A stretch of 64,000 nt of DNA from Mariniflexile sp. TRM1-10. GTDB taxonomy: Bacteria > Bacteroidota > Bacteroidia > Flavobacteriales > Flavobacteriaceae. Below the pieces are notes generated by a model. It was given only the letters and a program-made list of their open reading frames with translations, made no database searches and had not been told where the DNA came from. Below, one piece after another: positions 1 to 64,000 of this stretch. Each line of letters opens with the position of its first letter. Positions within the stretch are counted from its first letter, which is position 1. The position numbers and the translations under genes are program-made. Location: assembly GCF_003425985.1 (NCBI RefSeq), contig NZ_CP022985.1, forward strand, positions 4,386,001 through 4,450,000, in the 5' to 3' direction.

Positions 1-210
1 AGTATGACATCGCTATTGCTGTATTTGGTTTATTACGTAAAATCATTAATTAATACCTCTAAGTTTTACAACCATATTAACAAAAAAGAGAAAAAGCCAA
101 ACCCAATACTTATAATTATAGGAATCCCTTTATATTTTATTGCACATCTATTTTTAGACGATAAAGTGAAGGAAGACTTAAAGCAAAATTGCTTAGAATC
201 TTTAAAATAA
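1..210 (+). CDS. 3' part of an unrecognised gene or small membrane protein
   Basis: The reading frame is open from the first base of the window to a stop at 208-210, so this may be the tail of a longer gene. An ATG at position 4 would give 68 residues. A hydrophobic stretch (PILIIIGIPLYFIAHLFL, about residues 33-50) looks like one membrane segment and the tail is charged. I do not recognise the family. Another frame that stops at about position 51 could equally be the end of the upstream gene, in which case this ORF is spurious. It ends just before the ribB promoter. Confidence 0.3.
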   Translation, partial: SMTSLLLYLVYYVKSLINTSKFYNHINKKEKKPNPILIIIGIPLYFIAHLFLDDKVKEDLKQNCLESLK

Positions 211-222
211 GCAATATCTTTG
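189..222 (+). promoter_or_regulatory. Flavobacterial promoter of ribB
   Basis: TATCTTTG at 215-222 matches the Bacteroidota -7 consensus TAnnTTTG, with TTG at 189-191 as a possible -33 element. The box ends only 4 bases before the first ATG at 227, so the transcript is either leaderless or uses the ATG at 242. Confidence 0.5.
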
Positions 223-226
223 CAAA

Positions 227-1387
227 ATGATTAATGATACCATGACAAAAAACACGAGTCCGAAGTTTAAACTTGATACCATTCACGATGCCATTGAAGC
301 CATTAGAAATGGTAAAGTTATTATAGTTGTAGATGATGCAACCCGCGAAAATGAAGGCGATTTTGTTGCTGCCGCCGATAAAGTAACTCCCGAAATGATA
401 AACTTTATGGCCACCCAAGGTCGAGGTTTAATATGTGCGCCACTTACCGAAAACCGTTGTAAAGAATTAGAATTAGGCATGATGGTACGTAACAATACCG
501 ACCATATGGAAACTGCCTTTACCGTTTCGGTAGATTTAAGAGGTCAAGGTGTTTCAACAGGAATTTCGGCGAGCGATAGAGCCAAAACCGTAAAAGCACT
601 TACAGACCCAAATACCAAATCCTTTGATTTAGCCAGGCCAGGACATATTTTCCCTTTAGTTGCTAAAGAAGGTGGTGTATTAAGACGTACAGGCCATACT
701 GAAGCTGCCATAGATTTTGCAAGACTTGCAGGTTTAAAGCCTGCTGGTGTTATTGTTGAAATTATGAATGAAGATGGTACCATGGCGCGTTTACCAGAAC
801 TCATGAAAGTTGCTAAAAAGCTGGATGTTAAAATAGTCTCCATTGAAGATTTGGTGGCCTACAGAATGCAACACGACTCATTAATTGAGAAAAAAGAAGA
901 TTTTGAAATAGAAACCCGTTTTGGAAGTTTCAGATTAAGAGCCTACAAACAAACAACTAATAATCAAATACATATAGCATTGACAAAAGGATCTTGGAAA
1001 GATAATGAAGAGGTGCTTACACGAATAAATTCAACATTAATAAATAATGATATTTTAGGGACCCTTACCAATAATGTTGATGCCCAATTAAATAACATGT
1101 TTCAAGTGATTAATAATGAAGGGAAAGGAGCTATTATCTTTATTAATCAAGAATCACAATCCATGAATATACTAAACAGGTTATCTGTAATAAAAGAAAA
1201 CCAAAAGCCAAATACCGTATATAAAGCACCAAAAATTGATATGGATGCCCGCGATTTTGGTATTGGTGCTCAAATATTACACGATCTAAACATTCATAAA
1301 CTGCGTTTAATTTCCAATACAAAACAAACCAAACGTGTTGGTTTAATTGGTTATGGTTTAGAAATTGTAGAGTATGTAAATTACTAA
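227..1387 (+). CDS. ribB: 3,4-dihydroxy-2-butanone-4-phosphate synthase fused to a degenerate GTP cyclohydrolase II domain
   Basis: Makes the four-carbon precursor of riboflavin from ribulose 5-phosphate in the cytosol. The N-terminal half (about residues 15-210) is a clear RibB domain: DDATRENEGDF, ATQGRGLICAPL, GISASDRAKT and RRTGHTEAAIDFARLAG are all present. The C-terminal half (about 220-386) aligns with RibA but lacks the zinc-binding cysteine motif of active GTP cyclohydrolase II (HxECLTGD...CDCG); the corresponding stretch reads TRINSTLINNDILGTLTNN. This C-terminal decay is what I expect of the flavobacterial ribB fusion, so the enzyme is probably RibB only. An ATG at 242 (MTKNTSPKF) is an equally plausible start. 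Confidence 0.95.
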   Translation: MINDTMTKNTSPKFKLDTIHDAIEAIRNGKVIIVVDDATRENEGDFVAAADKVTPEMINFMATQGRGLICAPLTENRCKELELGMMVRNNTDHMETAFTVSVDLRGQGVSTGISASDRAKTVKALTDPNTKSFDLARPGHIFPLVAKEGGVLRRTGHTEAAIDFARLAGLKPAGVIVEIMNEDGTMARLPELMKVAKKLDVKIVSIEDLVAYRMQHDSLIEKKEDFEIETRFGSFRLRAYKQTTNNQIHIALTKGSWKDNEEVLTRINSTLINNDILGTLTNNVDAQLNNMFQVINNEGKGAIIFINQESQSMNILNRLSVIKENQKPNTVYKAPKIDMDARDFGIGAQILHDLNIHKLRLISNTKQTKRVGLIGYGLEIVEYVNY

Positions 1388-1403
1388 AAACTTAAACAGT
1401 CTC

Positions 1404-2597
1404 TTACAAAGAAGCTTTAATAATTTCAACCATTTTAGACGCTCTGGCTTTTACTTCGGCTTCCGTCCATGATAGTTTTATTAAACAGGATATATTTCTA
1501 CCAATATAATGGTCAGATTGCGGAAATTCTTTGTTTTTAAGAGAGTCCAATCCGTTTTTCACCTCTGTAGGTATTGGGAATAATGATTTCATTTCTTTTA
1601 AATGATCCCATTTGCGAATGTAATGCCAATTATTATTATAGTATTGAAAGCAAGCATCTACGCCTTGGGTTTTAAATGCTTCTGAAACTTTTAGCGAGGT
1701 TTCTAAATCTGGTAAAAAGAAATTTAAAAAGCTATAGTTTTCCTCTCCACCTTCAGGAACCGTTCTAAAAGTTACTTCAGGAATTTGAAACAAAGCGTCT
1801 CGTAAAATGGTATAGTTTAACTTTTGGACTTTTAAAATTTCAGGTAAGCGTTTTATTTGTGCTAAACCAACCGCTGCATGAAGTTCTGAAATTCTGAAAT
1901 TGTATCCTAAAAATGGGTGTGATTCTGCTCCTCTATCATTACCAACATGATCGTGACCATGATCGCTGTAATGGTCGGAATTAATATAATAATCTTTATT
2001 ATTTGTTATGACTGCACCTCCTTCACCACAGGTAATGGTTTTTACAAAATCGAACGAGAAACACCCCAAATCGCCAATGCTTCCGAGCGGTTTGCTTTTG
2101 TAAGTGGCGCCAATGGCTTGACATGCGTCTTCTATCAATAACAGGTTGTGTTTGCTACAAATATCTTGAAGTGTGTCTATATGGCCCATACTGCCACACA
2201 TGTGGACTACCATAACCGCTTTTGTTTTTGGTGTTATGGCATTTTCTACTGCTTTTGGGCTAAGTGTTAAGGTATCGTCTATCTCAACCAAAACAGGGAT
2301 GGCGCCAAGCATCATAACGGCCTCAAAACTGGCTACAAATGTAAAGGTTGGTAAAATAACCTCATCACCTGCTCCAACACCAGCTGCTGCCAAGGCAACC
2401 GATATGGCTGCGGTACCACTTGATACTAATTGTGCATGGTTAACTTGAAAGGTGGCTTCTAACGCTTTTTCTAACTCTTTGGCTTTCCAATGGCCGTTAC
2501 GCATTCCATCGAATCCGTAGCGCATAAGCACACCGTTTTCTAATACATCGTTTACTTCGTTTCTTTCTAAATCTCCAAATAGTTCGAATCCTGGCAT
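1404..2597 (-). CDS. kdnA: DegT/DnrJ/EryC1/StrS-type PLP aminotransferase, KdnA-like
   Basis: PLP-dependent sugar aminotransferase. The opening MPGFELFGDLE and internal VVHMCGSMGHID, SFDFVKTITCGEGGAV (Schiff-base lysine in FVK) and SDHGHDHVGNDRGAE match KdnA, which makes 8-amino-3,8-dideoxy-manno-octulosonate, a Kdo replacement of lipopolysaccharide in Shewanella. No kdnB (alcohol dehydrogenase) partner lies next to it, so the exact substrate is inferred. I start it at the ATG at 2597, behind an A-rich stretch (aaagaaaataaat), rather than the longer frame from 2648, because family members begin with MPGFE. Convergent with ribB across a 16-bp gap. Confidence 0.75.
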   Translation of the reverse strand: MPGFELFGDLERNEVNDVLENGVLMRYGFDGMRNGHWKAKELEKALEATFQVNHAQLVSSGTAAISVALAAAGVGAGDEVILPTFTFVASFEAVMMLGAIPVLVEIDDTLTLSPKAVENAITPKTKAVMVVHMCGSMGHIDTLQDICSKHNLLLIEDACQAIGATYKSKPLGSIGDLGCFSFDFVKTITCGEGGAVITNNKDYYINSDHYSDHGHDHVGNDRGAESHPFLGYNFRISELHAAVGLAQIKRLPEILKVQKLNYTILRDALFQIPEVTFRTVPEGGEENYSFLNFFLPDLETSLKVSEAFKTQGVDACFQYYNNNWHYIRKWDHLKEMKSLFPIPTEVKNGLDSLKNKEFPQSDHYIGRNISCLIKLSWTEAEVKARASKMVEIIKASL

Positions 2598-2811
2598 ATT
2601 TATTTTCTTTAGTGTTTGGTGTGTTTGCGTTAGGGGTTGCAGCAGCATCCTTTTTTGCCATTAAAGCAAAAAAGATATAGCGAAATATTTATATTCATGA
2701 GTTCCAAATTTTAAAATATTAACTTACGAATAAAAACCCGACCCTTGTGGTAACGCCCAAATATTTTATATTAATTATTTTAATCTTGACAAAAATTAAA
2801 GAGTGTCACAT

Positions 2812-2878
2812 TGAGCGCAGTCGAAATGCTATTAAAAACAATATTTCCAATGTCTTCGACTGCGCTCAGACTGACATC
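2812..2878. repeat. REP-like inverted repeat of the GAGCGCAGTCGAA family
   Basis: GTCACATTGAGCGCAGTCGA and its inverted partner TCGACTGCGCTCAGACTGAC face each other around a ~30-base loop. This sequence type is scattered through many Flavobacteriaceae genomes. It lies downstream of kdnA-like and upstream of nothing obvious, between two minus-strand genes. The same core appears once inside a gene at 31687-31706. Confidence 0.6.
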
Positions 2879-2915
2879 TGAATATATTTGGATTTTTGTC
2901 ATGTACTAAAATTAA

Positions 2916-3545
2916 CTATAATTCTATTACTGCTTCGTTTATTGATTTTCTAACTTTAATAAAGTTGGCAAATATATCGGTTTCGTCTCTATAACCTACG
3001 GGCAGCAATAATACTGATTTTAAACCCATTTTGTTTAATTGTAATGTCTTATCTACAGCTTCTGGCAAAAACCCTTCCATTGGGCAGGAATCGATCCCCT
3101 CTATAGCACAAACGGTCATTAAATTACCTAGTGCAATGTAAGCTTGGTTTTTGGACCATTGCAGACGTTCTGTGACTGACATGTTTTGCATCATTTTAAT
3201 GAGATCCTCTCTGTAAGGACCTAAAATGGTCTCGGGGGTGTTCCTTGTGGTTTTTATATTATCGTAGTAAGCAACAACGTCTGTGTCTAAAATGTCTTCT
3301 TGCATGCAAATAACCAATAAATGTGAGGCTTCTAAAACTTGCTTTTGATTATATGCATGTGCCACTAAGGATTGCCTTAATGACTGGTCCTCTACAATTA
3401 TTAATTTGATGGTTTGTAACCCGAATGATGTTGCTGTTAAATTGAACGCTTGTTTTAAAATATCCAGTTTTTCTGAAGATAGTTTTTTGGTTGCATCGAA
3501 CTTTTTGGTTGCATAGCGCCACTTAAGCTGCTTGATAATATCCAT
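2916..3545 (-). CDS. NAD(P)H-dependent nitroreductase-family oxidoreductase
   Basis: 209 residues, the normal size for the NfsB-like FMN nitroreductases. The start MDIIKQLKWRYATKKFD, the NLTATSFGLQTIKLIIVED segment (FMN site), and the glycine-rich C-terminal stretch SCPMEGFLPEAVDK fit the family. It would reduce nitro compounds or quinones with NAD(P)H using bound FMN in the cytosol; the natural substrate cannot be read from sequence. It is the last chromosomal protein gene before the tRNA-Ser that hosts the island. Confidence 0.85.
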   Translation of the reverse strand: MDIIKQLKWRYATKKFDATKKLSSEKLDILKQAFNLTATSFGLQTIKLIIVEDQSLRQSLVAHAYNQKQVLEASHLLVICMQEDILDTDVVAYYDNIKTTRNTPETILGPYREDLIKMMQNMSVTERLQWSKNQAYIALGNLMTVCAIEGIDSCPMEGFLPEAVDKTLQLNKMGLKSVLLLPVGYRDETDIFANFIKVRKSINEAVIEL

Positions 3546-3621
3546 TTATTAATTTTAGTTTTTACAAAAATAAGCTAATAGTAAAAGCATGGAAATTTAT
3601 TTTTAAAAAAATAGAATTTTA

Positions 3622-3653
3622 TTTGAAAGAATTAAAAAAGGGTTCTATATTTG
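3622..3653 (+). promoter_or_regulatory. Promoter of tRNA-Ser
   Basis: TTTG at 3622-3625 and TATATTTG at 3646-3653, 20 bases apart, match the Bacteroidota -33/-7 consensus and lie 37 bases before the tRNA. Confidence 0.65.
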
Positions 3654-3689
3654 CACCCGCATTCAGGGAATACCTGATAAGGCACTCAA

Positions 3690-3777
3690 GGAGAAATGGC
3701 AGAGTGGTCGAATGCGGCAGTCTTGAAAACTGTTGAGGGTCACACCTCCGGGGGTTCGAATCCCTCTTTCTCCGCCA
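3690..3777 (+). tRNA. tRNA-Ser (TGA anticodon)
   Basis: Class II tRNA with a long variable arm. Acceptor arms GGAGAAA (3690-3696) and TTTCTCC (3767-3773) pair, discriminator G at 3774, CCA encoded at 3775-3777. The anticodon loop CTTGAAA gives anticodon TGA. Its 3' end (3749-3775) is the integration target of the island, and the incoming element restores an intact tRNA. Confidence 0.95.
3749..3775 (+). other. Left attachment site (attL core) in the 3' end of tRNA-Ser
   Basis: This 27-bp segment is repeated without mismatch at 57480-57506. It covers the T-arm and 3' acceptor strand of tRNA-Ser, the usual target of tyrosine integrases, and an integrase gene begins 274 bp downstream. Confidence 0.9.
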
Positions 3778-3796
3778 GTAGAAATACAAATTGAAT

Positions 3797-3833
3797 TAAA
3801 ACCCTTGAAATCGTATGATTTTAAGGGTTTTTT
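3797..3833 (+). terminator. Intrinsic terminator behind tRNA-Ser (island copy)
   Basis: AAACCCTTGAAA and the matching TTTTAAGGGTTTTTT form a hairpin followed by a T-run. A different hairpin with the same AAACCCTTG/CAAGGGTTT stem follows the right att core at 57508-57542, so the island brings its own terminator. Confidence 0.75.
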
Positions 3834-3875
3834 CTTTTTATCACTATTCAAAATATTCATTCATGCGTGAACCTA

Positions 3876-3904
3876 AAGGGATAAAATCGGTTACCCTAAA
3901 TTAA
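3876..3904 (+). repeat. Arm-type repeat near left island end
   Basis: GGGATAAAATCGGTTACCCTAAATT here resembles GGGGTAAAATAGGTTACCCTAATTT at 57416-57440, same orientation. The left copy continues into an inverted repeat (GGTTACC...GGTAACC, 3889-3921). Paired repeats inside both att cores are what integrase arm-binding sites look like. Confidence 0.5.
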
Positions 3905-4048
3905 TCCGAATTAAGGTAACCGAATTTTGTTTCAGACTAGTATTCACAAGGCTTTACAGCTAGTTCAACAACCAGTTTAAAAGTTGTACATCTTGTGGAT
4001 TAGTCCTATTGAAGTTAAATTTAATAACAACTAAAAAAGGTCACCACC

Positions 4049-5293
4049 ATGAAAACAAAAGTTTCTATTCTCTTTTACGCAAAGAGAGCAAAAACCAATG
4101 CTAACGGATTAGTTCCAATCTACACAAGAATTACAATTGATGGTAAACGCATTGAATTAAGCACCAATCGATTTGTAGAAATCTCAAAATGGTCCACAGA
4201 AGCAAGTAAAATGAAAGGCACTTCAGAAGAAGCTCGTTCAATAAATAACCATCTTGATTTACTTAAAAATCAAATTAGAGATGCACAAATGGAATTAATC
4301 CATAGAAAAGTATCAATAACTACAGAAAGTCTTAAAAGCAAACTATTAGGAATTGACGAGCGTGCAAGAATGCTTGTACCCATCTTCCAAGACCACAATA
4401 ATAAAATAAAAGAGCTTGTTGGCAAAGAATATGCTCCAGGAACATTAGAACGATATACAACTTCATTGAAACATACTATTGAGTTTATGCAATGGAAATA
4501 CAATGTTTCCGATATCGACATCACTAAAATAGACCACGCCTTTATTACCGATTACGAGTTCTGGTTACGAAGTGTTAGAAACTGTGCCAACAACACAGCT
4601 GTTAAATACATCAAGAATTTCAGTAAAATCATTAAAATTTGTTTGGCTAATGACTGGCTTGATAAAAATCCTTTTGCAAACTACAAATCAAAAGTTAAAG
4701 AAGTAGAACGAGTTTATCTTACTGAAGCTGAAATCCAATCTATCATTGAAAAAGATTTCAAAACAGAAAGACTTTCACTAGTTCGCGATATCTTCCTTTT
4801 TAGCTGTTTTACTGGTTTAGCATACATTGATGTCAAAAACTTAACAAAGTCGCATATAAGCTATGGAATAGATGGTGAGAAATGGATATTCACTCATAGA
4901 CAAAAAACCGAGAGCGCTTCTAAAATTCCAATACTCCCTGTAACACAAATGATAATCGATAAATACGAAAATTATCCACAGTGTATTAATGAAGATAAAC
5001 TGCTACCTATTCTATCAAACCAAAAAATGAATGCCTATTTAAAAGAAATTGCAGGAGTTTGTGAAATTGAAAAAGAACTAACTTTTCACATTGCAAGACA
5101 TACATTTGCAACAACGGTAACGCTTACAAATGGTGTTCCTATTGAATCCGTAAGTAAAATGTTAGGTCATAAAAACTTGCGAACTACTCAGCATTATGCA
5201 AAAGTTTTGGATAGAAAAGTAAGTGAGGATATGCAAATTTTGAAAGATAAATTTACTATGAATTCAAAAAATCAAAAAACGCAGGTTTCCTAA
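4049..5293 (+). CDS. Tyrosine site-specific integrase of the island
   Basis: Would catalyse integration and excision at tRNA-Ser. Order: N-terminal arm-binding domain (1-90), SAM-like core-binding domain (about 115-215), catalytic domain (220-400). Catalytic residues seen are Lys286 (RQKTE), His347 and Arg350 (HIARHTF), His374 (LGHKN) and Tyr383 (QHYAKV). The first conserved Arg is replaced by Ala258 in TGLAYIDV, as is common in Bacteroidota integrases of the CTnDOT type. Lies directly inside attL, reading inward. It is not an integron IntI: the IntI-specific insert is not apparent. Confidence 0.93.
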   Translation: MKTKVSILFYAKRAKTNANGLVPIYTRITIDGKRIELSTNRFVEISKWSTEASKMKGTSEEARSINNHLDLLKNQIRDAQMELIHRKVSITTESLKSKLLGIDERARMLVPIFQDHNNKIKELVGKEYAPGTLERYTTSLKHTIEFMQWKYNVSDIDITKIDHAFITDYEFWLRSVRNCANNTAVKYIKNFSKIIKICLANDWLDKNPFANYKSKVKEVERVYLTEAEIQSIIEKDFKTERLSLVRDIFLFSCFTGLAYIDVKNLTKSHISYGIDGEKWIFTHRQKTESASKIPILPVTQMIIDKYENYPQCINEDKLLPILSNQKMNAYLKEIAGVCEIEKELTFHIARHTFATTVTLTNGVPIESVSKMLGHKNLRTTQHYAKVLDRKVSEDMQILKDKFTMNSKNQKTQVS

Positions 5294-5315
5294 TTGTGGG
5301 AACTTGCATTTTACA

Positions 5316-6170
5316 TCATTTTTTATGTTCTACAATTAATCCATTTTCCAAAAAAGAAAATGTCCGCTCTTCAAAAATAGATTTCATTAGTAACCACACT
5401 TTGTCAACAATAGTATATTTTAAATTACGATTGTCATCGCTTTCAGTTATTTGGCCAGTAAATAGTATTTCGTCTAAATCAATTTTTTCTCCAGTTTGTC
5501 GATTCAATAACTTGCTTCCCTGAATTTTATACGTTCTTGTTAAAGACTTAGTTTTATTATTTAGAAGTTTAATTTCCTTTCGAAAATTATTTACGCAATC
5601 ATAAAAAGGAACTTGATTTCCATTCTCTAATAGTATTATATAATCAAAGTAATCAAATTCATGTTTAATTTCAATTTTTCTATTATTACCTATGTCAATA
5701 CTTGTTATTTCTGGTCGCGTTATATGTATCTTAATCTTCAAATCAAGTGTTGCAATCTCAATTTTATGACTACTATCTTGCAAATCTTTCTCTTCATATT
5801 CCCGAAGGTGAACTATCTCTATATCCTTATGCTTTGCAAATTGAATACCGTCACGTGTGAAACCGCTTTTCGAAACAATAATTCCTTTGCTAATTCCTGT
5901 ATCTTCAAGTATCTGTACCAGTTTCATTACAATATCTTTATTTACCTTTTTTTTCCAATATTTACATTCTATGGCAGTTTCATAACTATGAATTCCATCG
6001 GAATGTGTCGTTAATACATCGATTTGATGACTTGTACCAGATTTACCTTTAACCTTACAGTTACTACCATAACCCTTTATCGTAACTCCAGATTGCTTTC
6101 CTAAAGTTTCGTAGATATATTTTGTAATTGATTCGTAGGTTTTCCAATCTAAGTTTTTAGTTTCATGCAT
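5316..6170 (-). CDS. Mrr-like PD-(D/E)XK restriction endonuclease
   Basis: 284 residues. The N-terminal 120 residues carry the Mrr-type nuclease core: HQIDVL (Asp51), AIECKYWKK (Glu68-x-Lys70) and a conserved Gln in the following helix. The C-terminal half is beta-rich and unrecognised. Stand-alone Mrr-like enzymes typically cleave modified foreign DNA; that role is inferred. It is the last gene of the minus-strand cassette series and converges on the integrase with only 22 bases between, so any 3' attC-like site has been lost. Confidence 0.8.
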   Translation of the reverse strand: MHETKNLDWKTYESITKYIYETLGKQSGVTIKGYGSNCKVKGKSGTSHQIDVLTTHSDGIHSYETAIECKYWKKKVNKDIVMKLVQILEDTGISKGIIVSKSGFTRDGIQFAKHKDIEIVHLREYEEKDLQDSSHKIEIATLDLKIKIHITRPEITSIDIGNNRKIEIKHEFDYFDYIILLENGNQVPFYDCVNNFRKEIKLLNNKTKSLTRTYKIQGSKLLNRQTGEKIDLDEILFTGQITESDDNRNLKYTIVDKVWLLMKSIFEERTFSFLENGLIVEHKK

Positions 6171-6210
6171 TGCGATTTGTTTAAAATTAAATATTGCAGT
6201 GTACTACTTG

Positions 6211-6232
6211 AACAGAGGTTAGCGATTCATTG
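6211..6232 (-). other. Possible R-box of an attC-like site
   Basis: GTTAGCGATTC at 6218-6228 lies just 3' of the hydrolase gene and is preceded on the plus strand by GTACTACTTGAAC, which resembles the GTACTAC arm of the attC-like site at 11138. No clear mate is visible upstream of the hydrolase, so this one is weak. Confidence 0.3.
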
Positions 6233-6258
6233 TTCTTTTTCGTTCGTGTCGGTCAGCA

Positions 6259-7152
6259 TTATTTTGCAGGTTTTTTGTCAAGGAATTTTTCAATCATTGG
6301 AACTACAAGGTCGCTTTCTTTAAAGTCCGGTGTTATTGTTGTAATCTCTCCAATGTATTGTCCGTGTCCGCCTGGAATAATTGCTAATTCAGAATTTGCA
6401 ATTTGTCTGTGCAATTCAATAGCGTGTTCGGGTGTAATAACGTCTTTGTCTCCAATAATAATTAGTGTTGGTACTTTAATGGATTTTATTAGCTCGTCAG
6501 GAATGTCTTTGAAGTTTACCATTCTCTTTGCATCTCTGTCGTGCATTAATTGTAAACCATTCGTGTCTGCCGCAACTTTTTTGTAGCCAACCTTTAAAAG
6601 TTCAGGCATATTTTCCAATTTGGCATTTTCTATAAAGCCCCAAAACCAATCGGGAACTCCGTTTCGTTTGGCAAGTGCTGAACCTAAAATCATTTTGTCA
6701 ACTAATTCAGGGTGTCGAATAGCAATTTGTAAAGTTGTTGTACCACCGTTGCTAAAACCGAAAAAGTCTGCCTTATCAATTTTTAAGTTTTTAAGAAGTG
6801 TTGCAACATCGTCTGCGTCCTGTTCAAATGTTAGGTCTGCATTACGGTCATTTGTCCGCCCGTGAGCTTGAAGTTCAACTGCAATTACTTGTCTGTTTTT
6901 AGCAAGTAGTGGAATGATTTTTTCAAAATTTGTCTGAATTGTCGAACCACCACCGTGAATTAAAACAAGTGGTTTTCCTTGTCCGTGAATTTCATAATAC
7001 ATTTTCAGTCCATTAACTTCACTATAGCCATTTTTAAAAGTTAAACTATCGGTTGTTGTTGTCGCCATACTATTATTTGTATTTTCTGTTTTGTTGTTGC
7101 ACGAAGTCAATGTGAAAATTGTCAACGCTAAATAAATAATTGTCTGTTTCAT
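6259..7152 (-). CDS. Lipoprotein alpha/beta hydrolase
   Basis: 297 residues with a lipoprotein signal peptide (lipobox LTSC, Cys18), so probably anchored in an envelope membrane. Alpha/beta-hydrolase fold: oxyanion HGGGS at 66-70, nucleophile elbow GFSNGG (Ser134), acid in IIGDKDVITPEHA and histidine in PGGHGQYIG. The substrate is unknown; family members include esterases and peptidases. It lies within the cassette series and is transcribed towards the island's left end. Confidence 0.88.
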   Translation of the reverse strand: MKQTIIYLALTIFTLTSCNNKTENTNNSMATTTTDSLTFKNGYSEVNGLKMYYEIHGQGKPLVLIHGGGSTIQTNFEKIIPLLAKNRQVIAVELQAHGRTNDRNADLTFEQDADDVATLLKNLKIDKADFFGFSNGGTTTLQIAIRHPELVDKMILGSALAKRNGVPDWFWGFIENAKLENMPELLKVGYKKVAADTNGLQLMHDRDAKRMVNFKDIPDELIKSIKVPTLIIIGDKDVITPEHAIELHRQIANSELAIIPGGHGQYIGEITTITPDFKESDLVVPMIEKFLDKKPAK

Positions 7153-7242
7153 TTTTTGTTTGCTGACATTGTTTAATTGTGTTCTAAAATATGAGTTGCA
7201 GTTTCACTACCAATCTGTTCCGCTAATCCAATTAGAACCGCT

Positions 7243-7256
7243 GTTATGCATAGTGC
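7243..7256. other. Cassette boundary box (3' of Shedu gene)
   Basis: GTTATGCATAGTGC. The complementary GCATTATGCATAAC lies on the other side of the gene at 8657-8670 (13 of 14 positions), as expected of the two ends of an integron-type cassette. Confidence 0.55.
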
Positions 7257-7264
7257 TTATTTTG

Positions 7265-8620
7265 TTATTTCATGAGTTCGAGTCGAGTTCTAGCATGTTC
7301 GAGAAGTTCTGAATAGTTTAGTAACTTAATATTTCTAAAAGAGCTTTTTAATTCGCGATATGCTCGTAATCCATTGTCATCATAATCTTGTTTAGAAACT
7401 TTTGATTTCGTTTCGGCACTAAGTTTTGAGTAATCTTTTGAGATTGTTGCCCATGACCCAATTATAATGATTGCAGCTGGTCTAACAGCTTCTACATATA
7501 ATATTCCGCCAATTTCGTCACTAATAAATTGTCTGATTTTTTTTTCGTCAATTTTATACTCATCATCATTATCTTTATTTACAGCCGAAATATATCTTTC
7601 AGCTTGAGAGATAGCAATTGATAAATCTTTGGAAGGATAAAATTTTCCTCTATTTGAGTCGTAATCAAGTATTTTTTGATCTGGTCTTTTCAATTCTACA
7701 ACTTCAATATCTCCGAGATGTGTGATAAGAATCAAATCAAATTGTGAACGTGATAATGTTGCGTGATTTACATATTTATTTGTGTTTAAAAGCGCTGGAA
7801 CACCAAAGAGTGTATATTGTCCATACTTTGTCAATATCATTTCCATTAGTTGTTCAGGACCAATTATATCAATTTTATTAAATCCAAATAAAGTGTGTCC
7901 CAATTCCTTAGCCTTTGCAACTGTCAAATCTTTTTCTTCTATTACACTTTCTATAGTTTCAATTAACCACTTAACTTGTTTTGTTACCTGTTTCTCAATT
8001 ATAACTTGATTAGTTTCGCCACTTTCTAGATTATTTGTTAATGAAATAACATCAGCTTTTGTAATTTGATCGCTTGCTATTATTTCTTTGAGAAGAAGAG
8101 AATAATCTCTATTTAAATCAACTTTTGGTAATGTTAATTTATATTGAGCTTCCATAAACGGAGATATTCGATTATTAACTCTCACATTTCGTTCTCGTCC
8201 TTCTTCTTTATCAATTTTTACAATTACGTCATATAGTTCTTTAGTAATAAAAATTTTTGTAGTTATGAGTTTATTCTCTTTAGCTCCAAGAACTATAGAA
8301 TCAAATGGATTTCCAGTTGCATATTTAAAAAGATCTACAATTCTTTTTGCTCCTGCTGGTGGATTTATTGCATTAGAACTAAATATCGTGAGATTTTCAT
8401 GATTTAGTGGAATTATAACTTCGAAATCTTCTTCTACAATGTCGATTTTTCTAGAAGGATAATATCTCTTTTTAAAATATTTAATTTGAAGTTTTGAATA
8501 TTGAAAAAATACAGTTTTATCAATTTTTATTTTTTTATTTACTTCTATGGCATCGTTCTCAACTAATACATTTTTAAGTTTAGTTTGAAATTTTTCTAAT
8601 GGAGTTTTTTTATATGCCAT
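7265..8620 (-). CDS. sduA: Shedu anti-phage nuclease (DUF4263)
   Basis: 451 residues. The C-terminal DUF4263 nuclease domain shows FDLILITHLGDIEVVELKRPD (Asp295, Glu309, Lys311) and a downstream SQAERY helix (Gln339), the Shedu active-site layout. The N-terminal ~280 residues form the variable sensing part. Shedu is a known single-gene system whose nuclease is switched on by phage infection. The gene sits alone between complementary boundary boxes and downstream of repeat copy 1, whose promoter box points into it. Confidence 0.85.
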   Translation of the reverse strand: MAYKKTPLEKFQTKLKNVLVENDAIEVNKKIKIDKTVFFQYSKLQIKYFKKRYYPSRKIDIVEEDFEVIIPLNHENLTIFSSNAINPPAGAKRIVDLFKYATGNPFDSIVLGAKENKLITTKIFITKELYDVIVKIDKEEGRERNVRVNNRISPFMEAQYKLTLPKVDLNRDYSLLLKEIIASDQITKADVISLTNNLESGETNQVIIEKQVTKQVKWLIETIESVIEEKDLTVAKAKELGHTLFGFNKIDIIGPEQLMEMILTKYGQYTLFGVPALLNTNKYVNHATLSRSQFDLILITHLGDIEVVELKRPDQKILDYDSNRGKFYPSKDLSIAISQAERYISAVNKDNDDEYKIDEKKIRQFISDEIGGILYVEAVRPAAIIIIGSWATISKDYSKLSAETKSKVSKQDYDDNGLRAYRELKSSFRNIKLLNYSELLEHARTRLELMK

Positions 8621-8662
8621 AATATTTAATTTAGATTTTTCTGCGTAATGTTGAGAGCATTA

Positions 8663-8755
8663 TGCATAACTTGTATATAGACGAGACAAATCTTCGCATA
8701 TACACCTAAAATCGGGTAGATTGGAGAAGGTTTGTCTCGCTTTACTATTGTTATC
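8663..8755 (-). other. attC-like palindrome ahead of Shedu gene
   Basis: Arms GACGAGACAAATCTTCG and GAAGGTTTGTCTCGC are nearly complementary, with AAC at one end (TGCATAAC, 8663-8670) and GTTATC at the other (8750-8755). Size and layout match integron attC sites. Confidence 0.55.
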
Positions 8756-8762
8756 AAATATA
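8755..8762 (-). promoter_or_regulatory. Conserved TAnnTTTG box in repeat copy 1
   Basis: TATATTTG on the minus strand with an upstream TTTG in the conserved flank. Invariant in all four repeat copies. It points towards the Shedu gene. Confidence 0.5.
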
Positions 8763-8871
8763 TTTATTTTTTCTTACAAAGCATCTAAAGAACTTCATAT
8801 TTGTTGCATCTTTTTATACGAAAATAACGACCTATACATCTGTTCTACAATAAATTACTAACAGCAACCCA

Positions 8872-8894
8872 CAAAAAAAGATGCCTTAGCATCT
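8872..8894 (-). terminator. Terminator in repeat copy 1
   Basis: AGATGC/GCATCT hairpin followed by a run of seven T on the minus strand, directly behind the smORF relic. Confidence 0.7.
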
Positions 8895-9006
8895 CTATTT
8901 CTTCCTATTCTTCCAACTATCATTCCCTCATTTATACCTTATTCTTATAAACATAGTCTCGGATAAACAATCCTATTACACTAGCTACGTCTAAACCGAT
9001 TATCTA
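8895..9006 (-). pseudogene. Decayed copy of the 40-residue membrane-protein ORF
   Basis: Reads GLDVASVIGLFIRDYVYKNK in the conserved frame but has no start codon, and an early stop caused by an indel near the conserved KYKW. Compare the intact copy at 13685-13807. Confidence 0.6.
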
Positions 9007-9091
9007 GCATTAAACTGTCAGCCCCTACAAAACTTGACACGAAGCACAAAGCTTGATTTAACCACTGAACCGCCACTTTTGGGTAGGTGCT

Positions 9092-9102
9092 GTTACCAGC
9101 CG
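9092..9102. other. Cassette boundary box
   Basis: GTTACCAGCCG, the downstream mate of TAGCCAGTAAC at 10068-10078 (8 of 11 complementary positions). Confidence 0.45.
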
Positions 9103-9107
9103 TTTTT

Positions 9108-10046
9108 CTATCGTCTAATTTGCAAACCAATTCTGTCATTGTCTATATACAAGTTCTTTTCTTGTTCCTTATTCGTGTCAAAAATGAATGGTTTAATTTC
9201 ATTTGTAATACCGTCTTCCGCATAATCTCTTATTGAAATTGGTAGAATTAATCTTGGTCTATAAAACTCAAGAATTTCAAAATGCCAAAAATGTCTGAAC
9301 GGAAATTCGTCAGGGAATAATTTCTCAAAAGGTTTATACGATAACTCAACTTCATAAAATTTTTCGCCTTGAATTTCTATTTCTTTATAGTTGAAATATT
9401 TTTCGTTTAAAAATTCTGAAAGTCCACTGTAATACTGTCGAGTTAGCTTTTTTAATAATTCATTGTCATAAGGGACATTGTCATTATATGGGTCGTGATA
9501 TTTACATTGAACATTATTGTAAAGGTTATAAGAAACACAAGCAACAGAAAAATTAACTGGAATTCCGCCTGTTTGAGATTGTGCTTTGTGAGTTGTCATA
9601 TTACCGTGTCCACCAGAGTAACCCTTTGCTTCAATAGCAAACATTGAATTTTGCTTGTATGCAAGTAAGTCAGGTCGTCCAACATTCAGTGGCATATTCC
9701 TTAATCTCATTGCGGCTTCATAGTTTACATTAAAAATACTTTGGTCAATTCGTTTAGATAAATAGTCAGCGATTGCTTTACCTGCAAGATTTGAAAACTG
9801 TCCTTTTTCAGTTGGGTCGGAAAGTTGAATTGGAGGTTCCGAAAACCTATTGTTATTAAATGCTTGTCTTTGCACATAATAGCTGTAATGAAAAAACATT
9901 GAAAGTGTCCGAATAAGTTTTTGCGGTCGTGGGGCAAAACCTTGTCCAGCAATTGCTAAATGTTTTGCAAAAGCAATTCGTGTCAAGTTGTGAGTTTGAT
10001 TAGTAATTGTCCCTGCGGTGTCTTTATATTCTACTGTTAAATTCAT
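9108..10046 (-). CDS. PD-(D/E)XK nuclease-like protein of unknown function
   Basis: 312 residues, no family recognised. GRPDLLAY (Asp126), MFAIEAKGYSG (Glu139-x-Lys141) and a following glutamine-bearing stretch (AQSQTG) fit a PD-(D/E)XK nuclease core in the middle of the protein. No helicase or methylase partner is adjacent. It is a single-gene cassette: GTTACTGGCTA (rc of 10068-10078) and GTTACCAGCCG (9092-9102) bracket it. Given its neighbours (Shedu, Mrr-like, HNH), a phage-defence nuclease is the likeliest role, but this is inference. Confidence 0.65.
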   Translation of the reverse strand: MNLTVEYKDTAGTITNQTHNLTRIAFAKHLAIAGQGFAPRPQKLIRTLSMFFHYSYYVQRQAFNNNRFSEPPIQLSDPTEKGQFSNLAGKAIADYLSKRIDQSIFNVNYEAAMRLRNMPLNVGRPDLLAYKQNSMFAIEAKGYSGGHGNMTTHKAQSQTGGIPVNFSVACVSYNLYNNVQCKYHDPYNDNVPYDNELLKKLTRQYYSGLSEFLNEKYFNYKEIEIQGEKFYEVELSYKPFEKLFPDEFPFRHFWHFEILEFYRPRLILPISIRDYAEDGITNEIKPFIFDTNKEQEKNLYIDNDRIGLQIRR

Positions 10047-10071
10047 TGTTTTGCTGTCGTCTTAAAATAGC

Positions 10072-10167
10072 CAGTAACTTGTATATATGTGAGACAAACC
10101 TTCGCATATACCTCCAAATAATCTAGATTGGCGAAGGTTTGTTTCGCTTTATTATTATTATCAAATA
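10072..10167 (-). other. attC-like palindrome ahead of the 312-residue gene
   Basis: Arms GTGAGACAAACCTTCGC and GCGAAGGTTTGTTTCGC pair almost fully. Ends are GTAAC (10074-10078) and ATTATC. Confidence 0.5.
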
Positions 10168-10169
10168 TA
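10162..10169 (-). promoter_or_regulatory. Conserved TAnnTTTG box in repeat copy 2
   Basis: TATATTTG on the minus strand, same flanks as the other copies, directed at the 312-residue nuclease-like gene. Confidence 0.5.
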
Positions 10170-10279
10170 TTTATTTTTTCTTACAAATCATCAAACAAGC
10201 CTTCTATTAATTACAACTTTTCATACTAAAACAACGATCTATACAGCTGTTCTACAACAAATTCCTAACAGCAACCCAC

Positions 10280-10307
10280 AAATAGAGATGCCAAAGCATC
10301 TCTATTT
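10280..10307 (-). terminator. Terminator-like hairpin in repeat copy 2
   Basis: AAATAGAGATGC and GCATCTCTATTT form a longer perfect stem than in the other copies; compensating changes on both arms keep the pairing. Confidence 0.6.
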
Positions 10308-10352
10308 CTTCCTATTCTTCCAACTATCATTCCGCCATTTATATTTATTCTT
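10302..10352 (-). pseudogene. 3' remnant of the 40-residue membrane-protein ORF
   Basis: Encodes only the basic tail KWRNDSWKNRKK followed by the stop. The rest was deleted when the unit fused to the upstream gene. Confidence 0.55.
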
Positions 10353-10360
10353 AATTTTTG

Positions 10361-11089
10361 TTAATTAAAGATTTCTAAAAACTCCTGACATTTATTTTTT
10401 ATTTCTTCTATTTTCATTTTGTCTTTGTCGCTTTCTTTTAATACCCAATATTTGTTTTCATTCCATTCAAATGCTCTATTGTCGCCTGAACCATTTTGCG
10501 TAATAAAACCCCAAAACCATAAGTCATCCCAAACTTCAATTTGTTGTCCTTTATATTTTGTTTCTAATGTTTTGTTTATTTTGTTAAAATCCCATTTTAT
10601 CGAATTATCTAACTTTTTGAAAATTGCAATTATTACGGCATCAACGGGAAGATAAAAACTATCATTTTCATCAATTAATTTAGGAACATCATTCCAAATT
10701 TTTAAATTCTCTGAATACTTTCCGTTATGTAAGTGGAATATACTTTTAGAAATTAATGCAGACGTTTTTGGTCCCCATCCTTTTTGATTTAGCATTCCTT
10801 TATAAACGCTTTCAAAATTACTTTTTCCATTTGGATTAATTTTCTCGATGAATTCTTGAAAAGACTTCAAAGAATTATCTTCAGTAATTATTGATCTATA
10901 AAATTCAGAAAGTTTGTCAATTTTGGGTTGGCTTTGAGTGTTTGCAATGTGGTATAATAAAGAAATTATTTTTTCTTTTTCATTCTTATACGGTAAAATA
11001 ATTGAGCGATAATATTTTTCTTGTAAAGCTTTGTTATATTTTCTATTATTAGAAATGAATTTAAAAAGTTTTTCTATTTTATCTGTCAT
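10361..11089 (-). CDS. HhH-GPD DNA-glycosylase-like protein
   Basis: 242 residues. QKGWGPKTSALISKSI (about 103-118) resembles the helix-hairpin-helix of HhH-GPD base-excision enzymes and LPVDAVIIAIF (about 147-157) resembles the PVDTHV segment that holds their catalytic Asp. The C-terminal part DLWFWGFITQNGSGDNR is unlike standard glycosylases. It may excise damaged or phage-modified bases, but this is inferred from two short motifs. The upstream boundary box TTACAAC (11138-11144) has no visible mate because the 3' side is fused to repeat copy 2. Confidence 0.55.
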   Translation of the reverse strand: MTDKIEKLFKFISNNRKYNKALQEKYYRSIILPYKNEKEKIISLLYHIANTQSQPKIDKLSEFYRSIITEDNSLKSFQEFIEKINPNGKSNFESVYKGMLNQKGWGPKTSALISKSIFHLHNGKYSENLKIWNDVPKLIDENDSFYLPVDAVIIAIFKKLDNSIKWDFNKINKTLETKYKGQQIEVWDDLWFWGFITQNGSGDNRAFEWNENKYWVLKESDKDKMKIEEIKNKCQEFLEIFN

Positions 11090-11137
11090 TCAACTATTTT
11101 CTAAAGGTTTTATTTAGTTCGGTTTTTCTTAAATGTT

Positions 11138-11273
11138 TTACAACGTTCTGGTACTACAGCGTGTTTCGGATTAAATTAAGCCCATTATTCGGATTTGCCA
11201 AATCTTCCCAAATACAAAACCATTTTTCCATTAAGCCTATTGCCCAAATCTGTTGTAGTACCTGTTAGCGGTA
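11138..11273 (-). other. attC-like site between two cassettes
   Basis: The clearest integron-type site. Arms ACGTTCTGGTACTACAG (11143-11159) and CTGTTGTAGTACCTGTTAG pair with small bulges; the ends are TTACAAC (11138-11144) and GTTAGCG (11264-11270). Total ~133 bp. On the minus strand it follows the 115-residue gene and precedes the HhH-GPD-like gene. Confidence 0.6.
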
Positions 11274-11278
11274 GTTGC

Positions 11279-11626
11279 TTAATCTGATCCTTCACAAATT
11301 ATTTTGCCTGTTTCAATTAAAATTTTTGCAAAACTATGTTTTCCGTAAACTATTTTTAGATGCTCTTTTTCGATTCGAATCTCTCTTATTTCAGATTTTC
11401 CAACCGATGGTTTTCCACAAGTTTTCATAACAGTTGCATTCCATTTTGCTTTTTTATTTTGAAAGGCAAGTATTGTTTGAGTTTTTTTTTCAAAATAGAA
11501 AGTTATATGTCCACTATATTCTAAACCTTCCACTTTGGTAAAACCTTTTGGAATAGTTTCTTTGCTTTGTCCATAAGATATCTGAAATGTCAGAAATACA
11601 AAAAATGTATATTTTAGAATTTCCAT
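11279..11626 (-). CDS. Small secreted protein, unknown
   Basis: 115 residues with a Sec signal peptide (MEILKYTFFVFLTFQISYGQ) and a beta-rich mature part containing one cysteine in MKTCGKPSVG. I do not recognise the family. It is the second ORF of a two-gene cassette: GTTAGCGGTA boxes at 11264-11273 and (complement) 12192-12201 enclose this gene and the membrane protein gene before it, 16 bases apart. Confidence 0.6.
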   Translation of the reverse strand: MEILKYTFFVFLTFQISYGQSKETIPKGFTKVEGLEYSGHITFYFEKKTQTILAFQNKKAKWNATVMKTCGKPSVGKSEIREIRIEKEHLKIVYGKHSFAKILIETGKIICEGSD

Positions 11627-11642
11627 ATGTCTGAAGTTATTA

Positions 11643-12158
11643 TTAATCTTTAAATCCTTTTAGCAAATTTGATTCCCAAACTTTTATTTCTTTTTTACTG
11701 TGATTTTCCCCAATAGCTGTTATATCGTGTAAAAACTCTTTTTTTCTTCCATTAACAGAAACGAACTCAAACATTATGAATACTTTTTTATTGCACTCGT
11801 TTAATTTTCCATAGACGTTTGAATTAATGCATATATTAATAGGTGCTATTTCACCAACTTTTATAACTTTTGGGTAATCAGTGGATTCAATATCATGCCC
11901 ACCATATGATTCTGAAGCCATTCCTTTATCTGAATTACCAGTTAACAAATGAATTGAATTTAAAAGTAATTCTTGATTGCCGGGATTACTGATTACATAA
12001 CAATATTTTCTATCAAATTGTCCGTCATTATTTTGAATCCAGACTAACCTGAAATTAGCTTTTGTTTGTTTCCAAAAAAACTGATAATATGAAGTTATTA
12101 AAGAAACTAGAATAGCAATTCCAGAAAAAGTCAATGTTATAATTTCGTTTTGAGACAT
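11643..12158 (-). CDS. Membrane-anchored protein of unknown function
   Basis: 171 residues starting MSQNEIITLTFSGIAILVSL: one N-terminal membrane helix, then YYQFFWKQTKANFRL and a soluble domain. The frame is open upstream to 12236, but that part lies in the repeated attC-like palindrome, so the ATG at 12158 is the real start. No family recognised. First gene of a two-gene cassette whose boundary boxes (12192-12201 and 11264-11273) are perfectly complementary over 10 bases. Confidence 0.65.
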   Translation of the reverse strand: MSQNEIITLTFSGIAILVSLITSYYQFFWKQTKANFRLVWIQNNDGQFDRKYCYVISNPGNQELLLNSIHLLTGNSDKGMASESYGGHDIESTDYPKVIKVGEIAPINICINSNVYGKLNECNKKVFIMFEFVSVNGRKKEFLHDITAIGENHSKKEIKVWESNLLKGFKD

Positions 12159-12194
12159 TTTAATTCTTTTGATGATAGTGTTCGGGATAATTAC

Positions 12195-12288
12195 CGCTAA
12201 CTTGCATATAGACGAAACAAACCTTCGCATATACATCCAAATATATCTAGATTGGAGAAGGTTTGTCTCGCTTTACTATTGTTATCAA
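12195..12288 (-). other. attC-like palindrome ahead of the two-gene cassette
   Basis: Arms GACGAAACAAACCTTCGC and GAGAAGGTTTGTCTCGC pair with two G-T/C-T offsets. Ends CGCTAAC (12195-12201) and GTTATC (12281-12286). Confidence 0.55.
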
Positions 12289-12293
12289 ATATA
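12286..12293 (-). promoter_or_regulatory. Conserved TAnnTTTG box in repeat copy 3
   Basis: TATATTTG on the minus strand, pointing into the two-gene cassette. Confidence 0.5.
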
Positions 12294-12401
12294 TTTATTT
12301 TTTCTTACAAATCATCAAACAAGCCTTCTATTAATTACATCTTCTCATACTAATATAACGACCTATACATCTGTTCTACAACAAATTCCTAACAGCAAAC
12401 C

Positions 12402-12425
12402 ACAAAAAAAGATGCCTTAGCATCT
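12402..12425 (-). terminator. Terminator in repeat copy 3
   Basis: AGATGC/GCATCT hairpin plus seven T on the minus strand, behind the smORF relic. Confidence 0.7.
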
Positions 12426-12546
12426 CTATTTCTTCCTATTCTTCCAACTATCATTCCGCCATTTATATTTTTTCTTATAAACATAGTCTCGTATAAACAA
12501 TCCAATTACACTAGCTACGACTAAACCTGTTTCTCATACATTCCAT
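12426..12546 (-). pseudogene. Frameshifted copy of the 40-residue membrane-protein ORF
   Basis: The ATGGAATG start is kept, but two single-base losses near codons 3-6 put the start out of frame with the conserved GLVVASVIGLFIRDYVYKKK body, giving a stop after 11 codons. Confidence 0.65.
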
Positions 12547-12716
12547 CCCTCAAAAAGTATGATAGTATCATACAGTAAAGTAGTATCGTTTTGCAGATAC
12601 TCGAAGGTGGCTATGTAGAAGCACTTCACTGTCAACCAAGCAGAAACTTTGATAGAAGCACAAAGCTTGATTTAACCACTGAAGCGCCACTTTTGGGTAG
12701 GTGGTTGTGTGAGGTT

Positions 12717-13418
12717 TTATTCCTTCTTCTTTTGTTTAATCCCCTCTAAAAACTCTTTTTTTGCAGCAATTACAATTGAGCATAAGTTCTTATGATAAAC
12801 AAATACTCCGATAATACAAAGTGCATTTTCTATATCATCACTATCGACAACATATTCTGTTTCAGTAGGGTTCATCGTTTTTATATTATACATAAAAATG
12901 TCTTCGTGACCTGAAACTAAAAAATTATTGCCCTCGATTACATAATCATAAAATAATTTACCAATTCCCATAAGTTTTTCATCTTCTTCATCACCTTCTG
13001 CAATTATTTCGACTTCAAAATCTTTTGGCAATGGTCTTTTATATTTGTCATAAAATACACCTTTGAAATTTTTTATATGCAATTGTTTAAATTCATTATA
13101 ACTAAAATCAACTGCTAAAACTTTACCTTCTGAAAAAAACAATCTATCTGCCCAATTTTTTCGACGCATAATTGATTTTACAGACTTTCTTGTCAATTCA
13201 ATTTGATTATCATCATTATTATTCATTATTCCAATTGCATCTCTAATTTCCTGATCAATTTGAGAATATTTATTATTACACTCGAAACAAGCTGGCACAA
13301 CTAATCTGTTTACTTTATATTCATTACCATAACCTACAAATAAATTTTGTGCAGGTATGTGTTCTCGTGTTATTTTTTCTTCAGGGAATTCATTTCCACA
13401 ATTATAGCATATTTGCAT
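12717..13418 (-). CDS. HNH endonuclease-like protein
   Basis: 233 residues. The N-terminus has CYNCG (zinc pair 1), TREHIPAQNLF (histidine of the beta-beta-alpha-metal fold) and PACFECNNKYS (zinc pair 2 and Asn), an HNH arrangement. The remaining ~170 residues are unrecognised and contain acidic and beta-rich stretches. A defence nuclease is plausible from context. The cassette boxes CTCACACAAC (13452-13461) and GTTGTGTGAG (12704-12713) that flank it are perfectly complementary. Confidence 0.7.
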   Translation of the reverse strand: MQICYNCGNEFPEEKITREHIPAQNLFVGYGNEYKVNRLVVPACFECNNKYSQIDQEIRDAIGIMNNNDDNQIELTRKSVKSIMRRKNWADRLFFSEGKVLAVDFSYNEFKQLHIKNFKGVFYDKYKRPLPKDFEVEIIAEGDEEDEKLMGIGKLFYDYVIEGNNFLVSGHEDIFMYNIKTMNPTETEYVVDSDDIENALCIIGVFVYHKNLCSIVIAAKKEFLEGIKQKKKE

Positions 13419-13454
13419 ATTTCATTTTTTTTTGATTCGTTTTTCAAAAATCTC

Positions 13455-13547
13455 ACACAACTAGTATATAGGTCTCATAAAAGCAGACCTATCACTCCAA
13501 TTGCAGATGGATAGATCCTATAGTAGTCAAACTTTATTGCTTATCAA
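13455..13547 (-). other. attC-like palindrome ahead of the HNH gene
   Basis: Ends CACACAAC and GCTTATC; outer and inner stems as described for repeat copy 4. The sequence differs from copies 1-3 while the layout and size are the same. Confidence 0.45.
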
Positions 13548-13552
13548 ATATA
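13545..13552 (-). promoter_or_regulatory. Conserved TAnnTTTG box in repeat copy 4
   Basis: TATATTTG on the minus strand with an upstream TTTG about 22 bases before it, pointing at the HNH gene. Confidence 0.5.
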
Positions 13553-13661
13553 TTTATTTTTTCTTACAAATCATTAAACAAGTCTTCTATTAATTGCAAC
13601 TTTTCATACTACTACAACGACCTATACAGCTATTCTACAACAAATTCCTAACAGCAACCCA

Positions 13662-13684
13662 CAAAAAAAGATGCCTTAGCATCT
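13662..13684 (-). terminator. Terminator in repeat copy 4
   Basis: AGATGC/GCATCT hairpin followed by seven T on the minus strand, immediately behind the intact smORF. Confidence 0.7.
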
Positions 13685-13807
13685 CTATTTCTTCCTATTC
13701 TTCCAACTATCATTTCGCCATTTATATTTATTCTTATAAACATAGTCTCGGATAAATAATCCAATTATACTACATACAACTAAACCTATTATCTCATACC
13801 ATTCCAT
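13685..13807 (-). CDS. 40-residue single-pass membrane protein, repeated four times in this array
   Basis: Reads MEWYEIIGLVVCSIIGLFIR, then DYVYKNKYKWRNDSWKNRKK. One hydrophobic helix (about residues 6-19) followed by a strongly basic, aromatic tail, so probably an inner-membrane protein with a cytosolic tail. A TATCTTTG box and GAGAG lie just before the ATG; a terminator follows at once. Three further copies at 12426, 10302 and 8895 are broken. No known family recognised. It may be a small toxin-like or membrane-stress peptide, or simply the original cargo of a cassette whose promoter is what is now kept. Confidence 0.65.
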   Translation of the reverse strand: MEWYEIIGLVVCSIIGLFIRDYVYKNKYKWRNDSWKNRKK

Positions 13808-14031
13808 CTCTCAAAGATAAAACAGTAAGAGTACTACTATTTAATACTAAGCACCAATACTCCCGAATTGACAACTTGTAATCCCAAATAGACAAGTATA
13901 AAAAAGAGGACATCAAATCCTCTTAGAATCTTCATCATAATTTTATGATAACATCATAAGACCGAATTAGAACTATTCCTTTCTGCCGCGATTGAGTTGT
14001 TGGTGCTTCTCCCACAACGAATCACTTAGCT

Positions 14032-14045
14032 GTTAGCAGTAGTAA
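14032..14045. other. Cassette boundary box (3' side of the HEPN-motif gene)
   Basis: GTTAGCAGTAGTAA; the other side of the gene, 14690-14703, reads ATTAGCAATAATAA on the minus strand (11 of 14 identical). This is the outermost pair seen, at the promoter-proximal end of the array. Confidence 0.4.
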
Positions 14046-14046
14046 C

Positions 14047-14670
14047 CTATCCTATCAACGCAATCATATCATTTTCATAGTTTGCATAATCTTTCCATTC
14101 TAATAAGTCAACAATTTTTTTAGCTCTATTCAAAAAATAATCAGTTGTCAAATCATATTCATCTCCAAAATCAGTTGTCAAATTAATAAAGCAATTTTTT
14201 ACAGGATTTCCTGGATTTCCCTCCTCACAATGTAGAGCTTGGTTTCTAGATTGCCAAATTATGTTTTTTAAAGTCTCGGAACCTAAATTTCGTCCAATTG
14301 GGCAATTAATTAAATTGGTATGTTCTGTGGAAATTCCTTGCTTAGCAATTTGCAGTAAACTCATAGCTAATGAGTTTATGGAATTTTTTTTAGCGTCAAT
14401 AGATTTTTCTATTTCATCTAATTCCAATTTTCTGCTTTTTAAGTTATTTTCTTCACTGAATTTAGCCATTTTGATGAATTTAGATTGTACTTGCAAATCA
14501 TCATAGTCATCACTTTTTTCAGCACTAGAAAAATCCCATTGTAAGTGATCGAAATGTCTTTTTAAATAATCAAATTTTTCTGTTAATTCGGTCAGATGTG
14601 ATTCTTCTTGATAAATTATATTAATTAAACTTTGTGAAGCAAATTCTGTGTCTTTGATATATTGATTCAT
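14047..14670 (-). CDS. Coiled-coil protein with a HEPN-like RNx3H motif
   Basis: 207 residues. A long helical N-terminal part with coiled-coil character (about 20-110) is followed by IIWQSRNQALHCEEGNP, which holds Arg142-x4-His147 with Asn after the Arg, the signature of HEPN ribonucleases. HEPN proteins act as RNA-cleaving toxins in many defence systems, but a single motif is not proof. First gene of the minus-strand cassette series. Confidence 0.55.
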   Translation of the reverse strand: MNQYIKDTEFASQSLINIIYQEESHLTELTEKFDYLKRHFDHLQWDFSSAEKSDDYDDLQVQSKFIKMAKFSEENNLKSRKLELDEIEKSIDAKKNSINSLAMSLLQIAKQGISTEHTNLINCPIGRNLGSETLKNIIWQSRNQALHCEEGNPGNPVKNCFINLTTDFGDEYDLTTDYFLNRAKKIVDLLEWKDYANYENDMIALIG

Positions 14671-14892
14671 TTTAAGTGAAAGTTTGTGATTATTATTGCT
14701 AATAATCAGCCGAAGTGTTAAATGGTTTTCTTAGTCATAATATAAAAATCCTATTGCACGTTTTGTGACTCCTAAGGATATACTGATGTTTTTTTATTTA
14801 AGGTTTTAGTTTTTGTATCATTCAATTTATAATTCGTAAGGATGTTAAATTAGTATGGTGTTTATCATATTTAGGCAATATTTAATTTAAAA

Positions 14893-17835
14893 TTAATCCT
14901 CATTTTCTTTAAATAGTTCCCTCATATCGTTTTCAAGAAGTTTATAAACCCAATTTCTAATAACGCAGTACTCATCAACTTTTTCTGTGTTTATTCGATC
15001 AACAGTTTTTATAGGATAACGATGGTTGTCACGAATACGCAAAATAAAGTCTAACGAAAAGCTTCTCAAGCTTTTTAGCCCAATACTTTTAAAAGCTTCG
15101 TCAGATTCATTACTATCCTTAAAATTAATTTCAAATTTACCATTAGGGGACGGACGATATCCAAAACTTCCCCATTTGAGAATATCGTCATCTTTCATAT
15201 AAAAGAAATATTCATGAGGAATTGTTGTGTAAAAATCGAATTCGTCTTTATAAGTGGGGAAACAATACTCGACAAAGTCTTTGTAAGCCAGTTCTAAATG
15301 CCTAAAAAACTCTGAAACATACTGTTTTGCCTGAACTTCACTAAACTGAGCTATCCTAACATAATTCCAATTGTCTTTTCTGTTTTGCTCATAGAACTCT
15401 TTAGCTCGATCGATTGATACATCTGGTAGCGGTAAATAATGTTCAAGAATTTGATTATAGCCTTTTTCAAGCAATACTTGTGTAACTTTAAATAATTCTT
15501 CAAAAGGAACAACATCCCCACTTCCTGTAATTTTTGGGATATCAACATTCTCTAGCAATGCTTTTTCAATTGTTTCCTCCATTACTGCACGATTCAAATT
15601 TTTGTATTTGTAAAATTCGGTCAGTCGAAATCTATTTATCCGATGCTGTAGGTCTTTCAAATCTATTGGATAAATCTCTTTGAATCTTGGCATATAAAAC
15701 TCTTCAATTTTATTCTCAAAATATAACCTTTTATAATAGCAGTAAAGAATTACTGCAACTTCTTCCATCAATAGAACGTCAGAATTGTAAGCGGTAAGTC
15801 TACCTTTTTCAAGTATTTTCTTCAGTTGTTCGAATATATTCTTCTTAACAATTCTGTTTTGGTCTTTGACAAGTAATGATGTATTACTACCATGTACAGT
15901 TTTGATTCCTTTTTCCCACCAAAAATCGTAGCCACTGTTTGAAAAATCGTCTAAATTTGAGTAAGCAATCTTTTGAGTTGAATTCGGAGCCATACGAAAG
16001 AGTGCATAACCATCATTTTTGATTAAATCATTTGGTAACATTATTCCAATATCGCCATGTGTGTTAGGGTCAAACTTATCTTTAAAATTTTTAAAATTTT
16101 CATCCAGATAGGAATTATGGCTTATCACGTATTCCAATGATTTATCTTGTTTAAATTTTACTAAGGCTCTTAGATGAGAAGAGCTTGCGTTTTCGATATA
16201 AAAATCCAAAGCACTTTTACCAATATGGTTTTGATAGAAATCGAATAGTGTATTATAGAATTCGTCATCAGATAGTTTATCCAATTTATACGAATAAAAA
16301 CAAATTATATAATCACGAATTTTTGAATAGTAGAACGAAACGTTATATGAATCTTCCTTATTAGACTTGATAAGAATGTTTCTGCTAAATAAATCTTCAG
16401 GAATATTGTCATCAAGTGAGAAATCTAATTTTTCAAGAAGATGGTTCACATCTAAACCTTCGTCCTTATATGCTGCCCACGAATCGTATTTATAGTTAAG
16501 AATTATTTTTCCAATAGCTGAAAGTGTTCTCAAGCCAGAGATGTAACCAATATTTGTTTCATTTAGTGATCGGTTTAAATATTTGTTTATTAGGTCTTTA
16601 TCACTAATTTTTTCAGGTATATTTTTATTGCAATATACCTCACTAAAAATTTTCAAAAAAAATCCGTTTTTTAATTCCTTAAGCAAAGAATTTGAGATAA
16701 CTCCTTTAAAGCCAAATGCTTTTTGATATAGTGGAATTATCTCTGTTAGTTCTTTAGCTGAAAAATCCTTTAGTTGAAAACCTGGACTATTATCCAAATC
16801 ACTTATTTTATTATGGTATTTATTTAACTCTTCATAAAGATAAGTTGGCTTATTTTTTATTTTTAAAATATCGTTCCAAATATTTGATTTGCAGCTAATA
16901 ATAATTTTTATTTTATCAAGATTTTTAGCAATCAAAGCAATTTCACTTAGTTCCACTGCAATATCAGGATTTGTACTTTCATCTATTGCATCAATAAATA
17001 CGAGAACATTTTTGTTAGCAAATCTTCCAATTTCATCCAGTTTTTTAAGGACTACATCAGATTCACTTCTATTGGAAAAAGTAATATTTAAATCTTGTGA
17101 AATGCATTCCAAAGGGGATTTTATAATTGCAGCATTATAGAATAAAACAAACTTATCTTCTAAGTTTCGAAGAGCTAATGAACAAATAGTATTCGTTTTG
17201 CCAACCCCAGCATTACCCACTAACCCAAATATTGATTCAGGAGAATATAAAAAGTTTCCAAATGTAATTTGTAACTCCTCGCGCTGAACGTAAAGTTCTT
17301 TGACAAATTTAGAATAGGGGCTATTTATATCACCAATGATTGAACCCATTCTATCATAGACTTGGAATTCGCAAAAGGTTTTTAAATTTTCGGTTGATAA
17401 CGAAATAAAATTCTTTAGGGCTTCATATCTAATCCTAAGATCTTCATCTGTAGATAAATTATAACCATTTGTCAAAAAAACAGACTGACCAGAGATGTTT
17501 CCAGTTAATTCTTTTCTAGTAATCGAATCAAAAATCCTAGTTGTTTTTCCATTGCTAACTATTGTAAATGGCGCTATATCATCTAGTAATAATCTAGCAT
17601 ATGAAATTCCTTGATCTATATCATTCTGGGTAATTTCAATTGAATCATTTTTTAGTTCAATTACAAATAGATTTTTATCATTTTTTTTACAAAGTATATC
17701 TGCTCTTCCTGTAACATGCTTTTTCTTTCCAAGTCGTATGCTAAAAGCATGCTCTAAAAATATCTCTGAAACATCAAATCCTAAATCCTGTAAGTATGGT
17801 AATAATAGCTTACCTCTAATATCTTCTTCATTCAT
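14893..17835 (-). CDS. PD-(D/E)XK nuclease-STAND NTPase (Avs-like)
   Basis: 980 residues in three parts. Residues 1-120 form an HsdR-N-like nuclease: TGRADILC (Asp46) and LFVIELKND (Glu60-x-Lys62). Residues ~170-480 form a P-loop NTPase: GLVGNAGVGKTNT (Walker A, 204-216), VLVFIDAIDES (Walker B, 277-287) and helical STAND-like regions. The C-terminal ~450 residues are helical and unrecognised, in the place where Avs proteins hold their phage-protein sensor. Avs proteins bind a phage protein, oligomerise and activate their N-terminal effector. Assignment to an Avs class is inference. A small XRE regulator gene lies upstream on the same strand. Confidence 0.7.
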   Translation of the reverse strand: MNEEDIRGKLLLPYLQDLGFDVSEIFLEHAFSIRLGKKKHVTGRADILCKKNDKNLFVIELKNDSIEITQNDIDQGISYARLLLDDIAPFTIVSNGKTTRIFDSITRKELTGNISGQSVFLTNGYNLSTDEDLRIRYEALKNFISLSTENLKTFCEFQVYDRMGSIIGDINSPYSKFVKELYVQREELQITFGNFLYSPESIFGLVGNAGVGKTNTICSLALRNLEDKFVLFYNAAIIKSPLECISQDLNITFSNRSESDVVLKKLDEIGRFANKNVLVFIDAIDESTNPDIAVELSEIALIAKNLDKIKIIISCKSNIWNDILKIKNKPTYLYEELNKYHNKISDLDNSPGFQLKDFSAKELTEIIPLYQKAFGFKGVISNSLLKELKNGFFLKIFSEVYCNKNIPEKISDKDLINKYLNRSLNETNIGYISGLRTLSAIGKIILNYKYDSWAAYKDEGLDVNHLLEKLDFSLDDNIPEDLFSRNILIKSNKEDSYNVSFYYSKIRDYIICFYSYKLDKLSDDEFYNTLFDFYQNHIGKSALDFYIENASSSHLRALVKFKQDKSLEYVISHNSYLDENFKNFKDKFDPNTHGDIGIMLPNDLIKNDGYALFRMAPNSTQKIAYSNLDDFSNSGYDFWWEKGIKTVHGSNTSLLVKDQNRIVKKNIFEQLKKILEKGRLTAYNSDVLLMEEVAVILYCYYKRLYFENKIEEFYMPRFKEIYPIDLKDLQHRINRFRLTEFYKYKNLNRAVMEETIEKALLENVDIPKITGSGDVVPFEELFKVTQVLLEKGYNQILEHYLPLPDVSIDRAKEFYEQNRKDNWNYVRIAQFSEVQAKQYVSEFFRHLELAYKDFVEYCFPTYKDEFDFYTTIPHEYFFYMKDDDILKWGSFGYRPSPNGKFEINFKDSNESDEAFKSIGLKSLRSFSLDFILRIRDNHRYPIKTVDRINTEKVDEYCVIRNWVYKLLENDMRELFKENED

Positions 17836-17935
17836 AAATACTGTTTAACAAGAAAAACTTCTTTTATAGTTACTGGATTATTAACTATATCAAAGATATT
17901 TAATTTTGAATAAAAGCAAGTTTTAAAATTGGGAT

Positions 17936-17960
17936 AAAAAAAGATGCCTAAGCATCTTTC
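17936..17960 (-). terminator. Terminator behind the XRE gene
   Basis: AGATGC/GCATCT hairpin with seven T on the minus strand. The hairpin core is the same as in the four cassette repeats although the flanks are unrelated. Confidence 0.6.
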
Positions 17961-17967
17961 ATTTTCT

Positions 17968-18204
17968 TTATAATGGTTTATCTGGCCAAAAATCCTTTGG
18001 AGAACAGCCTAATATTTTAGCAATATCATTTAAATGTTTGATATTGTACTTAGCTTTTTTTGAAGGTGCTTCTATGTCTGAGATAAAGGTTGTACTCTTC
18101 CCCAAAGCTAAAGACAAAGAAACTTGAGTAAATCCATTCTTTTCTCTTAGTTCTTTGATTCTTTTTATAATAAATCTTTCTATTTCATCTAATGACTCAT
18201 GCAT
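17968..18204 (-). CDS. Small XRE-family helix-turn-helix regulator
   Basis: 78 residues. RIKELREKNGFTQVSLSLALGKSTTFISDIE is a Cro/C1-type HTH, followed by HLNDIAKILGCSPKDFWPDKPL. It resembles small controller proteins that time expression of restriction or STAND genes. It is on the same strand as the Avs-like gene, 132 bases away, but a strong terminator between them means it is not a simple operon. Confidence 0.8.
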   Translation of the reverse strand: MHESLDEIERFIIKRIKELREKNGFTQVSLSLALGKSTTFISDIEAPSKKAKYNIKHLNDIAKILGCSPKDFWPDKPL

Positions 18205-18849
18205 AACACAAAATGAAACTAAAAAAGAATAAAAAACTAAGGACTATAGTCCTGATTGTAAAATAATTTATTATATTAGCACCGAAATAATTAAATTTGC
18301 GATTCTTCAAAAATATTGAAGCATTCGCTTTGAATCTCGTTATCAAAAACTGGTAATTTTTAGCACGCGAGATGATAAGTATGATGCTCACGTCTCTCTC
18401 TTTGGGCGTGGGCTCTCTTATTCGTGTGCGGGTATACCAGTGCCTTGGTAGCGTTTAAGTTGAGTTCCACGCTTTTTTTATGCATTCCTGCGAAAGCGGG
18501 AACCTCATCCAAAAAATTCAGGAACTCCTTAAAAGGATAGTCATCATTGGACAATACCTCAGCTTCTTAGCACTGCTTTTTTTTCAGAACGTTTCGCATA
18601 AGGATCTTATCATTTTATTTTTTAGTTAGTCGGAAATATGTCGCTCAACCTTGGCTGCAACAAGCACGAGCGGCATATTTTCCTTAACCTTTAAAACCAA
18701 TGCCTATGCAATAAAAAAAACATTGTTCGACTCTCGACTTTTCAACTTTCGACTTTCGACTCAAATAAAAAGCCCTCTAGCCTGAGATCAAACATTCTAG
18801 AGAGCAAGTACTAACAAAACCAAAGTTTCATTAAAACCAATTCAAAAGT
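18205..18849. other. Gene-free, repeat-rich stretch
   Basis: No convincing gene. Contains a widespread flavobacterial intergenic repeat (18361-18480) whose minus-strand translation gives the familiar TNKRAHAQRE string, a CATTCCTGCGAAAGCGGGAA repeat (18482-18501), and a hairpin GGAAATATGTCGCTC (18632-18646)/GAGCGGCATATTTTCC (18668-18683). The 3' end is the presumed promoter region of the SusC gene. Confidence 0.5.
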
Positions 18850-21846
18850 ATGAATAAAAATCAACTTTTCAAGATTTGGGCAGCCACACTTTTGCCCAAA
18901 CTAGTCGTAATCCTCTCCCTGTTTGCCCTAACAACCAACCATGCCCAAACTACTACCATAAAAGGAAACGTAACAGATACTAGTGGCAGTTTACCAGGTG
19001 TCAACGTAATAATAAAAGGAGGAGTAAAAGGTACACTATCCGATTACAACGGTGAGTATCAAATAACAGCAAGAACCACAGATACACTAGTGTTTTCATA
19101 TATGGGCTACAAAACAAAGGAAGTACCCATTGCCAGTCGTTCAGTAATAAACGTAGACTTGCAAGAAGACACCACACAACTCAAAGAAATAGTCCTCAAT
19201 GCAGGGTATTATTCCGTCAAAGACAAGGAACGCACGGAAAGTATTTCCCGCATCACAGCAAAAGATATCGAAACCCAACCAGTAACCAACGTACTCGCTA
19301 CTATGCAAGGACGTATGGCAGGGGTTAATATAACGCAATCAACTGGTCTTCCTGGTGGTGGTTTTGCTATTCAGATAAGGGGTTTAAATTCTATTCGAGG
19401 AACAGGAAATGATCCGCTATATATTGTTAATGGAGTTCCTTTTGCTTCGCAAGCAATGGGAAATGCCGAATTGAATAATGGCGTTTTGCAAAACCAAGCA
19501 AATCCATTAAACAGTATAAACCCTGCTGATATTGAAAGCATTGAAATATTAAAAGATGCAGATGCAACAGCTATCTATGGTTCAAGGGGAGCCAATGGAG
19601 TCGTCTTGATAACTACAAAAAAGGGAAAAGCAGGAAAATCACGTTTTGATGTCTATGCCTCTAGTAGTTTGGGTAAAACGACCAACCACATGAAGTTATT
19701 AAATACAGAACAGTATCTAAAAATGCGTCAAGAGGCATTTTCAAACGATGGTATAACTGAATATCCGTTCACAGACTATGATGTGAATGGAACTTGGAAT
19801 CAGCAAAGGTACACAGATTGGCAAAAAGCCCTGATTGGAAATGATGCGATGGTTAATTCACTTCAATTGTCACTATCAGGTGGAAGTCAGGAAACGCAAT
19901 ACATCCTTTCAGGCACACTACGAAATGAAACTACCGTATTTCCTGGAGATGCAAAATATAAGAGAGCTGCTATTCATTCAACCGTTTCACATCAATCAAA
20001 AGATGAAAAATTAAATGTTCGCTTTTCAATGGACTATTCAAATGATAAAAATAACTTACCGGGAGCTGATTTAACGCGTCAGGCTTACACATTAGCGCCT
20101 AATGCTCCGGCACTTTTCAATGCTGACGGAAGTCTAAATTGGGAAGAAGGAACTTTTGAAAACCCATTGTCTTATTTAATAGGTACTTATCAAACAGATA
20201 CTCAAAATCTAATTTCCAATACGTTTATATCGTATAAGCTTGGGTATGGTTTAGATTTTAAATCAAGCTTTGGATTTACAGACACGCGTTTATCAGAAAT
20301 CCGTATAAGACCAAGCACAATGTACAATCCAGTTTATGAAGTCACAAGTGCCGATTCTCAATTTATAGTAAATGATGGCAAAAGAAAATCTTGGATTTTT
20401 GAACCTCAAATAAGCTGGTCTGGAAGCTGGAATAAGGCAACATGCAATGTACTTCTAGGAACAACATTTCAAAATTTAAAACAGGAATCTCTAGCAGTAG
20501 ACGGCTACGGTTTTCCTAATAATGCAGTCATCAAAAATCTTTTGGCAGCTACATATCTAACTATTTTAGACAATAGTAGTTCTGAATATCGTTATAATGC
20601 AGCTTTTGGTAGGTTTAATTTAAATTGGGATGGTAAATATATTGTAAACCTTACAGCTAGAAGAGATGGTTCTAGCAGATTCGGAAACAATAAGAGATTT
20701 GCCAACTTTGGTGCAATAGGTGCAGCTTGGATTTTCTCTCAAGAAAAGTTCTTAGAAAATAATGAAGTGATAAGCTTTGGAAAAATCCGAGGTAGTTTCG
20801 GAACTACTGGAAACGACCAGATAGGTGATTACCAATTTCTTGACACGTATTCAGTTACTTCTAATATTTATGATGGCATTACGGGTATGGCACCATCAAG
20901 GCTATTCAATCCCAATTTTGGATGGGAAACAAATAAAAAAATAGAAGCAGCTTTAGAACTTGGATTTTTCGAAGATAGAGTATTCTTAACATCAGCCTAC
21001 TTTCGAAATGTTTCGGGAAATCAATTAGTAGGAGTGCCTTTACCGGGCACAACTGGTTTTACAACTATTCAGGCAAATCTTGAGGCTACAGTTGAAAATA
21101 AAGGATTTGAATTTGATTTTCGTTCAGTTAACATAAAATCCAAAAACTTTAATTGGACAACCTCATTAAATATTTCTCTCCTAAGAAACAAATTATTGAA
21201 ATTTCCGGGTCTCGAAGGGTCAACCTACCGAAACAATTTTGTCATTGGAGAATCATTAAATATTGGCAAAATGTATCAATTAACAGGGATTGACTCAGAA
21301 ACCGGACTTTATACATTTTATGATTTCAATGACGATGGAGCAATAACATCCAACGAAGATAGACAGATAATTTTTGATAAAACACCCAAATATTTTGGTG
21401 GACTATCTAACAATTTGAGCTATAAAAATTGGTCACTTGATTTCTTATTTCAATTTGTAAAACAAAAAGGGCAAGATGTTTTGGCAACATTTCCTATTAC
21501 AGGTGCTTTTTCAAATCAACCCACTAGTGTATTAAATAGTTTTCCTCAAAATGGGGCTACTATTCAACAATATACAAGTGGCAATAACCCTCAAGCAATT
21601 AATGCTTTTAGCAATTTTACGCGTAGTGATGCTATGATAACAGATGCGTCTTTTATCAGATTAAAAACAATAGCTCTAACATATCGACTTCCATCGGTTA
21701 TAAAAGGAGGTTCAGCAAACATCTACTTCCAAGGTCAGAACTTAATAACGTTTACAAAATACAAAGGACCAGATCCAGAGAATCAATCAGGTGTGTCTCT
21801 ACCTCCTTTACGTCAATTAACGCTTGGAATGCAACTTTCTTTTTAA
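18850..21846 (+). CDS. SusC/RagA-type TonB-dependent outer-membrane transporter
   Basis: 998 residues. Signal peptide (to ...NHAQ), carboxypeptidase-D-like regulatory domain (about 35-112: KGNVTDTSGSLPGVNVIIKG ... FSYMGYKTKEV), plug domain (LQGRMAGVNITQSTG-type block, GFAIQIRGLNS, PLYIVNGVPF) and a 22-strand barrel ending in an aromatic residue. Takes up a large ligand with its SusD partner, powered by TonB. Ligand unknown. No glycoside hydrolase is nearby; the adjacent peptidase and no sugar enzymes favour a peptide ligand (inference). 41 bases before the susD gene. Confidence 0.95.
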   Translation: MNKNQLFKIWAATLLPKLVVILSLFALTTNHAQTTTIKGNVTDTSGSLPGVNVIIKGGVKGTLSDYNGEYQITARTTDTLVFSYMGYKTKEVPIASRSVINVDLQEDTTQLKEIVLNAGYYSVKDKERTESISRITAKDIETQPVTNVLATMQGRMAGVNITQSTGLPGGGFAIQIRGLNSIRGTGNDPLYIVNGVPFASQAMGNAELNNGVLQNQANPLNSINPADIESIEILKDADATAIYGSRGANGVVLITTKKGKAGKSRFDVYASSSLGKTTNHMKLLNTEQYLKMRQEAFSNDGITEYPFTDYDVNGTWNQQRYTDWQKALIGNDAMVNSLQLSLSGGSQETQYILSGTLRNETTVFPGDAKYKRAAIHSTVSHQSKDEKLNVRFSMDYSNDKNNLPGADLTRQAYTLAPNAPALFNADGSLNWEEGTFENPLSYLIGTYQTDTQNLISNTFISYKLGYGLDFKSSFGFTDTRLSEIRIRPSTMYNPVYEVTSADSQFIVNDGKRKSWIFEPQISWSGSWNKATCNVLLGTTFQNLKQESLAVDGYGFPNNAVIKNLLAATYLTILDNSSSEYRYNAAFGRFNLNWDGKYIVNLTARRDGSSRFGNNKRFANFGAIGAAWIFSQEKFLENNEVISFGKIRGSFGTTGNDQIGDYQFLDTYSVTSNIYDGITGMAPSRLFNPNFGWETNKKIEAALELGFFEDRVFLTSAYFRNVSGNQLVGVPLPGTTGFTTIQANLEATVENKGFEFDFRSVNIKSKNFNWTTSLNISLLRNKLLKFPGLEGSTYRNNFVIGESLNIGKMYQLTGIDSETGLYTFYDFNDDGAITSNEDRQIIFDKTPKYFGGLSNNLSYKNWSLDFLFQFVKQKGQDVLATFPITGAFSNQPTSVLNSFPQNGATIQQYTSGNNPQAINAFSNFTRSDAMITDASFIRLKTIALTYRLPSVIKGGSANIYFQGQNLITFTKYKGPDPENQSGVSLPPLRQLTLGMQLSF

Positions 21847-21887
21847 AGGATTGCTTCTAAATTATAATCAACCTAATCCATTAAATT

Positions 21888-23270
21888 ATGAATAATATCA
21901 ATACACAAATTAAATACTGGATAATTACTGCAGCCTTTATATGTTTGATAGCTTGTGACTCTTTTACAGAAGTGGATGCTCCAAATAATCAAATCGTATC
22001 CTCTCAAGTATTTACAAATAAATCAGGAGCAGAATCGGCCTTAGCAGATATATATGCTCGCATACGTGAAGAAGGTGTCGTGACGGGAAATCCTATCGGA
22101 GGTACCGTCATAATGGCTAACTACAGTGACGATTTAATATTTTTCGGTTCAAACACTACACTGCAACAGTTTTCAAACCACACATTAATTCCTTCCAACA
22201 CGTACATAAATACTATTTGGCGAACAACTTATTCTCATATTTACGCAATCAATGCTTTTAAGGAAGGGGTTGTAAATTCAGTAAATATAACAGAGGAAGA
22301 TAAAAGTAGATTTTTAGGCGAAGCACTATTTCTCAGAGCCTTTCTGCATTTCTACCTTGTTAATAGTTACGGACAAATTCCCTACATTACTTCTACTGAT
22401 TATATAATAAATAAGAACATTTCAAAAAAGTCAGAGACTGAAATTCACAGCCTCATCCTTCAGGACTTAACAGAAGCCAAAGAGCTTATTCCTGATAATT
22501 ACCCTACATCAGAGCGAGTAAGACCCAATAAATCAGTAGTTAATTCTTTGTTGGCTAGAGTGTATTTATACAATCAAGATTGGCAGAATGCACAAGATTA
22601 TGCATCAGCTGTTATAGAAAATCAGCTTTATAGTTGGCAAGAAGATATTGACCAAGAATTTTTAAGAAATAATCCGTCAATAATTTGGTCTTTACATCCT
22701 GGAATAGCAGGATTAAACACAAGAGATGCACGTAGTTTTGTTTTTGCATCTGGTCCTCCTTCTCGATCTACATTAGCACCTGATTTATATACTGCATTTG
22801 AACCAAATGATTTACGCAGAACATCATGGATTAAGGAGATTCAAGGTTCAGGAGAAACATGGTATCATGCCAATAAATATAAAAAAATAACCAATACCGG
22901 AATATCCGAAGAATATACAATTCTTTTCAGGCTTGCTGAAATGCATTTAATCCGAGCAGAATGCAAAGCTATGGTGAATGACTTGGAAGGAGCTAAAGAA
23001 GATATAAACAAAATCCGAAATCGAGCAGGATTAACAGATACGAATGAAATTTCTCAACAAGATTTGTTACAAGCAATTCTCAATGAGAGAAGATTAGAGT
23101 TTTTTACGGAACAGAGTCATCGCTTTTTCGACTTAAAAAGAACTGGTAAAGCAAATGAAATTCTTTCAATCGTAAAACCAAATTGGAGACCTACAAATGT
23201 TGTTTTTCCCCTGCCGGAAAATGAATTGTTACTGAATGAAAATCTACTTCCTCAAAACCTTGGATATTAA
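21888..23270 (+). CDS. SusD/RagB-type surface lipoprotein
   Basis: 460 residues. Lipoprotein signal with Cys23 (LIAC), TPR-rich SusD fold: ALADIYARIR near the N-terminus, FLRAFLHFYLVNSYGQIPYI in the middle, INKIRNRAGL and ILNERRLEFFTEQSHRFFDLKRTG at the C-terminus, all hallmarks of the family. Caps the SusC transporter and binds the ligand outside the cell. Confidence 0.95.
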   Translation: MNNINTQIKYWIITAAFICLIACDSFTEVDAPNNQIVSSQVFTNKSGAESALADIYARIREEGVVTGNPIGGTVIMANYSDDLIFFGSNTTLQQFSNHTLIPSNTYINTIWRTTYSHIYAINAFKEGVVNSVNITEEDKSRFLGEALFLRAFLHFYLVNSYGQIPYITSTDYIINKNISKKSETEIHSLILQDLTEAKELIPDNYPTSERVRPNKSVVNSLLARVYLYNQDWQNAQDYASAVIENQLYSWQEDIDQEFLRNNPSIIWSLHPGIAGLNTRDARSFVFASGPPSRSTLAPDLYTAFEPNDLRRTSWIKEIQGSGETWYHANKYKKITNTGISEEYTILFRLAEMHLIRAECKAMVNDLEGAKEDINKIRNRAGLTDTNEISQQDLLQAILNERRLEFFTEQSHRFFDLKRTGKANEILSIVKPNWRPTNVVFPLPENELLLNENLLPQNLGY

Positions 23271-23271
23271 T

Positions 23272-25773
23272 ATGAACAAGATTTTTATATTATTAGGACT
23301 GCTCTTAGCAGTCCTAATTAGTAACGCCCAATCAAAAGGAAAAATTCCTGCCCAAGATTTTCATTTGTGGGTAAAATTAAATGATGAAAAATTAGCATCA
23401 AACGGAAAATGGATGTCGTTTAGGATTTCTAATAGTACAGGAAAAGACACTTTATTGCTATTAAATACAACGAATAATCAATTACATAAAATACCAAATG
23501 GCAAGAATGGAAACTTTTCACTCGATGCTAATTGGTTTACTTACAATAGCAACGATGAATTAATTGTAATAGACTTAAACAATAATAGCAAACGAAGCTT
23601 CAACAACATCAAAAAAACTGCATTTTGCGAAAAAAGTGAAAGAGTAGCTTTGCTTACTAAAGATTCTATTTTACATCTGCATGCCAAAAATCAAACGAAT
23701 CCAAAAGTATTTCTGAATATTCTTGATGTAGCTTTCAACAATAAGGGTGATTTGGCTTTGTCTTCATCAAAAGGTATCGAGCTACTTAAAAAGGCAGAAA
23801 CTAATCCAATATTTTTGACAAAAAGTGAAAAAGCTACTAAGCTGCGTTGGGATTATTCAAATCAAAATTTATTTTATTTTGAAAAAACGAAAAAACAAAA
23901 AAGCACTTTAGTTTCATTCAATGTAAATACAAAAAAGAGTGAAAAAATAAGGGAAAATATACTCGATTCATTAGAAATTGAAATGTTATCAAGTAGACCT
24001 GTTTTAACCGCCACAGAAGTAAACAGGAGTTTTGTTTTTGCAAAATCAAAAGCAAACTTACAGCCAACCGATGATTCATTAGTTGAGGTATGGGAATCTT
24101 TAAGTCCTTTACAATACCAATCCCAAAAAGAATTGGAAACTAGTTCTGGTAATCCCAAAATGTATACTTGGGACCTAAAAAATAATGTATTGAAAAAAAT
24201 GGTATCAGATTCACTTTTAAGGACTTTCATACTGCCAAATAGAAAGTATGTTTTAGCATATAACCCAATTGTTAGAGGACAATTACAATATGCAAATCCA
24301 GTGGTTGATTATTACCTATATGATATTAAAAAAGAGAGTTATGAATTATTTCTAAAGTCACAATCTACAGCCGTTGGAAAACTGATGCCATCACCCAATA
24401 GTAGATATATTGGTTATTTCAATCATCTAGGTTGGAATCAGTATGATTTCGATTCAAAAAAACACAATCTTATCCTTAATGAAAAATTCATTGTAGATAA
24501 TACATATCCTGAAAATGAAAATCTAAGTTGCTACGGTTGGACTAATGATAGTAAGTATTGTGTTTTAAATATAAGTTCCAATTTTTGGTTGATAAGTCAT
24601 GATGGTAAAGAAAAAATCAAAATAACAAATACAAACAAAACGCTTATTAACTTTAGATTAGTAAATGAAATGCACAAAAATAAAAAGCAATTTCTAAATG
24701 AAGAAATAGCCTATAAATCCATTGATCACAATAAAGGCATTTATTTAACGGCTTACAATCTGGATAAAACCATGTCGTTATACAAATGGACTAAAAAGAA
24801 AGAGCTTCAATTAATATACAAAAGCAATGGAAAGATGGCGATATGTTCAACAGATGAACAAAACAAAAATATATTGATTAAAGAAGAAACAGAACAAAAA
24901 CCTCCAGTATTGATTCAACTGAATACAGAAACAAAAAAAATCAAAATTTTATATAAATCAAATTTACAGTATACAAAGTACGATACTCCAAAAGTTGAAT
25001 TACTCTCGTATAAGGGCACAAATGGAAAATCATTAAATGCACTTTTACATTATCCTATGAGGTATGATAACACTAAGAAATACCCAATGATTGTTTACAT
25101 ATACGAAACATTGTCTCAGAATAGGTATGAATACAATTTCCCCACGAATTACCATGCCACTGGTTTCCCATTGGCAAATTATACTAATGATGAATATTTT
25201 GTATTGCAACCCGACATTAAATATAACATTGGAGATCCTGGAGAATCAATTTTAAATTGTGTAATGAAAAGTGTTGAAAGCGCTTTAGAAACTGCCAATA
25301 TTGATTTTAAAAGAGTGGGGATTATTGGCCATTCTTATGGTGGTCATGAAACATCTTTGCTAATCACTAAAACTCCATTTTTCGCAGCTGCTGTGGCTGG
25401 TGCAGCCTCAACCAATATGATTAGCGATTACCTTAGCTTAAATGAGGTAACAAACGAAGTGAAATTTTGGAAGTTTGAAATGCATCAATACAGGATGGGG
25501 TCAAATCCTTTTAATAATTTGGAATCCTATATTAATAACTCACCTGTAATGAATGCTCAAAAAATCACTACACCCTTACTAAGTTGGTCAGGTAAAGAAG
25601 ATGGTACAGTGGATTTTCGTCAAAGTGTTGAACTTCATTTGGCTCTCAAAAGATTAGAGAAAAAAAACACACTCCTTGTTTACCCTAATGAAGGCCATAT
25701 TCTGTCCAATCCAAAGGCTCAGTATGATTTGACACAAAAAATTAAATCATGGTTTGACTATTATCTCAAATAA
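23272..25773 (+). CDS. Secreted S9-family (prolyl-oligopeptidase-like) peptidase
   Basis: 833 residues from the ATG at 23272, which begins a signal peptide (MNKIFILLGLLLAVLISNAQ); the frame extends 12 codons upstream into susD but that start is unlikely. A beta-propeller-like region (about 25-560) is followed by an alpha/beta-hydrolase domain with GHSYGG (Ser688), an Asp in SGKEDGTVD and His in YPNEGHIL. It starts 1 base after the susD stop, so it is co-transcribed and probably trims the ligand of the SusCD pair in the periplasm or at the surface. Confidence 0.88.
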   Translation: MNKIFILLGLLLAVLISNAQSKGKIPAQDFHLWVKLNDEKLASNGKWMSFRISNSTGKDTLLLLNTTNNQLHKIPNGKNGNFSLDANWFTYNSNDELIVIDLNNNSKRSFNNIKKTAFCEKSERVALLTKDSILHLHAKNQTNPKVFLNILDVAFNNKGDLALSSSKGIELLKKAETNPIFLTKSEKATKLRWDYSNQNLFYFEKTKKQKSTLVSFNVNTKKSEKIRENILDSLEIEMLSSRPVLTATEVNRSFVFAKSKANLQPTDDSLVEVWESLSPLQYQSQKELETSSGNPKMYTWDLKNNVLKKMVSDSLLRTFILPNRKYVLAYNPIVRGQLQYANPVVDYYLYDIKKESYELFLKSQSTAVGKLMPSPNSRYIGYFNHLGWNQYDFDSKKHNLILNEKFIVDNTYPENENLSCYGWTNDSKYCVLNISSNFWLISHDGKEKIKITNTNKTLINFRLVNEMHKNKKQFLNEEIAYKSIDHNKGIYLTAYNLDKTMSLYKWTKKKELQLIYKSNGKMAICSTDEQNKNILIKEETEQKPPVLIQLNTETKKIKILYKSNLQYTKYDTPKVELLSYKGTNGKSLNALLHYPMRYDNTKKYPMIVYIYETLSQNRYEYNFPTNYHATGFPLANYTNDEYFVLQPDIKYNIGDPGESILNCVMKSVESALETANIDFKRVGIIGHSYGGHETSLLITKTPFFAAAVAGAASTNMISDYLSLNEVTNEVKFWKFEMHQYRMGSNPFNNLESYINNSPVMNAQKITTPLLSWSGKEDGTVDFRQSVELHLALKRLEKKNTLLVYPNEGHILSNPKAQYDLTQKIKSWFDYYLK

Positions 25774-25780
25774 ATTAAAA

Positions 25781-25817
25781 TACCAAAGCCAAAACCAATA
25801 AAGATTTGGCTTTGGTA
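25781..25817. terminator. Bidirectional terminator
   Basis: TACCAAAGCCAAA (25781-25793) and TTTGGCTTTGGTA (25805-25817) form a perfect 13-bp stem between the convergent peptidase and DUF6520 genes. Confidence 0.8.
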
Positions 25818-25825
25818 TAAACAAA

Positions 25826-26098
25826 TTATTGTTCAATCTCCCACAACAAAGTAGGACATGAAGTGCCACTTGCGTTCATTCTTCTTAGTTGAACTGAACC
25901 AAAGTAACATGGTTTCCCATTATTGGTGTCTTGACAATCAATAAACTTGTTTTCACAATTTCCCGGAGACACCTGAAGGTGTCCCTGATAAACAGTCAAA
26001 GCACTTTCATCAGCAGCTGGTTTGAAAGCAAAAGCACTGAAAATAGCGAAACCGAATGCAACCAACATAACTGTTGGTTTTAAAAACAACTTTTTCAT
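25826..26098 (-). CDS. Small secreted cysteine-containing protein (DUF6520-like)
   Basis: 90 residues. Begins MKKLFLKPTVMLVAFGFAIF, a signal peptide very characteristic of DUF6520. The mature ~65 residues contain four cysteines (48, 55, 64, 81) that could form two disulfides in the envelope. Function unknown. The gene for a MauE-type redox membrane protein lies immediately upstream on the same strand. Confidence 0.75.
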   Translation of the reverse strand: MKKLFLKPTVMLVAFGFAIFSAFAFKPAADESALTVYQGHLQVSPGNCENKFIDCQDTNNGKPCYFGSVQLRRMNASGTSCPTLLWEIEQ

Positions 26099-26177
26099 AA
26101 TTAAAAATTTAAATTAATGATCTACTCTGTTACAGGTTTTCGATCTTCCCCCGATACTGCAGTATATTTTAATTGAT

Positions 26178-27653
26178 TTAATAAAAATCTTTTTTAAATC
26201 TGTAGGTTCTAATATAATTACCGCTTAGTGTATAAATTAAATCTTCCGATACCATAAAATCCTTTAATTTACTTTGGTACTTATTATCAATATAAAAGCT
26301 AAATTGATAGGTGTTTTCCATAAAATCATAAACATCTATAATTGAATTATGTTCCCAATTCTCTTTAGGTTCATATCGGCCGAGTAGCCCAGCATGTATA
26401 TAAAGATAATTACCATAGGTTGCAGTCCTTTTGTTTACAGTAACTACGGGTTCACTCAGTTTTGAACCTTGTTTGGATTTAATAAATTTTACTTTGATTT
26501 TTGCTTTATTTGTGGTGTCTATGGTCTTACCATATTTATGTTCTTGTAAAAGTGTATCACAAACGGCATATTGGTTTCTGTAATAATAAGTATATAGTAT
26601 TTTATGATTTTGCTTATTGAAAAGATGGGTGCCATCTGTATCAAATAAACCATCAACCTGTTTGATAAGTATAGCTGGGTTTAATGCAACTTTTACAGAG
26701 TCAGCTACTACTAAGGTGCCAAGCACACTTTGATTAGTGTCACTACTGATAGCTCTAATGGAAACCCTATTTTTACTAATAGGAACAAAAGAAGTAAAAT
26801 AGGCTTCACGGTCTATATAAAGTGAAGCTTTCCAATCGTCAGTACTTCCTCTGTAAACAAAAGCTTCTGTTCCATCCCATACATAAAAGTAAGGAGAATC
26901 AATAGTTAAAGTCAGGCTTTTATATGTAAGCGCTGTTTGTGGTAATTTTATATAATGTTGTCTTTTATAACTTAGCGAAGAGTCTATTTCAGTTACAGTT
27001 AATGGTGCTGTATGATTGCCTAAATACACTTTATCACTTCCATAACCCGCTATATAATAAGAGTTAAATTTTAAATCCATCTCACTAACGTATTGTATAG
27101 GATAATGTGGAAAACTTCTTGTGAAATTATTCCGTTCTTGCTTCATCCATTCAGAGGTATGAAACAATGCATAAACTAACGATAAGCTAAGTAGAAATAG
27201 GAAGATAAGTTTAATATTAGTACGTTTTATAATCTCATTATTCTCTAAATAAAGAGCAACAGTACCCAAAAACACAAATAACAAATTAAAATAAAGATGT
27301 TCTTTCCAATTTAACTGTTCAAGTATTCCACCGCATGAACAGGGTACATTTGGACTAAAATTAATCATTATAAAAATATAAGCCGAAAAAGTACTCATTA
27401 AGAAGGTGCTCAAATATAAACTCATCCTTCTTGTTTTAGGAAAGACCAAAAAAAAGGCAAGTAGTAACTCTAGGATAGGAATAAAAAACGAAATGAAACC
27501 TGCAAATGAACTTATTAAAGGTGATTGCCCTAACTGAACCTGAAAGTTTTCAAAGTCTAGCAATTTACTTACCGAGGCATATACAAAGAGTAAAATATAA
27601 AGGAAACAAATAGCCTCTAAAAAGAAACGCTGTATTTTAATTGAAATTCGCAT
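26178..27653 (-). CDS. MauE/DoxX-type redox membrane protein with a C-terminal periplasmic domain
   Basis: 491 residues. Four membrane helices in the first ~165 residues, with Cys105-Ser-Cys107 in NVPCSCGGILEQ, as in MauE/DoxD-like proteins that pass redox equivalents across the membrane. The rest (about 190-491) is a beta-rich domain with repeated blades, probably periplasmic. A role in disulfide formation for the neighbouring four-cysteine protein is plausible (inference). Same strand and order as the DUF6520-like gene, 79 bases apart. Confidence 0.8.
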   Translation of the reverse strand: MRISIKIQRFFLEAICFLYILLFVYASVSKLLDFENFQVQLGQSPLISSFAGFISFFIPILELLLAFFLVFPKTRRMSLYLSTFLMSTFSAYIFIMINFSPNVPCSCGGILEQLNWKEHLYFNLLFVFLGTVALYLENNEIIKRTNIKLIFLFLLSLSLVYALFHTSEWMKQERNNFTRSFPHYPIQYVSEMDLKFNSYYIAGYGSDKVYLGNHTAPLTVTEIDSSLSYKRQHYIKLPQTALTYKSLTLTIDSPYFYVWDGTEAFVYRGSTDDWKASLYIDREAYFTSFVPISKNRVSIRAISSDTNQSVLGTLVVADSVKVALNPAILIKQVDGLFDTDGTHLFNKQNHKILYTYYYRNQYAVCDTLLQEHKYGKTIDTTNKAKIKVKFIKSKQGSKLSEPVVTVNKRTATYGNYLYIHAGLLGRYEPKENWEHNSIIDVYDFMENTYQFSFYIDNKYQSKLKDFMVSEDLIYTLSGNYIRTYRFKKDFY

Positions 27654-27777
27654 TACTCAATAGTTTTAATTTTATAGAGTAAAATTCACAATTAATAATT
27701 TAAAACACTTGTGTTATCGGGAGATTTGCTTATCAAAAAAGGATTAAATAACTGATAACTAATCATTTGTAGTATAA

Positions 27778-27936
27778 GGATCTGTAAGGAAATAAAGTGC
27801 ACAAATTTGAGGCAATTATTTTATTCTTTTTCAAGGCAAAATTTTCAAGCATAGCCTTAGCTACGGTTCAAAATTTTAACGAAGAAAAAGGATAAAAGAA
27901 ACAGTCAAAATGGGTAGTTTATTTCCTTACAGATCC
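27778..27936. repeat. Long imperfect palindrome abutting the araC-like stop codon
   Basis: GGATCTGTAAGGAAATAAA (27778-27796) is repeated inverted at the right end (27918-27936). The inner parts AAAATTTT...CATAGCCTTAGCTACGGT...AAAATTTT also pair. 159 bp in all, MITE-like; the last base belongs to the stop codon of the araC-like gene. Confidence 0.65.
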
Positions 27937-28856
27937 TAAGTGTCTTTCTTAGAAATGCGGGCAACCTCATTCGGAGAAATCTCAAATTGCTTTTTAAACG
28001 ATTTGGAAAAATTGGGATAGTCTGTAAAACCATTCATCGTAGCAATATTTTTTAATGGTATGGTAGTTTGCTGAATCATTAGAAAAGCTCTTTTCAATCG
28101 TTCAATAGTGTAAAATTTATAAATACTGGTTTTAAAGAAATGTCTGAAACCATCTTTCAATTTATATTCATTGGTGCCAAAATACTTTGACAACTCTTTT
28201 AAAGAAGGCAATGGCTCTTCCAAATGGGCAAGGATGTAATCATATACCTTTTGTATCAATTGAGCATCCGATTTTCTTGAATTAGGATGCTTTTCTATTT
28301 CTTCAGTATTATTTAACTCTAGCGAAACATTTGCATTTTGCGGAACTGATACTACAAAACTCAAAATAATTTCATCTCGATTAAATAAGGTTGTAATGGA
28401 ACAATCAGCAGAAATAATTAATTGCTCTTTCGTCAAAAAGTGCAAAGGAATCATCGTTTGATTGGAAAGGTCATCTTGAAATGCTTCTTTCACAAAATTT
28501 AGTTTTTGAAAGGAGTCAGTAGTTATAAAAGCTTCAATAGATTGTCCAATTAACTCAAAACTCTCATAACCTAGAATGGTAAGTACAGTTGGATTAAAAC
28601 TTTTTACGACAAACAAATGATCCAATACCAAATTAGTTTGAGTAATAAATCGATAGGTACTGTGAGGATTTACATAGCCAGCATGAAAAATGGATTCTTT
28701 CATTTCTTCAGCAACCATGTTGATTAAAACAACTAAAGTCTCCAACTCATCATCATAAGAACTCAAAGGAATACGATTACTGAAATTCCCTCTTGCCATT
28801 TCAAACAACATTTGATGTATGGCAACAATGCGTTCTTGATTATGATGTTTATCCAT
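27936..28856 (-). CDS. AraC-family regulator with an N-terminal PAS-like domain
   Basis: 306 residues. N-terminal ARGNFSNRIP segment (HAMP-like), a PAS-like core (FNPTVLTILGYESFELIGQS), and a C-terminal AraC HTH pair (SLKELSKYFGTNEYKLKDGF ... LKNIATMNGFTDYPNFSKSFKKQF). Soluble, probably senses a cytosolic or redox signal. Likely regulator of the MauE/DUF6520 genes and perhaps the SusCD locus, by position. Confidence 0.85.
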   Translation of the reverse strand: MDKHHNQERIVAIHQMLFEMARGNFSNRIPLSSYDDELETLVVLINMVAEEMKESIFHAGYVNPHSTYRFITQTNLVLDHLFVVKSFNPTVLTILGYESFELIGQSIEAFITTDSFQKLNFVKEAFQDDLSNQTMIPLHFLTKEQLIISADCSITTLFNRDEIILSFVVSVPQNANVSLELNNTEEIEKHPNSRKSDAQLIQKVYDYILAHLEEPLPSLKELSKYFGTNEYKLKDGFRHFFKTSIYKFYTIERLKRAFLMIQQTTIPLKNIATMNGFTDYPNFSKSFKKQFEISPNEVARISKKDT

Positions 28857-28874
28857 ATAATAAATTGTATTCGG

Positions 28875-29258
28875 TTATAGATATTCCTTTAAATAATTAA
28901 TAGCATCTTCTTTGTTTATAAAAAGTTGAGTGGGCACAGTAGGTTTACTAATTTGCAAATAAAAATTACTAATAGTAATGGAAACCTTTTGATGTACTAT
29001 CAAGCCTACTGCTTTGGTCAATAATGAACCCGATTGAGCTAAATAATCTCTACCAGACTTATCTGTATCAATGATTCCTCGTATGTCACAAACTATTGGA
29101 TAAGATTTTTCATTTTGAAATTGAATACGGTCAGCAACAACTCGCTTGGCAACATGCAAATCAAGAATGATGTCAGGTTTATATTCAAAAAAGAGAATGC
29201 CATTTTCGACCCAAAATAAGGCGTGCTCATTCTCATAAGCGTCATGAGCTGCAATCAT
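28875..29258 (-). CDS. Small SpoIIAA/STAS-like protein of unknown function
   Basis: 127 residues; alpha/beta pattern with IVCDIRGIIDTDKSGRDYLA and a C-terminal helix DAINYLKEYL, similar to SpoIIAA-like proteins common near Bacteroidota regulators. No catalytic motif. Upstream of, and on the same strand as, the araC-like gene with an 18-base gap, so they are probably co-transcribed and may interact. Confidence 0.6.
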   Translation of the reverse strand: MIAAHDAYENEHALFWVENGILFFEYKPDIILDLHVAKRVVADRIQFQNEKSYPIVCDIRGIIDTDKSGRDYLAQSGSLLTKAVGLIVHQKVSITISNFYLQISKPTVPTQLFINKEDAINYLKEYL

Positions 29259-29542
29259 GTTTTTATGAAGTGTTTGTTAGAATTTAACAAAAATAGAAAC
29301 AATTTTAATTTTTTCGTTTGTCAATTTGGGATAATTTGATGAAAAATAAAGAATTTCTTGTCAATTCGGGAATTTAGTATGTCAGAAACGGAGTATTGAA
29401 TAATGTAATACAAAACATATAAAATTTTATAATGAAATTTAAAAACTAAAATCGAATAATAGCTATTTAGACAGATGATCAAATAACCAGACCAACAAAA
29501 AATGGCAAAAATCAAACACAACCTATTTATAACTAATTTTTT
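29259..29542. other. Intergenic region between divergent genes
   Basis: 284 bp, very AT-rich, no supported gene. TTGTCAATTTGGGA (29319-29332) and TTGTCAATTCGGGA (29357-29370) form a 14-base direct repeat that could be a regulator site for the STAS-like/araC-like transcript. Confidence 0.4.
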
Positions 29543-30379
29543 ATGATGTTTAAAAAGACAGTTGAATCATTTAATACAAATTGCAACGAAATTTTAGAAT
29601 CAAATGATACAATGCTAAACAAAGCCAGTAAAGGAATTATATTGTGTAATCAAACATTATCCAGTTTAAAAGAAATTGTGGACAAACGTGATTTCAATAC
29701 GGTTCCTGAAGAAATTGATTTCTTTAAAAACAATAAGCCCATTCCGATGAGTTTATTAATTTTCTTTACCGAAGTAAGATCTTGTGAATTGAGAATGCCA
29801 AAAGCTGGAACAACCTACAAAGTGCAATTTTTACAAAAAGAGCTTCGCAAAATTAATAAGTTCTTTTATAAGAATGCCGATTTTGTACACTACATGGAGC
29901 AGGGATATAGTTATTTAGACCATCAGTTTTTTACCCGAAACCACAGGAATAATTTTCCATACACACCAATGACCGATTATTATCAGTTTCCTGAATTTTC
30001 AACGTCACAAGACATGCTTTGGGCAAAAGTAAAGGCAATGTATCGGTTTATACATTACATACGACAGGCCTTAAAACGCTTAAAAGTTGATGATGCGGAT
30101 ATTTTTGAAGAAAAAAAACATAAGGTAATCGTCTGGACTGGTCCTAAAACTGCATTAACCGAATTAATTTATGCGTTATTCTCTAATGGAGCAATCAATC
30201 ATGGAGCAGCCGACATCAATTTGATTACAGCATCATTTGAAGATTTTTTCAATATCAAATTGGATAACATCTACAAAACATATTCCGAAATCAAGGCTCG
30301 TAAAAGTAGTAAGACCAAATTCTTGGAAGAACTAACTCTTAATTTACAACAAAAAATAGCTAGAGAGGATATGAATTAA
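29543..30379 (+). CDS. rteC: RteC-domain protein
   Basis: 278 residues resembling RteC of Bacteroides conjugative transposons: LRMPKAGTTYKVQFLQKELRKINKFF, YLDHQFFTRN and VWTGPKTALTELIYALFSNGAINHG. In CTnDOT RteC activates excision genes; here the mobile context fits but no excisionase operon of that type is seen. Followed by a terminator (30401-30444). Confidence 0.8.
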   Translation: MMFKKTVESFNTNCNEILESNDTMLNKASKGIILCNQTLSSLKEIVDKRDFNTVPEEIDFFKNNKPIPMSLLIFFTEVRSCELRMPKAGTTYKVQFLQKELRKINKFFYKNADFVHYMEQGYSYLDHQFFTRNHRNNFPYTPMTDYYQFPEFSTSQDMLWAKVKAMYRFIHYIRQALKRLKVDDADIFEEKKHKVIVWTGPKTALTELIYALFSNGAINHGAADINLITASFEDFFNIKLDNIYKTYSEIKARKSSKTKFLEELTLNLQQKIAREDMN

Positions 30380-30400
30380 ACACGTAACTACGAAAACACA

Positions 30401-30444
30401 AAGCAGTAAACACCTCATTTTATTAGGGTTTACTGCTTTTTTTT
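30401..30444 (+). terminator. Terminator of the rteC-like gene
   Basis: AAGCAGTAAAC and GTTTACTGCTT form an 11-bp stem followed by eight T. Confidence 0.8.
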
Positions 30445-30663
30445 ATTAATAATATCCTTGAGAATAGCGAATCACTTCATTTCTATTCTAAAATGAAAAT
30501 CAAATCCTATCAAATCAAAATAATGGAGTCAGCAACTACGGGACTTGTTCATATTCTAATGTTAAATTTTATCGGTACTACGAAACGCATTGGGATAAAA
30601 TGAAATAAAATAGAAGGTATTTTGTAATCATAAAACAAATGATAACAATTAAAATCAAATCGT

Positions 30664-30954
30664 ATGACACTAGCAATCCTAACAAAAGAAGATCTCCAAC
30701 AATTCAAAACTGAACTCTTAACAGAAATCAAGAAAATTATAAAATCTGAAGATAATGCCATTTCAAAAAAATGGCTTAAATCAAAAGAAGTCGTCAAACT
30801 ATTAAACATCTCCTCTGGAACCCTACAAAACTTACGCATCAACGGAACCCTAACCTACACTAAAGTCGGTGGCACGCTCTACTACGACAACGCAGATATA
30901 GAAAAACTACTAAACACCAACAAAACAAACGCAATACCAACGCTTTTCAAGTAA
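30664..30954 (+). CDS. Excisionase-type helix-turn-helix protein
   Basis: 96 residues. KWLKSKEVVKLLNISSGTLQNLRINGTLTYTKVGGTLYYDNADIEKLL is a winged-helix HTH_17 domain as in excisionase-like and Bacteroidota mobile-element proteins. A helical N-terminal extension precedes it. Candidate recombination directionality factor for the island integrase, though it lies 26 kb from it. Confidence 0.8.
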   Translation: MTLAILTKEDLQQFKTELLTEIKKIIKSEDNAISKKWLKSKEVVKLLNISSGTLQNLRINGTLTYTKVGGTLYYDNADIEKLLNTNKTNAIPTLFK

Positions 30955-31046
30955 CCACTACTTTGTCAACCTGAACTAAAATCCAGAGCTTGACGAAGGA
31001 CAGGTTCTTGTCTTAATACTTAATACTCAAATCTTAATACTTCCAA

Positions 31047-31961
31047 ATGAACTACATCAAACACCTAACAGGCTTCTTCGAAAAAGTAGTAAGTGACAAA
31101 GCCCTGAATCCAACCCATGTCAGCCTTTACATGGCCCTGTTCCAATTTTGGAATTGCAATCGATTCAAAAACCCAATCAGCATCAATCGTGATGAGGTAA
31201 TGAGAATCAGCAAAATCAGCTCCAAGGCAACATATCATAAATGCTTGAAGAATTTACACAGTTTGAGCTACATCAATTACGAACCATCCTACAACCCATT
31301 TAAAGGCAGTCATGTCATCATGTTCAACTTTTCAGAAGATTTAAAACCACAACCAAAATCCGAAAGAAAACCAAAAAATGAACCACTTACTAAACCTGTT
31401 ATTGGACAAGCTCTAAACAAGTCTTGTACTAGTAGTGAAACAGGTACTGAACAAGCAGTAGTACCTTCTATAAACTATATAAACAATACAAACACTTTAA
31501 ACGATAAAAACGTTTCAAACTTGGAAAAGCAATCAAAAAAAATTGAAGAAAATAATTTTTCAGAATTTAAAAATGAAACTGAAGAAAAGAAAGAAAAAAA
31601 GTTGCGCGAAAAAAAGAAATCCATTTCGGATTCACCGACACCAATAGAGAAAAATAAGTATGCAGGAGGTAAAGAGTTCTTTGTTACTTCGAGCGCAGTC
31701 GAGAAGCCAACAATCGAAGAAGTAAAAACCTATTTCCAAGAAAACAACTTCCCGGAACTAGAAGCCCAAAAGTTTTTCAATTATTTCTCCAGTGTGGGTT
31801 GGCTAGTCGGTGGAAAAACACCAATGGTCGATTGGCAAGCAGCAGCACAAAATTGGATACTAAACAGTACAAATTTCAATCACAACACCGACACTAATCC
31901 AATAAATCGCCCAAAACACCTCAACACCGTAACCGATAAAAACTATGCCGAACCTTTATAA
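31047..31961 (+). CDS. Mobile-element protein with a winged-helix-like N-terminus
   Basis: 304 residues. N-terminal ~100 residues (MNYIKHLTGFFEKVVSDKAL...) look like the winged-helix replication or regulation proteins found with RteC-type genes in Bacteroidota elements. A lysine/glutamate-rich linker (about 140-210) and a C-terminal PTIEEVKTYFQENNFPELEAQKFFNYFSSVGWLVGGK segment follow, the last resembling a DnaT/replication-associated tail. A REP-like sequence (31687-31706) is absorbed in the linker-to-tail coding region. Likely part of a replication module with the ATPase downstream. Confidence 0.55.
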   Translation: MNYIKHLTGFFEKVVSDKALNPTHVSLYMALFQFWNCNRFKNPISINRDEVMRISKISSKATYHKCLKNLHSLSYINYEPSYNPFKGSHVIMFNFSEDLKPQPKSERKPKNEPLTKPVIGQALNKSCTSSETGTEQAVVPSINYINNTNTLNDKNVSNLEKQSKKIEENNFSEFKNETEEKKEKKLREKKKSISDSPTPIEKNKYAGGKEFFVTSSAVEKPTIEEVKTYFQENNFPELEAQKFFNYFSSVGWLVGGKTPMVDWQAAAQNWILNSTNFNHNTDTNPINRPKHLNTVTDKNYAEPL

Positions 31962-31962
31962 C

Positions 31963-31996
31963 ACTACTGTCATACTGAACTTGTTTCAGTATCTCA
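31963..31996. repeat. REP-like sequence CTGTCATACTGAACTTGTTTCAG
   Basis: A short copy of the widespread flavobacterial TGTCAT-CTGAACTTGTTTCAGGATCTC repeat lies between two genes; a related but altered one lies at 30965-31010. Confidence 0.45.
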
Positions 31997-32029
31997 ATTC
32001 CTGCGCACTTTGCAGTTAATTTTTTAGTT

Positions 32030-32146
32030 ATGGAAAACGAAATAAAATCCCATTATAGCTATTCAGAAGTCATAAAATGGCTCGAAAAAAAAGATTTGAT
32101 ATTAAGAGGAGGACTGCCAGTGGCAGTCAGGTATAAAAATAATTAG
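32030..32146 (+). pseudogene. Truncated copy of the downstream ATPase gene's 5' end
   Basis: 38 codons: YSEVIKWLEKKDLIL matches YLEIIAWLEKKGIEL at the start of the next gene. After that the frame runs into a 17-base perfect palindrome (GACTGCCAGTGGCAGTC, about 32114-32130) and stops. It looks like the remnant of an ATPase gene that has been replaced. Confidence 0.5.
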
Positions 32147-32148
32147 TT

Positions 32149-32760
32149 ATGAATACAACATTAAGTTATTTAGAGATAATTGCTTGGTTAGAAAAAAAAG
32201 GTATTGAGTTATATGGTAAGAAGTTCAAAATTTTGGAATCAGACCATGAAATAATATATAAACTAATTGCATACTTTTTAAAAGATGAACAAACCTGTTA
32301 TCAATTCAATATCGATTTAGAAAAAGGCATCCTTTTAACCGGTCCAATCGGCTGTGGCAAAACATCACTCATGAACCTCATGAAATACCTAACACCAACC
32401 GAACATAAGTTCTACGTAAAACCTTGTCGTGATATCAGCTTTGAATTTATCCAGGACGGCTACCAAATAATCCACAAATACAGTATCGGCAAACTCTACC
32501 ACTCCGAACCAAGAACCTATTGCTTTGACGATTTAGGAACAGAAAATAATTTAAAATACTTCGGCAACGAATGTAATGTAATGGCAGAAATACTATTAAG
32601 CCGATATGATTTATTCATTTCAAAAAAACTAAAAACACATATCACAACCAATCTTTCAGCATCAGAAATAGAAACCCATTACGGTAACCGAGTTCGTTCC
32701 AGACTAAGAGAGACGGTAAATCTAATAGCATTTGAAAAAACAGCACAAGACAAAAGATAA
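32149..32760 (+). CDS. DnaC/IstB-like P-loop ATPase
   Basis: 203 residues. GILLTGPIGCGKTSLMNL is Walker A (about 62-79), YCFDDLGTEN is Walker B (about 122-131), and HITTNLSASEIETHYGNRVRSRLRE includes sensor 1 and the Arg finger of AAA+ helicase loaders. Pairs with the preceding winged-helix-like gene as a replication or maintenance module. Confidence 0.8.
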   Translation: MNTTLSYLEIIAWLEKKGIELYGKKFKILESDHEIIYKLIAYFLKDEQTCYQFNIDLEKGILLTGPIGCGKTSLMNLMKYLTPTEHKFYVKPCRDISFEFIQDGYQIIHKYSIGKLYHSEPRTYCFDDLGTENNLKYFGNECNVMAEILLSRYDLFISKKLKTHITTNLSASEIETHYGNRVRSRLRETVNLIAFEKTAQDKR

Positions 32761-32772
32761 AAATCAGTAAAA

Positions 32773-33402
32773 ATGAACCCAATCCAAAACTTCTGGCAAC
32801 TATTTGAAAAAGAAAATCTAGCCTTCTTTCTTTTAAGTGATCTTCCAAAAGAAGTCACTTTAGAAAAATTAAATACACTAACCCAAGCTATGAAAGAATA
32901 CAACAAAGATTTGGGCTACATCATTAAAACTGGAAAAGAGAAATCCGAACTGATTATAACAGCTCATGGAAATCCCTACCTATTCAAAGAAGTAGAATTA
33001 CTAGTTTTTCACGCCCCAAAACTCGAACGTTGGAAAATAACCGCCTTTTTACAACCCGAAATAGATATAGATGCCTACGAGAACGGTACCGATAAACCAT
33101 TAGAATTCTACGGTATCAGTTTACGAATTAGTGAAATATATTTTCTCCCATTAGAAGTTCCTGGAAAACCACACGAATTAGGTATCAAAGTGTTACTCAA
33201 AAACTACATTGTTCACAAAGACAACCCTAGACTTAGAGATGCGTTATATGTTCATATCGAACATTTAATCGGCGAAAAATCCTTTGCTAATGATATATCG
33301 TTTATCGAAATAGACCAACTAAAAAGGGAAGATTTAGAAGACGATTGCGTACTTGAATTATACAATTTAAAGTTTTTTATTGACTCTTATGAATACGATT
33401 GA
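32773..33402 (+). CDS. Conserved protein of unknown function
   Basis: 209 residues, soluble, mixed alpha/beta, acidic. Not recognised; no signal peptide, membrane helix or catalytic motif. Stretch KLERWKITAFLQPEIDIDAYENGTDKPLEF and the acidic C-terminus are its distinctive parts. Starts 12 bases after the ATPase gene, so likely the same transcript. Confidence 0.65.
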   Translation: MNPIQNFWQLFEKENLAFFLLSDLPKEVTLEKLNTLTQAMKEYNKDLGYIIKTGKEKSELIITAHGNPYLFKEVELLVFHAPKLERWKITAFLQPEIDIDAYENGTDKPLEFYGISLRISEIYFLPLEVPGKPHELGIKVLLKNYIVHKDNPRLRDALYVHIEHLIGEKSFANDISFIEIDQLKREDLEDDCVLELYNLKFFIDSYEYD

Positions 33403-33519
33403 GTTTTGACAATAAATGCTGTTTACTGCCAAAGCTTAACTAAAATTCAATTCCCATAACACAATACATTTTAAGGACGATATTCCTAAAGATTAATAAA
33501 AGTTATGTTTTATATCGAT

Positions 33520-33542
33520 TATGTGAGTTTTAATCTCACATA
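33520..33542. promoter_or_regulatory. Palindromic operator 1 upstream of abiEi
   Basis: Half-sites TATGTGAG and CTCACATA, perfectly complementary, with a 7-base spacer. It sits 90 bases before the abiEi ATG. AbiEi proteins are known to repress their own operon by binding inverted repeats. Confidence 0.65.
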
Positions 33543-33603
33543 TTGCATACATAAAGTAATTTTTACAAAAAACAAAAAACATATTATTATATTTTGTATC
33601 ATT

Positions 33604-33627
33604 GTAGTGAGTTTAGTTCTCTCATAT
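33604..33627. promoter_or_regulatory. Palindromic operator 2 upstream of abiEi
   Basis: GTAGTGAG-TTTAGTT-CTCTCATA resembles operator 1 (AGTGAG, 7-base spacer, CTC...CATAT) but is imperfect. It ends 6 bases before the abiEi ATG. Confidence 0.5.
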
Positions 33628-33632
33628 CGACT

Positions 33633-34454
33633 ATGAAACATAAAAATACTTCAACACAATCTAATGAAATCCTTTCCTACTTTAATAGCAGGAATAAGGT
33701 TTGTTTTGAATATAAAGATGCTTTAAAAGTCTTGCCTAACTCTAAGGAAAATACGGTTAGGCGATTACTTAGCGACATGACTTCAAGAGGATTACTTATG
33801 CGAATAAAAGACGGTGTTTATTACATTATACCTTATGAAGAAAATCCGGAAACCTTTATGCCCGATTGGCACCTGATAGTAAAATATTTAGTAAAAGAGG
33901 CTAAACATTATATTGGATATTACTCGGCCTTGCAAATCCACAATCTAATAACGCAACCATCATTAAAAGAACAAATTGTGGTCGCCAAACAAATTAGGCC
34001 TTCAGAGATAAAGATTAAAGACATCACATTTCAATTTATCTATCATAACGAGAGTCATTTTTTTGGAGAAAAGAAAACATGGATTGACAATTTCAACAAA
34101 GTAAATTGTTCTGACATTGAAAAGACAATAATAGACTGCCTTTTCAAACCGGATTATGCAGGAGGAATTGTAGAGGTCGCAAGAGCAATATACAGCACTA
34201 AGGAAAAATTAGATTTCAAGAAGCTTTTAGAATATACCATAAAATTCGATTCTCAGGCGGTTGTAAAAAGACTGGGATATATTTTAGAAATCTTTGAAAT
34301 TGAAACGGAAATAATCAATGATTTACAAAAAATAAAAACCGCATCTTATGTAGTCTTAGATACTGAATTACCTAAGACAGGAAAAAGAAATAGTCGTTGG
34401 AGTATTCAACAAAATTTAGATATAGAAACCATTAAATCAGCCATGTTCACATGA
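33633..34454 (+). CDS. abiEi: AbiEi-type antitoxin/transcriptional repressor
   Basis: 273 residues from the ATG at 33633 (MKHKNTSTQ); the frame reaches back to 33594 but over the operator. N-terminal winged helix (ENTVRRLLSDMTSRGLLMRIKDGVYYI), then an AbiEi-type body (YIGYYSALQIHNLITQ ... DIEKTIIDCLFKPDYAGG). Antitoxin of a type IV toxin-antitoxin system; it represses its own operon through the two palindromes upstream. It overlaps the toxin gene by 4 bases (ATGA). Confidence 0.9.
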   Translation: MKHKNTSTQSNEILSYFNSRNKVCFEYKDALKVLPNSKENTVRRLLSDMTSRGLLMRIKDGVYYIIPYEENPETFMPDWHLIVKYLVKEAKHYIGYYSALQIHNLITQPSLKEQIVVAKQIRPSEIKIKDITFQFIYHNESHFFGEKKTWIDNFNKVNCSDIEKTIIDCLFKPDYAGGIVEVARAIYSTKEKLDFKKLLEYTIKFDSQAVVKRLGYILEIFEIETEIINDLQKIKTASYVVLDTELPKTGKRNSRWSIQQNLDIETIKSAMFT

Positions 34455-35254
34455 TTAAACCGGGCGAAATACAAAAGAAAGCAAACCAAGTGGGGGTTCG
34501 CGACCAACAAATTGAGAAAGATTACATTTTATCTTGGATACTTTGGGGTGTGGCAAATCACAAACAACTTTCAAAAATAGTAGTTTTCAAAGGAGGAACT
34601 GTATTAAAGAAAGTATATTTTGAAGACTATCGTTTCTCAGAAGATTTAGATTTCACGCTTTTAGATAATGAAATAACAAACGAACAAATTTTTGATTGGT
34701 TCAAAGAGTCTTTCGAAGGAATAAAAGAAGAATCCAATATTCCATTAGAAATAATTGATGATAACGAGCATGAAGATGGAGGTATTAATTTTTACATAGG
34801 TTATGTAGGTCCATTGGGTGGTTTCGGAAACAACAAAAAAGTAAAAGTAGATATATCAAGAAGCGAAAAATTAGAGTTTAAATCAGTCGTAAAAAGTGCT
34901 ATTGTGGATTATTCAGATTTAGAAGATTACAAGCTATTATGCTACCCTTTGGAAGAGCTTTTGGTCGAAAAATTACGTTGCACCATGCAACGCACACAAC
35001 CAAGAGACTATTATGACATTTGGTATTTAGTAGAATTAGAAAAAATGGAGGTTGAATATTTCACAAATGAATTCCGAAATAAATGCATCAGCAAAGAACA
35101 AAATCCCGATGATTTTCATAAAAAACTTGAACAAAAATTACCCCAATACAAAGCACGATGGCAAAAATCGATGAGTGACCAAATAAAAAACTTACCTGAT
35201 TTTGAACAAGTGGAAAGAGAAGTGAGTAGAAAGATTAAAAATTTTATGGTATAA
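34451..35254 (+). CDS. abiEii: AbiEii/AbiGii nucleotidyltransferase toxin
   Basis: 267 residues. [12 protein letters not shown] and [11 protein letters not shown] carry the GG[ST]-x-K and SxDxD motifs of the DNA-polymerase-beta-like toxin family, and [11 protein letters not shown] the C-terminal PxDxYD signature. Blocks growth on phage attack by modifying tRNA. Overlaps the antitoxin gene by 4 bases, so the pair is translationally coupled. Next gene is hsdM, 26 bases downstream. Confidence 0.92.
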
Positions 35255-35280
35255 CCAACGAAATAAACAAAAGAAAAATA

Positions 35281-36828
35281 ATGACAAGCATAATACAAAG
35301 AGCAGAATTACAAGCAAAAATATGGAAAATAGCCAACGAGGTGCGTGGTTCTGTCGATGGATGGGATTTCAAACACTTTGTTTTAGGGGCACTTTTCTAT
35401 CGATTTATAAGTGAAAATTTTACAAAATATATAGAAGGTGGTGATGATAGAATTGATTACGCCAACATATCAGACGAGGTAATAACACCGGAAATAATAG
35501 ACGATGCTGTAAAAACGAAAGGATATTTCATCTATCCAAGTCAACTTTTTATAAATATTGCGAAAACTGCCAATACCAATCCAAACCTTAATACAGATTT
35601 AAAAGCCATCTTTAATGCTATCGAAAGTTCTGCAAATGGGTATCCATCAGAAGAAGATATAAAAGGTTTATTTGCCGATTTCGACACAACCAGCTCACGA
35701 CTGGGGAACACCGTTGAAAACAAAAACAGTCGTTTAGCTGCCGTTTTGAAAGGAGTTGAGGAGCTAAATTTTGGTAATTTTGAAGACAGTGAAATAGAAC
35801 TTTTTGGTGATGCCTATGAATTTCTAATTGGCAATTATGCGGCCAATGCTGGTAAATCGGGTGGTGAATTTTTCACACCTGTGCACGTGTCCAAACTAAT
35901 TGCACAATTGGCAATGCACAAACAAGAAAAAGTGAATAAAATTTATGATCCTGCAGCAGGTTCGGGTTCATTATTGCTACAAGCCAAAAAACATTTCGAT
36001 AACCACATCATTGAAGAAGGTTTCTTTGGACAAGAAATCAACCATACTACCTATAATTTAGCTCGTATGAACATGTTTTTACACAACATCAATTACGACA
36101 AGTTTAATATAGCTTTAGGCGATACGCTTCATCATCCTCATTTTATTGATGACAAACCTTTTGATGCCATTGTATCAAATCCTCCTTATTCGGTAAAATG
36201 GATTGGAGATGACGACCCAACGCTGATAAATGACGACCGTTTTGCTCCTGCAGGTGTATTAGCTCCAAAATCAAAAGCCGATTTTGCTTTTGTACTGCAT
36301 GCATTAAGTTATCTATCAAGTAAAGGAAGAGCTGCCATTGTTTGTTTCCCTGGTATTTTTTACCGTGGTGGTGCCGAACAAAAAATTAGAAAGTATTTAG
36401 TGGATAATAACTTTGTAGAAACCGTTATTGCCTTAGCTCCTAATCTTTTTTATGGCACATCTATAGCAGTAACTATTTTGGTACTCTCAAAACATAAAAC
36501 AGATACTAAAACGCAGTTTATTGATGTAACAGGTGAAGATTACTTTAAGAAAGTAACAAATAACAATATGATGACTGATGCACATATTGAAAAAATAATG
36601 GAAATGTTTGATAGCAAAAAGGAAGTGACTCATGTAGCAACCTATGTTGACAATAACAAAATCGCAGAAAACGATTATAACTTATCTGTTAGTTCCTATG
36701 TGGTAGCCAAAGACAATAGAGTGAAGATTAATATTGAGGAATTAAACAACGAAGTTTCCAAAACTGTAAAAAAAATTGACAAACTTCGTACAGATATTAA
36801 TGCCATCATAAAAGAAATTGAAGCATGA
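35281..36828 (+). CDS. hsdM: Type I restriction-modification DNA methyltransferase HsdM
   Basis: 515 residues. N-terminal HsdM domain ([30 protein letters not shown]), SAM-binding [16 protein letters not shown] and [10 protein letters not shown], and catalytic NPPY in [15 protein letters not shown] (about 299-302): an N6-adenine methylase. Methylates the site set by HsdS. Overlaps hsdS by 4 bases. Confidence 0.96.
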
Positions 36829-38039
36829 GTTATCTAGAAAAATTATTGGATGGTGTTTCTGTGGAATGGAAACCTTTGGGAGAATATGCAGATTATGAAC
36901 AACCGACAAGGTACTTAGTGGAATCAAATAATTACAACAATAATTTCAAAACTCCTGTTCTAACTGCGGGTAAGACCTTTATTCTTGGATATACCGATGA
37001 GACAGATGGTATTTACAAAGCATCTGAAAACCCAGTAATAATCTTTGATGATTTTACAACTGCGAATAAGTGGGTTGATTTTGATTTTAAAGCTAAATCA
37101 TCAGCAATGAAGATGATTACTTCAAAAGATGAATCAAAAGCTTCATTAAAATATATTTACTATTGGATGAATACTTTACCTAGTGAATTAGTTGATGGTG
37201 ACCACAAAAGACAATGGATTAGTAATTATGCAAATAAACTCATCCCAATTCCATGTCCAGCTAATTCTAAAAAATCTCTCGAAATTCAACAAAAAATAGT
37301 TGGAATTCTCGATACGTTTTCAGAGCTTACAGCAGAGCTTACAGCAGAGCTTACAGCAGAGCTTACAGCACGAAAAATGCAATATAGTTATTTTCGAGAG
37401 AAATTGTACTCCTTTGATAAAAATAAAGTTCAACATTTACCTTTGGGTGATGAAAATATCGGCAAATTTATTCGTGGTGGCGGTTTACAGAAAAAAGACT
37501 TTACTGAAACAGGAGTTGGTTGTATTCACTATGGACAAATCTATACCTACTATGGAACATATACAGATAAAACTAAATCATTTGTTTCAGAAGAGTTTGC
37601 AAAAAAAGCACGTATGGCTAAATATGGAGACTTGGTCATTGCAACCACAAGTGAAAATGATGAGGATGTATGTAAAGCAGTAGCTTGGCTAGGAGATAAA
37701 GAAATAGCTGTAAGCAGTGATGCTTGTTTTTATCGTCATAACTTGAATCCAAAATATGTTGCTTACTTTTTTCAAACAGAACAATTTCAAAAACAAAAAA
37801 GGTCTTTTATCACGGGAACAAAAGTCAGACGTGTAAATGCAGATGATTTGGCTAAAATAAAAATCCCTGTTCCTTCAAAAGAAGAACAGGAACGAGTAGC
37901 TACAATTTTAGAAAAATTCGACACACTTACTAACTCAATAAGTGAAGGTTTACCAAAAGAAATAGAGTTAAGACAAAAACAATATGAATATTACAGAGAT
38001 TTGTTACTAGCATTTCCTCAAGATAATTTAGAATCATAA
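36825..38039 (+). CDS. hsdS: Type I restriction specificity subunit HsdS with four TAEL repeats
   Basis: 404 residues: TRD1 (about 10-150), central helical linker, TRD2 (about 205-360), distal helix. The central linker is [20 protein letters not shown], four 12-bp copies of GAGCTTACAGCA at 37323-37370. In EcoR124I and its relatives the number of TAEL repeats in this place sets the spacing of the two half-sites, so copy-number change alters specificity. Overlaps hsdM by 4 bases; prrC starts 1 base after its stop. Confidence 0.95.
37323..37370 (+). repeat. 12-bp tandem repeat x4 inside hsdS
   Basis: GAGCTTACAGCA repeated four times without a mismatch, in frame (ELTA). Such repeats change copy number by slippage; the 12-bp unit keeps the frame. 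Confidence 0.97.
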
Positions 38040-38040
38040 T

Positions 38041-39207
38041 ATGGCACAGTCATTAACAGAAATAGCACAATCGCTTATAGATGCCAATAAAAAAGTGCAA
38101 CTAATCTATGCTTTCAACGGCATAGGAAAAACTAGGTTATCTCGTGAATACAGGCTTTTAGTTGCACCTAAAAATGTTGACGAAGAGGATGATGTAGAAA
38201 CAGGCATCAAAGTGCTTTATTATAATGCTTTCACAGAAGATTTATTCTTTTGGGACAATGATTTAGATGCTGATGTTGAAAGAAAAATTACAATCCGACC
38301 AAATGGTTTTACAAATTTAGCCCTTAATTTCTTAAGAGATCAAGGTTTAGATGTAAACATAATTTCAAATTTTCAGCACTATACAAGTCCTTTTATAACA
38401 CCTAGATTTAGTCAAGATTTTTCTGAAGTAACATTTTCGATAGAAAGCGGTAGTGACAACAGTATTGAAAATATAAAAATCTCGAAAGGTGAAGAAAGTA
38501 ATTTTATTTGGTGCGTATTTTACAGTCTGTTAGAACAAATTGTTGAAATTAAAAATACGCTTCCAGAAAATCGTCCTAACAATCCGTTCAATAATTTAGA
38601 ATACGTTTTTATTGACGACCCTATAAGTTCTTTAGATGATAATCATTTGATAGAATTAGCTGTTAATTTGGCTGAACTTATCAAGAAATCAACAGGTTTG
38701 AAATTTGTTGTTTCAACACATAATGCACTATTTTATAATGTACTTTTCAACGAAGTCGGCAACAAAGCTTGTTATATGTTAAAAAAATTAGATGATGGTA
38801 CATATAATCTTAAGCCATTAAACGGTGATTCAAATAAAAGCTTCTCTTATCACCTATACTTGAAGAACACAATTGAAGAAGCTATCACTTCAAATTCTGT
38901 CGAAAAGTATCATTTTATGTTATTAAGAAACTTATATGAGAAAACTGCAAATTTTTTAGGTTATCCTGAATGGAAAAGATTATTACCAGAAGATAGACAA
39001 CTATATTACAATAGAATAATTCAATTTACAAGTCATTCAACTTTATCAAATGAAGCAGTACCTGACCCTACAGAACCAGAAAAGCAAACTGTAAGGTTGT
39101 TATTAGAACATTTGGTTAATAGTAAATATTGGCAAGAAGAAATAGCAACTGCAGAACCAGCATTAGCTAATGTATCATCAACACAAGAAGTAAATGACAC
39201 AATTTAA
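38041..39207 (+). CDS. prrC: PrrC-family anticodon nuclease
   Basis: 388 residues. N-terminal ABC-type ATPase: [11 protein letters not shown] (Walker A, 24-34), KGEESNFIW (signature), [13 protein letters not shown] (Walker B and D-loop, 188-200), VVSTHN (H-loop). C-terminal nuclease: [12 protein letters not shown] (261-272) matches the tRNA-lysine anticodon-recognition segment of E. coli PrrC, and Arg296-x3-Glu300...His332 matches its catalytic triad R320, E324, H356 with identical spacing (constant offset of 24). Order hsdM-hsdS-prrC-hsdR is that of the E. coli prr locus. Kept silent by the type I complex and released when a phage inhibits restriction, it would cleave tRNA. Overlaps hsdR by 14 bases. 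Confidence 0.88.
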
Positions 39208-42200
39208 AACCATAGCAGAATCGAACAATTTTATTGTTTTAGATAAATATACCAAGTATTCAGAGGTAAATGAACCACCTGCGGTTTATCAAACGGAGGC
39301 GGCTCTTGAAAAAGAATTTATCCAAGATTTAATCAATCAAGGGTATGAAAATCCAAACCTAAACACTACACAAACTCTATTAGCTAATGCAAGAGTGCAA
39401 TTGCAAGGACTAAACAACATGGAGTTTTCAGATAGCGAATGGGCTCGTTTTGTAGAAGAGTATTTAGATAAACCAAGTGATAATCTTATTGAAAAAACAA
39501 GAAAAATTCATGAAAATTATATCTACGATTTTGTTTTTGATGATGGACGTATCCAAAACATTTACTTAGTAGATAAAAAAAATATTGCTCGTAATAAAGT
39601 TCAGGTAATTAAACAATTTGAACAAAAAGGAACACATGCCAATCGTTATGATGTGACCATTTTAGTCAACGGCTTGCCTTTGGTTCAAGTAGAATTAAAA
39701 AAACGAGGTGTAGCCATTCGTGAAGCATTTAACCAAGTACATCGCTATACCAAGGAGAGTTTAAATAGTTCGAATTCTCTTTTTAAATATTTGCAAGTTT
39801 TTGTGATTTCTAACGGAACGGATAGCCGCTATTTTGCTAACACGGTGGAACGAAACAAAAACAGTTTCGACTTTACCATGAATTGGGCAAAAGCCGACAA
39901 TACATTGATCAAAGATCTTAAAGATTTTACGACAACCTTTTTTGAAAAACGCACATTATTAAACGTATTGCTAACCTATTCAGTTTTTGATACAAGTGAT
40001 ACTTTGCTTATTATGCGACCATATCAAATTGCAGCTACCGAAAGAATGTTATGGAAAATTCAAAGTTCATTTCAAGCTAAAATTTGGTCTAAAGTAGAAA
40101 GCGGTGGCTATATTTGGCACACAACGGGTTCCGGAAAAACATTGACTAGTTTTAAAGCAGCACGTTTGGCCACTGAATTAGATTTCATTGATAAAGTGTT
40201 TTTTGTAGTGGATCGTAAAGATTTGGACTTTCAAACTATGAAAGAATATCAACGCTTTTCACCCGATAGTGTAAATGGTTCAGATAGTACAGCAGGATTA
40301 AAGAGGAATTTAGAAAAAGACGATAATAAAATTATTGTCACAACAATTCAAAAGCTAAATAACTTGATGAAAACGGAGAGTGATTTGGCTATTTATCAAA
40401 AACAAGTCGTTTTTATTTTTGATGAAGCACACCGTTCGCAGTTTGGAGAAGCTCAAAAGAACCTAAATAAAAAGTTTAAAAAATTCTATCAATTTGGTTT
40501 TACTGGAACTCCAATTTTTCCTCAAAATGCTTTAGGTGCTGAAACTACAGCTAGTGTATTTGGTCGTGAGTTACATTCTTATGTAATAACAGATGCGATT
40601 AGAGATGAAAAAGTATTGAAATTCAAAGTAGATTACAATGATGTTCGTCCACAGTTTAAAAGCATAGAAACAGAGATTGATGAAAAGAAATTAACGGCTG
40701 CAGAAAATAAAAAAGCATTTTTACATCCTGCACGTATTAAAGAAGTTTCGCAATACATTCTTAAGAATTTTAGAATTAAAACGCATAGAAATCAAGGTAC
40801 CAACAAAGGTTTTAATGCCATGTTTGCGGTGAGTAGTGTGGATGCGGCCAAATGTTATTACGAAGAATTAAATAGCCTACAAAAAGAAAGTGAAAAACCA
40901 TTAAGAATAGCAACGATATTCTCTTTTGCTGCCAATGAAGAGCAAAGTGCCATTGGTGAAATTGTCGATGAAACTTTTGAACCAACTGCATTGGATAGCA
41001 GTGCTAAAGAATTTTTAACGGCAGCTATAAACGACTACAACACGATGTTCAGAACTAGTTTTGGAGTCGAAAGTAAAGAATTTCAAAACTATTATCGGGA
41101 TCTTGCAAAACGTGTAAAAAATAAAGAAATTGACCTTATTATAGTTGTAGGTATGTTCCTTACTGGCTTTGATGCTCCAACATTGAATACCTTATTTGTA
41201 GACAAGAACCTGCGTTATCATGGTTTAATGCAAGCTTTTTCACGTACTAATCGTATTTATGATGCGACAAAAACCTTTGGAAATATTATTACTTTTAGAG
41301 ATTTAGAAACTGCTACTGTAGATGCCATAACGTTATTTGGAGATAAAAACACTAAAAACGTAGTACTTGAAAAAAGCTATAAAGAATATTTAGAAGGTTT
41401 TACAGACATTGCAACAGGACATGCACGTAGAGGTTTCATAGATGTGGTAAATGACTTAAATGAAAAGTTCCCGAATCCCGATGAAATTGTAACGGAAAAA
41501 GATAAAAAAGAATTCTCAAAATTATTTGGAGAGTATTTACGAGTGGAAAATATCTTGCAGAATTACGATGAGTTTACCAATCTCAAAGCATTTAAAACTA
41601 TTGATATAAATGATGCTCAAGCTATTCAGGAATTTAAAGAAGCCTACTTTGTATCAGACAACGATATTGCAATAATGCAAGAGATAAGTCTACTACCGGA
41701 ACGAACAATTCAAGATTATCGTTCTACTTATAATGACATCCGCGATTGGTTAAGACGTGAAAAAAGTGGTAAAGAAGTTGAAGAATCCAATATTGATTGG
41801 GATGATGTTGTTTTTGAAATAGACTTACTTAAATCTCAAGAAATAAATTTGGATTATATTCTTGAATTGATTTTTGAGCATAACAAAAAAAACAAAGACA
41901 AAGCTACTTTAATAGAAGAAATCCGTAGAGTGATTCGTGCAAGTATAGGCAATAGAGCAAAAGAAAGTTTAGTGGTAGATTTTATTAATGAAACTGACTT
42001 GGAAACTATTCAAGATAAAGCAAATGTAATAGATTCATTCTTCAAATATGCTCAAGAAAAACAGAAAAAAGAAGCTTCAGAATTAATCACAGATGAAGAC
42101 TTAAATGAAGAAGAAGCAAAACGATACATTGCTGTATCTTTAAAACGAGAATTTGCAAATGAAAACGGGACGGAACTCAATACCATTTTACCTAAAATGA

Positions 42201-42298
42201 GCCCTTTAAATCCTCAGTATTTAACAAAAAAGCAAAGTGTTTTTCAAAAAATTTCTTCATTTGTCGAAAAGTTCAAAGGTGTTGGAGGTCAATTATAA
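39194..42298 (+). CDS. hsdR: Type I restriction endonuclease/translocase HsdR
   Basis: 1034 residues. N-terminal nuclease: [22 protein letters not shown] (Asp, Glu-x-Lys at ~165). Superfamily-2 motor: [13 protein letters not shown] (Walker A, ~311), [11 protein letters not shown] (DEAH box, ~410), [28 protein letters not shown] and QAFSRTNRI. Translocates and cuts unmodified DNA with HsdM2S. Its start lies inside prrC, so the two are translationally coupled. Confidence 0.96.
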
Positions 42299-42356
42299 AT
42301 AACTTTATTATAAAATCAGAAAACATGTTAAATCAAACATTCTGTCAAGTATTTGA

Positions 42357-42500
42357 ATTCCTCCTGAATTTAATATAGATGGAATATTTACTGTTAAACT
42401 TAGAAGACCAATAGAATTTGATAAATGGGTAGTTAGGTGGGTAGATAAATCAATTTTCAAAATTCATTATCTCATTCACCTGCACAAAAATTGCTCCTAG
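42357..42500 (+). pseudogene. 3' fragment of an AlbA_2-type DNA-binding/ATP-binding protein gene
   Basis: The frame IPPEFNIDGIFTVKLRRPIE followed by FDKWVVRWVDK resembles the conserved C-terminal part of AlbA_2/RecG-like regulators. No start or N-terminal part exists between hsdR and here, so it is a remnant. Confidence 0.45.
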
Positions 42501-42547
42501 TCCAAGTATTCCTAGCATCAATTATTTGTTTGCTTCATTTCGTTAAT
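42501..42547. repeat. Short direct repeat (second copy at 53209)
   Basis: TCCAAGTATTCCTAGCATCA... here and TCCAAGCATTCCTAAAGCCA... at 53209-53256 are about 80% alike over 47 bases, ending in TTTGTTTGCTTCATTTCG. The left copy abuts the stop codon of the nuclease-helicase gene. Confidence 0.55.
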
Positions 42548-45500
42548 TATACTTCTTTGGTTTCAGCAAGTTCAATAAACCTACAAAATGGATTAGCTAA
42601 TTTAATTTGTTCTGGTGATTTACAGTCCGGTTCAAATATATTTGGTGAACCAACCATAATAAAAATGGCTTTAGCTCTTGATACTGCAACATTAAAACGA
42701 TTGGGACTATATAAAAAATCCATTCCTCGTGGAGCATCTTCAGGTGATGAACTAGCTAAACTATATATTATTACAGCAGCTTCTTGACCTTGAAATTTAT
42801 CAACCGTTCCGATTTCAATAGTTGGTATTCTTTTTTGCAATTCAAACACGCTACTATTATAAGGTGTAATGATTTTAATGTCCGTATCTTGCAATACTCT
42901 TTTAACATTTTTATCATCATACCAGAACACATCACCTTTGGTCAATTCAGTTGTTATTTTTTCAATATCTTCAATCTCTTCGAGTGAAAAATTAGTATTT
43001 CCTTCATGTGTTACTGCTTTGTAAAATAATCCAGAACCTTGAAATACAGTATTGCCTTCAACTCTTTGATTTTCTAAACCATCAACAGATTGCAATCTTG
43101 ACTCGTAAAACATTTCAGAATCAAAGAAACAAATAGACGGGTGCATTCTATAAGTTTTTTCTAAAAAAACACCTTTTTCCTCTGAAATTGTTTTTTTTCC
43201 TTCAAGTAAATGTTCTAATGCTGAAACATCTGTACCATCAGGATGTACTCCTTTCATAGGTTGTTTTAATTGTTGATGGTCACCTAAAAAGACTATGTTT
43301 TTTGATGCTTGTGAAACAACTAAAGTGTCAATTAATGCAAATTGTCCAGCTTCATCAATTATCAAATAGTCTACATTGTTTTTTAGCTTCTCATTACACC
43401 ACATAAAACTTGTACCAGCAATGACTTGATATTTAGAAATGTTAGATAATATGGGATCAATACTTTTCACCATGTTCCACTCATATTCTGTTTCGTCATT
43501 ATTAGAACCTTTATAAATTATTGAAACATCTATTTTTTGATTTATTGCTAATTTTTGAACTTTATCAAGTAGATTAATAATCACTTTATGACTTAAAGCC
43601 GTTATTCCAATTTTCTTGCCTTTTTTAATTAGTTCAAGAACCATATGACTTCCTGTAAAACTTTTACCTGATCCTGGTGGTCCTTGTATAGGTAGATAAC
43701 TGTTGTTTAATTTAGAAGCCCAATCAATACTTTTTGCTACTAAATCAGTAGTGTCAATTAAAGGTTGTAATAAATTTGGCAAATTATTCAATAGTAAATC
43801 TCTTGTAACTTTATAATCATTTAGACTATTTTCAAAACCATTAGCTACAATCCATTCTGCAAAAAGAATTAATGACTCTTCTTTCTTTTTTGTATCGATA
43901 TATTCATCTTTTATAATTGTTAAAGGATGAATATCTTTATTACTTGGACCTTTTTTTAATTTAATAAAACCTTGTAAATCATCAATTTCAATAATTTCCA
44001 TCGATGTTTTACTATTTGCAATTTTTACTTTATTTCCTTTTTTTAATTCACATTCTTGACTAGGAAAAGTATAAGTATCGATAAAACTTCTTTTATCAGG
44101 AACACTTTGACCAGTAAACTGTAAATAAGTTAAAGTTGATTTTTCATCTAATAATTCATCAGCTTCTAATTCCAAAATCCTAAAATATTCCCACCAAAAT
44201 GATTTTTGTTCTCTTCTATACCAATCAAGCATATTAGTGAGTATGAATCTTGCTTGTTGTTCATTGTTTCGTTCATTAACATCAAGAGGAATATCTTGCA
44301 TTAATGCATCATAAATGGGTGTAATTCTTTCTAAATGAGCATTAATACTTTCCGGAACCTCAGCCGTATTTTCAATTGGTCTTTCAATTGTTTTACCATT
44401 AGAAATTAATAATTCTCTTTCTTTTTCAAGCCACAAATGTAAATTTAAGGTAGAATAGCAATCATCTTGGTTGTAAAGCTGAATGGCAGCTTTCATTTCT
44501 TCAGTAATTAATTCAAACTTTTTACTCTCAAGTAAAAATTCAAAATCTGCTTTAAATTTGGACAGGGTTCGTAAATCCATTTCTCGAACAAAACCATGAT
44601 AAACTTCTAGGTCTTTTAAGGAATAACGTTCAACTCCTGCTCTTATAGATTGTTTTAAAACCCTGTGTAAGTCAACAAAACTTTTCGTTCTTAGTAATAT
44701 ATCTATTTCATTTACCTTTACAGCATATTTACCCATCATTCTTTTCAAGGCAATGGTTTCGTAAGGAGCATAATGATAAATATGCAATCCAGAAAATTCT
44801 TTTCTTTTATCAAAAACAAAATCAATGAACTGCTCTAATGCAGCTTTTTCTTCTTCCAAATTGGCAACCCAAATACAATAATAGTTGCTTTGAAATACCC
44901 AACCAAATAGATATTCTAAACCTGAAGGTTCAACTAATGGATCACCTTCAAAATCTAAATATATGTCACCATCAGAGGGTTCTGGTAAATTATAAAAACC
45001 AGTATTTTCTATGAGCTCTAATAGCTCATATCTTGGCTTTTGAGCAGTTCTTGTTTCGTTTTGAATTCTTGCTTGCTCTCTTAGCTTTGTGAAAGTCTCT
45101 TTAGAACCTTTTGTTGGTTTAAAAGGAATCGGCAAAGGTATTTCAGACATTGCTTGTAACGTGGTAATACCATATTGTTTTACTTCCTTGATTTGAGAAG
45201 TACCCATACCTGCAATAAAACTCAAATGGTCATCTTCTCTTCTAACACCATTACAATGTTGCCACCAATTACATATGTCACAATGTGAGCAAGGTTCTGG
45301 ATAGGTGTCAATTGGAGTATTTATGGCATTATCTAATCTTTTTTTTATTAATCTTAAATAGGAAATATAATCATTTACACGATAAGATAGCTCACTTTCA
45401 GGCGTTCTAACATGCATATATTCAGGCAATAAACCTTGTATTTCTTCAATTATTTCAGAATATAATGATATTTGTAAAATTGTACCAGCTCTTGTTTGTG

Positions 45501-45906
45501 TTGATAATTTTGTATCGATAACTTCATAAGACCAATTTCCAAGTGTACTTGGAGTAGCTACTTTTATTAAAAAATCAGCCCAACCTTGCCACTTATCATT
45601 ACTTAATCTTGCCTGATAGATATAGTCAGCACCCTGCTGCATAGCTTCAATAGTCTTTTGCCTAGAATTTGGTTCTTCCTGATCTATTTTAACAATTGAA
45701 AGACCTTTAGCTTCCAATTCAACTAAAAAAGAATTTTCAAAATCAATACCTCTTTCTCTCAAAACAGCTAAAACCCTGTTATTACTAATTGGCTTTTCTT
45801 TTAAGCCTTGAACAACATCATAATTAAGATTAGTTAAGTGCTTACAATGAATATGATTGGATAAATCTGAAGCTGAAAAAATAATTTGATTATGTGACTT
45901 TCTCAT
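42547..45906 (-). CDS. TM0106-type RecB-like nuclease fused to a DnaQ-like exonuclease and SF1 helicase
   Basis: 1119 residues in four parts. RecB-like nuclease (about 1-200; WQGWADFLIKV and YEVIDTKLS) with four cysteines in CSHCDICNWWQHC for an iron-sulfur cluster; a 3'-5' exonuclease-like domain (DGDIYLDFEGDPLVE, about 310-520, with YNQDDCYST); a linker; and a UPF1-like helicase: QGPPGSGKSFT (Walker A), IIDEAGQ (Walker B), QQLKQPM, VDKFQGQEA and NVAVSRAK. Probably DNA repair or defence. Transcribed towards hsdR, not in its operon. Confidence 0.85.
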   Translation of the reverse strand: MRKSHNQIIFSASDLSNHIHCKHLTNLNYDVVQGLKEKPISNNRVLAVLRERGIDFENSFLVELEAKGLSIVKIDQEEPNSRQKTIEAMQQGADYIYQARLSNDKWQGWADFLIKVATPSTLGNWSYEVIDTKLSTQTRAGTILQISLYSEIIEEIQGLLPEYMHVRTPESELSYRVNDYISYLRLIKKRLDNAINTPIDTYPEPCSHCDICNWWQHCNGVRREDDHLSFIAGMGTSQIKEVKQYGITTLQAMSEIPLPIPFKPTKGSKETFTKLREQARIQNETRTAQKPRYELLELIENTGFYNLPEPSDGDIYLDFEGDPLVEPSGLEYLFGWVFQSNYYCIWVANLEEEKAALEQFIDFVFDKRKEFSGLHIYHYAPYETIALKRMMGKYAVKVNEIDILLRTKSFVDLHRVLKQSIRAGVERYSLKDLEVYHGFVREMDLRTLSKFKADFEFLLESKKFELITEEMKAAIQLYNQDDCYSTLNLHLWLEKERELLISNGKTIERPIENTAEVPESINAHLERITPIYDALMQDIPLDVNERNNEQQARFILTNMLDWYRREQKSFWWEYFRILELEADELLDEKSTLTYLQFTGQSVPDKRSFIDTYTFPSQECELKKGNKVKIANSKTSMEIIEIDDLQGFIKLKKGPSNKDIHPLTIIKDEYIDTKKKEESLILFAEWIVANGFENSLNDYKVTRDLLLNNLPNLLQPLIDTTDLVAKSIDWASKLNNSYLPIQGPPGSGKSFTGSHMVLELIKKGKKIGITALSHKVIINLLDKVQKLAINQKIDVSIIYKGSNNDETEYEWNMVKSIDPILSNISKYQVIAGTSFMWCNEKLKNNVDYLIIDEAGQFALIDTLVVSQASKNIVFLGDHQQLKQPMKGVHPDGTDVSALEHLLEGKKTISEEKGVFLEKTYRMHPSICFFDSEMFYESRLQSVDGLENQRVEGNTVFQGSGLFYKAVTHEGNTNFSLEEIEDIEKITTELTKGDVFWYDDKNVKRVLQDTDIKIITPYNSSVFELQKRIPTIEIGTVDKFQGQEAAVIIYSLASSSPEDAPRGMDFLYSPNRFNVAVSRAKAIFIMVGSPNIFEPDCKSPEQIKLANPFCRFIELAETKEV

Positions 45907-46425
45907 AGTAGAATAAAGAATTAGCTTGAATTATACAACGGTGTAAGTGATTGAATTAAATTGAATTTACTCACAAAACCAAATGTAATGATTTAAAGCA
46001 ATATATTTAAAACGGATGCAAATTATTCCAATTGCCACGCCTTCCCAACGCTCCTAAAAAAATTACTGTCATGGTTTTTGTCCCACCACACATCAAGTAC
46101 TTTGTCTGTTGGCTAGAAAGTTTAGTTTAAAAATAGAAATCCAATAAGCCATCAGTCAAAGAGCTTGCCCAACGCTCAAACAAAAACTCGTACGCTACGC
46201 AACTCATGCCAGTAATTTTTTTCCCAAGCTTAGTTACATAATGTGGCATTATAGTACATAAACAAAATCCCTATTCCAATTGAAGTTACCGGATGTACTA
46301 TTACTAAAGTTTTCCAAATATGCCATATTGATTCTTCCCAACACTTCTTCAAAATCTAACTTAGTAATTCTAAGAAGAAACTTAAATACTACTAAAAAAA
46401 GAAATAGAGATTTTATAGCAATAAA
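45907..46425. other. Intergenic stretch with long repeat copy A
   Basis: No gene supported. Most of it (46025-46254) is the left copy of the ~230-bp direct repeat described separately. Confidence 0.5.
46025..46254. repeat. ~230-bp direct repeat, copy A
   Basis: About 94% identical, by eye, to 53311-53541, same orientation. Contains its own inverted arms AAAAAAATTACTGTCATG (about 46057) and CATGCCAGTAATTTTTTT (about 46205). The two copies flank the yedK-dnaE-dinB-lexA-like module. Confidence 0.85.
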
Positions 46426-46698
46426 TTAAAGCCAGAGAACTGGATCGGGGTTAGTGGTTTTAAAAAATGCTCTTAATTTCATACAAAGGTTGCTATGTAG
46501 TTCCAGATATGTGGCTTCATCTATAGGTATGGATTCTTCCCATTCCTCCAAGTCTTCCAAACCTTCCTCCCATTCAGAAAACTTAAAAACAATAAAATCA
46601 CAACTATTGGATTCCATAAGTGTTTCCTTGGAAATTTTATACAGTTCCATAGCTGTACTGTTAGCTGCCAGAATATATGTATATGAAATGTTGTTCAT
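46426..46698 (-). CDS. Small acidic protein, unknown
   Basis: 90 residues, acidic, with EEGLEDLEEWEESIPIDEATYLELHSNLCMKLRAFF. No recognised family or membrane segment. It lies inside the repeat-flanked mutagenesis module. The frame is open with an AUG start, but the evidence for it is only its length and composition. Confidence 0.45.
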   Translation of the reverse strand: MNNISYTYILAANSTAMELYKISKETLMESNSCDFIVFKFSEWEEGLEDLEEWEESIPIDEATYLELHSNLCMKLRAFFKTTNPDPVLWL

Positions 46699-47207
46699 AG
46701 TTGTGGATATACTGAGTAAATTTAGTTTTTTTTAATATTGTTTAGATCTAGTTAGACTCCTTACACGCCATTAATCCCTTAGGGACAATTTTTTATCCTT
46801 TAGGGATAAGTAATGGGACTCCAAATTGTAATACATCACGAATACAAGTATTATTTTCCTATATTTACAATATATTTTTTCTTTAAACATTCAACATATT
46901 TATCTTATATTTGAATTATGAAAATTTATCCAAAACCAAAGGACGTAGGCAGAAAGAGTTGCTGAATCAGGGAATGGCAGCGAACAAACCAGTAAGCCTT
47001 TGGTAGAACTGTTCAATAAATAATTTCAGAAGAAAGTAATTGCTAATTTTTTAAATCTCAAAAATTTCCTTTTTATATGTTACCGCTTCAAAGAACATAT
47101 TTAAAGGAAATTTTATTTCAGCCCTAAAAAACACTTGCATAAACTGAGTTGTCATAAATTTTCTAAATAACCAACATTTGAACAGCATTGTTGGTTTCCA
47201 AGCTTAA
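46699..47207. other. Gene-free stretch
   Basis: No gene supported. Contains ATCCCTTAGGGA/TCCTTTAGGGAT (about 46769-46805), a TTATATTTG box at 46902-46910 followed by ATGAAAA and a 15-codon ORF (MKIYPKPKDVGRKSC). The same box-plus-ATGAAAA arrangement occurs at 53173-53190, next to repeat copy B, so it is probably part of the duplicated flank. Confidence 0.4.
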
Positions 47208-47945
47208 TCAGAAAACTTCACTCAGTTCAGAATAATCTACCCTATTGATTATCGTTTCAATATTGCTATCCACTTTGGGGCTAAACAGCTCCTTACTAAC
47301 GGTATAAGCTTCCAATTTTGATTCAGGATAAACGGTATGTATAATGTCTTTGATATCCTCTTGATTTAAATCACTTGACAACCAATTTTGTGTGTTGACG
47401 TCATTAAGGATGACCGGTTGCCTCTTTTTAAGGTTGTGAATTTTTTCGAATAAAGGCGAAGCTGCCTTGGTTAAAATGGTAAAGGTGATATAGGTGTCTA
47501 TTACCGAGTAAATACCAGCCAATGCCAAAGGTTCCTTATCTTTTTGGCGTATGTGAAATGGATATTTCTTTTTGTTATGTTCATGGGGTTCAAAAAACCC
47601 TGTAACAGGAATGATGCAACGTCTGGTCATAGCAGATTCCCTGTATAGATAATGCTGGAACAGTTTCTCGGATTGCGCGTTTAAACCACCCCCATATTTT
47701 ACAGCCTCTTTATAATACGCCTTAATTTCCTGGCTGTTTTTATTGGAGGGTACGATGCCCCAAACCCCTGGTGCCAAAACATCCCATTTCTCCTGGGGTA
47801 TGACCAACATATTGGGATGTGCAAAACCGTTTAAGTGGTAATTTGGTGTATCAAAAATGGGTCTAACATTTTCATTGTTCAATGTGACCTTAAAATGTTC
47901 TTCCAATCTATTAACCTTGTGGGTAGTACTGGTATGAAAACACAT
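47208..47945 (-). CDS. yedK: SRAP-domain abasic-site crosslinking protein (YedK/HMCES-like)
   Basis: 245 residues. Cys2 (MCFHTS) is the residue that forms a covalent bond with abasic DNA once Met1 is removed; FANP-like GFAHPNM, PVTGFFEPHEH (Glu) and a C-terminal His-containing block are those of the SRAP fold. Protects single-stranded DNA at lost bases. Last gene of the yedK-dnaE-dinB series, 49 bases after dnaE. Confidence 0.9.
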   Translation of the reverse strand: MCFHTSTTHKVNRLEEHFKVTLNNENVRPIFDTPNYHLNGFAHPNMLVIPQEKWDVLAPGVWGIVPSNKNSQEIKAYYKEAVKYGGGLNAQSEKLFQHYLYRESAMTRRCIIPVTGFFEPHEHNKKKYPFHIRQKDKEPLALAGIYSVIDTYITFTILTKAASPLFEKIHNLKKRQPVILNDVNTQNWLSSDLNQEDIKDIIHTVYPESKLEAYTVSKELFSPKVDSNIETIINRVDYSELSEVF

Positions 47946-47994
47946 AACTCCTGATTTTTATATAAAGATAAAAAATAGGATGGTTACTTGTATG

Positions 47995-50952
47995 CTATTG
48001 ACTTCTAGGATCTTGCTTTAAGGACATTTTTTTTGACCAAATAATATCCACACTACAAAAATCAAATTCTTCGGTGATCTTTCCATAACAGGCATACACC
48101 CCTATGCCATGGATGGGATAGGTATCGACGACTTTAGTAAAATGGACGGTATCAAAATAGTTACCTTCCTTATCAACAAACGTGCAAAATCTTAATAACT
48201 TCCCATTTGAAGCCTTATGGAATCGGGTATTTACCAAAACGCCATAGAGCAATACATTTTGGTTGACGTGTTTGTTCATGTCACTTGCCCTAATGTTATC
48301 CTGAAAGGCTTCATCCACCAAATCAAAATAACTGCATAATGGAAACCCAAGCAGTTCTATTTGGTCATACGCCTCTTCAATAAACGTTGTCGTTAATGAT
48401 GGCAAATTGAACTGCCTATGTTTGGGTTTGAACAACCGTGCCTGTGCCGTACCCTGTTTGCTTACGCTTAATTTAAAAATAGATTCCCATAACAACTCGG
48501 TCTTGGATCGATTGGTAAATCTAAAGGCATCAATTCTGATCAATATGGTAATTTGTTCGATGCTAATAACGACCCTATCAATAAAATCATCCAATGATCT
48601 ATAGGGTCCATTGAAATTCCGATCGGTAAGGAACCGTTTAATGGTCATGGATTCCAGGCTTTTCAAATAACCAAAGCCCAAATAAATATCCTTGCCTTTT
48701 AATATGTTTTGGTGCTCGCTATGATTGATACACGGCGGATGCACGATACCACCACACATTTTTGCTTCGTGTATATAATGCTCGGTACTGTAAAACCCAC
48801 CACCATTATTTAAGACAGCCACCATAAATTCCAATGGGAAATAGCATTTTAGGTATAGACTTTGGTAACTTTCAACGGCATAGGATGCCGAATGCCCTTT
48901 TGCAAACGCATAGCCGGCAAAGCTTTTGATTTGGTTCCATACTTCCAAGGTCAAGGCATCGGCATACCCCTTTTCTTTACAATTTTCAAGGAACTTTTGT
49001 TCCACGGCCATAAACTCTTCCCTGGACCTAAACTTGCCGCTCATCCCCCTTCGCAAAACATCGGCTTCACCCAATGTCAATCCCGCAAATTGATTGGCCA
49101 CTTTTAGCACATCTTCCTGATATACCATGATCCCATAGGTTTCAGGCATGATTTCCAGCAACTTGGGGTTGGCTTCCTTTCGCTTTTCAGGGTTGCGCTG
49201 TCTGACAATAAATTCCTTTTTCATTCCAGAACCGGACACCCCTGGCCTGATAATGGAACTGGCGGCCACCAATCCCAAATAATCCTGTGTTTGAAGTTTT
49301 TGCATTAATCCACGCATCGCTGGAGACTCCACGTAATAAGCTCCAATGGCTTTTCCCCTTTTCAATAAATCGTTTATTTTAGGGTCTTTTTTGAATGTCT
49401 CAACCTGGGTAATATCAATGGGAGGCCATTCCGGTCTATTGTATTGAATAATTTCAATAGCTTCCTTGATTTTAGCCAAGCCCCTCTGACCTAGAATATC
49501 AAACTTAAAAATCCCCACATCTTCAGCAATGATCATGTCAAATTGAATGGTTGGAAACCCTTTAGGCGGCAAATCGGTAGCCGAATAATAATGAATGGGT
49601 TTGTCCAAGATCAACACACCACAGGAATGCACGCTTAAATGATTGGGGAAGCCCCTAATGAGCTGACCATATTTTAAAACCAAGCTTGACATTTCGTCCA
49701 AACTTTCCGGAGTGTAATTCCCATCACTCAATTTATCGATCTCTTCTTTTGGCAATCCAAAGACTTTGCCCAGTTCCCTCACCACACCTCTATATTTAAA
49801 TGTGTTATAGGTTGCCAACAACCCCACATTCTTAAATCTATTGAAAATATATTGGGTGATATCCTCCCTATCCTTCCAAGAAAAATCAATATCAAAATCT
49901 GGAGGCGACGCCCTAAATGGATTGATAAAACGCTCAAAATACAGGTCCAGTTCAATGGGGTCAACATCCGTAATTCCAATGATATACGCCACGATACTGT
50001 TGGCACCACTACCCCGCCCCACATGGATGTATCCCATCCGTTTGGAATAGGAAATAATGTCATAATTAATCAAAAAATAGGACACAAAATCCATCGTCCT
50101 GATCGTGGTCAGTTCGGTCTGTAAACGCGCTTTAACCTTGTCATTCGGATGGGCATATCTTTTATGTAAATTATCCTCACAGAGTTTTACCAGCAGCTCA
50201 TAATCGGCTTCAGGAGATTCCAAATACACCTTTTGGTTTTGTGTTACCCGGTCTTTTCCAAAATTAAAATCAATGGCACATACATTCAATATGTGTTCTG
50301 TATTGGCAATTATCTGTGGATATTCAGCGTAGGTTTTTTTTAAATCTTCAAGTGATAACATGGTATCCGTTATTCTACACTCTTCAGATGTTTGAAGCTT
50401 GCTCAATAAGGTATTATTATCAATGGCCCTTAGCAATCGATGGGCGTTAAAGTCTTTTTTGTTTCTAATGGTTACCTGTTGTTGTATAACCAACTTATCC
50501 GTATATGATTTATAAATTGAAAAAGGTAGTTTTTTCAGCTCCTCTACAGAAACACCAATAAACTCATAATCCTTAAATTGTTTCTTTTCGTTTTGCAGCA
50601 CCTTTTCAAACGGATAAATAACGAGCACATCCTTAAACATTGGTGCATTATCTGGAATGCTTTTCTTTTGATGTGAGTACTCAGATAAAAACCCATTCAA
50701 TTCCTGAAAACCCTGGTTGTTTTTTGCAATGCCCACAAACTGCTGTAAGGCACCATTCCTAAAGTCAACGCCAATAATGGGTTTTAAATTAAACTCTTTG
50801 GCTTTGCGAATGAAATTCAAACAAGCGGATGTATTGTTGATATCGGTCAGCGCCAGTGCTGTCACATTGTTTTTTATGGCAAGCTCCAGGAGATCTACCT
50901 CTGAAAATGTTCCAAAGCGCAGGGAATAATAGGTATGGCAATTGAGATACAT
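47995..50952 (-). CDS. dnaE: DNA polymerase III alpha-type polymerase (DnaE2-like size)
   Basis: 985 residues, short compared with replicative DnaE (~1160 or more). PHP domain at the N-terminus (NCHTYYSLRFGTFSEVDLLELA ... ALTDINNTSACLNF), then the C-family palm: GRGSGANSIVAYIIGIT and PDFDIDFSWKDRE (catalytic Asp ~346), and GMSGKFRSREEF further on; the C-terminal beta-binding and OB parts are reduced. With dinB and yedK it makes an inducible translesion set. Its ATG shares one base with the stop of dinB. Confidence 0.92.
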   Translation of the reverse strand: MYLNCHTYYSLRFGTFSEVDLLELAIKNNVTALALTDINNTSACLNFIRKAKEFNLKPIIGVDFRNGALQQFVGIAKNNQGFQELNGFLSEYSHQKKSIPDNAPMFKDVLVIYPFEKVLQNEKKQFKDYEFIGVSVEELKKLPFSIYKSYTDKLVIQQQVTIRNKKDFNAHRLLRAIDNNTLLSKLQTSEECRITDTMLSLEDLKKTYAEYPQIIANTEHILNVCAIDFNFGKDRVTQNQKVYLESPEADYELLVKLCEDNLHKRYAHPNDKVKARLQTELTTIRTMDFVSYFLINYDIISYSKRMGYIHVGRGSGANSIVAYIIGITDVDPIELDLYFERFINPFRASPPDFDIDFSWKDREDITQYIFNRFKNVGLLATYNTFKYRGVVRELGKVFGLPKEEIDKLSDGNYTPESLDEMSSLVLKYGQLIRGFPNHLSVHSCGVLILDKPIHYYSATDLPPKGFPTIQFDMIIAEDVGIFKFDILGQRGLAKIKEAIEIIQYNRPEWPPIDITQVETFKKDPKINDLLKRGKAIGAYYVESPAMRGLMQKLQTQDYLGLVAASSIIRPGVSGSGMKKEFIVRQRNPEKRKEANPKLLEIMPETYGIMVYQEDVLKVANQFAGLTLGEADVLRRGMSGKFRSREEFMAVEQKFLENCKEKGYADALTLEVWNQIKSFAGYAFAKGHSASYAVESYQSLYLKCYFPLEFMVAVLNNGGGFYSTEHYIHEAKMCGGIVHPPCINHSEHQNILKGKDIYLGFGYLKSLESMTIKRFLTDRNFNGPYRSLDDFIDRVVISIEQITILIRIDAFRFTNRSKTELLWESIFKLSVSKQGTAQARLFKPKHRQFNLPSLTTTFIEEAYDQIELLGFPLCSYFDLVDEAFQDNIRASDMNKHVNQNVLLYGVLVNTRFHKASNGKLLRFCTFVDKEGNYFDTVHFTKVVDTYPIHGIGVYACYGKITEEFDFCSVDIIWSKKMSLKQDPRSQ

Positions 50953-52166
50953 TATTGTTTTCTATGTGCCAATAAAATAGGCGGTTCACCATTAAAAGGG
51001 TTATGGAAACGTCCAATGGTCTTTGCACCCATGGAAGCAGCTTTTTGTATACTTAACTCACCATACCGACTGCGAATGGTATCCATGGCGTTGTAAAGGC
51101 TTAGCATTTCCTCGGTATCATCAAATAAATTAATCTGGTAGTTTCCGGTCACTAAATCACTAAACTTAACGCCCACCAAACGGATCAATAATCGACGTTG
51201 GTACAGATTATCAAACAGCTCCAATATTTTAGGAATCAGCACATGGTCGGCACTGGTGTATGGAATTTTTAGTTGTTTGGAATAGGTATTGAAATCCGAA
51301 TACCTAATCTTCACACTAATACATGATGCCAGTTTATCACCCCTTCTCAATTGAAAGGCTAAATTTTCTGCCATAGCAAAAACAGTGGTACGTAATTTAA
51401 CCATGTCGGTAGTATCTTTACTGAAGGTGCGTTCCGTTGAAATGGATTTTCGTTCATGGAACGGAATGAGTGGCGGGTCGTCCAAACCATTGGCACGTTT
51501 CCAAATCGTTGTTCCATTCACACCCAGTACACTGGTCATCATTTCTACAGGCATCTGTTGCACCACGCCCACTTTATCAATACCTAAATTTCTGAGGATT
51601 TGATAGGTTTTATCACCCACTGAAGGGATTTTTCTAATGGACAACGGGGCTAAAAATGGTTTTTCAAACCCTGGGTCTATACGCAATTGGTTATTGGGTT
51701 TCGCTTCACCGGTGGCCACCTTGGAAACAATCTTGTTGGATGACAGACCAAACGATATGGGCAGACCTGTTTCCTTGATAATCTTTGTCCGCATTTCCGA
51801 AGCGTATTTATAGCTCCCAAAAAATTTATCCATCCCACTTAAATCGGCATAAAATTCATCAACACTGGCTTTTTCAAAAATGGGCACGTTTTCCTTGATG
51901 ATGTCAGTAACCTGTTGTGAGTACTTGGTATATATGGAGGCATTGCCACGAATGACAACAGCTTCCGGGCATAGGCGTTTTGCCAATTTCATGGGCATGC
52001 CGGAATGGACACCAAAACGCCGTGTTTCATAGCTACAGGCAGCAACAACACCTCTGTCACCAGTCCCACCGACCAATAACGGACGCTTTTGCAACCGACT
52101 GTCTATCAATCGTTCACAGGACACAAAAAAGGTATCCAAGTCCAGGTGTAATATGTTTTTGCCCAT
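50952..52166 (-). CDS. dinB: Y-family DNA polymerase (DinB/Pol IV-like)
   Basis: 404 residues. HLDLDTFFVSCERL and KASVDEFYADLSG (catalytic Asp and Asp-Glu, about residue 103) are intact, so unlike ImuB this is an active polymerase. Palm, fingers, thumb (KIPSVGDKTYQIL, HhH) and little finger (RRLLIRLVGVKFSDL) are recognisable. First gene of the operon, transcribed from the shared region with the lexA-like gene. Confidence 0.93.
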   Translation of the reverse strand: MGKNILHLDLDTFFVSCERLIDSRLQKRPLLVGGTGDRGVVAACSYETRRFGVHSGMPMKLAKRLCPEAVVIRGNASIYTKYSQQVTDIIKENVPIFEKASVDEFYADLSGMDKFFGSYKYASEMRTKIIKETGLPISFGLSSNKIVSKVATGEAKPNNQLRIDPGFEKPFLAPLSIRKIPSVGDKTYQILRNLGIDKVGVVQQMPVEMMTSVLGVNGTTIWKRANGLDDPPLIPFHERKSISTERTFSKDTTDMVKLRTTVFAMAENLAFQLRRGDKLASCISVKIRYSDFNTYSKQLKIPYTSADHVLIPKILELFDNLYQRRLLIRLVGVKFSDLVTGNYQINLFDDTEEMLSLYNAMDTIRSRYGELSIQKAASMGAKTIGRFHNPFNGEPPILLAHRKQ

Positions 52167-52170
52167 GTCA

Positions 52171-52211
52171 CAAAATTAGCTACATTTTATAGCAATTATT
52201 GCTTATATTTG
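52171..52211. promoter_or_regulatory. Divergent promoters with central palindromic operator
   Basis: Minus-strand TAATTTTG (52171-52178, for dinB) and plus-strand TATATTTG (52204-52211, for the repressor gene) both fit TAnnTTTG. Between them is AGCAATTATTGCT (52191-52203), a perfect palindrome, the natural binding site of the S24 repressor. Confidence 0.7.
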
Positions 52212-52218
52212 TAGCATT

Positions 52219-52989
52219 ATGAAAATGATTTCAAAAAACCTCCGGCATTTACGCCATCTGAAAGGGCTCACACAGGAAACCCTTGCGGATGACCTTCAGG
52301 TAACGCGTTCACGTATAAGCTCCTACGAGGAGGATCGTTCGGCACCCACGATTGAGATGTTGATCAAACTCTCTGATTATTTTAAATTGCCAGTTGACAT
52401 TCTGTTGAGGAACGACCTAACAAAAGCAACGGACACTTCTTTTATAGACATAGGAAACCAACGCATCTTGTTTCCAATTACTGTGGACAATGACAATAAT
52501 AACTTGATTGAGGTCGTGCCGATAAAAGCCTCTGCCGGCTATTTGGCTGGTTACGATGATCCCGAATATATAGAACAGTTGGAAAAAATAAAACTCCCAT
52601 TCCTGCCAACAGGCAAGCACAGGGCCTTTCCCATAAAGGGAGATTCCATGTTGCCCATGAAAAGCGGCTCTTATGTGGTGGGGCGTTTTGTGGAAGACAG
52701 AAGCGATATAAAAAGTGGAAAAACCTATGTGCTTATCACCCTTAATGATGGCATGGTCTATAAACGGGTCATTAACAACATTGAACTGAATAATTCACTG
52801 CTCCTGATATCAGACAATAAAGCCTATAACGACTACAGTGTCCCCATAGACGAAGTCCTTGAATTATGGGAGTTTACATGTAGCATCAATACCCAGGAAT
52901 ATAGTGAGCAAGAACTGAAAATAAGCAGTATTATCAATATGTTTAATGAGTTGGGGGTTGAATTGAAATCTTTGGAAAAAATAAGATAA
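52219..52989 (+). CDS. LexA/CI-type S24-peptidase repressor
   Basis: 256 residues. XRE HTH (KNLRHLRHLKGLTQETLADDLQVTRSRISSYE) joined to an S24 self-cleaving domain with Ala106-Gly107 (cleavage site in KASAGYLAGY), Ser143 (GDSMLP) and Lys182 (MVYKRV). DNA-damage signalling through RecA would cleave it and release the divergent dinB-dnaE-yedK operon. The TATATTTG box ends 7 bases before the ATG, so the mRNA is nearly leaderless. Confidence 0.9.
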   Translation: MKMISKNLRHLRHLKGLTQETLADDLQVTRSRISSYEEDRSAPTIEMLIKLSDYFKLPVDILLRNDLTKATDTSFIDIGNQRILFPITVDNDNNNLIEVVPIKASAGYLAGYDDPEYIEQLEKIKLPFLPTGKHRAFPIKGDSMLPMKSGSYVVGRFVEDRSDIKSGKTYVLITLNDGMVYKRVINNIELNNSLLLISDNKAYNDYSVPIDEVLELWEFTCSINTQEYSEQELKISSIINMFNELGVELKSLEKIR

Positions 52990-53208
52990 TGCATACCATT
53001 GTTGATATTAGGTCGTATCCCATAATGTGTGTAAGCCTTGAAAACAAACTATGTTTTTATATTTTGGTGAATCCAGACTGATGCTTTGGTTCATGTTATA
53101 GGCTGGATGGTGTTCAAAGCCATTACTAAAGCATATCAATGTACTTGTTGATTCTTCCCAACATAATTATCTTATATTTGGTTTATGAAAACAGCAGTAA
53201 GACCAAAG

Positions 53209-53256
53209 TCCAAGCATTCCTAAAGCCAGTTCTTTGTTTGCTTCATTTCGCTAATT
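53209..53256. repeat. Short direct repeat, second copy
   Basis: See 42501-42547. Confidence 0.55.
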
Positions 53257-53310
53257 TTATTTTTAATCACAAGAACATACTTTTCGTTTAGTTGTAGAAT
53301 GAAGTTTTAG

Positions 53311-53541
53311 ATTCCAGTTGCCACTCCTTCCCCACGCACCTAAAAAAATTACTGTCATGGTTTTTGTCCCAACGCACATCAAGCACTTAGCCTGTTGGCT
53401 AGAAAGTTTAGTTTAAAAATAGAAATTCAATAAGCCATCAGTCAAAGAGCTTGTCCAGCGCTCAAAACAAAAACTCGTACGCTACGCAACTCATGCCAGT
53501 AATTTTTTTCCCAAGCTTAGTTACATAATGTGGCATTATAG
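53311..53541. repeat. ~230-bp direct repeat, copy B
   Basis: Mate of 46025-46254. It is followed by a second arm (ATTGCCCTATAAT, 53580-53592) that makes a ~75-base hairpin with its last part; copy A lacks the arm. Confidence 0.85.
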
Positions 53542-54246
53542 GGCAATAAAGAAAAGAGTACTCCAAAACAAGATAGTACATTGCCCTATAATAACATTAT
53601 GTAAAAAAGCCGCTCACCCCACGCTCGTGTGGTTTGTTCCAGGACAACTTTTTGAGCAGCTTCCATCGCTTCACCCGGCTACTCAAAAAGCCGTCCTTCA
53701 CAAACCACTTTCAATAGTCCATATCATATTTATAGTATTTACAAGATTTTACATCGCCTGAAAAGTAGAATTGTTTTTATCAACTAACCGCAGATATAGG
53801 AAGTATTTTCATTGCTTTTGTAAGTAATAAAATGGCTTTAGATTTTCAGTTTATTTGCATATGGTAAAAGCCATTTTATAACCCACAAAACCAAAAGAGC
53901 CAGCAAGAGTATCGTTTTTTATTTGCCAGAAACATAAAACTACATTGCTCTTACGATAGCTGATGCCATTACAATTTCTTAAAACAAAATTCCTTAATAC
54001 TAAAAACTGAACACTGAACACTGAATACTATTCGTAGCACCAGCTACCATAAAAACAATCACAACAATTCCAATAAGCAAATAAAAAACAATACACTTGC
54101 CTGCGCTATTGCCCCATCACACTAGGTATATACTTGCATTGTTTTTTGAAGATGCTTCCCATTTTCATAAGATAATTTACTGCTAACTGAACACTGCTAC
54201 TGCCAACTGGCTAATAAGCATCCTCAAAAATCAAATCCAAGAAAGA

Positions 54247-54324
54247 GTATCAAATTCTTTGGCTGGATAAAAAGCGGTTTTATTATTTGATGTGGTTTTT
54301 TCATCCATCCAAAGAATTTGATAC
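54247..54324. repeat. Inverted repeat with 16-bp perfect arms
   Basis: GTATCAAATTCTTTGG (54247-54262) and CCAAAGAATTTGATAC (54309-54324), 46-base loop. Confidence 0.7.
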
Positions 54325-54453
54325 CCTTTCCAAAGACGACCATCTTTCAATTCAACACCCAATTCTTCAGATAAAATCCAACTAAACAAGAATATTTGAT
54401 TTAGATATTCTAAAAAAAAATAAAAAAAAGAGAGCAAAGGTAAGTTCCAGGTA

Positions 54454-54598
54454 TTCAAAAAAGCAAGTTCAAGCCCTACGGGTTTCAGAAAAAATCTCCA
54501 CCCATACCGTTTTAAAACATATTTAGTTTTTGATTAAACACTCCCGATTTCTATCATGCATCGGGTAGTATTTTTTCTGAAAAACTTGCTTTTTTGAA
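54454..54598. repeat. Long interrupted inverted repeat
   Basis: TTCAAAAAAGCAAGTT (54454-54469) and AACTTGCTTTTTTGAA (54583-54598); inner arms TTCAGAAAAAAT (54484-54495) and ATTTTTTCTGAA (54570-54581) also pair. The left side has 14 extra bases between arms. MITE-like. Confidence 0.65.
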
Positions 54599-54743
54599 AC
54601 CCTCCACTAGATATATGGCTTTCTTTTTTTTCTTTTTTTCTTTTGAAAAAATTTAATGGGCAGAGCGTAGCGAGGCACATCTGTATTTCATAAGAAACAT
54701 TGCGAAAAATTGAAAATTAATCTAATTTTTAAAAGCCGATGTT

Positions 54744-55166
54744 ATGCTGAAATTTTTCATTAAAACCCACAAAAAAGGCACTATTTACTCTAAACCACAT
54801 TTATTCCTACTCAACAAAGGGATGAACAGCGGAAAGCCACAAAAAGAGCCATTTATAAACAGTTTTGTTATCATTTTTGAAAATGATTCTGATTTTGACA
54901 CCATCAATTTAACGGCTTATGCACTTTGGAAAACTAAATTTTGGCATCAATTTCTTTCAGGTTCGGTTATTCCGTTTCTGCGTTTAAATGATGTTAGAAA
55001 AGAGTTTTCAACTAAAGTTAACCAAGAGATAAAAGACCACAAGGAACACGTTAAAAACGTTGAAACCTTAAAGCTTTTGGAGCAAAGTGAAAAACGTTTC
55101 CATGAAAATCTAAATCTTATCAATGATATGCGCAGAGTAATTTTATTCAGATATATAAGTAAATAA
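54744..55166 (+). CDS. Conserved Bacteroidota protein (possibly DUF6943)
   Basis: 140 residues. FFIKTHKKGTIYSKPHLFLLNKGMNSGKP at the start, then WKTKFWHQFLSGSVIPFLRLNDVRKEF and a helical C-terminus. It resembles a family of small Bacteroidota proteins of unknown function, found near phage-like operons; the family name is from memory. Followed by a hairpin terminator (55169-55198). Confidence 0.6.
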   Translation: MLKFFIKTHKKGTIYSKPHLFLLNKGMNSGKPQKEPFINSFVIIFENDSDFDTINLTAYALWKTKFWHQFLSGSVIPFLRLNDVRKEFSTKVNQEIKDHKEHVKNVETLKLLEQSEKRFHENLNLINDMRRVILFRYISK

Positions 55167-55168
55167 AA

Positions 55169-55198
55169 AAAGCCCATTCCTATTTCGGTTTGGGCTTT
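55169..55198 (+). terminator. Terminator behind the 140-residue gene
   Basis: AAAGCCCA (55169-55176) and TGGGCTTT (55191-55198), followed by CATTTTGTTT. Confidence 0.7.
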
Positions 55199-55204
55199 CA
55201 TTTT

Positions 55205-55239
55205 GTTTAACTCAAAGGTCACCACAACTAGAGTTAAAC
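55205..55239 (-). terminator. Terminator of the minus-strand operon
   Basis: GTTTAACTC (55205-55213) and GAGTTAAAC (55231-55239), 9-bp stem just behind the stop at 55240. Confidence 0.65.
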
Positions 55240-55428
55240 TTATTTTTTGTGCTTCTTACAGAGGTACTTGAGCAACACCGAAATTGAAAAACTCACCACA
55301 GCTCCAACAGTTGCTAAAATAACTGTTTTTATCACATCTTCTGAGTTCAAATTTGGTACCATACTCAAAAAAGTACCTCCTGCAGTTCCAACAAATGTTG
55401 AATTAGTCTGGCTGTTCATTCTTCTCAA
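55240..55428 (-). CDS. Small membrane protein
   Basis: 62 residues with one or two helices (VIKTVILATVGAVVSFSISVLLKYL) and a basic tail KYLCKKHKK. Holin-like in size and topology but not recognised. Its start overlaps the end of the next upstream gene by about 26 bases, pointing to a coupled operon. A second Met at residue 4 is possible. Confidence 0.6.
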   Translation of the reverse strand: MRRMNSQTNSTFVGTAGGTFLSMVPNLNSEDVIKTVILATVGAVVSFSISVLLKYLCKKHKK

Positions 55429-55624
55429 CAGTCAGCTGACTTACCGCTGAAATAACACCACCTGCAACAGCTACATAGCCACCAATGGTAGTCACGATTA
55501 CTGGCAAAGAAACTGGGGCAGTTAAAACAGCTGTACCAACAGTAGCCAATACCAATCCAATAGTTCGAAGCACTTTAAAAAACTTTGGTGTGGGAGCGGT
55601 CGCTCTCTCTACAATTTTATTCAT
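55403..55624 (-). CDS. Small membrane protein, holin-like topology
   Basis: 73 residues: basic N-terminus, then two hydrophobic helices (VLRTIGLVLATVGTAVLTAP and VIVTTIGGYVAVAGGVISAV). Sits between the DUF5675 gene (12-base gap) and the other small membrane protein gene. Not recognised; a pore-forming or anchoring role is inferred. Confidence 0.6.
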   Translation of the reverse strand: MNKIVERATAPTPKFFKVLRTIGLVLATVGTAVLTAPVSLPVIVTTIGGYVAVAGGVISAVSQLTVEKNEQPD

Positions 55625-55636
55625 AATCTTAAATTT

Positions 55637-56032
55637 CTAGGATTGAACAATTAATTCGACACTTTCTTTACTATCCAAAGCTTTATATACAATGTCTTTT
55701 AGCTTATTAAAAGCTATCCGAGACATCAAACCAAGTCCAGGACCAGAAAGTTTAGTTACAGGGGCAATACAGCCTTGCAATTCCTTTTGAGCATTGTTAG
55801 CAGGATGAAAAAGAATAAATTTTCTATTCGAAACATCCATTACTTCCATATGCCATTTGTATTTGGCACTGTATCGCTTTCTTATAAAATATTTCCCTTC
55901 CGGAATGCAGGAAACCTTCGTTTCGTTCCTCTTCCACGGCAATTCTATCGTTTTACAGATATGTTTGCCTTCGCATTCGAGTTTGCCATTTGTTCCTTCA
56001 GGGAAATAAGTTCTAGTTAACCAAATAACCAT
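55637..56032 (-). CDS. DUF5675 family protein
   Basis: 131 residues. Conserved features: LTRTYFPEGTNGKLECEGKHICKTIELPWKRNE, SCIPEGKYFIRKRYS, FILFHPANNAQKELQGCIAP. DUF5675 proteins occur in phages and phage-derived clusters; the CIP...H...GC pattern suggests a catalytic Cys/His site like that of L,D-transpeptidase-like enzymes, but this is inference. Its ATG shares one base with the stop of the upstream gene. Confidence 0.8.
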   Translation of the reverse strand: MVIWLTRTYFPEGTNGKLECEGKHICKTIELPWKRNETKVSCIPEGKYFIRKRYSAKYKWHMEVMDVSNRKFILFHPANNAQKELQGCIAPVTKLSGPGLGLMSRIAFNKLKDIVYKALDSKESVELIVQS

Positions 56033-56790
56033 TACACACCGCTATCAACCTTAGCAATCGATAATGGGTTAAAAGCACCATTTTTCAATGGGTACATTTG
56101 TCCATTTATCTGCTGATAAAACTCAAGACCCAACGCCAAAAACAAGGGTTTAGTAGAGTTAGCAGTAACCGCATTGGTTTGACTGATAACTGCCGTAGCA
56201 GTTCCATCCCAAGGCAAAATTGCAGTTTCAGAAGTAGCAACCACAAAAGTTTCTGCTTCAAAATCCACTTCAGCACCACCAGAGATGATTTTAAAATGCG
56301 TAGTACCACTTGGAGCTGCAATCATATTCGCAGGAATAAATGACGCTAAATCCACTTTAATTTCACCCGCTACACGGTCAATCGTTCCCACAAATGGAGC
56401 AAATAAACTAGTTCCAAGCTTACCACGAATATTGAATTCAAAACCAAATAACAATTCAGCTTCACCATCAATCACGTTACGCAAACCTCTTTCGCTGGTC
56501 GTGTCTGCTTGGATAACTTTCACCATTCTTTGAGTAAGTCTGCTAACCATTCTGCTATCTGCAGAATTTAAAAGCAACGGCCTCAAAGCCGTTCTAAGCA
56601 TTTTTCCTGCCTTTCCAGCTCTACCAAACTCGGAACCATTTTCACGAGTTCTTTGAAACGCAGGATCACTCGCAATTCTACTAGCGTCGATGCCACCTTT
56701 TTCTCTGGCCAAGTGCCCATCTTGCGTTTTATAAAAAGTAATATCTCCGATAGTACCTTTTAATTTAATTATGCCTTTCTGTCTAGCCAT
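56032..56790 (-). CDS. Conserved Bacteroidota protein of a DUF5675 operon
   Basis: 252 residues. MARQKGIIKLKGTIGDITFYKTQDGHLAREKGG at the N-terminus resembles flavobacterial proteins found with DUF5675. An arginine-rich helix follows (RTALRPLLLNSADSRMVSRLTQRMVKV) and then a beta-rich C-terminal half (Ig- or tail-like). No signal peptide. Function unknown; it could be a structural or cargo protein of a phage-derived apparatus. First gene of a four-gene operon. Confidence 0.6.
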   Translation of the reverse strand: MARQKGIIKLKGTIGDITFYKTQDGHLAREKGGIDASRIASDPAFQRTRENGSEFGRAGKAGKMLRTALRPLLLNSADSRMVSRLTQRMVKVIQADTTSERGLRNVIDGEAELLFGFEFNIRGKLGTSLFAPFVGTIDRVAGEIKVDLASFIPANMIAAPSGTTHFKIISGGAEVDFEAETFVVATSETAILPWDGTATAVISQTNAVTANSTKPLFLALGLEFYQQINGQMYPLKNGAFNPLSIAKVDSGV

Positions 56791-56919
56791 AACTTCAAAA
56801 TTTTGTTAAACATTCAGTTAAAATCTCCTTCATTCTTTCAATCAGTTGCAACCACATTTAGAATGATTAAAGCAAAGTTTACAAAGCATTTAGTGAAATA
56901 AAAAAACAAGAGTGTACCA

Positions 56920-56955
56920 TATGTCCAAAATTGACATAAGTGTCCAAAATGAACA
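56920..56955. promoter_or_regulatory. Tandem operator-like repeats
   Basis: TATGTCCAAAATTGACATA (56920-56938) has inverted TATGTC/GACATA ends; TGTCCAAAATGAACA (56941-56955) is a second, similar half-palindrome. They lie in the divergent gap between the 252-residue gene and the small gene at 57057. Confidence 0.5.
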
Positions 56956-57056
56956 TAAAAACATAATAAATCAGTTTAAAAAATTATAATTAAATTGCAA
57001 AAGAATTTCTGCACGTCAGAAGTAAGTCAAAGCCTAATCAAAGGTATAGATAAAGT

Positions 57057-57260
57057 ATGAAATTGAATAATCAGAGGGTGTGCATCTATCCGAAGGACAT
57101 ACAGCGCATAACAGGCAAGAGTTATCGTCAAAGTACTAGATTGATGCAAAAGATAAAAAAAGACCTCAACAAGCTCGAAAATGAGTTTCTAACGATTGAA
57201 GAGTTCTGTACATATGCTGGAATAAAATATGAACAAGTAACTCACTTGATTTTTGGTTAA
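57057..57260 (+). CDS. Small basic protein, possible DNA-binding or recombination accessory protein
   Basis: 67 residues. KLNNQRVCIYPKDIQRITGKSYRQSTRLMQKIKKDLNK then FLTIEEFCTYAGIKYEQVTHLI. The first part resembles a winged-helix-like DNA-binding segment seen at element ends in Flavobacteriaceae. Its place 220 bp inside attR makes it a candidate excisionase. No confident family. Confidence 0.6.
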   Translation: MKLNNQRVCIYPKDIQRITGKSYRQSTRLMQKIKKDLNKLENEFLTIEEFCTYAGIKYEQVTHLIFG

Positions 57261-57414
57261 AATAGAAAAATACTTCAAACAAATTTTAATCAAGAAGAGC
57301 ATCATTAAATACTTAAATAACTAGTTCAATTTTTAGCAATGTTTTTATTTGTTATATCATTGTAAATGAGTACATTTACAACTCACAAGTGTAATGAATT
57401 ATTTACGATTAATA

Positions 57415-57443
57415 GGGGGTAAAATAGGTTACCCTAATTTAAA
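57415..57443 (+). repeat. Arm-type repeat near right island end
   Basis: Right-hand partner of 3876-3904: GGGGTAAAATAGGTTACCCTAATTT, 37 bases inside the right core. Confidence 0.5.
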
Positions 57444-57479
57444 ATATATTTCAAATTACTGATAAGTAATGGATTAGAA

Positions 57480-57506
57480 CGGGGGTTCGAATCCCTCTTT
57501 CTCCGC
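57480..57506 (+). other. Right attachment site (attR core)
   Basis: Exact 27-bp copy of the tRNA-Ser 3' end at 3749-3775, outside any tRNA. It marks the right island boundary. Confidence 0.9.
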
Positions 57507-57507
57507 A

Positions 57508-57542
57508 AAAACCCTTGTAAATCATATAATTACAAGGGTTTT
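57508..57542 (+). terminator. Original terminator of the tRNA-Ser locus
   Basis: AAAACCCTTGTAA and TTACAAGGGTTTT form a strong stem. It lies just outside attR, so it was probably the tRNA-Ser terminator before the island inserted. Confidence 0.75.
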
Positions 57543-57718
57543 ATTTTTTGGTCGGCAGAATCATTGACAATTCAATCCATTATAAATCCATACACAACTT
57601 TTGGTCATGATCCGAAAAATGTAGAGTTCTTCCTTTATAGACTAACTACAATTTTTGCTTAAAACAACAATTGGGCTTGATCCACAATTTGGTTTACAGA
57701 ACTTTATTGGCATAAAAA

Positions 57719-57748
57719 AAGGAGACAACTGCTAAACAGTGTCTCCTT
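57719..57748 (-). terminator. Terminator of tRNA-Arg
   Basis: AAGGAGACA (57719-57727) and TGTCTCCTT (57740-57748), followed by T-rich sequence on the minus strand, directly downstream of tRNA-Arg. Confidence 0.8.
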
Positions 57749-57751
57749 AAG

Positions 57752-57825
57752 TGAGCCCTGAAGGATTCGAACCTTCGACCGCCTCCTTAGAAGGGAGGTG
57801 CTCTATCCAACTGAGCTAAGAGCCC
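57752..57825 (-). tRNA. tRNA-Arg (TCT anticodon)
   Basis: 74 nt: acceptor GGGCTCT pairs with AGGGCTC (two G-U pairs), D-arm AGCTCAGTTGGATAGAGC, anticodon loop CTTCTAA (TCT, reads AGA), T-arm GAAGG-TTCGAAT-CCTTC. CCA not encoded. A chromosomal gene just outside the island. Confidence 0.95.
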
Positions 57826-58038
57826 TCAACACGACTAACAAAACATTTTTGTTTTCCGGTGTGCAAATATAAAATTAACTATATATCTAACAAAGATAAA
57901 ATTGATATTTTTATCTACCAATTGATTTTGTTTAATTGGAAAGTTATTATTTGCTTTAATACCCATATTAAAGATACCAATTTTTTCTTTATTTCAATTT
58001 TAAGTCAATACCTTTATACTTCTTAAATCATATTAAAA

Positions 58039-58671
58039 ATGATTAATGAATTAAAAGAGAATTATGGTTATCTATTTGAAGATGACTTGTTAATGGAAAT
58101 CAACAGTGTTGGAACTTTTAAAGAAGTACCTGAAGGGTTCCAACTTATAAATATTGGTGATTATATAAAATCGATGCCCTTATTGGTTAGTGGTGCTGTA
58201 AAAATTTTACGTGAAGATGATAAAGGCGACGAACTGTTAATTTACTTTATTGAACGTGGCGATACCTGTGCCATGACCTTATCTTGTTGCATGGGGCAGA
58301 AAAAAAGCGAAATTAGAGCCGTCACAGAAACACCTACAAAGCTTGTTATGGTTCCTGTTGAAAAAATGAGCGAATGGATGGGAAAATATAAAAGTTGGCA
58401 AAATTTTATTCTTCAAAGTTACCATGATAGAATGACCGAACTTTTGGAAGCTATTGATACTATTGCATTTTTGAAAATGGAAGAACGTCTTTTTAAACAC
58501 CTAAAAGACAAAGCCATGGTAAACCATAATGACGTTGTTCAAGTAACGCATCAACAAATAGCGTTCGATCTACATACCTCTAGAGTCGTTATTTCCAGGT
58601 TATTAAAAACCTTGGAAAATGAAGGTAAAATTGAACTTCACAGAAACAACATCAAAATATTAGAGCTTTAG
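58039..58671 (+). CDS. Crp/Fnr-family transcriptional regulator
   Basis: 210 residues: cyclic-nucleotide-binding-like beta-roll (1-115), long dimer helix, C-terminal winged helix (HQQIAFDLHTSRVVISRLLKTLENEGKI). It lacks the N-terminal Fnr iron-sulfur cysteines but has Cys77, Cys83 and Cys84 (RGDTCAMTLSCCMG) in the effector domain, which might sense a sulfur species. Two palindromes GTAACTTWTGTTAC stand upstream of the TauE and CstB-like genes, so it probably controls them. Confidence 0.9.
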   Translation: MINELKENYGYLFEDDLLMEINSVGTFKEVPEGFQLINIGDYIKSMPLLVSGAVKILREDDKGDELLIYFIERGDTCAMTLSCCMGQKKSEIRAVTETPTKLVMVPVEKMSEWMGKYKSWQNFILQSYHDRMTELLEAIDTIAFLKMEERLFKHLKDKAMVNHNDVVQVTHQQIAFDLHTSRVVISRLLKTLENEGKIELHRNNIKILEL

Positions 58672-58881
58672 AGACTGTTTAAGCTTTATCCTTTGGCTCT
58701 TTTTATGCGCCCTTTTCCACCATACTTCAGCTATTTTTCGGTCCATAACTATGTACCTCTCCCTTGCGGCAGCCTGGCTCCTTCGCTAAAAAGGTCTACC
58801 ATACCTTTTTATACGCTCCGCCCTGTCTGACAAAAAAATACCCTATAAAACATTCCAAATAAAAAATTTAAACAGTCTCTT
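58669..58881. repeat. MITE-like long inverted repeat, member 1
   Basis: TAGAGACTGTTTAA at the left (overlapping the crp/fnr-like stop codon) and TTAAACAGTCTCTTA at the right, ~213 bp. A single arm AACTTAAACAGTCTCTTA lies behind ribB at about 1390-1407. Confidence 0.65.
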
Positions 58882-58888
58882 AGTCTTT

Positions 58889-58932
58889 GTAACTTATGTT
58901 ACTTAATGAACCTTTTTAGTAGTCTAGTTTTG
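58889..58932 (+). promoter_or_regulatory. Crp/Fnr-type operator and promoter of the TauE gene
   Basis: Palindrome GTAACTTATGTTAC (58889-58902), then 22 bases, then TAGTTTTG (58925-58932, TAnnTTTG). The operator centre is about 40 bases before the expected start, the usual place for class II activation. Confidence 0.65.
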
Positions 58933-58949
58933 TAACGTAAAACATAACT

Positions 58950-59747
58950 ATGGCTATTTTAGATTTATTAGGGTATTTAGGTGCTTTTATAATTGGTATG
59001 GTTCTAGGGCTTATTGGTGGAGGCGGTTCTATACTAACGGTTCCTTTATTGGTATATCTTTTAGGTTATAACCCAGTAGTAGCAACGGCATATTCGTTAT
59101 TTATAGTTGGTACATCGTCGGTTGTTGGTGTTATTCAAAAGCATCAAAAAAAACTGGTCGATTTTAAAGCAGGACTAACTTTTTCATTTCCATCGTTTTT
59201 AGCAGTCTTTATATCAAGACGCTATTTGATTCCAAACATTCCGGACGAAATTTTCAAATTAAACGGATTTGTTTTAACGAATGACATCGCCATCATGGCA
59301 TTTTTTGCTATCGTTATGCTTGTCGTAGCAATTTTGATGATAAGAACGAAAAACAAAACAACTGTTGTTTTTGTAAAACAACCTTATTATAAAACTTTTA
59401 TACAGGGTATAGTTATAGGTGTTATTACAGGATTAATTGGTGCCGGAGGAGGTTTTTTATATGTACCTGCTTTGGTGCTTTGGGCTGGTTTATCAATGAA
59501 AAATGCAGTGGGTACATCATTGGTTATCATCTCTATAAATTCGATTATTGGCTTTTTAGGTGATTTATATACATTAAATATAGACTGGTCATTCCTAATA
59601 ACATTTACATTCCTAACCATCGCAGGTATTTTATTGGGCGGTTATTTATCAAAGTTTATATCGAACAAAAAATTAAAAAAAAGTTTTGGTTTTTTTATCA
59701 TGTTAATGGCTGTCTATATCATAATTAAGGAATTTACCCAAAACTAG
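58950..59747 (+). CDS. tauE: TauE/SafE-type sulfite/organosulfonate exporter
   Basis: 265 residues with about eight membrane helices. The duplicated motif GMVLGLIGGGGSILTVPLLVYLLGYNP (first half) and GVITGLIGAGGGFLYVPALVLW (second half) is the TauE/SafE signature. Probably exports sulfite or a related product of sulfide or persulfide oxidation. Same regulon as the CstB-like gene (shared operator). Confidence 0.9.
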   Translation: MAILDLLGYLGAFIIGMVLGLIGGGGSILTVPLLVYLLGYNPVVATAYSLFIVGTSSVVGVIQKHQKKLVDFKAGLTFSFPSFLAVFISRRYLIPNIPDEIFKLNGFVLTNDIAIMAFFAIVMLVVAILMIRTKNKTTVVFVKQPYYKTFIQGIVIGVITGLIGAGGGFLYVPALVLWAGLSMKNAVGTSLVIISINSIIGFLGDLYTLNIDWSFLITFTFLTIAGILLGGYLSKFISNKKLKKSFGFFIMLMAVYIIIKEFTQN

Positions 59748-59906
59748 AATTGAAAGCTTCTTGACTTTTTGTTTTTAACCGAAAATAAGATAAAATGTAG
59801 AGATAGACACTTTTTGCAAGGCATAGCACTAACATATAAAAAGCAACGAAATATGAATAAGTTTTACCCATTTTTTAGAAAATAGAAAAAGCCACGATGC
59901 GTTCTT

Positions 59907-59950
59907 GTAACTTTTGTTACTGACAAAACTTGAAAAATGACCTATTTTTA
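59907..59950 (+). promoter_or_regulatory. Crp/Fnr-type operator and promoter of the CstB-like gene
   Basis: Palindrome GTAACTTTTGTTAC (59907-59920), then 22 bases, then TATTTTTA (59943-59950), the same layout and spacing as the TauE promoter. A long palindrome lies between it and the gene. Confidence 0.6.
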
Positions 59951-59954
59951 CATT

Positions 59955-60115
59955 GAAGTGGTTTAAACTTTTTCGATTGAAGCGAAAATCAGTCATTTTT
60001 TGTCCAATCGAAGCCTTTTTTGAGTTGCATAGCATCGCTACGGAAAGAAAAAAAGACGTAGAGTGGGCAAAAAAGGGCGATTTTTTAGCCAATTAGAAAA
60101 AGTTTAAACCACTTC
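59955..60115. repeat. MITE-like long inverted repeat, member 2
   Basis: GAAGTGGTTTAAACTTTTTC (59955-59974) and its inverse at 60096-60115. 161 bp with a pairing core. It occupies the 5' leader of the CstB-like gene. Confidence 0.7.
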
Positions 60116-60134
60116 ATTTAACACCTATTTGATT

Positions 60135-61544
60135 ATGACTATTGAACAAATATATACAGGATGTTTAGCACAAGGCGCCTATTACATAGAAAGTAACGGT
60201 GAAGTGGCTATTATAGATCCTTTAAGAGAAGTAACACCATACATTAACAAAGCGAAACGCCATGGCACAAAAATTAAATATATTTTTGAAACGCATTTCC
60301 ATGCCGATTTTGTTAGTGGCCACGTTACGCTTTCAAAACTTACCGGCGCTCCCATAATTTATGGGCCTACTGCAAATCCGTCTTTTGATGCTATTATTGC
60401 CAAAGATGGGCAGGTTTTCAAATTGGGAAATATTACCATAACAGCTTTACATACCCCTGGCCACACCATGGAAAGCACCACCTACTTACTAAAAAATGAA
60501 CACGGAAAAGACCATGCTATTTTTAGTGGAGATACGTTGTTTTTAGGCGATGTAGGCAGACCCGATTTAGCCCAAAAAGCAGCAAATATGACACAAGAAG
60601 ATTTAGCTGGATTACTTTTTGAAAGCCTCCGAAATAAAATAATGCCGTTAGCAGATGATGTTATAGTTTACCCCGCACATGGTGCCGGTTCCGCTTGCGG
60701 AAAAAACCTCAGTAAACAAACTATTGGAACTATTGGCGAGCAAAAGAAAACAAATTATGCGCTTCGTGCGAATATGACCAAAACGGAATTTATTAAAGAA
60801 GTCACAGATGGTTTATTGCCTCCTCCTCAATATTTTCCTTTAAATGTGAAAATGAACAAAGAAGGTTATGAGGATGTAGATGATGTTATTGAACGTGGCA
60901 CAACACCTTTAACCCCATTAGAATTTGAACATCTTGCAAACGAAACAGGTGCTGTTATTTTAGATGTGCGCCATCAAGATGAATTTGCTAAAGGGCATAT
61001 TCCCAGATCTATTTTTATTGGAATTGAAGGTAATTTTGCCCCTTGGGTTGGTTCCCTAATTGCTGATATAGAACAACCTATTCTTCTGATTACTCCAGAA
61101 GGAAAAGAAGAAGAAACCATTATACGCTTATCACGAGTAGGTTTCGATAAAACATTAGGCTATTTAAAAGGCGGTTTTAAAGCTTGGAAACATGCTGGGT
61201 TAGAATATGATACCATAGCATCCATTTCCGCTTCAGAATTAAAACAGACATTGGAAAAAGAACAGGTTCCTATTTTTGATGTGCGAAAAGACGGCGAGTT
61301 TAAATCTGAACATGTTCAAAATGCACACCACACCTCCCTAGATTATTTAAATGAACATCTTACCGAATTTCCTGAAGATAAAACCTTTTATCTGCATTGT
61401 GCTGGTGGTTACAGATCTGTAATAGCTGCCTCTATTTTAAAAAGCAGAGGCATTCATAACTTAATTAATATAACTGATGGATTTGCTGCCATTAAGCAAG
61501 CAGGAATCCCTGTAACAGATTACATATGCCCAACAACATTATAA
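60135..61544 (+). CDS. Persulfide dioxygenase-rhodanese fusion (CstB-like)
   Basis: 469 residues from the ATG at 60135; a TTG at 60129 would add two. Order: metallo-beta-lactamase (ETHE1-type) domain with THFHADFVSGH (iron ligands His54, His56; Asp58) and GDTLFLGDVGRPDL; a rhodanese-like domain without Cys (LDVRHQDEFAKGH ... ITPEGKEEE, inactive); and a C-terminal rhodanese with active Cys422 (LHCAGGYRS). The order dioxygenase, pseudorhodanese, rhodanese is that of Staphylococcus CstB, which turns low-molecular-weight persulfides into thiosulfate. Directly followed by a small rhodanese gene. Confidence 0.9.
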   Translation: MTIEQIYTGCLAQGAYYIESNGEVAIIDPLREVTPYINKAKRHGTKIKYIFETHFHADFVSGHVTLSKLTGAPIIYGPTANPSFDAIIAKDGQVFKLGNITITALHTPGHTMESTTYLLKNEHGKDHAIFSGDTLFLGDVGRPDLAQKAANMTQEDLAGLLFESLRNKIMPLADDVIVYPAHGAGSACGKNLSKQTIGTIGEQKKTNYALRANMTKTEFIKEVTDGLLPPPQYFPLNVKMNKEGYEDVDDVIERGTTPLTPLEFEHLANETGAVILDVRHQDEFAKGHIPRSIFIGIEGNFAPWVGSLIADIEQPILLITPEGKEEETIIRLSRVGFDKTLGYLKGGFKAWKHAGLEYDTIASISASELKQTLEKEQVPIFDVRKDGEFKSEHVQNAHHTSLDYLNEHLTEFPEDKTFYLHCAGGYRSVIAASILKSRGIHNLINITDGFAAIKQAGIPVTDYICPTTL

Positions 61545-61888
61545 TTATGGCCTTTTTTTCATTTTTATTAGGTGCTAAAGCACAAAACAGCCATATTAAA
61601 GTATTAACGCCTCAAGAGTTCAAACAACAAATTACAGGTAATTCTTTACAGTTAATTGACGTAAGAACAGCCATTGAATTTAAATCAGGACATATTAAAG
61701 GCGCAAAAAACATGGATTTTTTCTCAAGTAGCTTTAAGGCGCAATTAGAGAAATTAAATAAAGAAAAACCAGTGTATGTTTACTGCAGAAGCGGTAACCG
61801 AAGTAATAAAGCTGCTCACGTGTTAGCAAAAATGGGGTTCATCGAGATTTTCGATTTAAAAGGTGGTTTTTTAAACTGGAAAGAATAA
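61526..61888 (+). CDS. Small exported rhodanese-like sulfurtransferase
   Basis: 120 residues. Single rhodanese domain with VYCRSGNRSN (active-site Cys) and a short hydrophobic start (MAFFSFLLGAKAQ) that could be a signal peptide. Overlaps the CstB-like gene by 19 bases from 61526, or starts at the ATG at 61547 just after its stop. Probably co-transcribed and handling thiosulfate or persulfide in the envelope. Confidence 0.85.
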   Translation: MPNNIIIMAFFSFLLGAKAQNSHIKVLTPQEFKQQITGNSLQLIDVRTAIEFKSGHIKGAKNMDFFSSSFKAQLEKLNKEKPVYVYCRSGNRSNKAAHVLAKMGFIEIFDLKGGFLNWKE

Positions 61889-61907
61889 CGAGCTATTTTT
61901 AAACAAT

Positions 61908-62091
61908 GAACTCGTTTAGACTTTTTTGATTGAAGCGAAAATGTAACCCTACGCCAGCTGGCTCGTTCGCTAAAATAACCCACTGGACTGTTTTAGTGAA
62001 ATCGAAGATTCGGCGTAGCCAATGGGCCAGAAAGCGCATGGACAAAAAAAGGACAATTTTTTAGCCAATTACGAAAAGTTTAAACGAGTTC
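61908..62091. repeat. MITE-like long inverted repeat, member 3
   Basis: GAACTCGTTTAGACTTTTTT (61908-61927) and its inverse near 62078-62091 (CGAAAAGTTTAAACGAGTTC). 184 bp. Ends resemble member 2. Confidence 0.7.
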
Positions 62092-62346
62092 AATACTAAA
62101 TCCTAGATTTTTGGAGAGCTTACAACGTGAGTTCGATATAATGTAATCTGATATCCAGATGTTTGAATAGTTAAACGATATCATTACAAAACAATAGTTA
62201 TTGATAAACATACCCTGTAACTTTTAACTGTTTAACCGTGTAATCGTTGAACAAACTTCATCGGTACATCAAACTGAACTTTGAACTTTGAACTCTGAAC
62301 TTCGTGTACGTCCCTGATATAGGTTGACCACTTAAAGTCAATTTAT

Positions 62347-62745
62347 ATGAAAACAAATGTAAAATTAATTAGTAAACAACGGAAGTACTCAGAAGAGTTC
62401 AAAAAGTCCATTGTCAATGATTTTGAAAGTGGTAAATTTAGTGTTCCACAATTAGAGCGATTACATAAACTTAGTAAAGGATCAATTTACAACTGGATAT
62501 ATAAACATTCCCGGTCAAACGAGCGAGGTCAACGCATAATAGAGATGAAGGACAGCAGCACACAAAAGTTAAAAGCCCTTGAGCAACGGATCAAGGAGCT
62601 GGAGCAAACAGTTGGTAAAAAGCAGATACAGATTGATTATCTTGAAAAGATGATCGACATCGCCAAGACCGAACTTGATATCGACATCAAAAAAAACTCC
62701 AACACCCCACAATCGAGTGGTTCCTCAGGAACCAGAAGAAAATAA
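62347..62745 (+). CDS. IS3-family transposase OrfA
   Basis: 132 residues. HTH (KYSEEFKKSIVNDFESGKFSVPQLERLHKLSKGSIYNWIYKHS) followed by a leucine-zipper coiled coil (LKALEQRIKELEQTVGKKQIQI). Ends in a run of A (about 62690) that could serve the programmed frameshift to OrfB. Confidence 0.85.
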   Translation: MKTNVKLISKQRKYSEEFKKSIVNDFESGKFSVPQLERLHKLSKGSIYNWIYKHSRSNERGQRIIEMKDSSTQKLKALEQRIKELEQTVGKKQIQIDYLEKMIDIAKTELDIDIKKNSNTPQSSGSSGTRRK

Positions 62746-62753
62746 ACTTCTCT

Positions 62754-63590
62754 ATGAACCAGTTGTACAGAACCATAGGTATCAGCAAGCAGGCCGTCCA
62801 TCAGTACGCCAAGCGCCAAGCGGTCTTTGATAAAAAAGTGATGGGCTTGGTTATGGAAGCTGATCGGTTAAGGGAAGACCATCCCGGTTGTGGGGTTGAG
62901 AAGATGTACGATACATTGCGTCCCGATTTTATGGGCAGGGACCGATTTGTAGAGACGTTTATGGAGTTGGGCTATCGTTTAAAGCGCAAAAAAAACTTTA
63001 GGAGGACCACCTTTTCATCGAATGTGTCTTATCCCAACCTAATAAAGGGAATGGAGGTAAATGCACCCTCTGTAATCTGGCAGTCCGACATCACTTATGT
63101 CCGTGTCGGTGAAAAGTTTTACTATGCGGTGTTTATAATAGATGTCTATACCAAGAAAATAGTGGGCCATCAAGTTTCGGACCATATGAGGGCTTCGGCA
63201 AATATTAAAGCCCTTCAAATGGCCCTGAAAAGCAATAAAGCGCCCCAGGTACACCACTCAGACAGAGGAAGCCAGTATATATACAGTAAGTATATTGACC
63301 TTCTAAAGAGTAAAGGCTGCGAAATAAGCATGGCAAAAACAGCCCAGGACAACGCTTATGCAGAGCGCATAAACAGAACCATAAAGAACGATTATATTGA
63401 ACTCTGGAAGCCCAAAAGCTTTGAGCAGTTAAAGCGAATGGTAAAAAAAGCAGTCAACCAATATAATACCGTAAGACCACATAATAACATTGGAAGGATA
63501 AGCCCAATGGAATTTGAAAATAGATTGTTGATGAAAAGTACTTTTCATCAACAATCTATTACTATTTTTAACAATGAAATTAATGTTTAA
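62754..63590 (+). CDS. IS3-family transposase OrfB
   Basis: 278 residues, DDE integrase core: Asp in WQSDITYV, Asp in HHSDRGSQY and Glu in DNAYAERINRTIKNDY, with the 35-residue spacing of IS3. HTH_21-like N-terminal region (MNQLYRTIGISKQAVHQYAKRQ). In a different frame from orfA, so a fusion transposase would be made by frameshifting. Looks intact. Confidence 0.9.
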   Translation: MNQLYRTIGISKQAVHQYAKRQAVFDKKVMGLVMEADRLREDHPGCGVEKMYDTLRPDFMGRDRFVETFMELGYRLKRKKNFRRTTFSSNVSYPNLIKGMEVNAPSVIWQSDITYVRVGEKFYYAVFIIDVYTKKIVGHQVSDHMRASANIKALQMALKSNKAPQVHHSDRGSQYIYSKYIDLLKSKGCEISMAKTAQDNAYAERINRTIKNDYIELWKPKSFEQLKRMVKKAVNQYNTVRPHNNIGRISPMEFENRLLMKSTFHQQSITIFNNEINV

Positions 63591-63721
63591 AATCGGTCAA
63601 CTCTAATCAGGGAAGTTCATCGTGCTTCTAATATGGTACTTCTAACATCTAACTTAGTCAAAATTTATATCGAACCCAGATTTACACTAAGCCTGTTTGT
63701 TTTAAGAATCGATCATGTAAA

Positions 63722-64000
63722 TTAAAAAATTTTAAGTACAATGGGTGAAATCAAATGTTGTGTATTGGATAATTTAATACTTAACCCATCTTTATTAAAC
63801 TTAAATGATTCCATTTTACCTCCTAGAATTTCTACTTCATCTAATTCTTCATTATAGTATGGACTATCAGTTGCCAATGACTTGATAATGACTTCTTCGT
63901 TATTTTCAGGACACTCCATTATCACAGCATAAAGAATATCTCCTTTTTTAGTAAACCTAATGTCCTTTGAAGAATAAGGGACTCCTTTTCCTTCATTAAA
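63722..64000 (-). CDS. Alpha-L-fucosidase (GH29), C-terminal part
   Basis: Partial: the frame is open to the window edge and the minus strand reads FNEGKGVPYSSKDIRFTKKG, then DILYAVIMECPEN, typical of the C-terminal part of GH29 alpha-L-fucosidases. The catalytic domain lies outside. Exported in family members; it would cut fucose from algal or animal glycans. Confidence 0.7.
   Translation of the reverse strand, partial: FNEGKGVPYSSKDIRFTKKGDILYAVIMECPENNEEVIIKSLATDSPYYNEELDEVEILGGKMESFKFNKDGLSIKLSNTQHLISPIVLKIF

Follow-up and report, generated by a model that had tools for sequence, protein, structure and literature searches.

Each of four repeat units in a 64,000-nucleotide stretch of the Mariniflexile sp. 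TRM1-10 genome (the window) is, with good probability, a scaled-down version, lacking the integrase, of the front end of an integron-like platform of Bacteroidota. This gene-capturing platform appears to be common in Flavobacterium and related bacteria and, judging from its sequence, probably initiates transcription of the individual genes that it captures. The intact platform would run from a recombinase gene through a promoter, Pc, which overlaps its last codons and stop, to a hairpin att site and same-direction cassettes. A window unit would comprise, in order, a small ORF, a terminator, an integrase remnant, Pc, a hairpin att site and a captured cassette, the recombinase gene having apparently been lost except for its last codons. 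At sequence level, we establish the anatomy of the repeat, the integrase–Pc–att–cassette order in relatives, the complementarity between cassette starts and ends, and the hairpin potential of the sites.

Four repeat units precede cassette genes in the window

The units occupy 8667-13815 on the minus strand, with copies at 8667, 10074, 12198 and 13457, and each lies, in the same direction and as the first-pass annotation had described, just upstream of a minus-strand cassette gene (7265-8620, 9108-10046, 11643-12158 and 12717-13418, respectively; Table 1). A 28-base block (ATCAAATATATTTATTTTTTCTTACAAA on the plus strand) is identical at 8753, 10160, 12284 and 13543, and with up to 3 mismatches gives 4 matches in the window versus 0 in each of 100 shuffles. 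The unit also occurs beyond the window, as pieces in a second array: a genome search returned 10 matches, 4 in the window and 6 at G000:C1:622-630 kb. Mean pairwise identities are 0.65 for the small ORF, 0.92 for the terminator, 0.85 for the leader, 1.00 for the promoter core and 0.68 for the palindrome.

The 40-codon ORF is indeed intact only once (13685-13807), being broken near its start in the copy at 12198, truncated in that at 10074 and interrupted by stops in that at 8667. The annotated conservation of terminator and palindrome held in part: the terminator is kept in three copies, but its T-run is lost in the copy at 10074, and the palindrome is conserved in shape more than in sequence: the copy at 13457 is 50-55% identical to the other three, and its hairpin does not exceed shuffles (z -0.84), whereas the other three have z of -3.87 to -4.76. 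The attC-like character ascribed to the palindrome was borne out, in that it is a recombination-type site at a cassette edge. The 3' boundary of the unit is G|TT; its 5' end, inspected by eye, has neither the own-end complementarity nor the A11 start of gene cassettes. The last integrase codons are still readable by eye in 3 of the 4 units, with LIEGLFDDL-stop in the leaders of units 2 and 3, a close variant in unit 4 and weak likeness in unit 1. An Rfam search of 7000-18600 gave nothing above the gathering score and one sub-threshold miRNA match (E 0.15).

Table 1. Features of the four units and their cassettes in the window (Pc, putative promoter; terminators are predicted)
Feature	Positions	Strand	Remarks
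Small ORF, 40 aa, intact (MEWYEIIGLVV...RNDSWKNRKK), unit 4	13685..13807	-	Probable single-span membrane protein; span judged by eye
Terminator-like hairpin and T-run, unit 4	13663..13684	-	
Pc core, unit 4	13543..13570	-	Integrase terminal codons/stop and -7 box TATATTTG
att site, unit 4	13459..13544	-	Boundary G|TT, G at 13461; weak hairpin, z -0.84
Gene cassette, HNH_5 protein 12717-13418 (Pfam)	12704..13461	-	Start GTTGTGTGAGAT, end CTCACACAAC; 11/12
Small ORF copy, unit 3	12426..12530	-	Frame broken near start
Terminator, unit 3	12404..12425	-	
Integrase C-terminal codon remnant, unit 3	12305..12334	-	LIEGLFDDL-stop; likeness by eye
Pc core, unit 3	12284..12311	-	28-base block match
Hairpin att site, unit 3	12199..12285	-	z -4.45
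Two-gene cassette (11643-12158 and 11279-11626)	11264..12201	-	Start GTTAGCGGTAAT, end ACTACCGCTAAC; 11/12
attC-like long hairpin of the two-gene cassette	11142..11275	-	Ends ..CAGAACG|TTGTAAAAC
Truncated small ORF, unit 2	10302..10355	-	Residues 24-40 and stop
Terminator stem without T-run, unit 2	10286..10301	-	
Pc core, unit 2	10160..10187	-	28-base block match
Hairpin att site, unit 2	10076..10161	-	z -4.76
Cassette, gene 9108-10046	9092..10078	-	Start GTTACTGGCTAT, end GGCTGGTAAC; imperfect, missed by blind test
Decayed small ORF, unit 1	8895..9006	-	
Terminator, unit 1	8873..8894	-	
Pc core, unit 1	8753..8780	-	28-base block match
Hairpin att site, unit 1	8668..8754	-	z -3.87
Cassette, Shedu-like gene 7265-8620 (SduA_C)	7243..8670	-	Start GTTATGCATAAT, end ACTATGCATAAC; 11/12

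The block adjoins a recombinase gene and cassettes in relatives

In many Flavobacterium genomes, the block lies directly after a tyrosine recombinase gene (347 aa), whose last codons (..DDL-stop) form its first bases, and is followed by gene cassettes; an integrase gene here adjoins a putative recombination site and a cassette array, as expected of an integron. Specifically, SPFDDL is the C-terminus of 23 of the 28 listed recombinase ORFs, a count that includes duplicate loci, and in nearly all of these the stop lies within the promoter block. At one chromosomal site shared by four Flavobacterium species, a flank that is 89.6-93.4% identical is followed by four unrelated first genes.

Among 199 Flavobacterium genomes (the genus of G127), a model of core plus palindrome (R1) was found in at least 126 and the integrase at E<=1e-90 in 86, with both in 67, the block only in 59, the integrase only in 19 and neither in 54 (Fisher p 2e-4); the R1 counts are lower bounds, 18 candidates having been scored per genome under stricter filters. 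Because RNAalifold on the mixed arm sequences gave just 6 pairs, R1 is mainly a sequence profile. Blocks outnumber integrases, reaching at least 17 in the richest genome versus usually one integrase. The majority of blocks have no adjoining integrase.

The units may have arisen by deletion of the integrase gene. In G347, the platform has the small ORF immediately before the integrase; the small ORF was present at 1 of the 14 integrase loci inspected upstream, 5 of which offered fewer than 250 bases, so the deletion origin has one example behind it. The integrase platform itself is absent from the 64-kb window, and no intact cassette integrase was found in the Mariniflexile sp. TRM1-10 genome (best match no better than 1.9e-33), so its arrays may be relics; elsewhere in this genome, a 52-residue integrase remnant is followed by an att-like site. 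The window and L011 arrays are attC clusters with no integron integrase nearby, as in a CALIN.

Many cassette ends are complementary to their own starts

Of 57 recombinase loci, 21 show a complementarity of at least 11/12 between a cassette's start and its own end, where 5000 permutations gave a mean of 1.4 and a maximum of 7; only values this high count as strong, because control pairs reach 10/12 in 14-21%. Values stay under 10/12 at 6 of the 21 loci in Flavobacterium, at 1 of the 5 own-genus loci and at 17 of the remaining 31. Three of the four window cassettes score 11/12 and one is imperfect. Cassette ends are complementary to their own start, are predicted to fold into a hairpin and carry a G|TT boundary, the hallmarks of attC. 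At least 10/12 is reached by 15 of 20 first cassettes and by 9 of 19 P-site starts, one of the 9 (L011c) being no better than its own controls, and in L150 a chain of at least 12 cassettes in a row was traced.

Positions 1-5 pair in all of 50 selected cassettes and position 11 in none, with A opposite C in 48. This set consists of 46 kept of 58 chain entries at 10/12 or better, plus the 4 window cassettes; the 12 dropped entries, one of L154's 7 among them, were judged by eye to be intragenic, AT-rich or inside an attC arm, and 19 loci with a single-cassette chain lie outside the set. The plasmid platform L243, at 12/12 with no mismatch at position 11, contradicts the position-11 rule unless it is a match by chance; its sister L244 reaches 9/12. 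Hairpin z is -2.99 at 33 sites versus -0.13 and 0.04 for controls, and 6 of the 17 promoter-block sites folded, window unit 4 included, have z above -1.5. We propose that the folded att site would mark the G|TT point of cassette joining and that the recombinase would move cassettes via folded single strands.

The platform recombinase is Xer-like

By sequence, the platform recombinase resembles Xer enzymes, and the additional domain that is specific to IntI around patch III is missing: it has 19 residues where IntI4 has 61, and 26-29 where IntI1 has 60 in 56 of 56 recombinases aligned. Three recombinases score 200-202 bits against TIGR02249, in two stretches, with a cut-off of 265; the NCBI product name is 'site-specific tyrosine recombinase/integron integrase'. 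The Flavobacterium type carries an N-terminal extension of about 70 residues, in which no Pfam family scored above cut-off. The structure model is middling (pLDDT 74.6, pTM 0.45), so its fold matches to XerA and IntI4 are only supportive.

A phylum survey found the recombinase in 117 of 395 at E<=1e-50, which is not an integron count, as 14 tree recombinases outside a 41-row clade have no locus reaching 11/12. Some loci inside that clade also fail the start/end test; its support is weak (81/75) and the IntI1 branch is long, so an independent origin is not established. The tyrosine recombinase at 4049-5293 of the window was set aside as a driver, being of the arm-binding type (Arm-DNA-bind_5, SAM_5).

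The putative promoter core and the small ORF are both kept among relatives

A search of relatives for the core recovered a 27-base promoter core exactly in 13 Flavobacterium records; 11 of these 13 have, by eye, no small ORF directly upstream, a figure biased by the records having been found through the core. In 17 of 18 integrase sites from Flavobacterium, a TAnnTTTG box begins 7-12 bases after the integrase stop (shuffle mean 0.32, maximum 3, of the 18); two Chryseobacterium plasmid sites have no exact match. Going by the consensus, this box would be a -7 promoter element, and Pc would be the active promoter of platform and unit. Transcripts arriving from upstream would end at the terminator, and a new one would begin at Pc and run into the next cassette.

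The annotation had further held that the promoter/insulator part is kept and the ORF is not. The invariance of the core in all four copies agrees with the promoter half, whereas the insulator role is weakened by the copy at 10074, which has no terminator T-run. That the ORF is not kept holds only for Mariniflexile sp. TRM1-10: across 23 intact copies, the window copy included, its family has a median dN/dS of 0.31 over 182 pairs, which points to purifying selection elsewhere and therefore supplies half of what the annotation had named as refuting it, namely a selected small ORF beside a varying promoter block. One array of G486 has an intact small ORF followed, by eye, by a different promoter region.

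Alternative origins of the unit

The unit might itself be a mobile promoter cassette, selected as promoter and insulator and spread by recombination, as first annotated. Four copies with an invariant core, each before a cassette gene, would suit this, and cassettes that carry a promoter but no gene are known from Vibrio and have been reported for Treponema (PMC11014356). We nevertheless consider this reading unlikely, since the 5' end, by eye, breaks the start/end rule of gene cassettes, the promoter belongs to the platform and carries integrase codons, and the small ORF is maintained elsewhere.

Descent of the arrays from a classical IntI integron as an ordinary CALIN is rather improbable. 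The cassette ends do obey integron logic, a TIGR02249 stretch of 69 bits is the best in this genome, and earlier work reports intI genes from the Bacteroidetes/Chlorobi group (PMC2426708, PMC8618304); yet the IntI model had no match above cut-off in 299 family genomes, where no positive control gave a match either, or in the 199 Flavobacterium genomes, and the gene found right at the platform encodes a different recombinase. Modules of the Xer/dif type, or a MITE-like repeat with no relation to cassette capture, would explain a Xer-like recombinase and short, repeated, palindromic units, but the end complementarity is cassette-specific and the hairpins are long, features not known from dif modules, which makes this origin highly improbable.

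Relation to known systems

Like classical integrons, the platform combines an integrase gene, an adjacent att site with a putative promoter and a unidirectional array, and its cassettes pair start with own end at a G|TT boundary with long hairpins. Unlike them, its integrase lacks the IntI-specific insertion, has, in the Flavobacterium type, the N-terminal extension, and reads toward the cassettes, the platform att site is itself hairpin-prone, and an unpaired A/C at position 11 is near-constant. The integrases of Treponema chromosomal integrons are described as intI, unlike the Xer-like recombinase here. Sense promoters inside arrays recall the gene-less promoter cassettes of Vibrio superintegrons, some of which carry a decayed gene (PMC11014356), but the promoter here originates in the platform and brings integrase codons with it. 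In the Delta-attI-type cassettes of class 1 integrons, likewise, an attI piece serves within the array (PMC12901181), but those are resistance cassettes with IntI1, whereas here att, Pc and the integrase 3' end lie behind a small ORF. In Riemerella anatipestifer, a gene with a 27 bp 5' flank and a 140 bp attC-like 3' flank integrates without homology, and the authors leave the mechanism open, with no recombinase identified (PMC13148043); this capture may be linked to the platform described here.

No description of this system was recognised in the open-access literature searched. Against novelty, intI genes and integrons are already reported in Bacteroidetes/Bacteroidota, and the NCBI product name mentions an integron integrase. 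Integrons are counted in Bacteroidota (PMC8618304, PMC9668308), and Bacteroidetes are credited with integrase-only elements and one complete integron, in Salinibacter (PMC9024848).

Taken together, the evidence is evenly poised on a broader proposal, that Bacteroidota widely carry a second kind of integron, in which a Xer-lineage recombinase has a new N-terminal domain replacing the IntI insertion, platform and cassettes both carry hairpin sites, a near-constant A/C at position 11 sets polarity, and shed promoter-att mini-platforms supply captured cassettes, often for defence, with a promoter each. If so, cassette capture would not need the IntI domain that integron finders look for, and a whole population of integrons in Bacteroidota would so far have entered the catalogues, at best, as orphan attC clusters. 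Such a system would supply a testable mechanism by which Flavobacteriales take up genes without homology, and a natural point of comparison for the way in which a Xer enzyme comes to cleave folded single-stranded DNA. Its mini-platforms would account for the continued expression of genes far down an array.

Repeated units precede the genes of two cassette arrays

The window carries four units, all on the minus strand, in which a small ORF, a hairpin terminator, a leader of ~90 bases, a promoter core, a palindrome and G|TT follow one another along transcription and lead into a gene. The promoter core shows no differences among the four units, and 28 bases of it give four matches in the window versus none in shuffles. 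The genes behind the units are a Shedu-like gene, the gene of a 312-aa protein with no match in a Pfam search, a two-gene pair and a gene for an HNH_5 protein (Pfam). Elsewhere in the genome, a single contig of 4.86 Mb, a second array at 622-630 kb provides six more unit matches, and its cassettes differ from those of the window. A serine-recombinase-like gene, named by eye, adjoins the second array, and an arm-binding tyrosine recombinase gene near the left end of the window array may belong to the island carrying that array. The attC family CACCTACCCAAAAGTGGCG..TTCAGTGG is common to two stretches of the window and also closes a cassette in Flavobacterium palustre. The repeated units reported in the first-pass annotation were borne out, with corrections; its interpretation is supported in part: a promoter before each cassette stands as a prediction, a putative insulator holds in three of the four units, and the mobile promoter cassette stays a proposal.

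Locations of features (C1, contig of the window genome G000; L011 and L029, extracted loci; G127, a Flavobacterium genome)
Feature	Location	Strand	Remark
Units	window 8667-13815 (copies 8667, 10074, 12198, 13457)	minus	
Tyrosine recombinase gene	window 4049-5293		arm-binding
attC family	window 9006-9116, 12620-12730		also in L029
980-aa protein gene	window 14893-17835		restriction-enzyme N terminus, weak Avs2-like stretch
Second array	C1:622000-630300 (L011 10220-18260)		
Serine-recombinase-like gene	L011 from 18754		
Integrase remnant	C1:3328470-3328625		52 residues
Small-ORF homologue (L061)	G127:C11:1093048-1093170		directly 3' of a gene that by eye is helix-turn-helix-like; operon-like arrangement

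The conserved block joins an integrase gene end, a predicted promoter and an att site

Exact matches to 27 core bases were found in 13 records, each with Flavobacterium in its title, and a model of the promoter core and palindrome (R1) matches in at least 126 of 199 Flavobacterium genomes. Comparison of R1 with recombinase matches in this genus places recombinase genes directly 5' of many blocks, and integrase and block co-occur above expectation (both, 67; block only, 59; integrase only, 19; neither, 54). The listed recombinase ORFs, which include duplicate loci, are mostly 347 aa long with the stop codon within the block, and 23 of the 28 end in SPFDDL. By eye, the leaders of copies 12198 and 10074 read LIEGLFDDL-stop and that of copy 13457 LIEDLFNDL-stop, the likeness being weak in copy 8667; one second-array leader reads IKGLFDDL-stop, with stops further up. 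Because the block overlaps the recombinase end and the leaders read as its C terminus, the conserved block is, as judged from sequence, an integrase gene's 3' end with a predicted promoter and then an att site after it.

A TAnnTTTG box, which we take to be the Bacteroidota -7 element, lies at near-constant spacing from the stop in 17/18 Flavobacterium integrase sites, with variable neighbouring bases (mean 0.32 in mononucleotide shuffles). The att sites are hairpin-prone (mean z -2.99, n=33, versus -0.13 and 0.04 in neighbouring control stretches), although some single sites, such as that of window unit 4, are not. The hairpin-prone sites include the att site of the platform (integrase gene, predicted promoter, att site, cassettes), which in this differs from classical attI, an unstructured site.

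Homologues of the small ORF occur in 32/199 Flavobacterium genomes. For 23 intact copies, among them that of the window, the median dN/dS is 0.31 across the 182 pairs whose divergence could be used. R1 matches at 7 of the 30 small-ORF loci searched, so the small ORF mostly occurs without the block; six of the seven matches share the strand of the ORF and are found 3' of it at a distance of up to ~250 bases, and of the six, two are weak or have a partial ORF. In one genome (G486), several intact copies sit between the cassettes of one array, one followed by a promoter region that by eye is unlike that of the block. In another (G347), the small ORF lies directly 5' of an intact integrase gene, and we therefore propose that the unit would derive from such a platform through loss of the integrase gene; this is the one example, 13 of the 14 platforms shown having no small ORF there.

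The platform recombinase lacks the defining insertion of IntI

Against NF040815 ('site-specific tyrosine recombinase/integron integrase'; cut-off 220), the scores of three integrases are 220-228 bits; with TIGR02249, the model for integron integrases (cut-off 265), the same three reach 200-202 bits. The IntI-specific insertion is absent from 56/56 aligned recombinases, which have 26-29 residues versus 60 in IntI1; against IntI4, the integrase has 19 residues where IntI4 has 61. One study describes the IntI-specific domain as necessary for integron integrases (PMC9668308). The recombinase occupies the place of IntI in integrons but, missing this insertion, is not an IntI by its defining feature. 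Residues 1-65 of one integrase (A4) form an N-terminal domain with a G.RWS.....WHLPDT motif and match no Pfam family above cut-off.

The same integrase, at 68-69% identity over the full length, is encoded on two Chryseobacterium plasmids. On each of them a hairpin-like stretch and AAACAAG|TT come after it; an exact TAnnTTTG is present at neither integrase site, and start and own end match at 12/12 on one plasmid and at 9/12 on the other. Plasmids of Acinetobacter, Klebsiella and Aeromonas encode recombinases ~48-51% identical over about three quarters of the integrase.

Cassette starts that match their own ends

In integrons the free cassette is circular, so that its start pairs with its own end. 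Start and own end match at 11/12 bases in the HNH, two-gene and Shedu-like cassettes of the window, and imperfectly in the fourth. At 57 recombinase loci, each GTT 30-150 bases past the stop was scored and the highest score retained; 21 loci reach 11/12 (Flavobacterium, 9/21; own genus, 4/5; other Bacteroidota, 8/31). Identically treated controls, in which downstream DNA was swapped among loci 5000 times, average 1.4 such loci and never exceed 7. Walking from the first cassette yields at least 12 cassettes in succession at one locus (L150), six at L154 once one is dropped, some non-adjacent, and four each at L223 and at L240, the latter from the window's own genus.

Across 50 selected cassettes, positions 1-9 pair in 49-50, position 10 in 41 and positions 12-13 in 49, whereas position 11 pairs in none, A at the start facing C at the end in 48/50. 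The start has A at position 11 in 19/19 cases behind promoter blocks; the first cassette of a plasmid platform (L243), at 12/12, is a counterexample to the mismatch. By analogy, we infer that this mismatch may be a polarity mark resembling the extrahelical bases of attC.

Signs of cassette movement and the state of the window arrays

At one chromosomal site shared by four Flavobacterium species, beside a gene that is presumably kbl, the flank is 89.6-93.4% identical and the block is common to all; the four first genes have no mutual similarity. One second-array block and its counterpart in a Flavobacterium MAG are followed by genes with 95.6% identity over 410 residues. In a published experiment, a gene flanked on its 3' side by an attC-like sequence entered a Riemerella chromosome without homology; the authors leave the mechanism open (PMC13148043).

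A search of the window genome for an intact cassette integrase found none, the best match being a Xer-like protein (1.9e-33), so the window arrays lack a cassette integrase. After the 52-residue remnant, which is the 3' part of an integrase gene, come an att-like site and a gene that by eye is sigma-factor-like. Of the five other genomes of the window's own genus, which is not Flavobacterium, four have integrases at E<=1e-78. Short of an enzyme acting in trans, the window arrays may be frozen. The broader result is an integron-like system whose recombinase is not an IntI.
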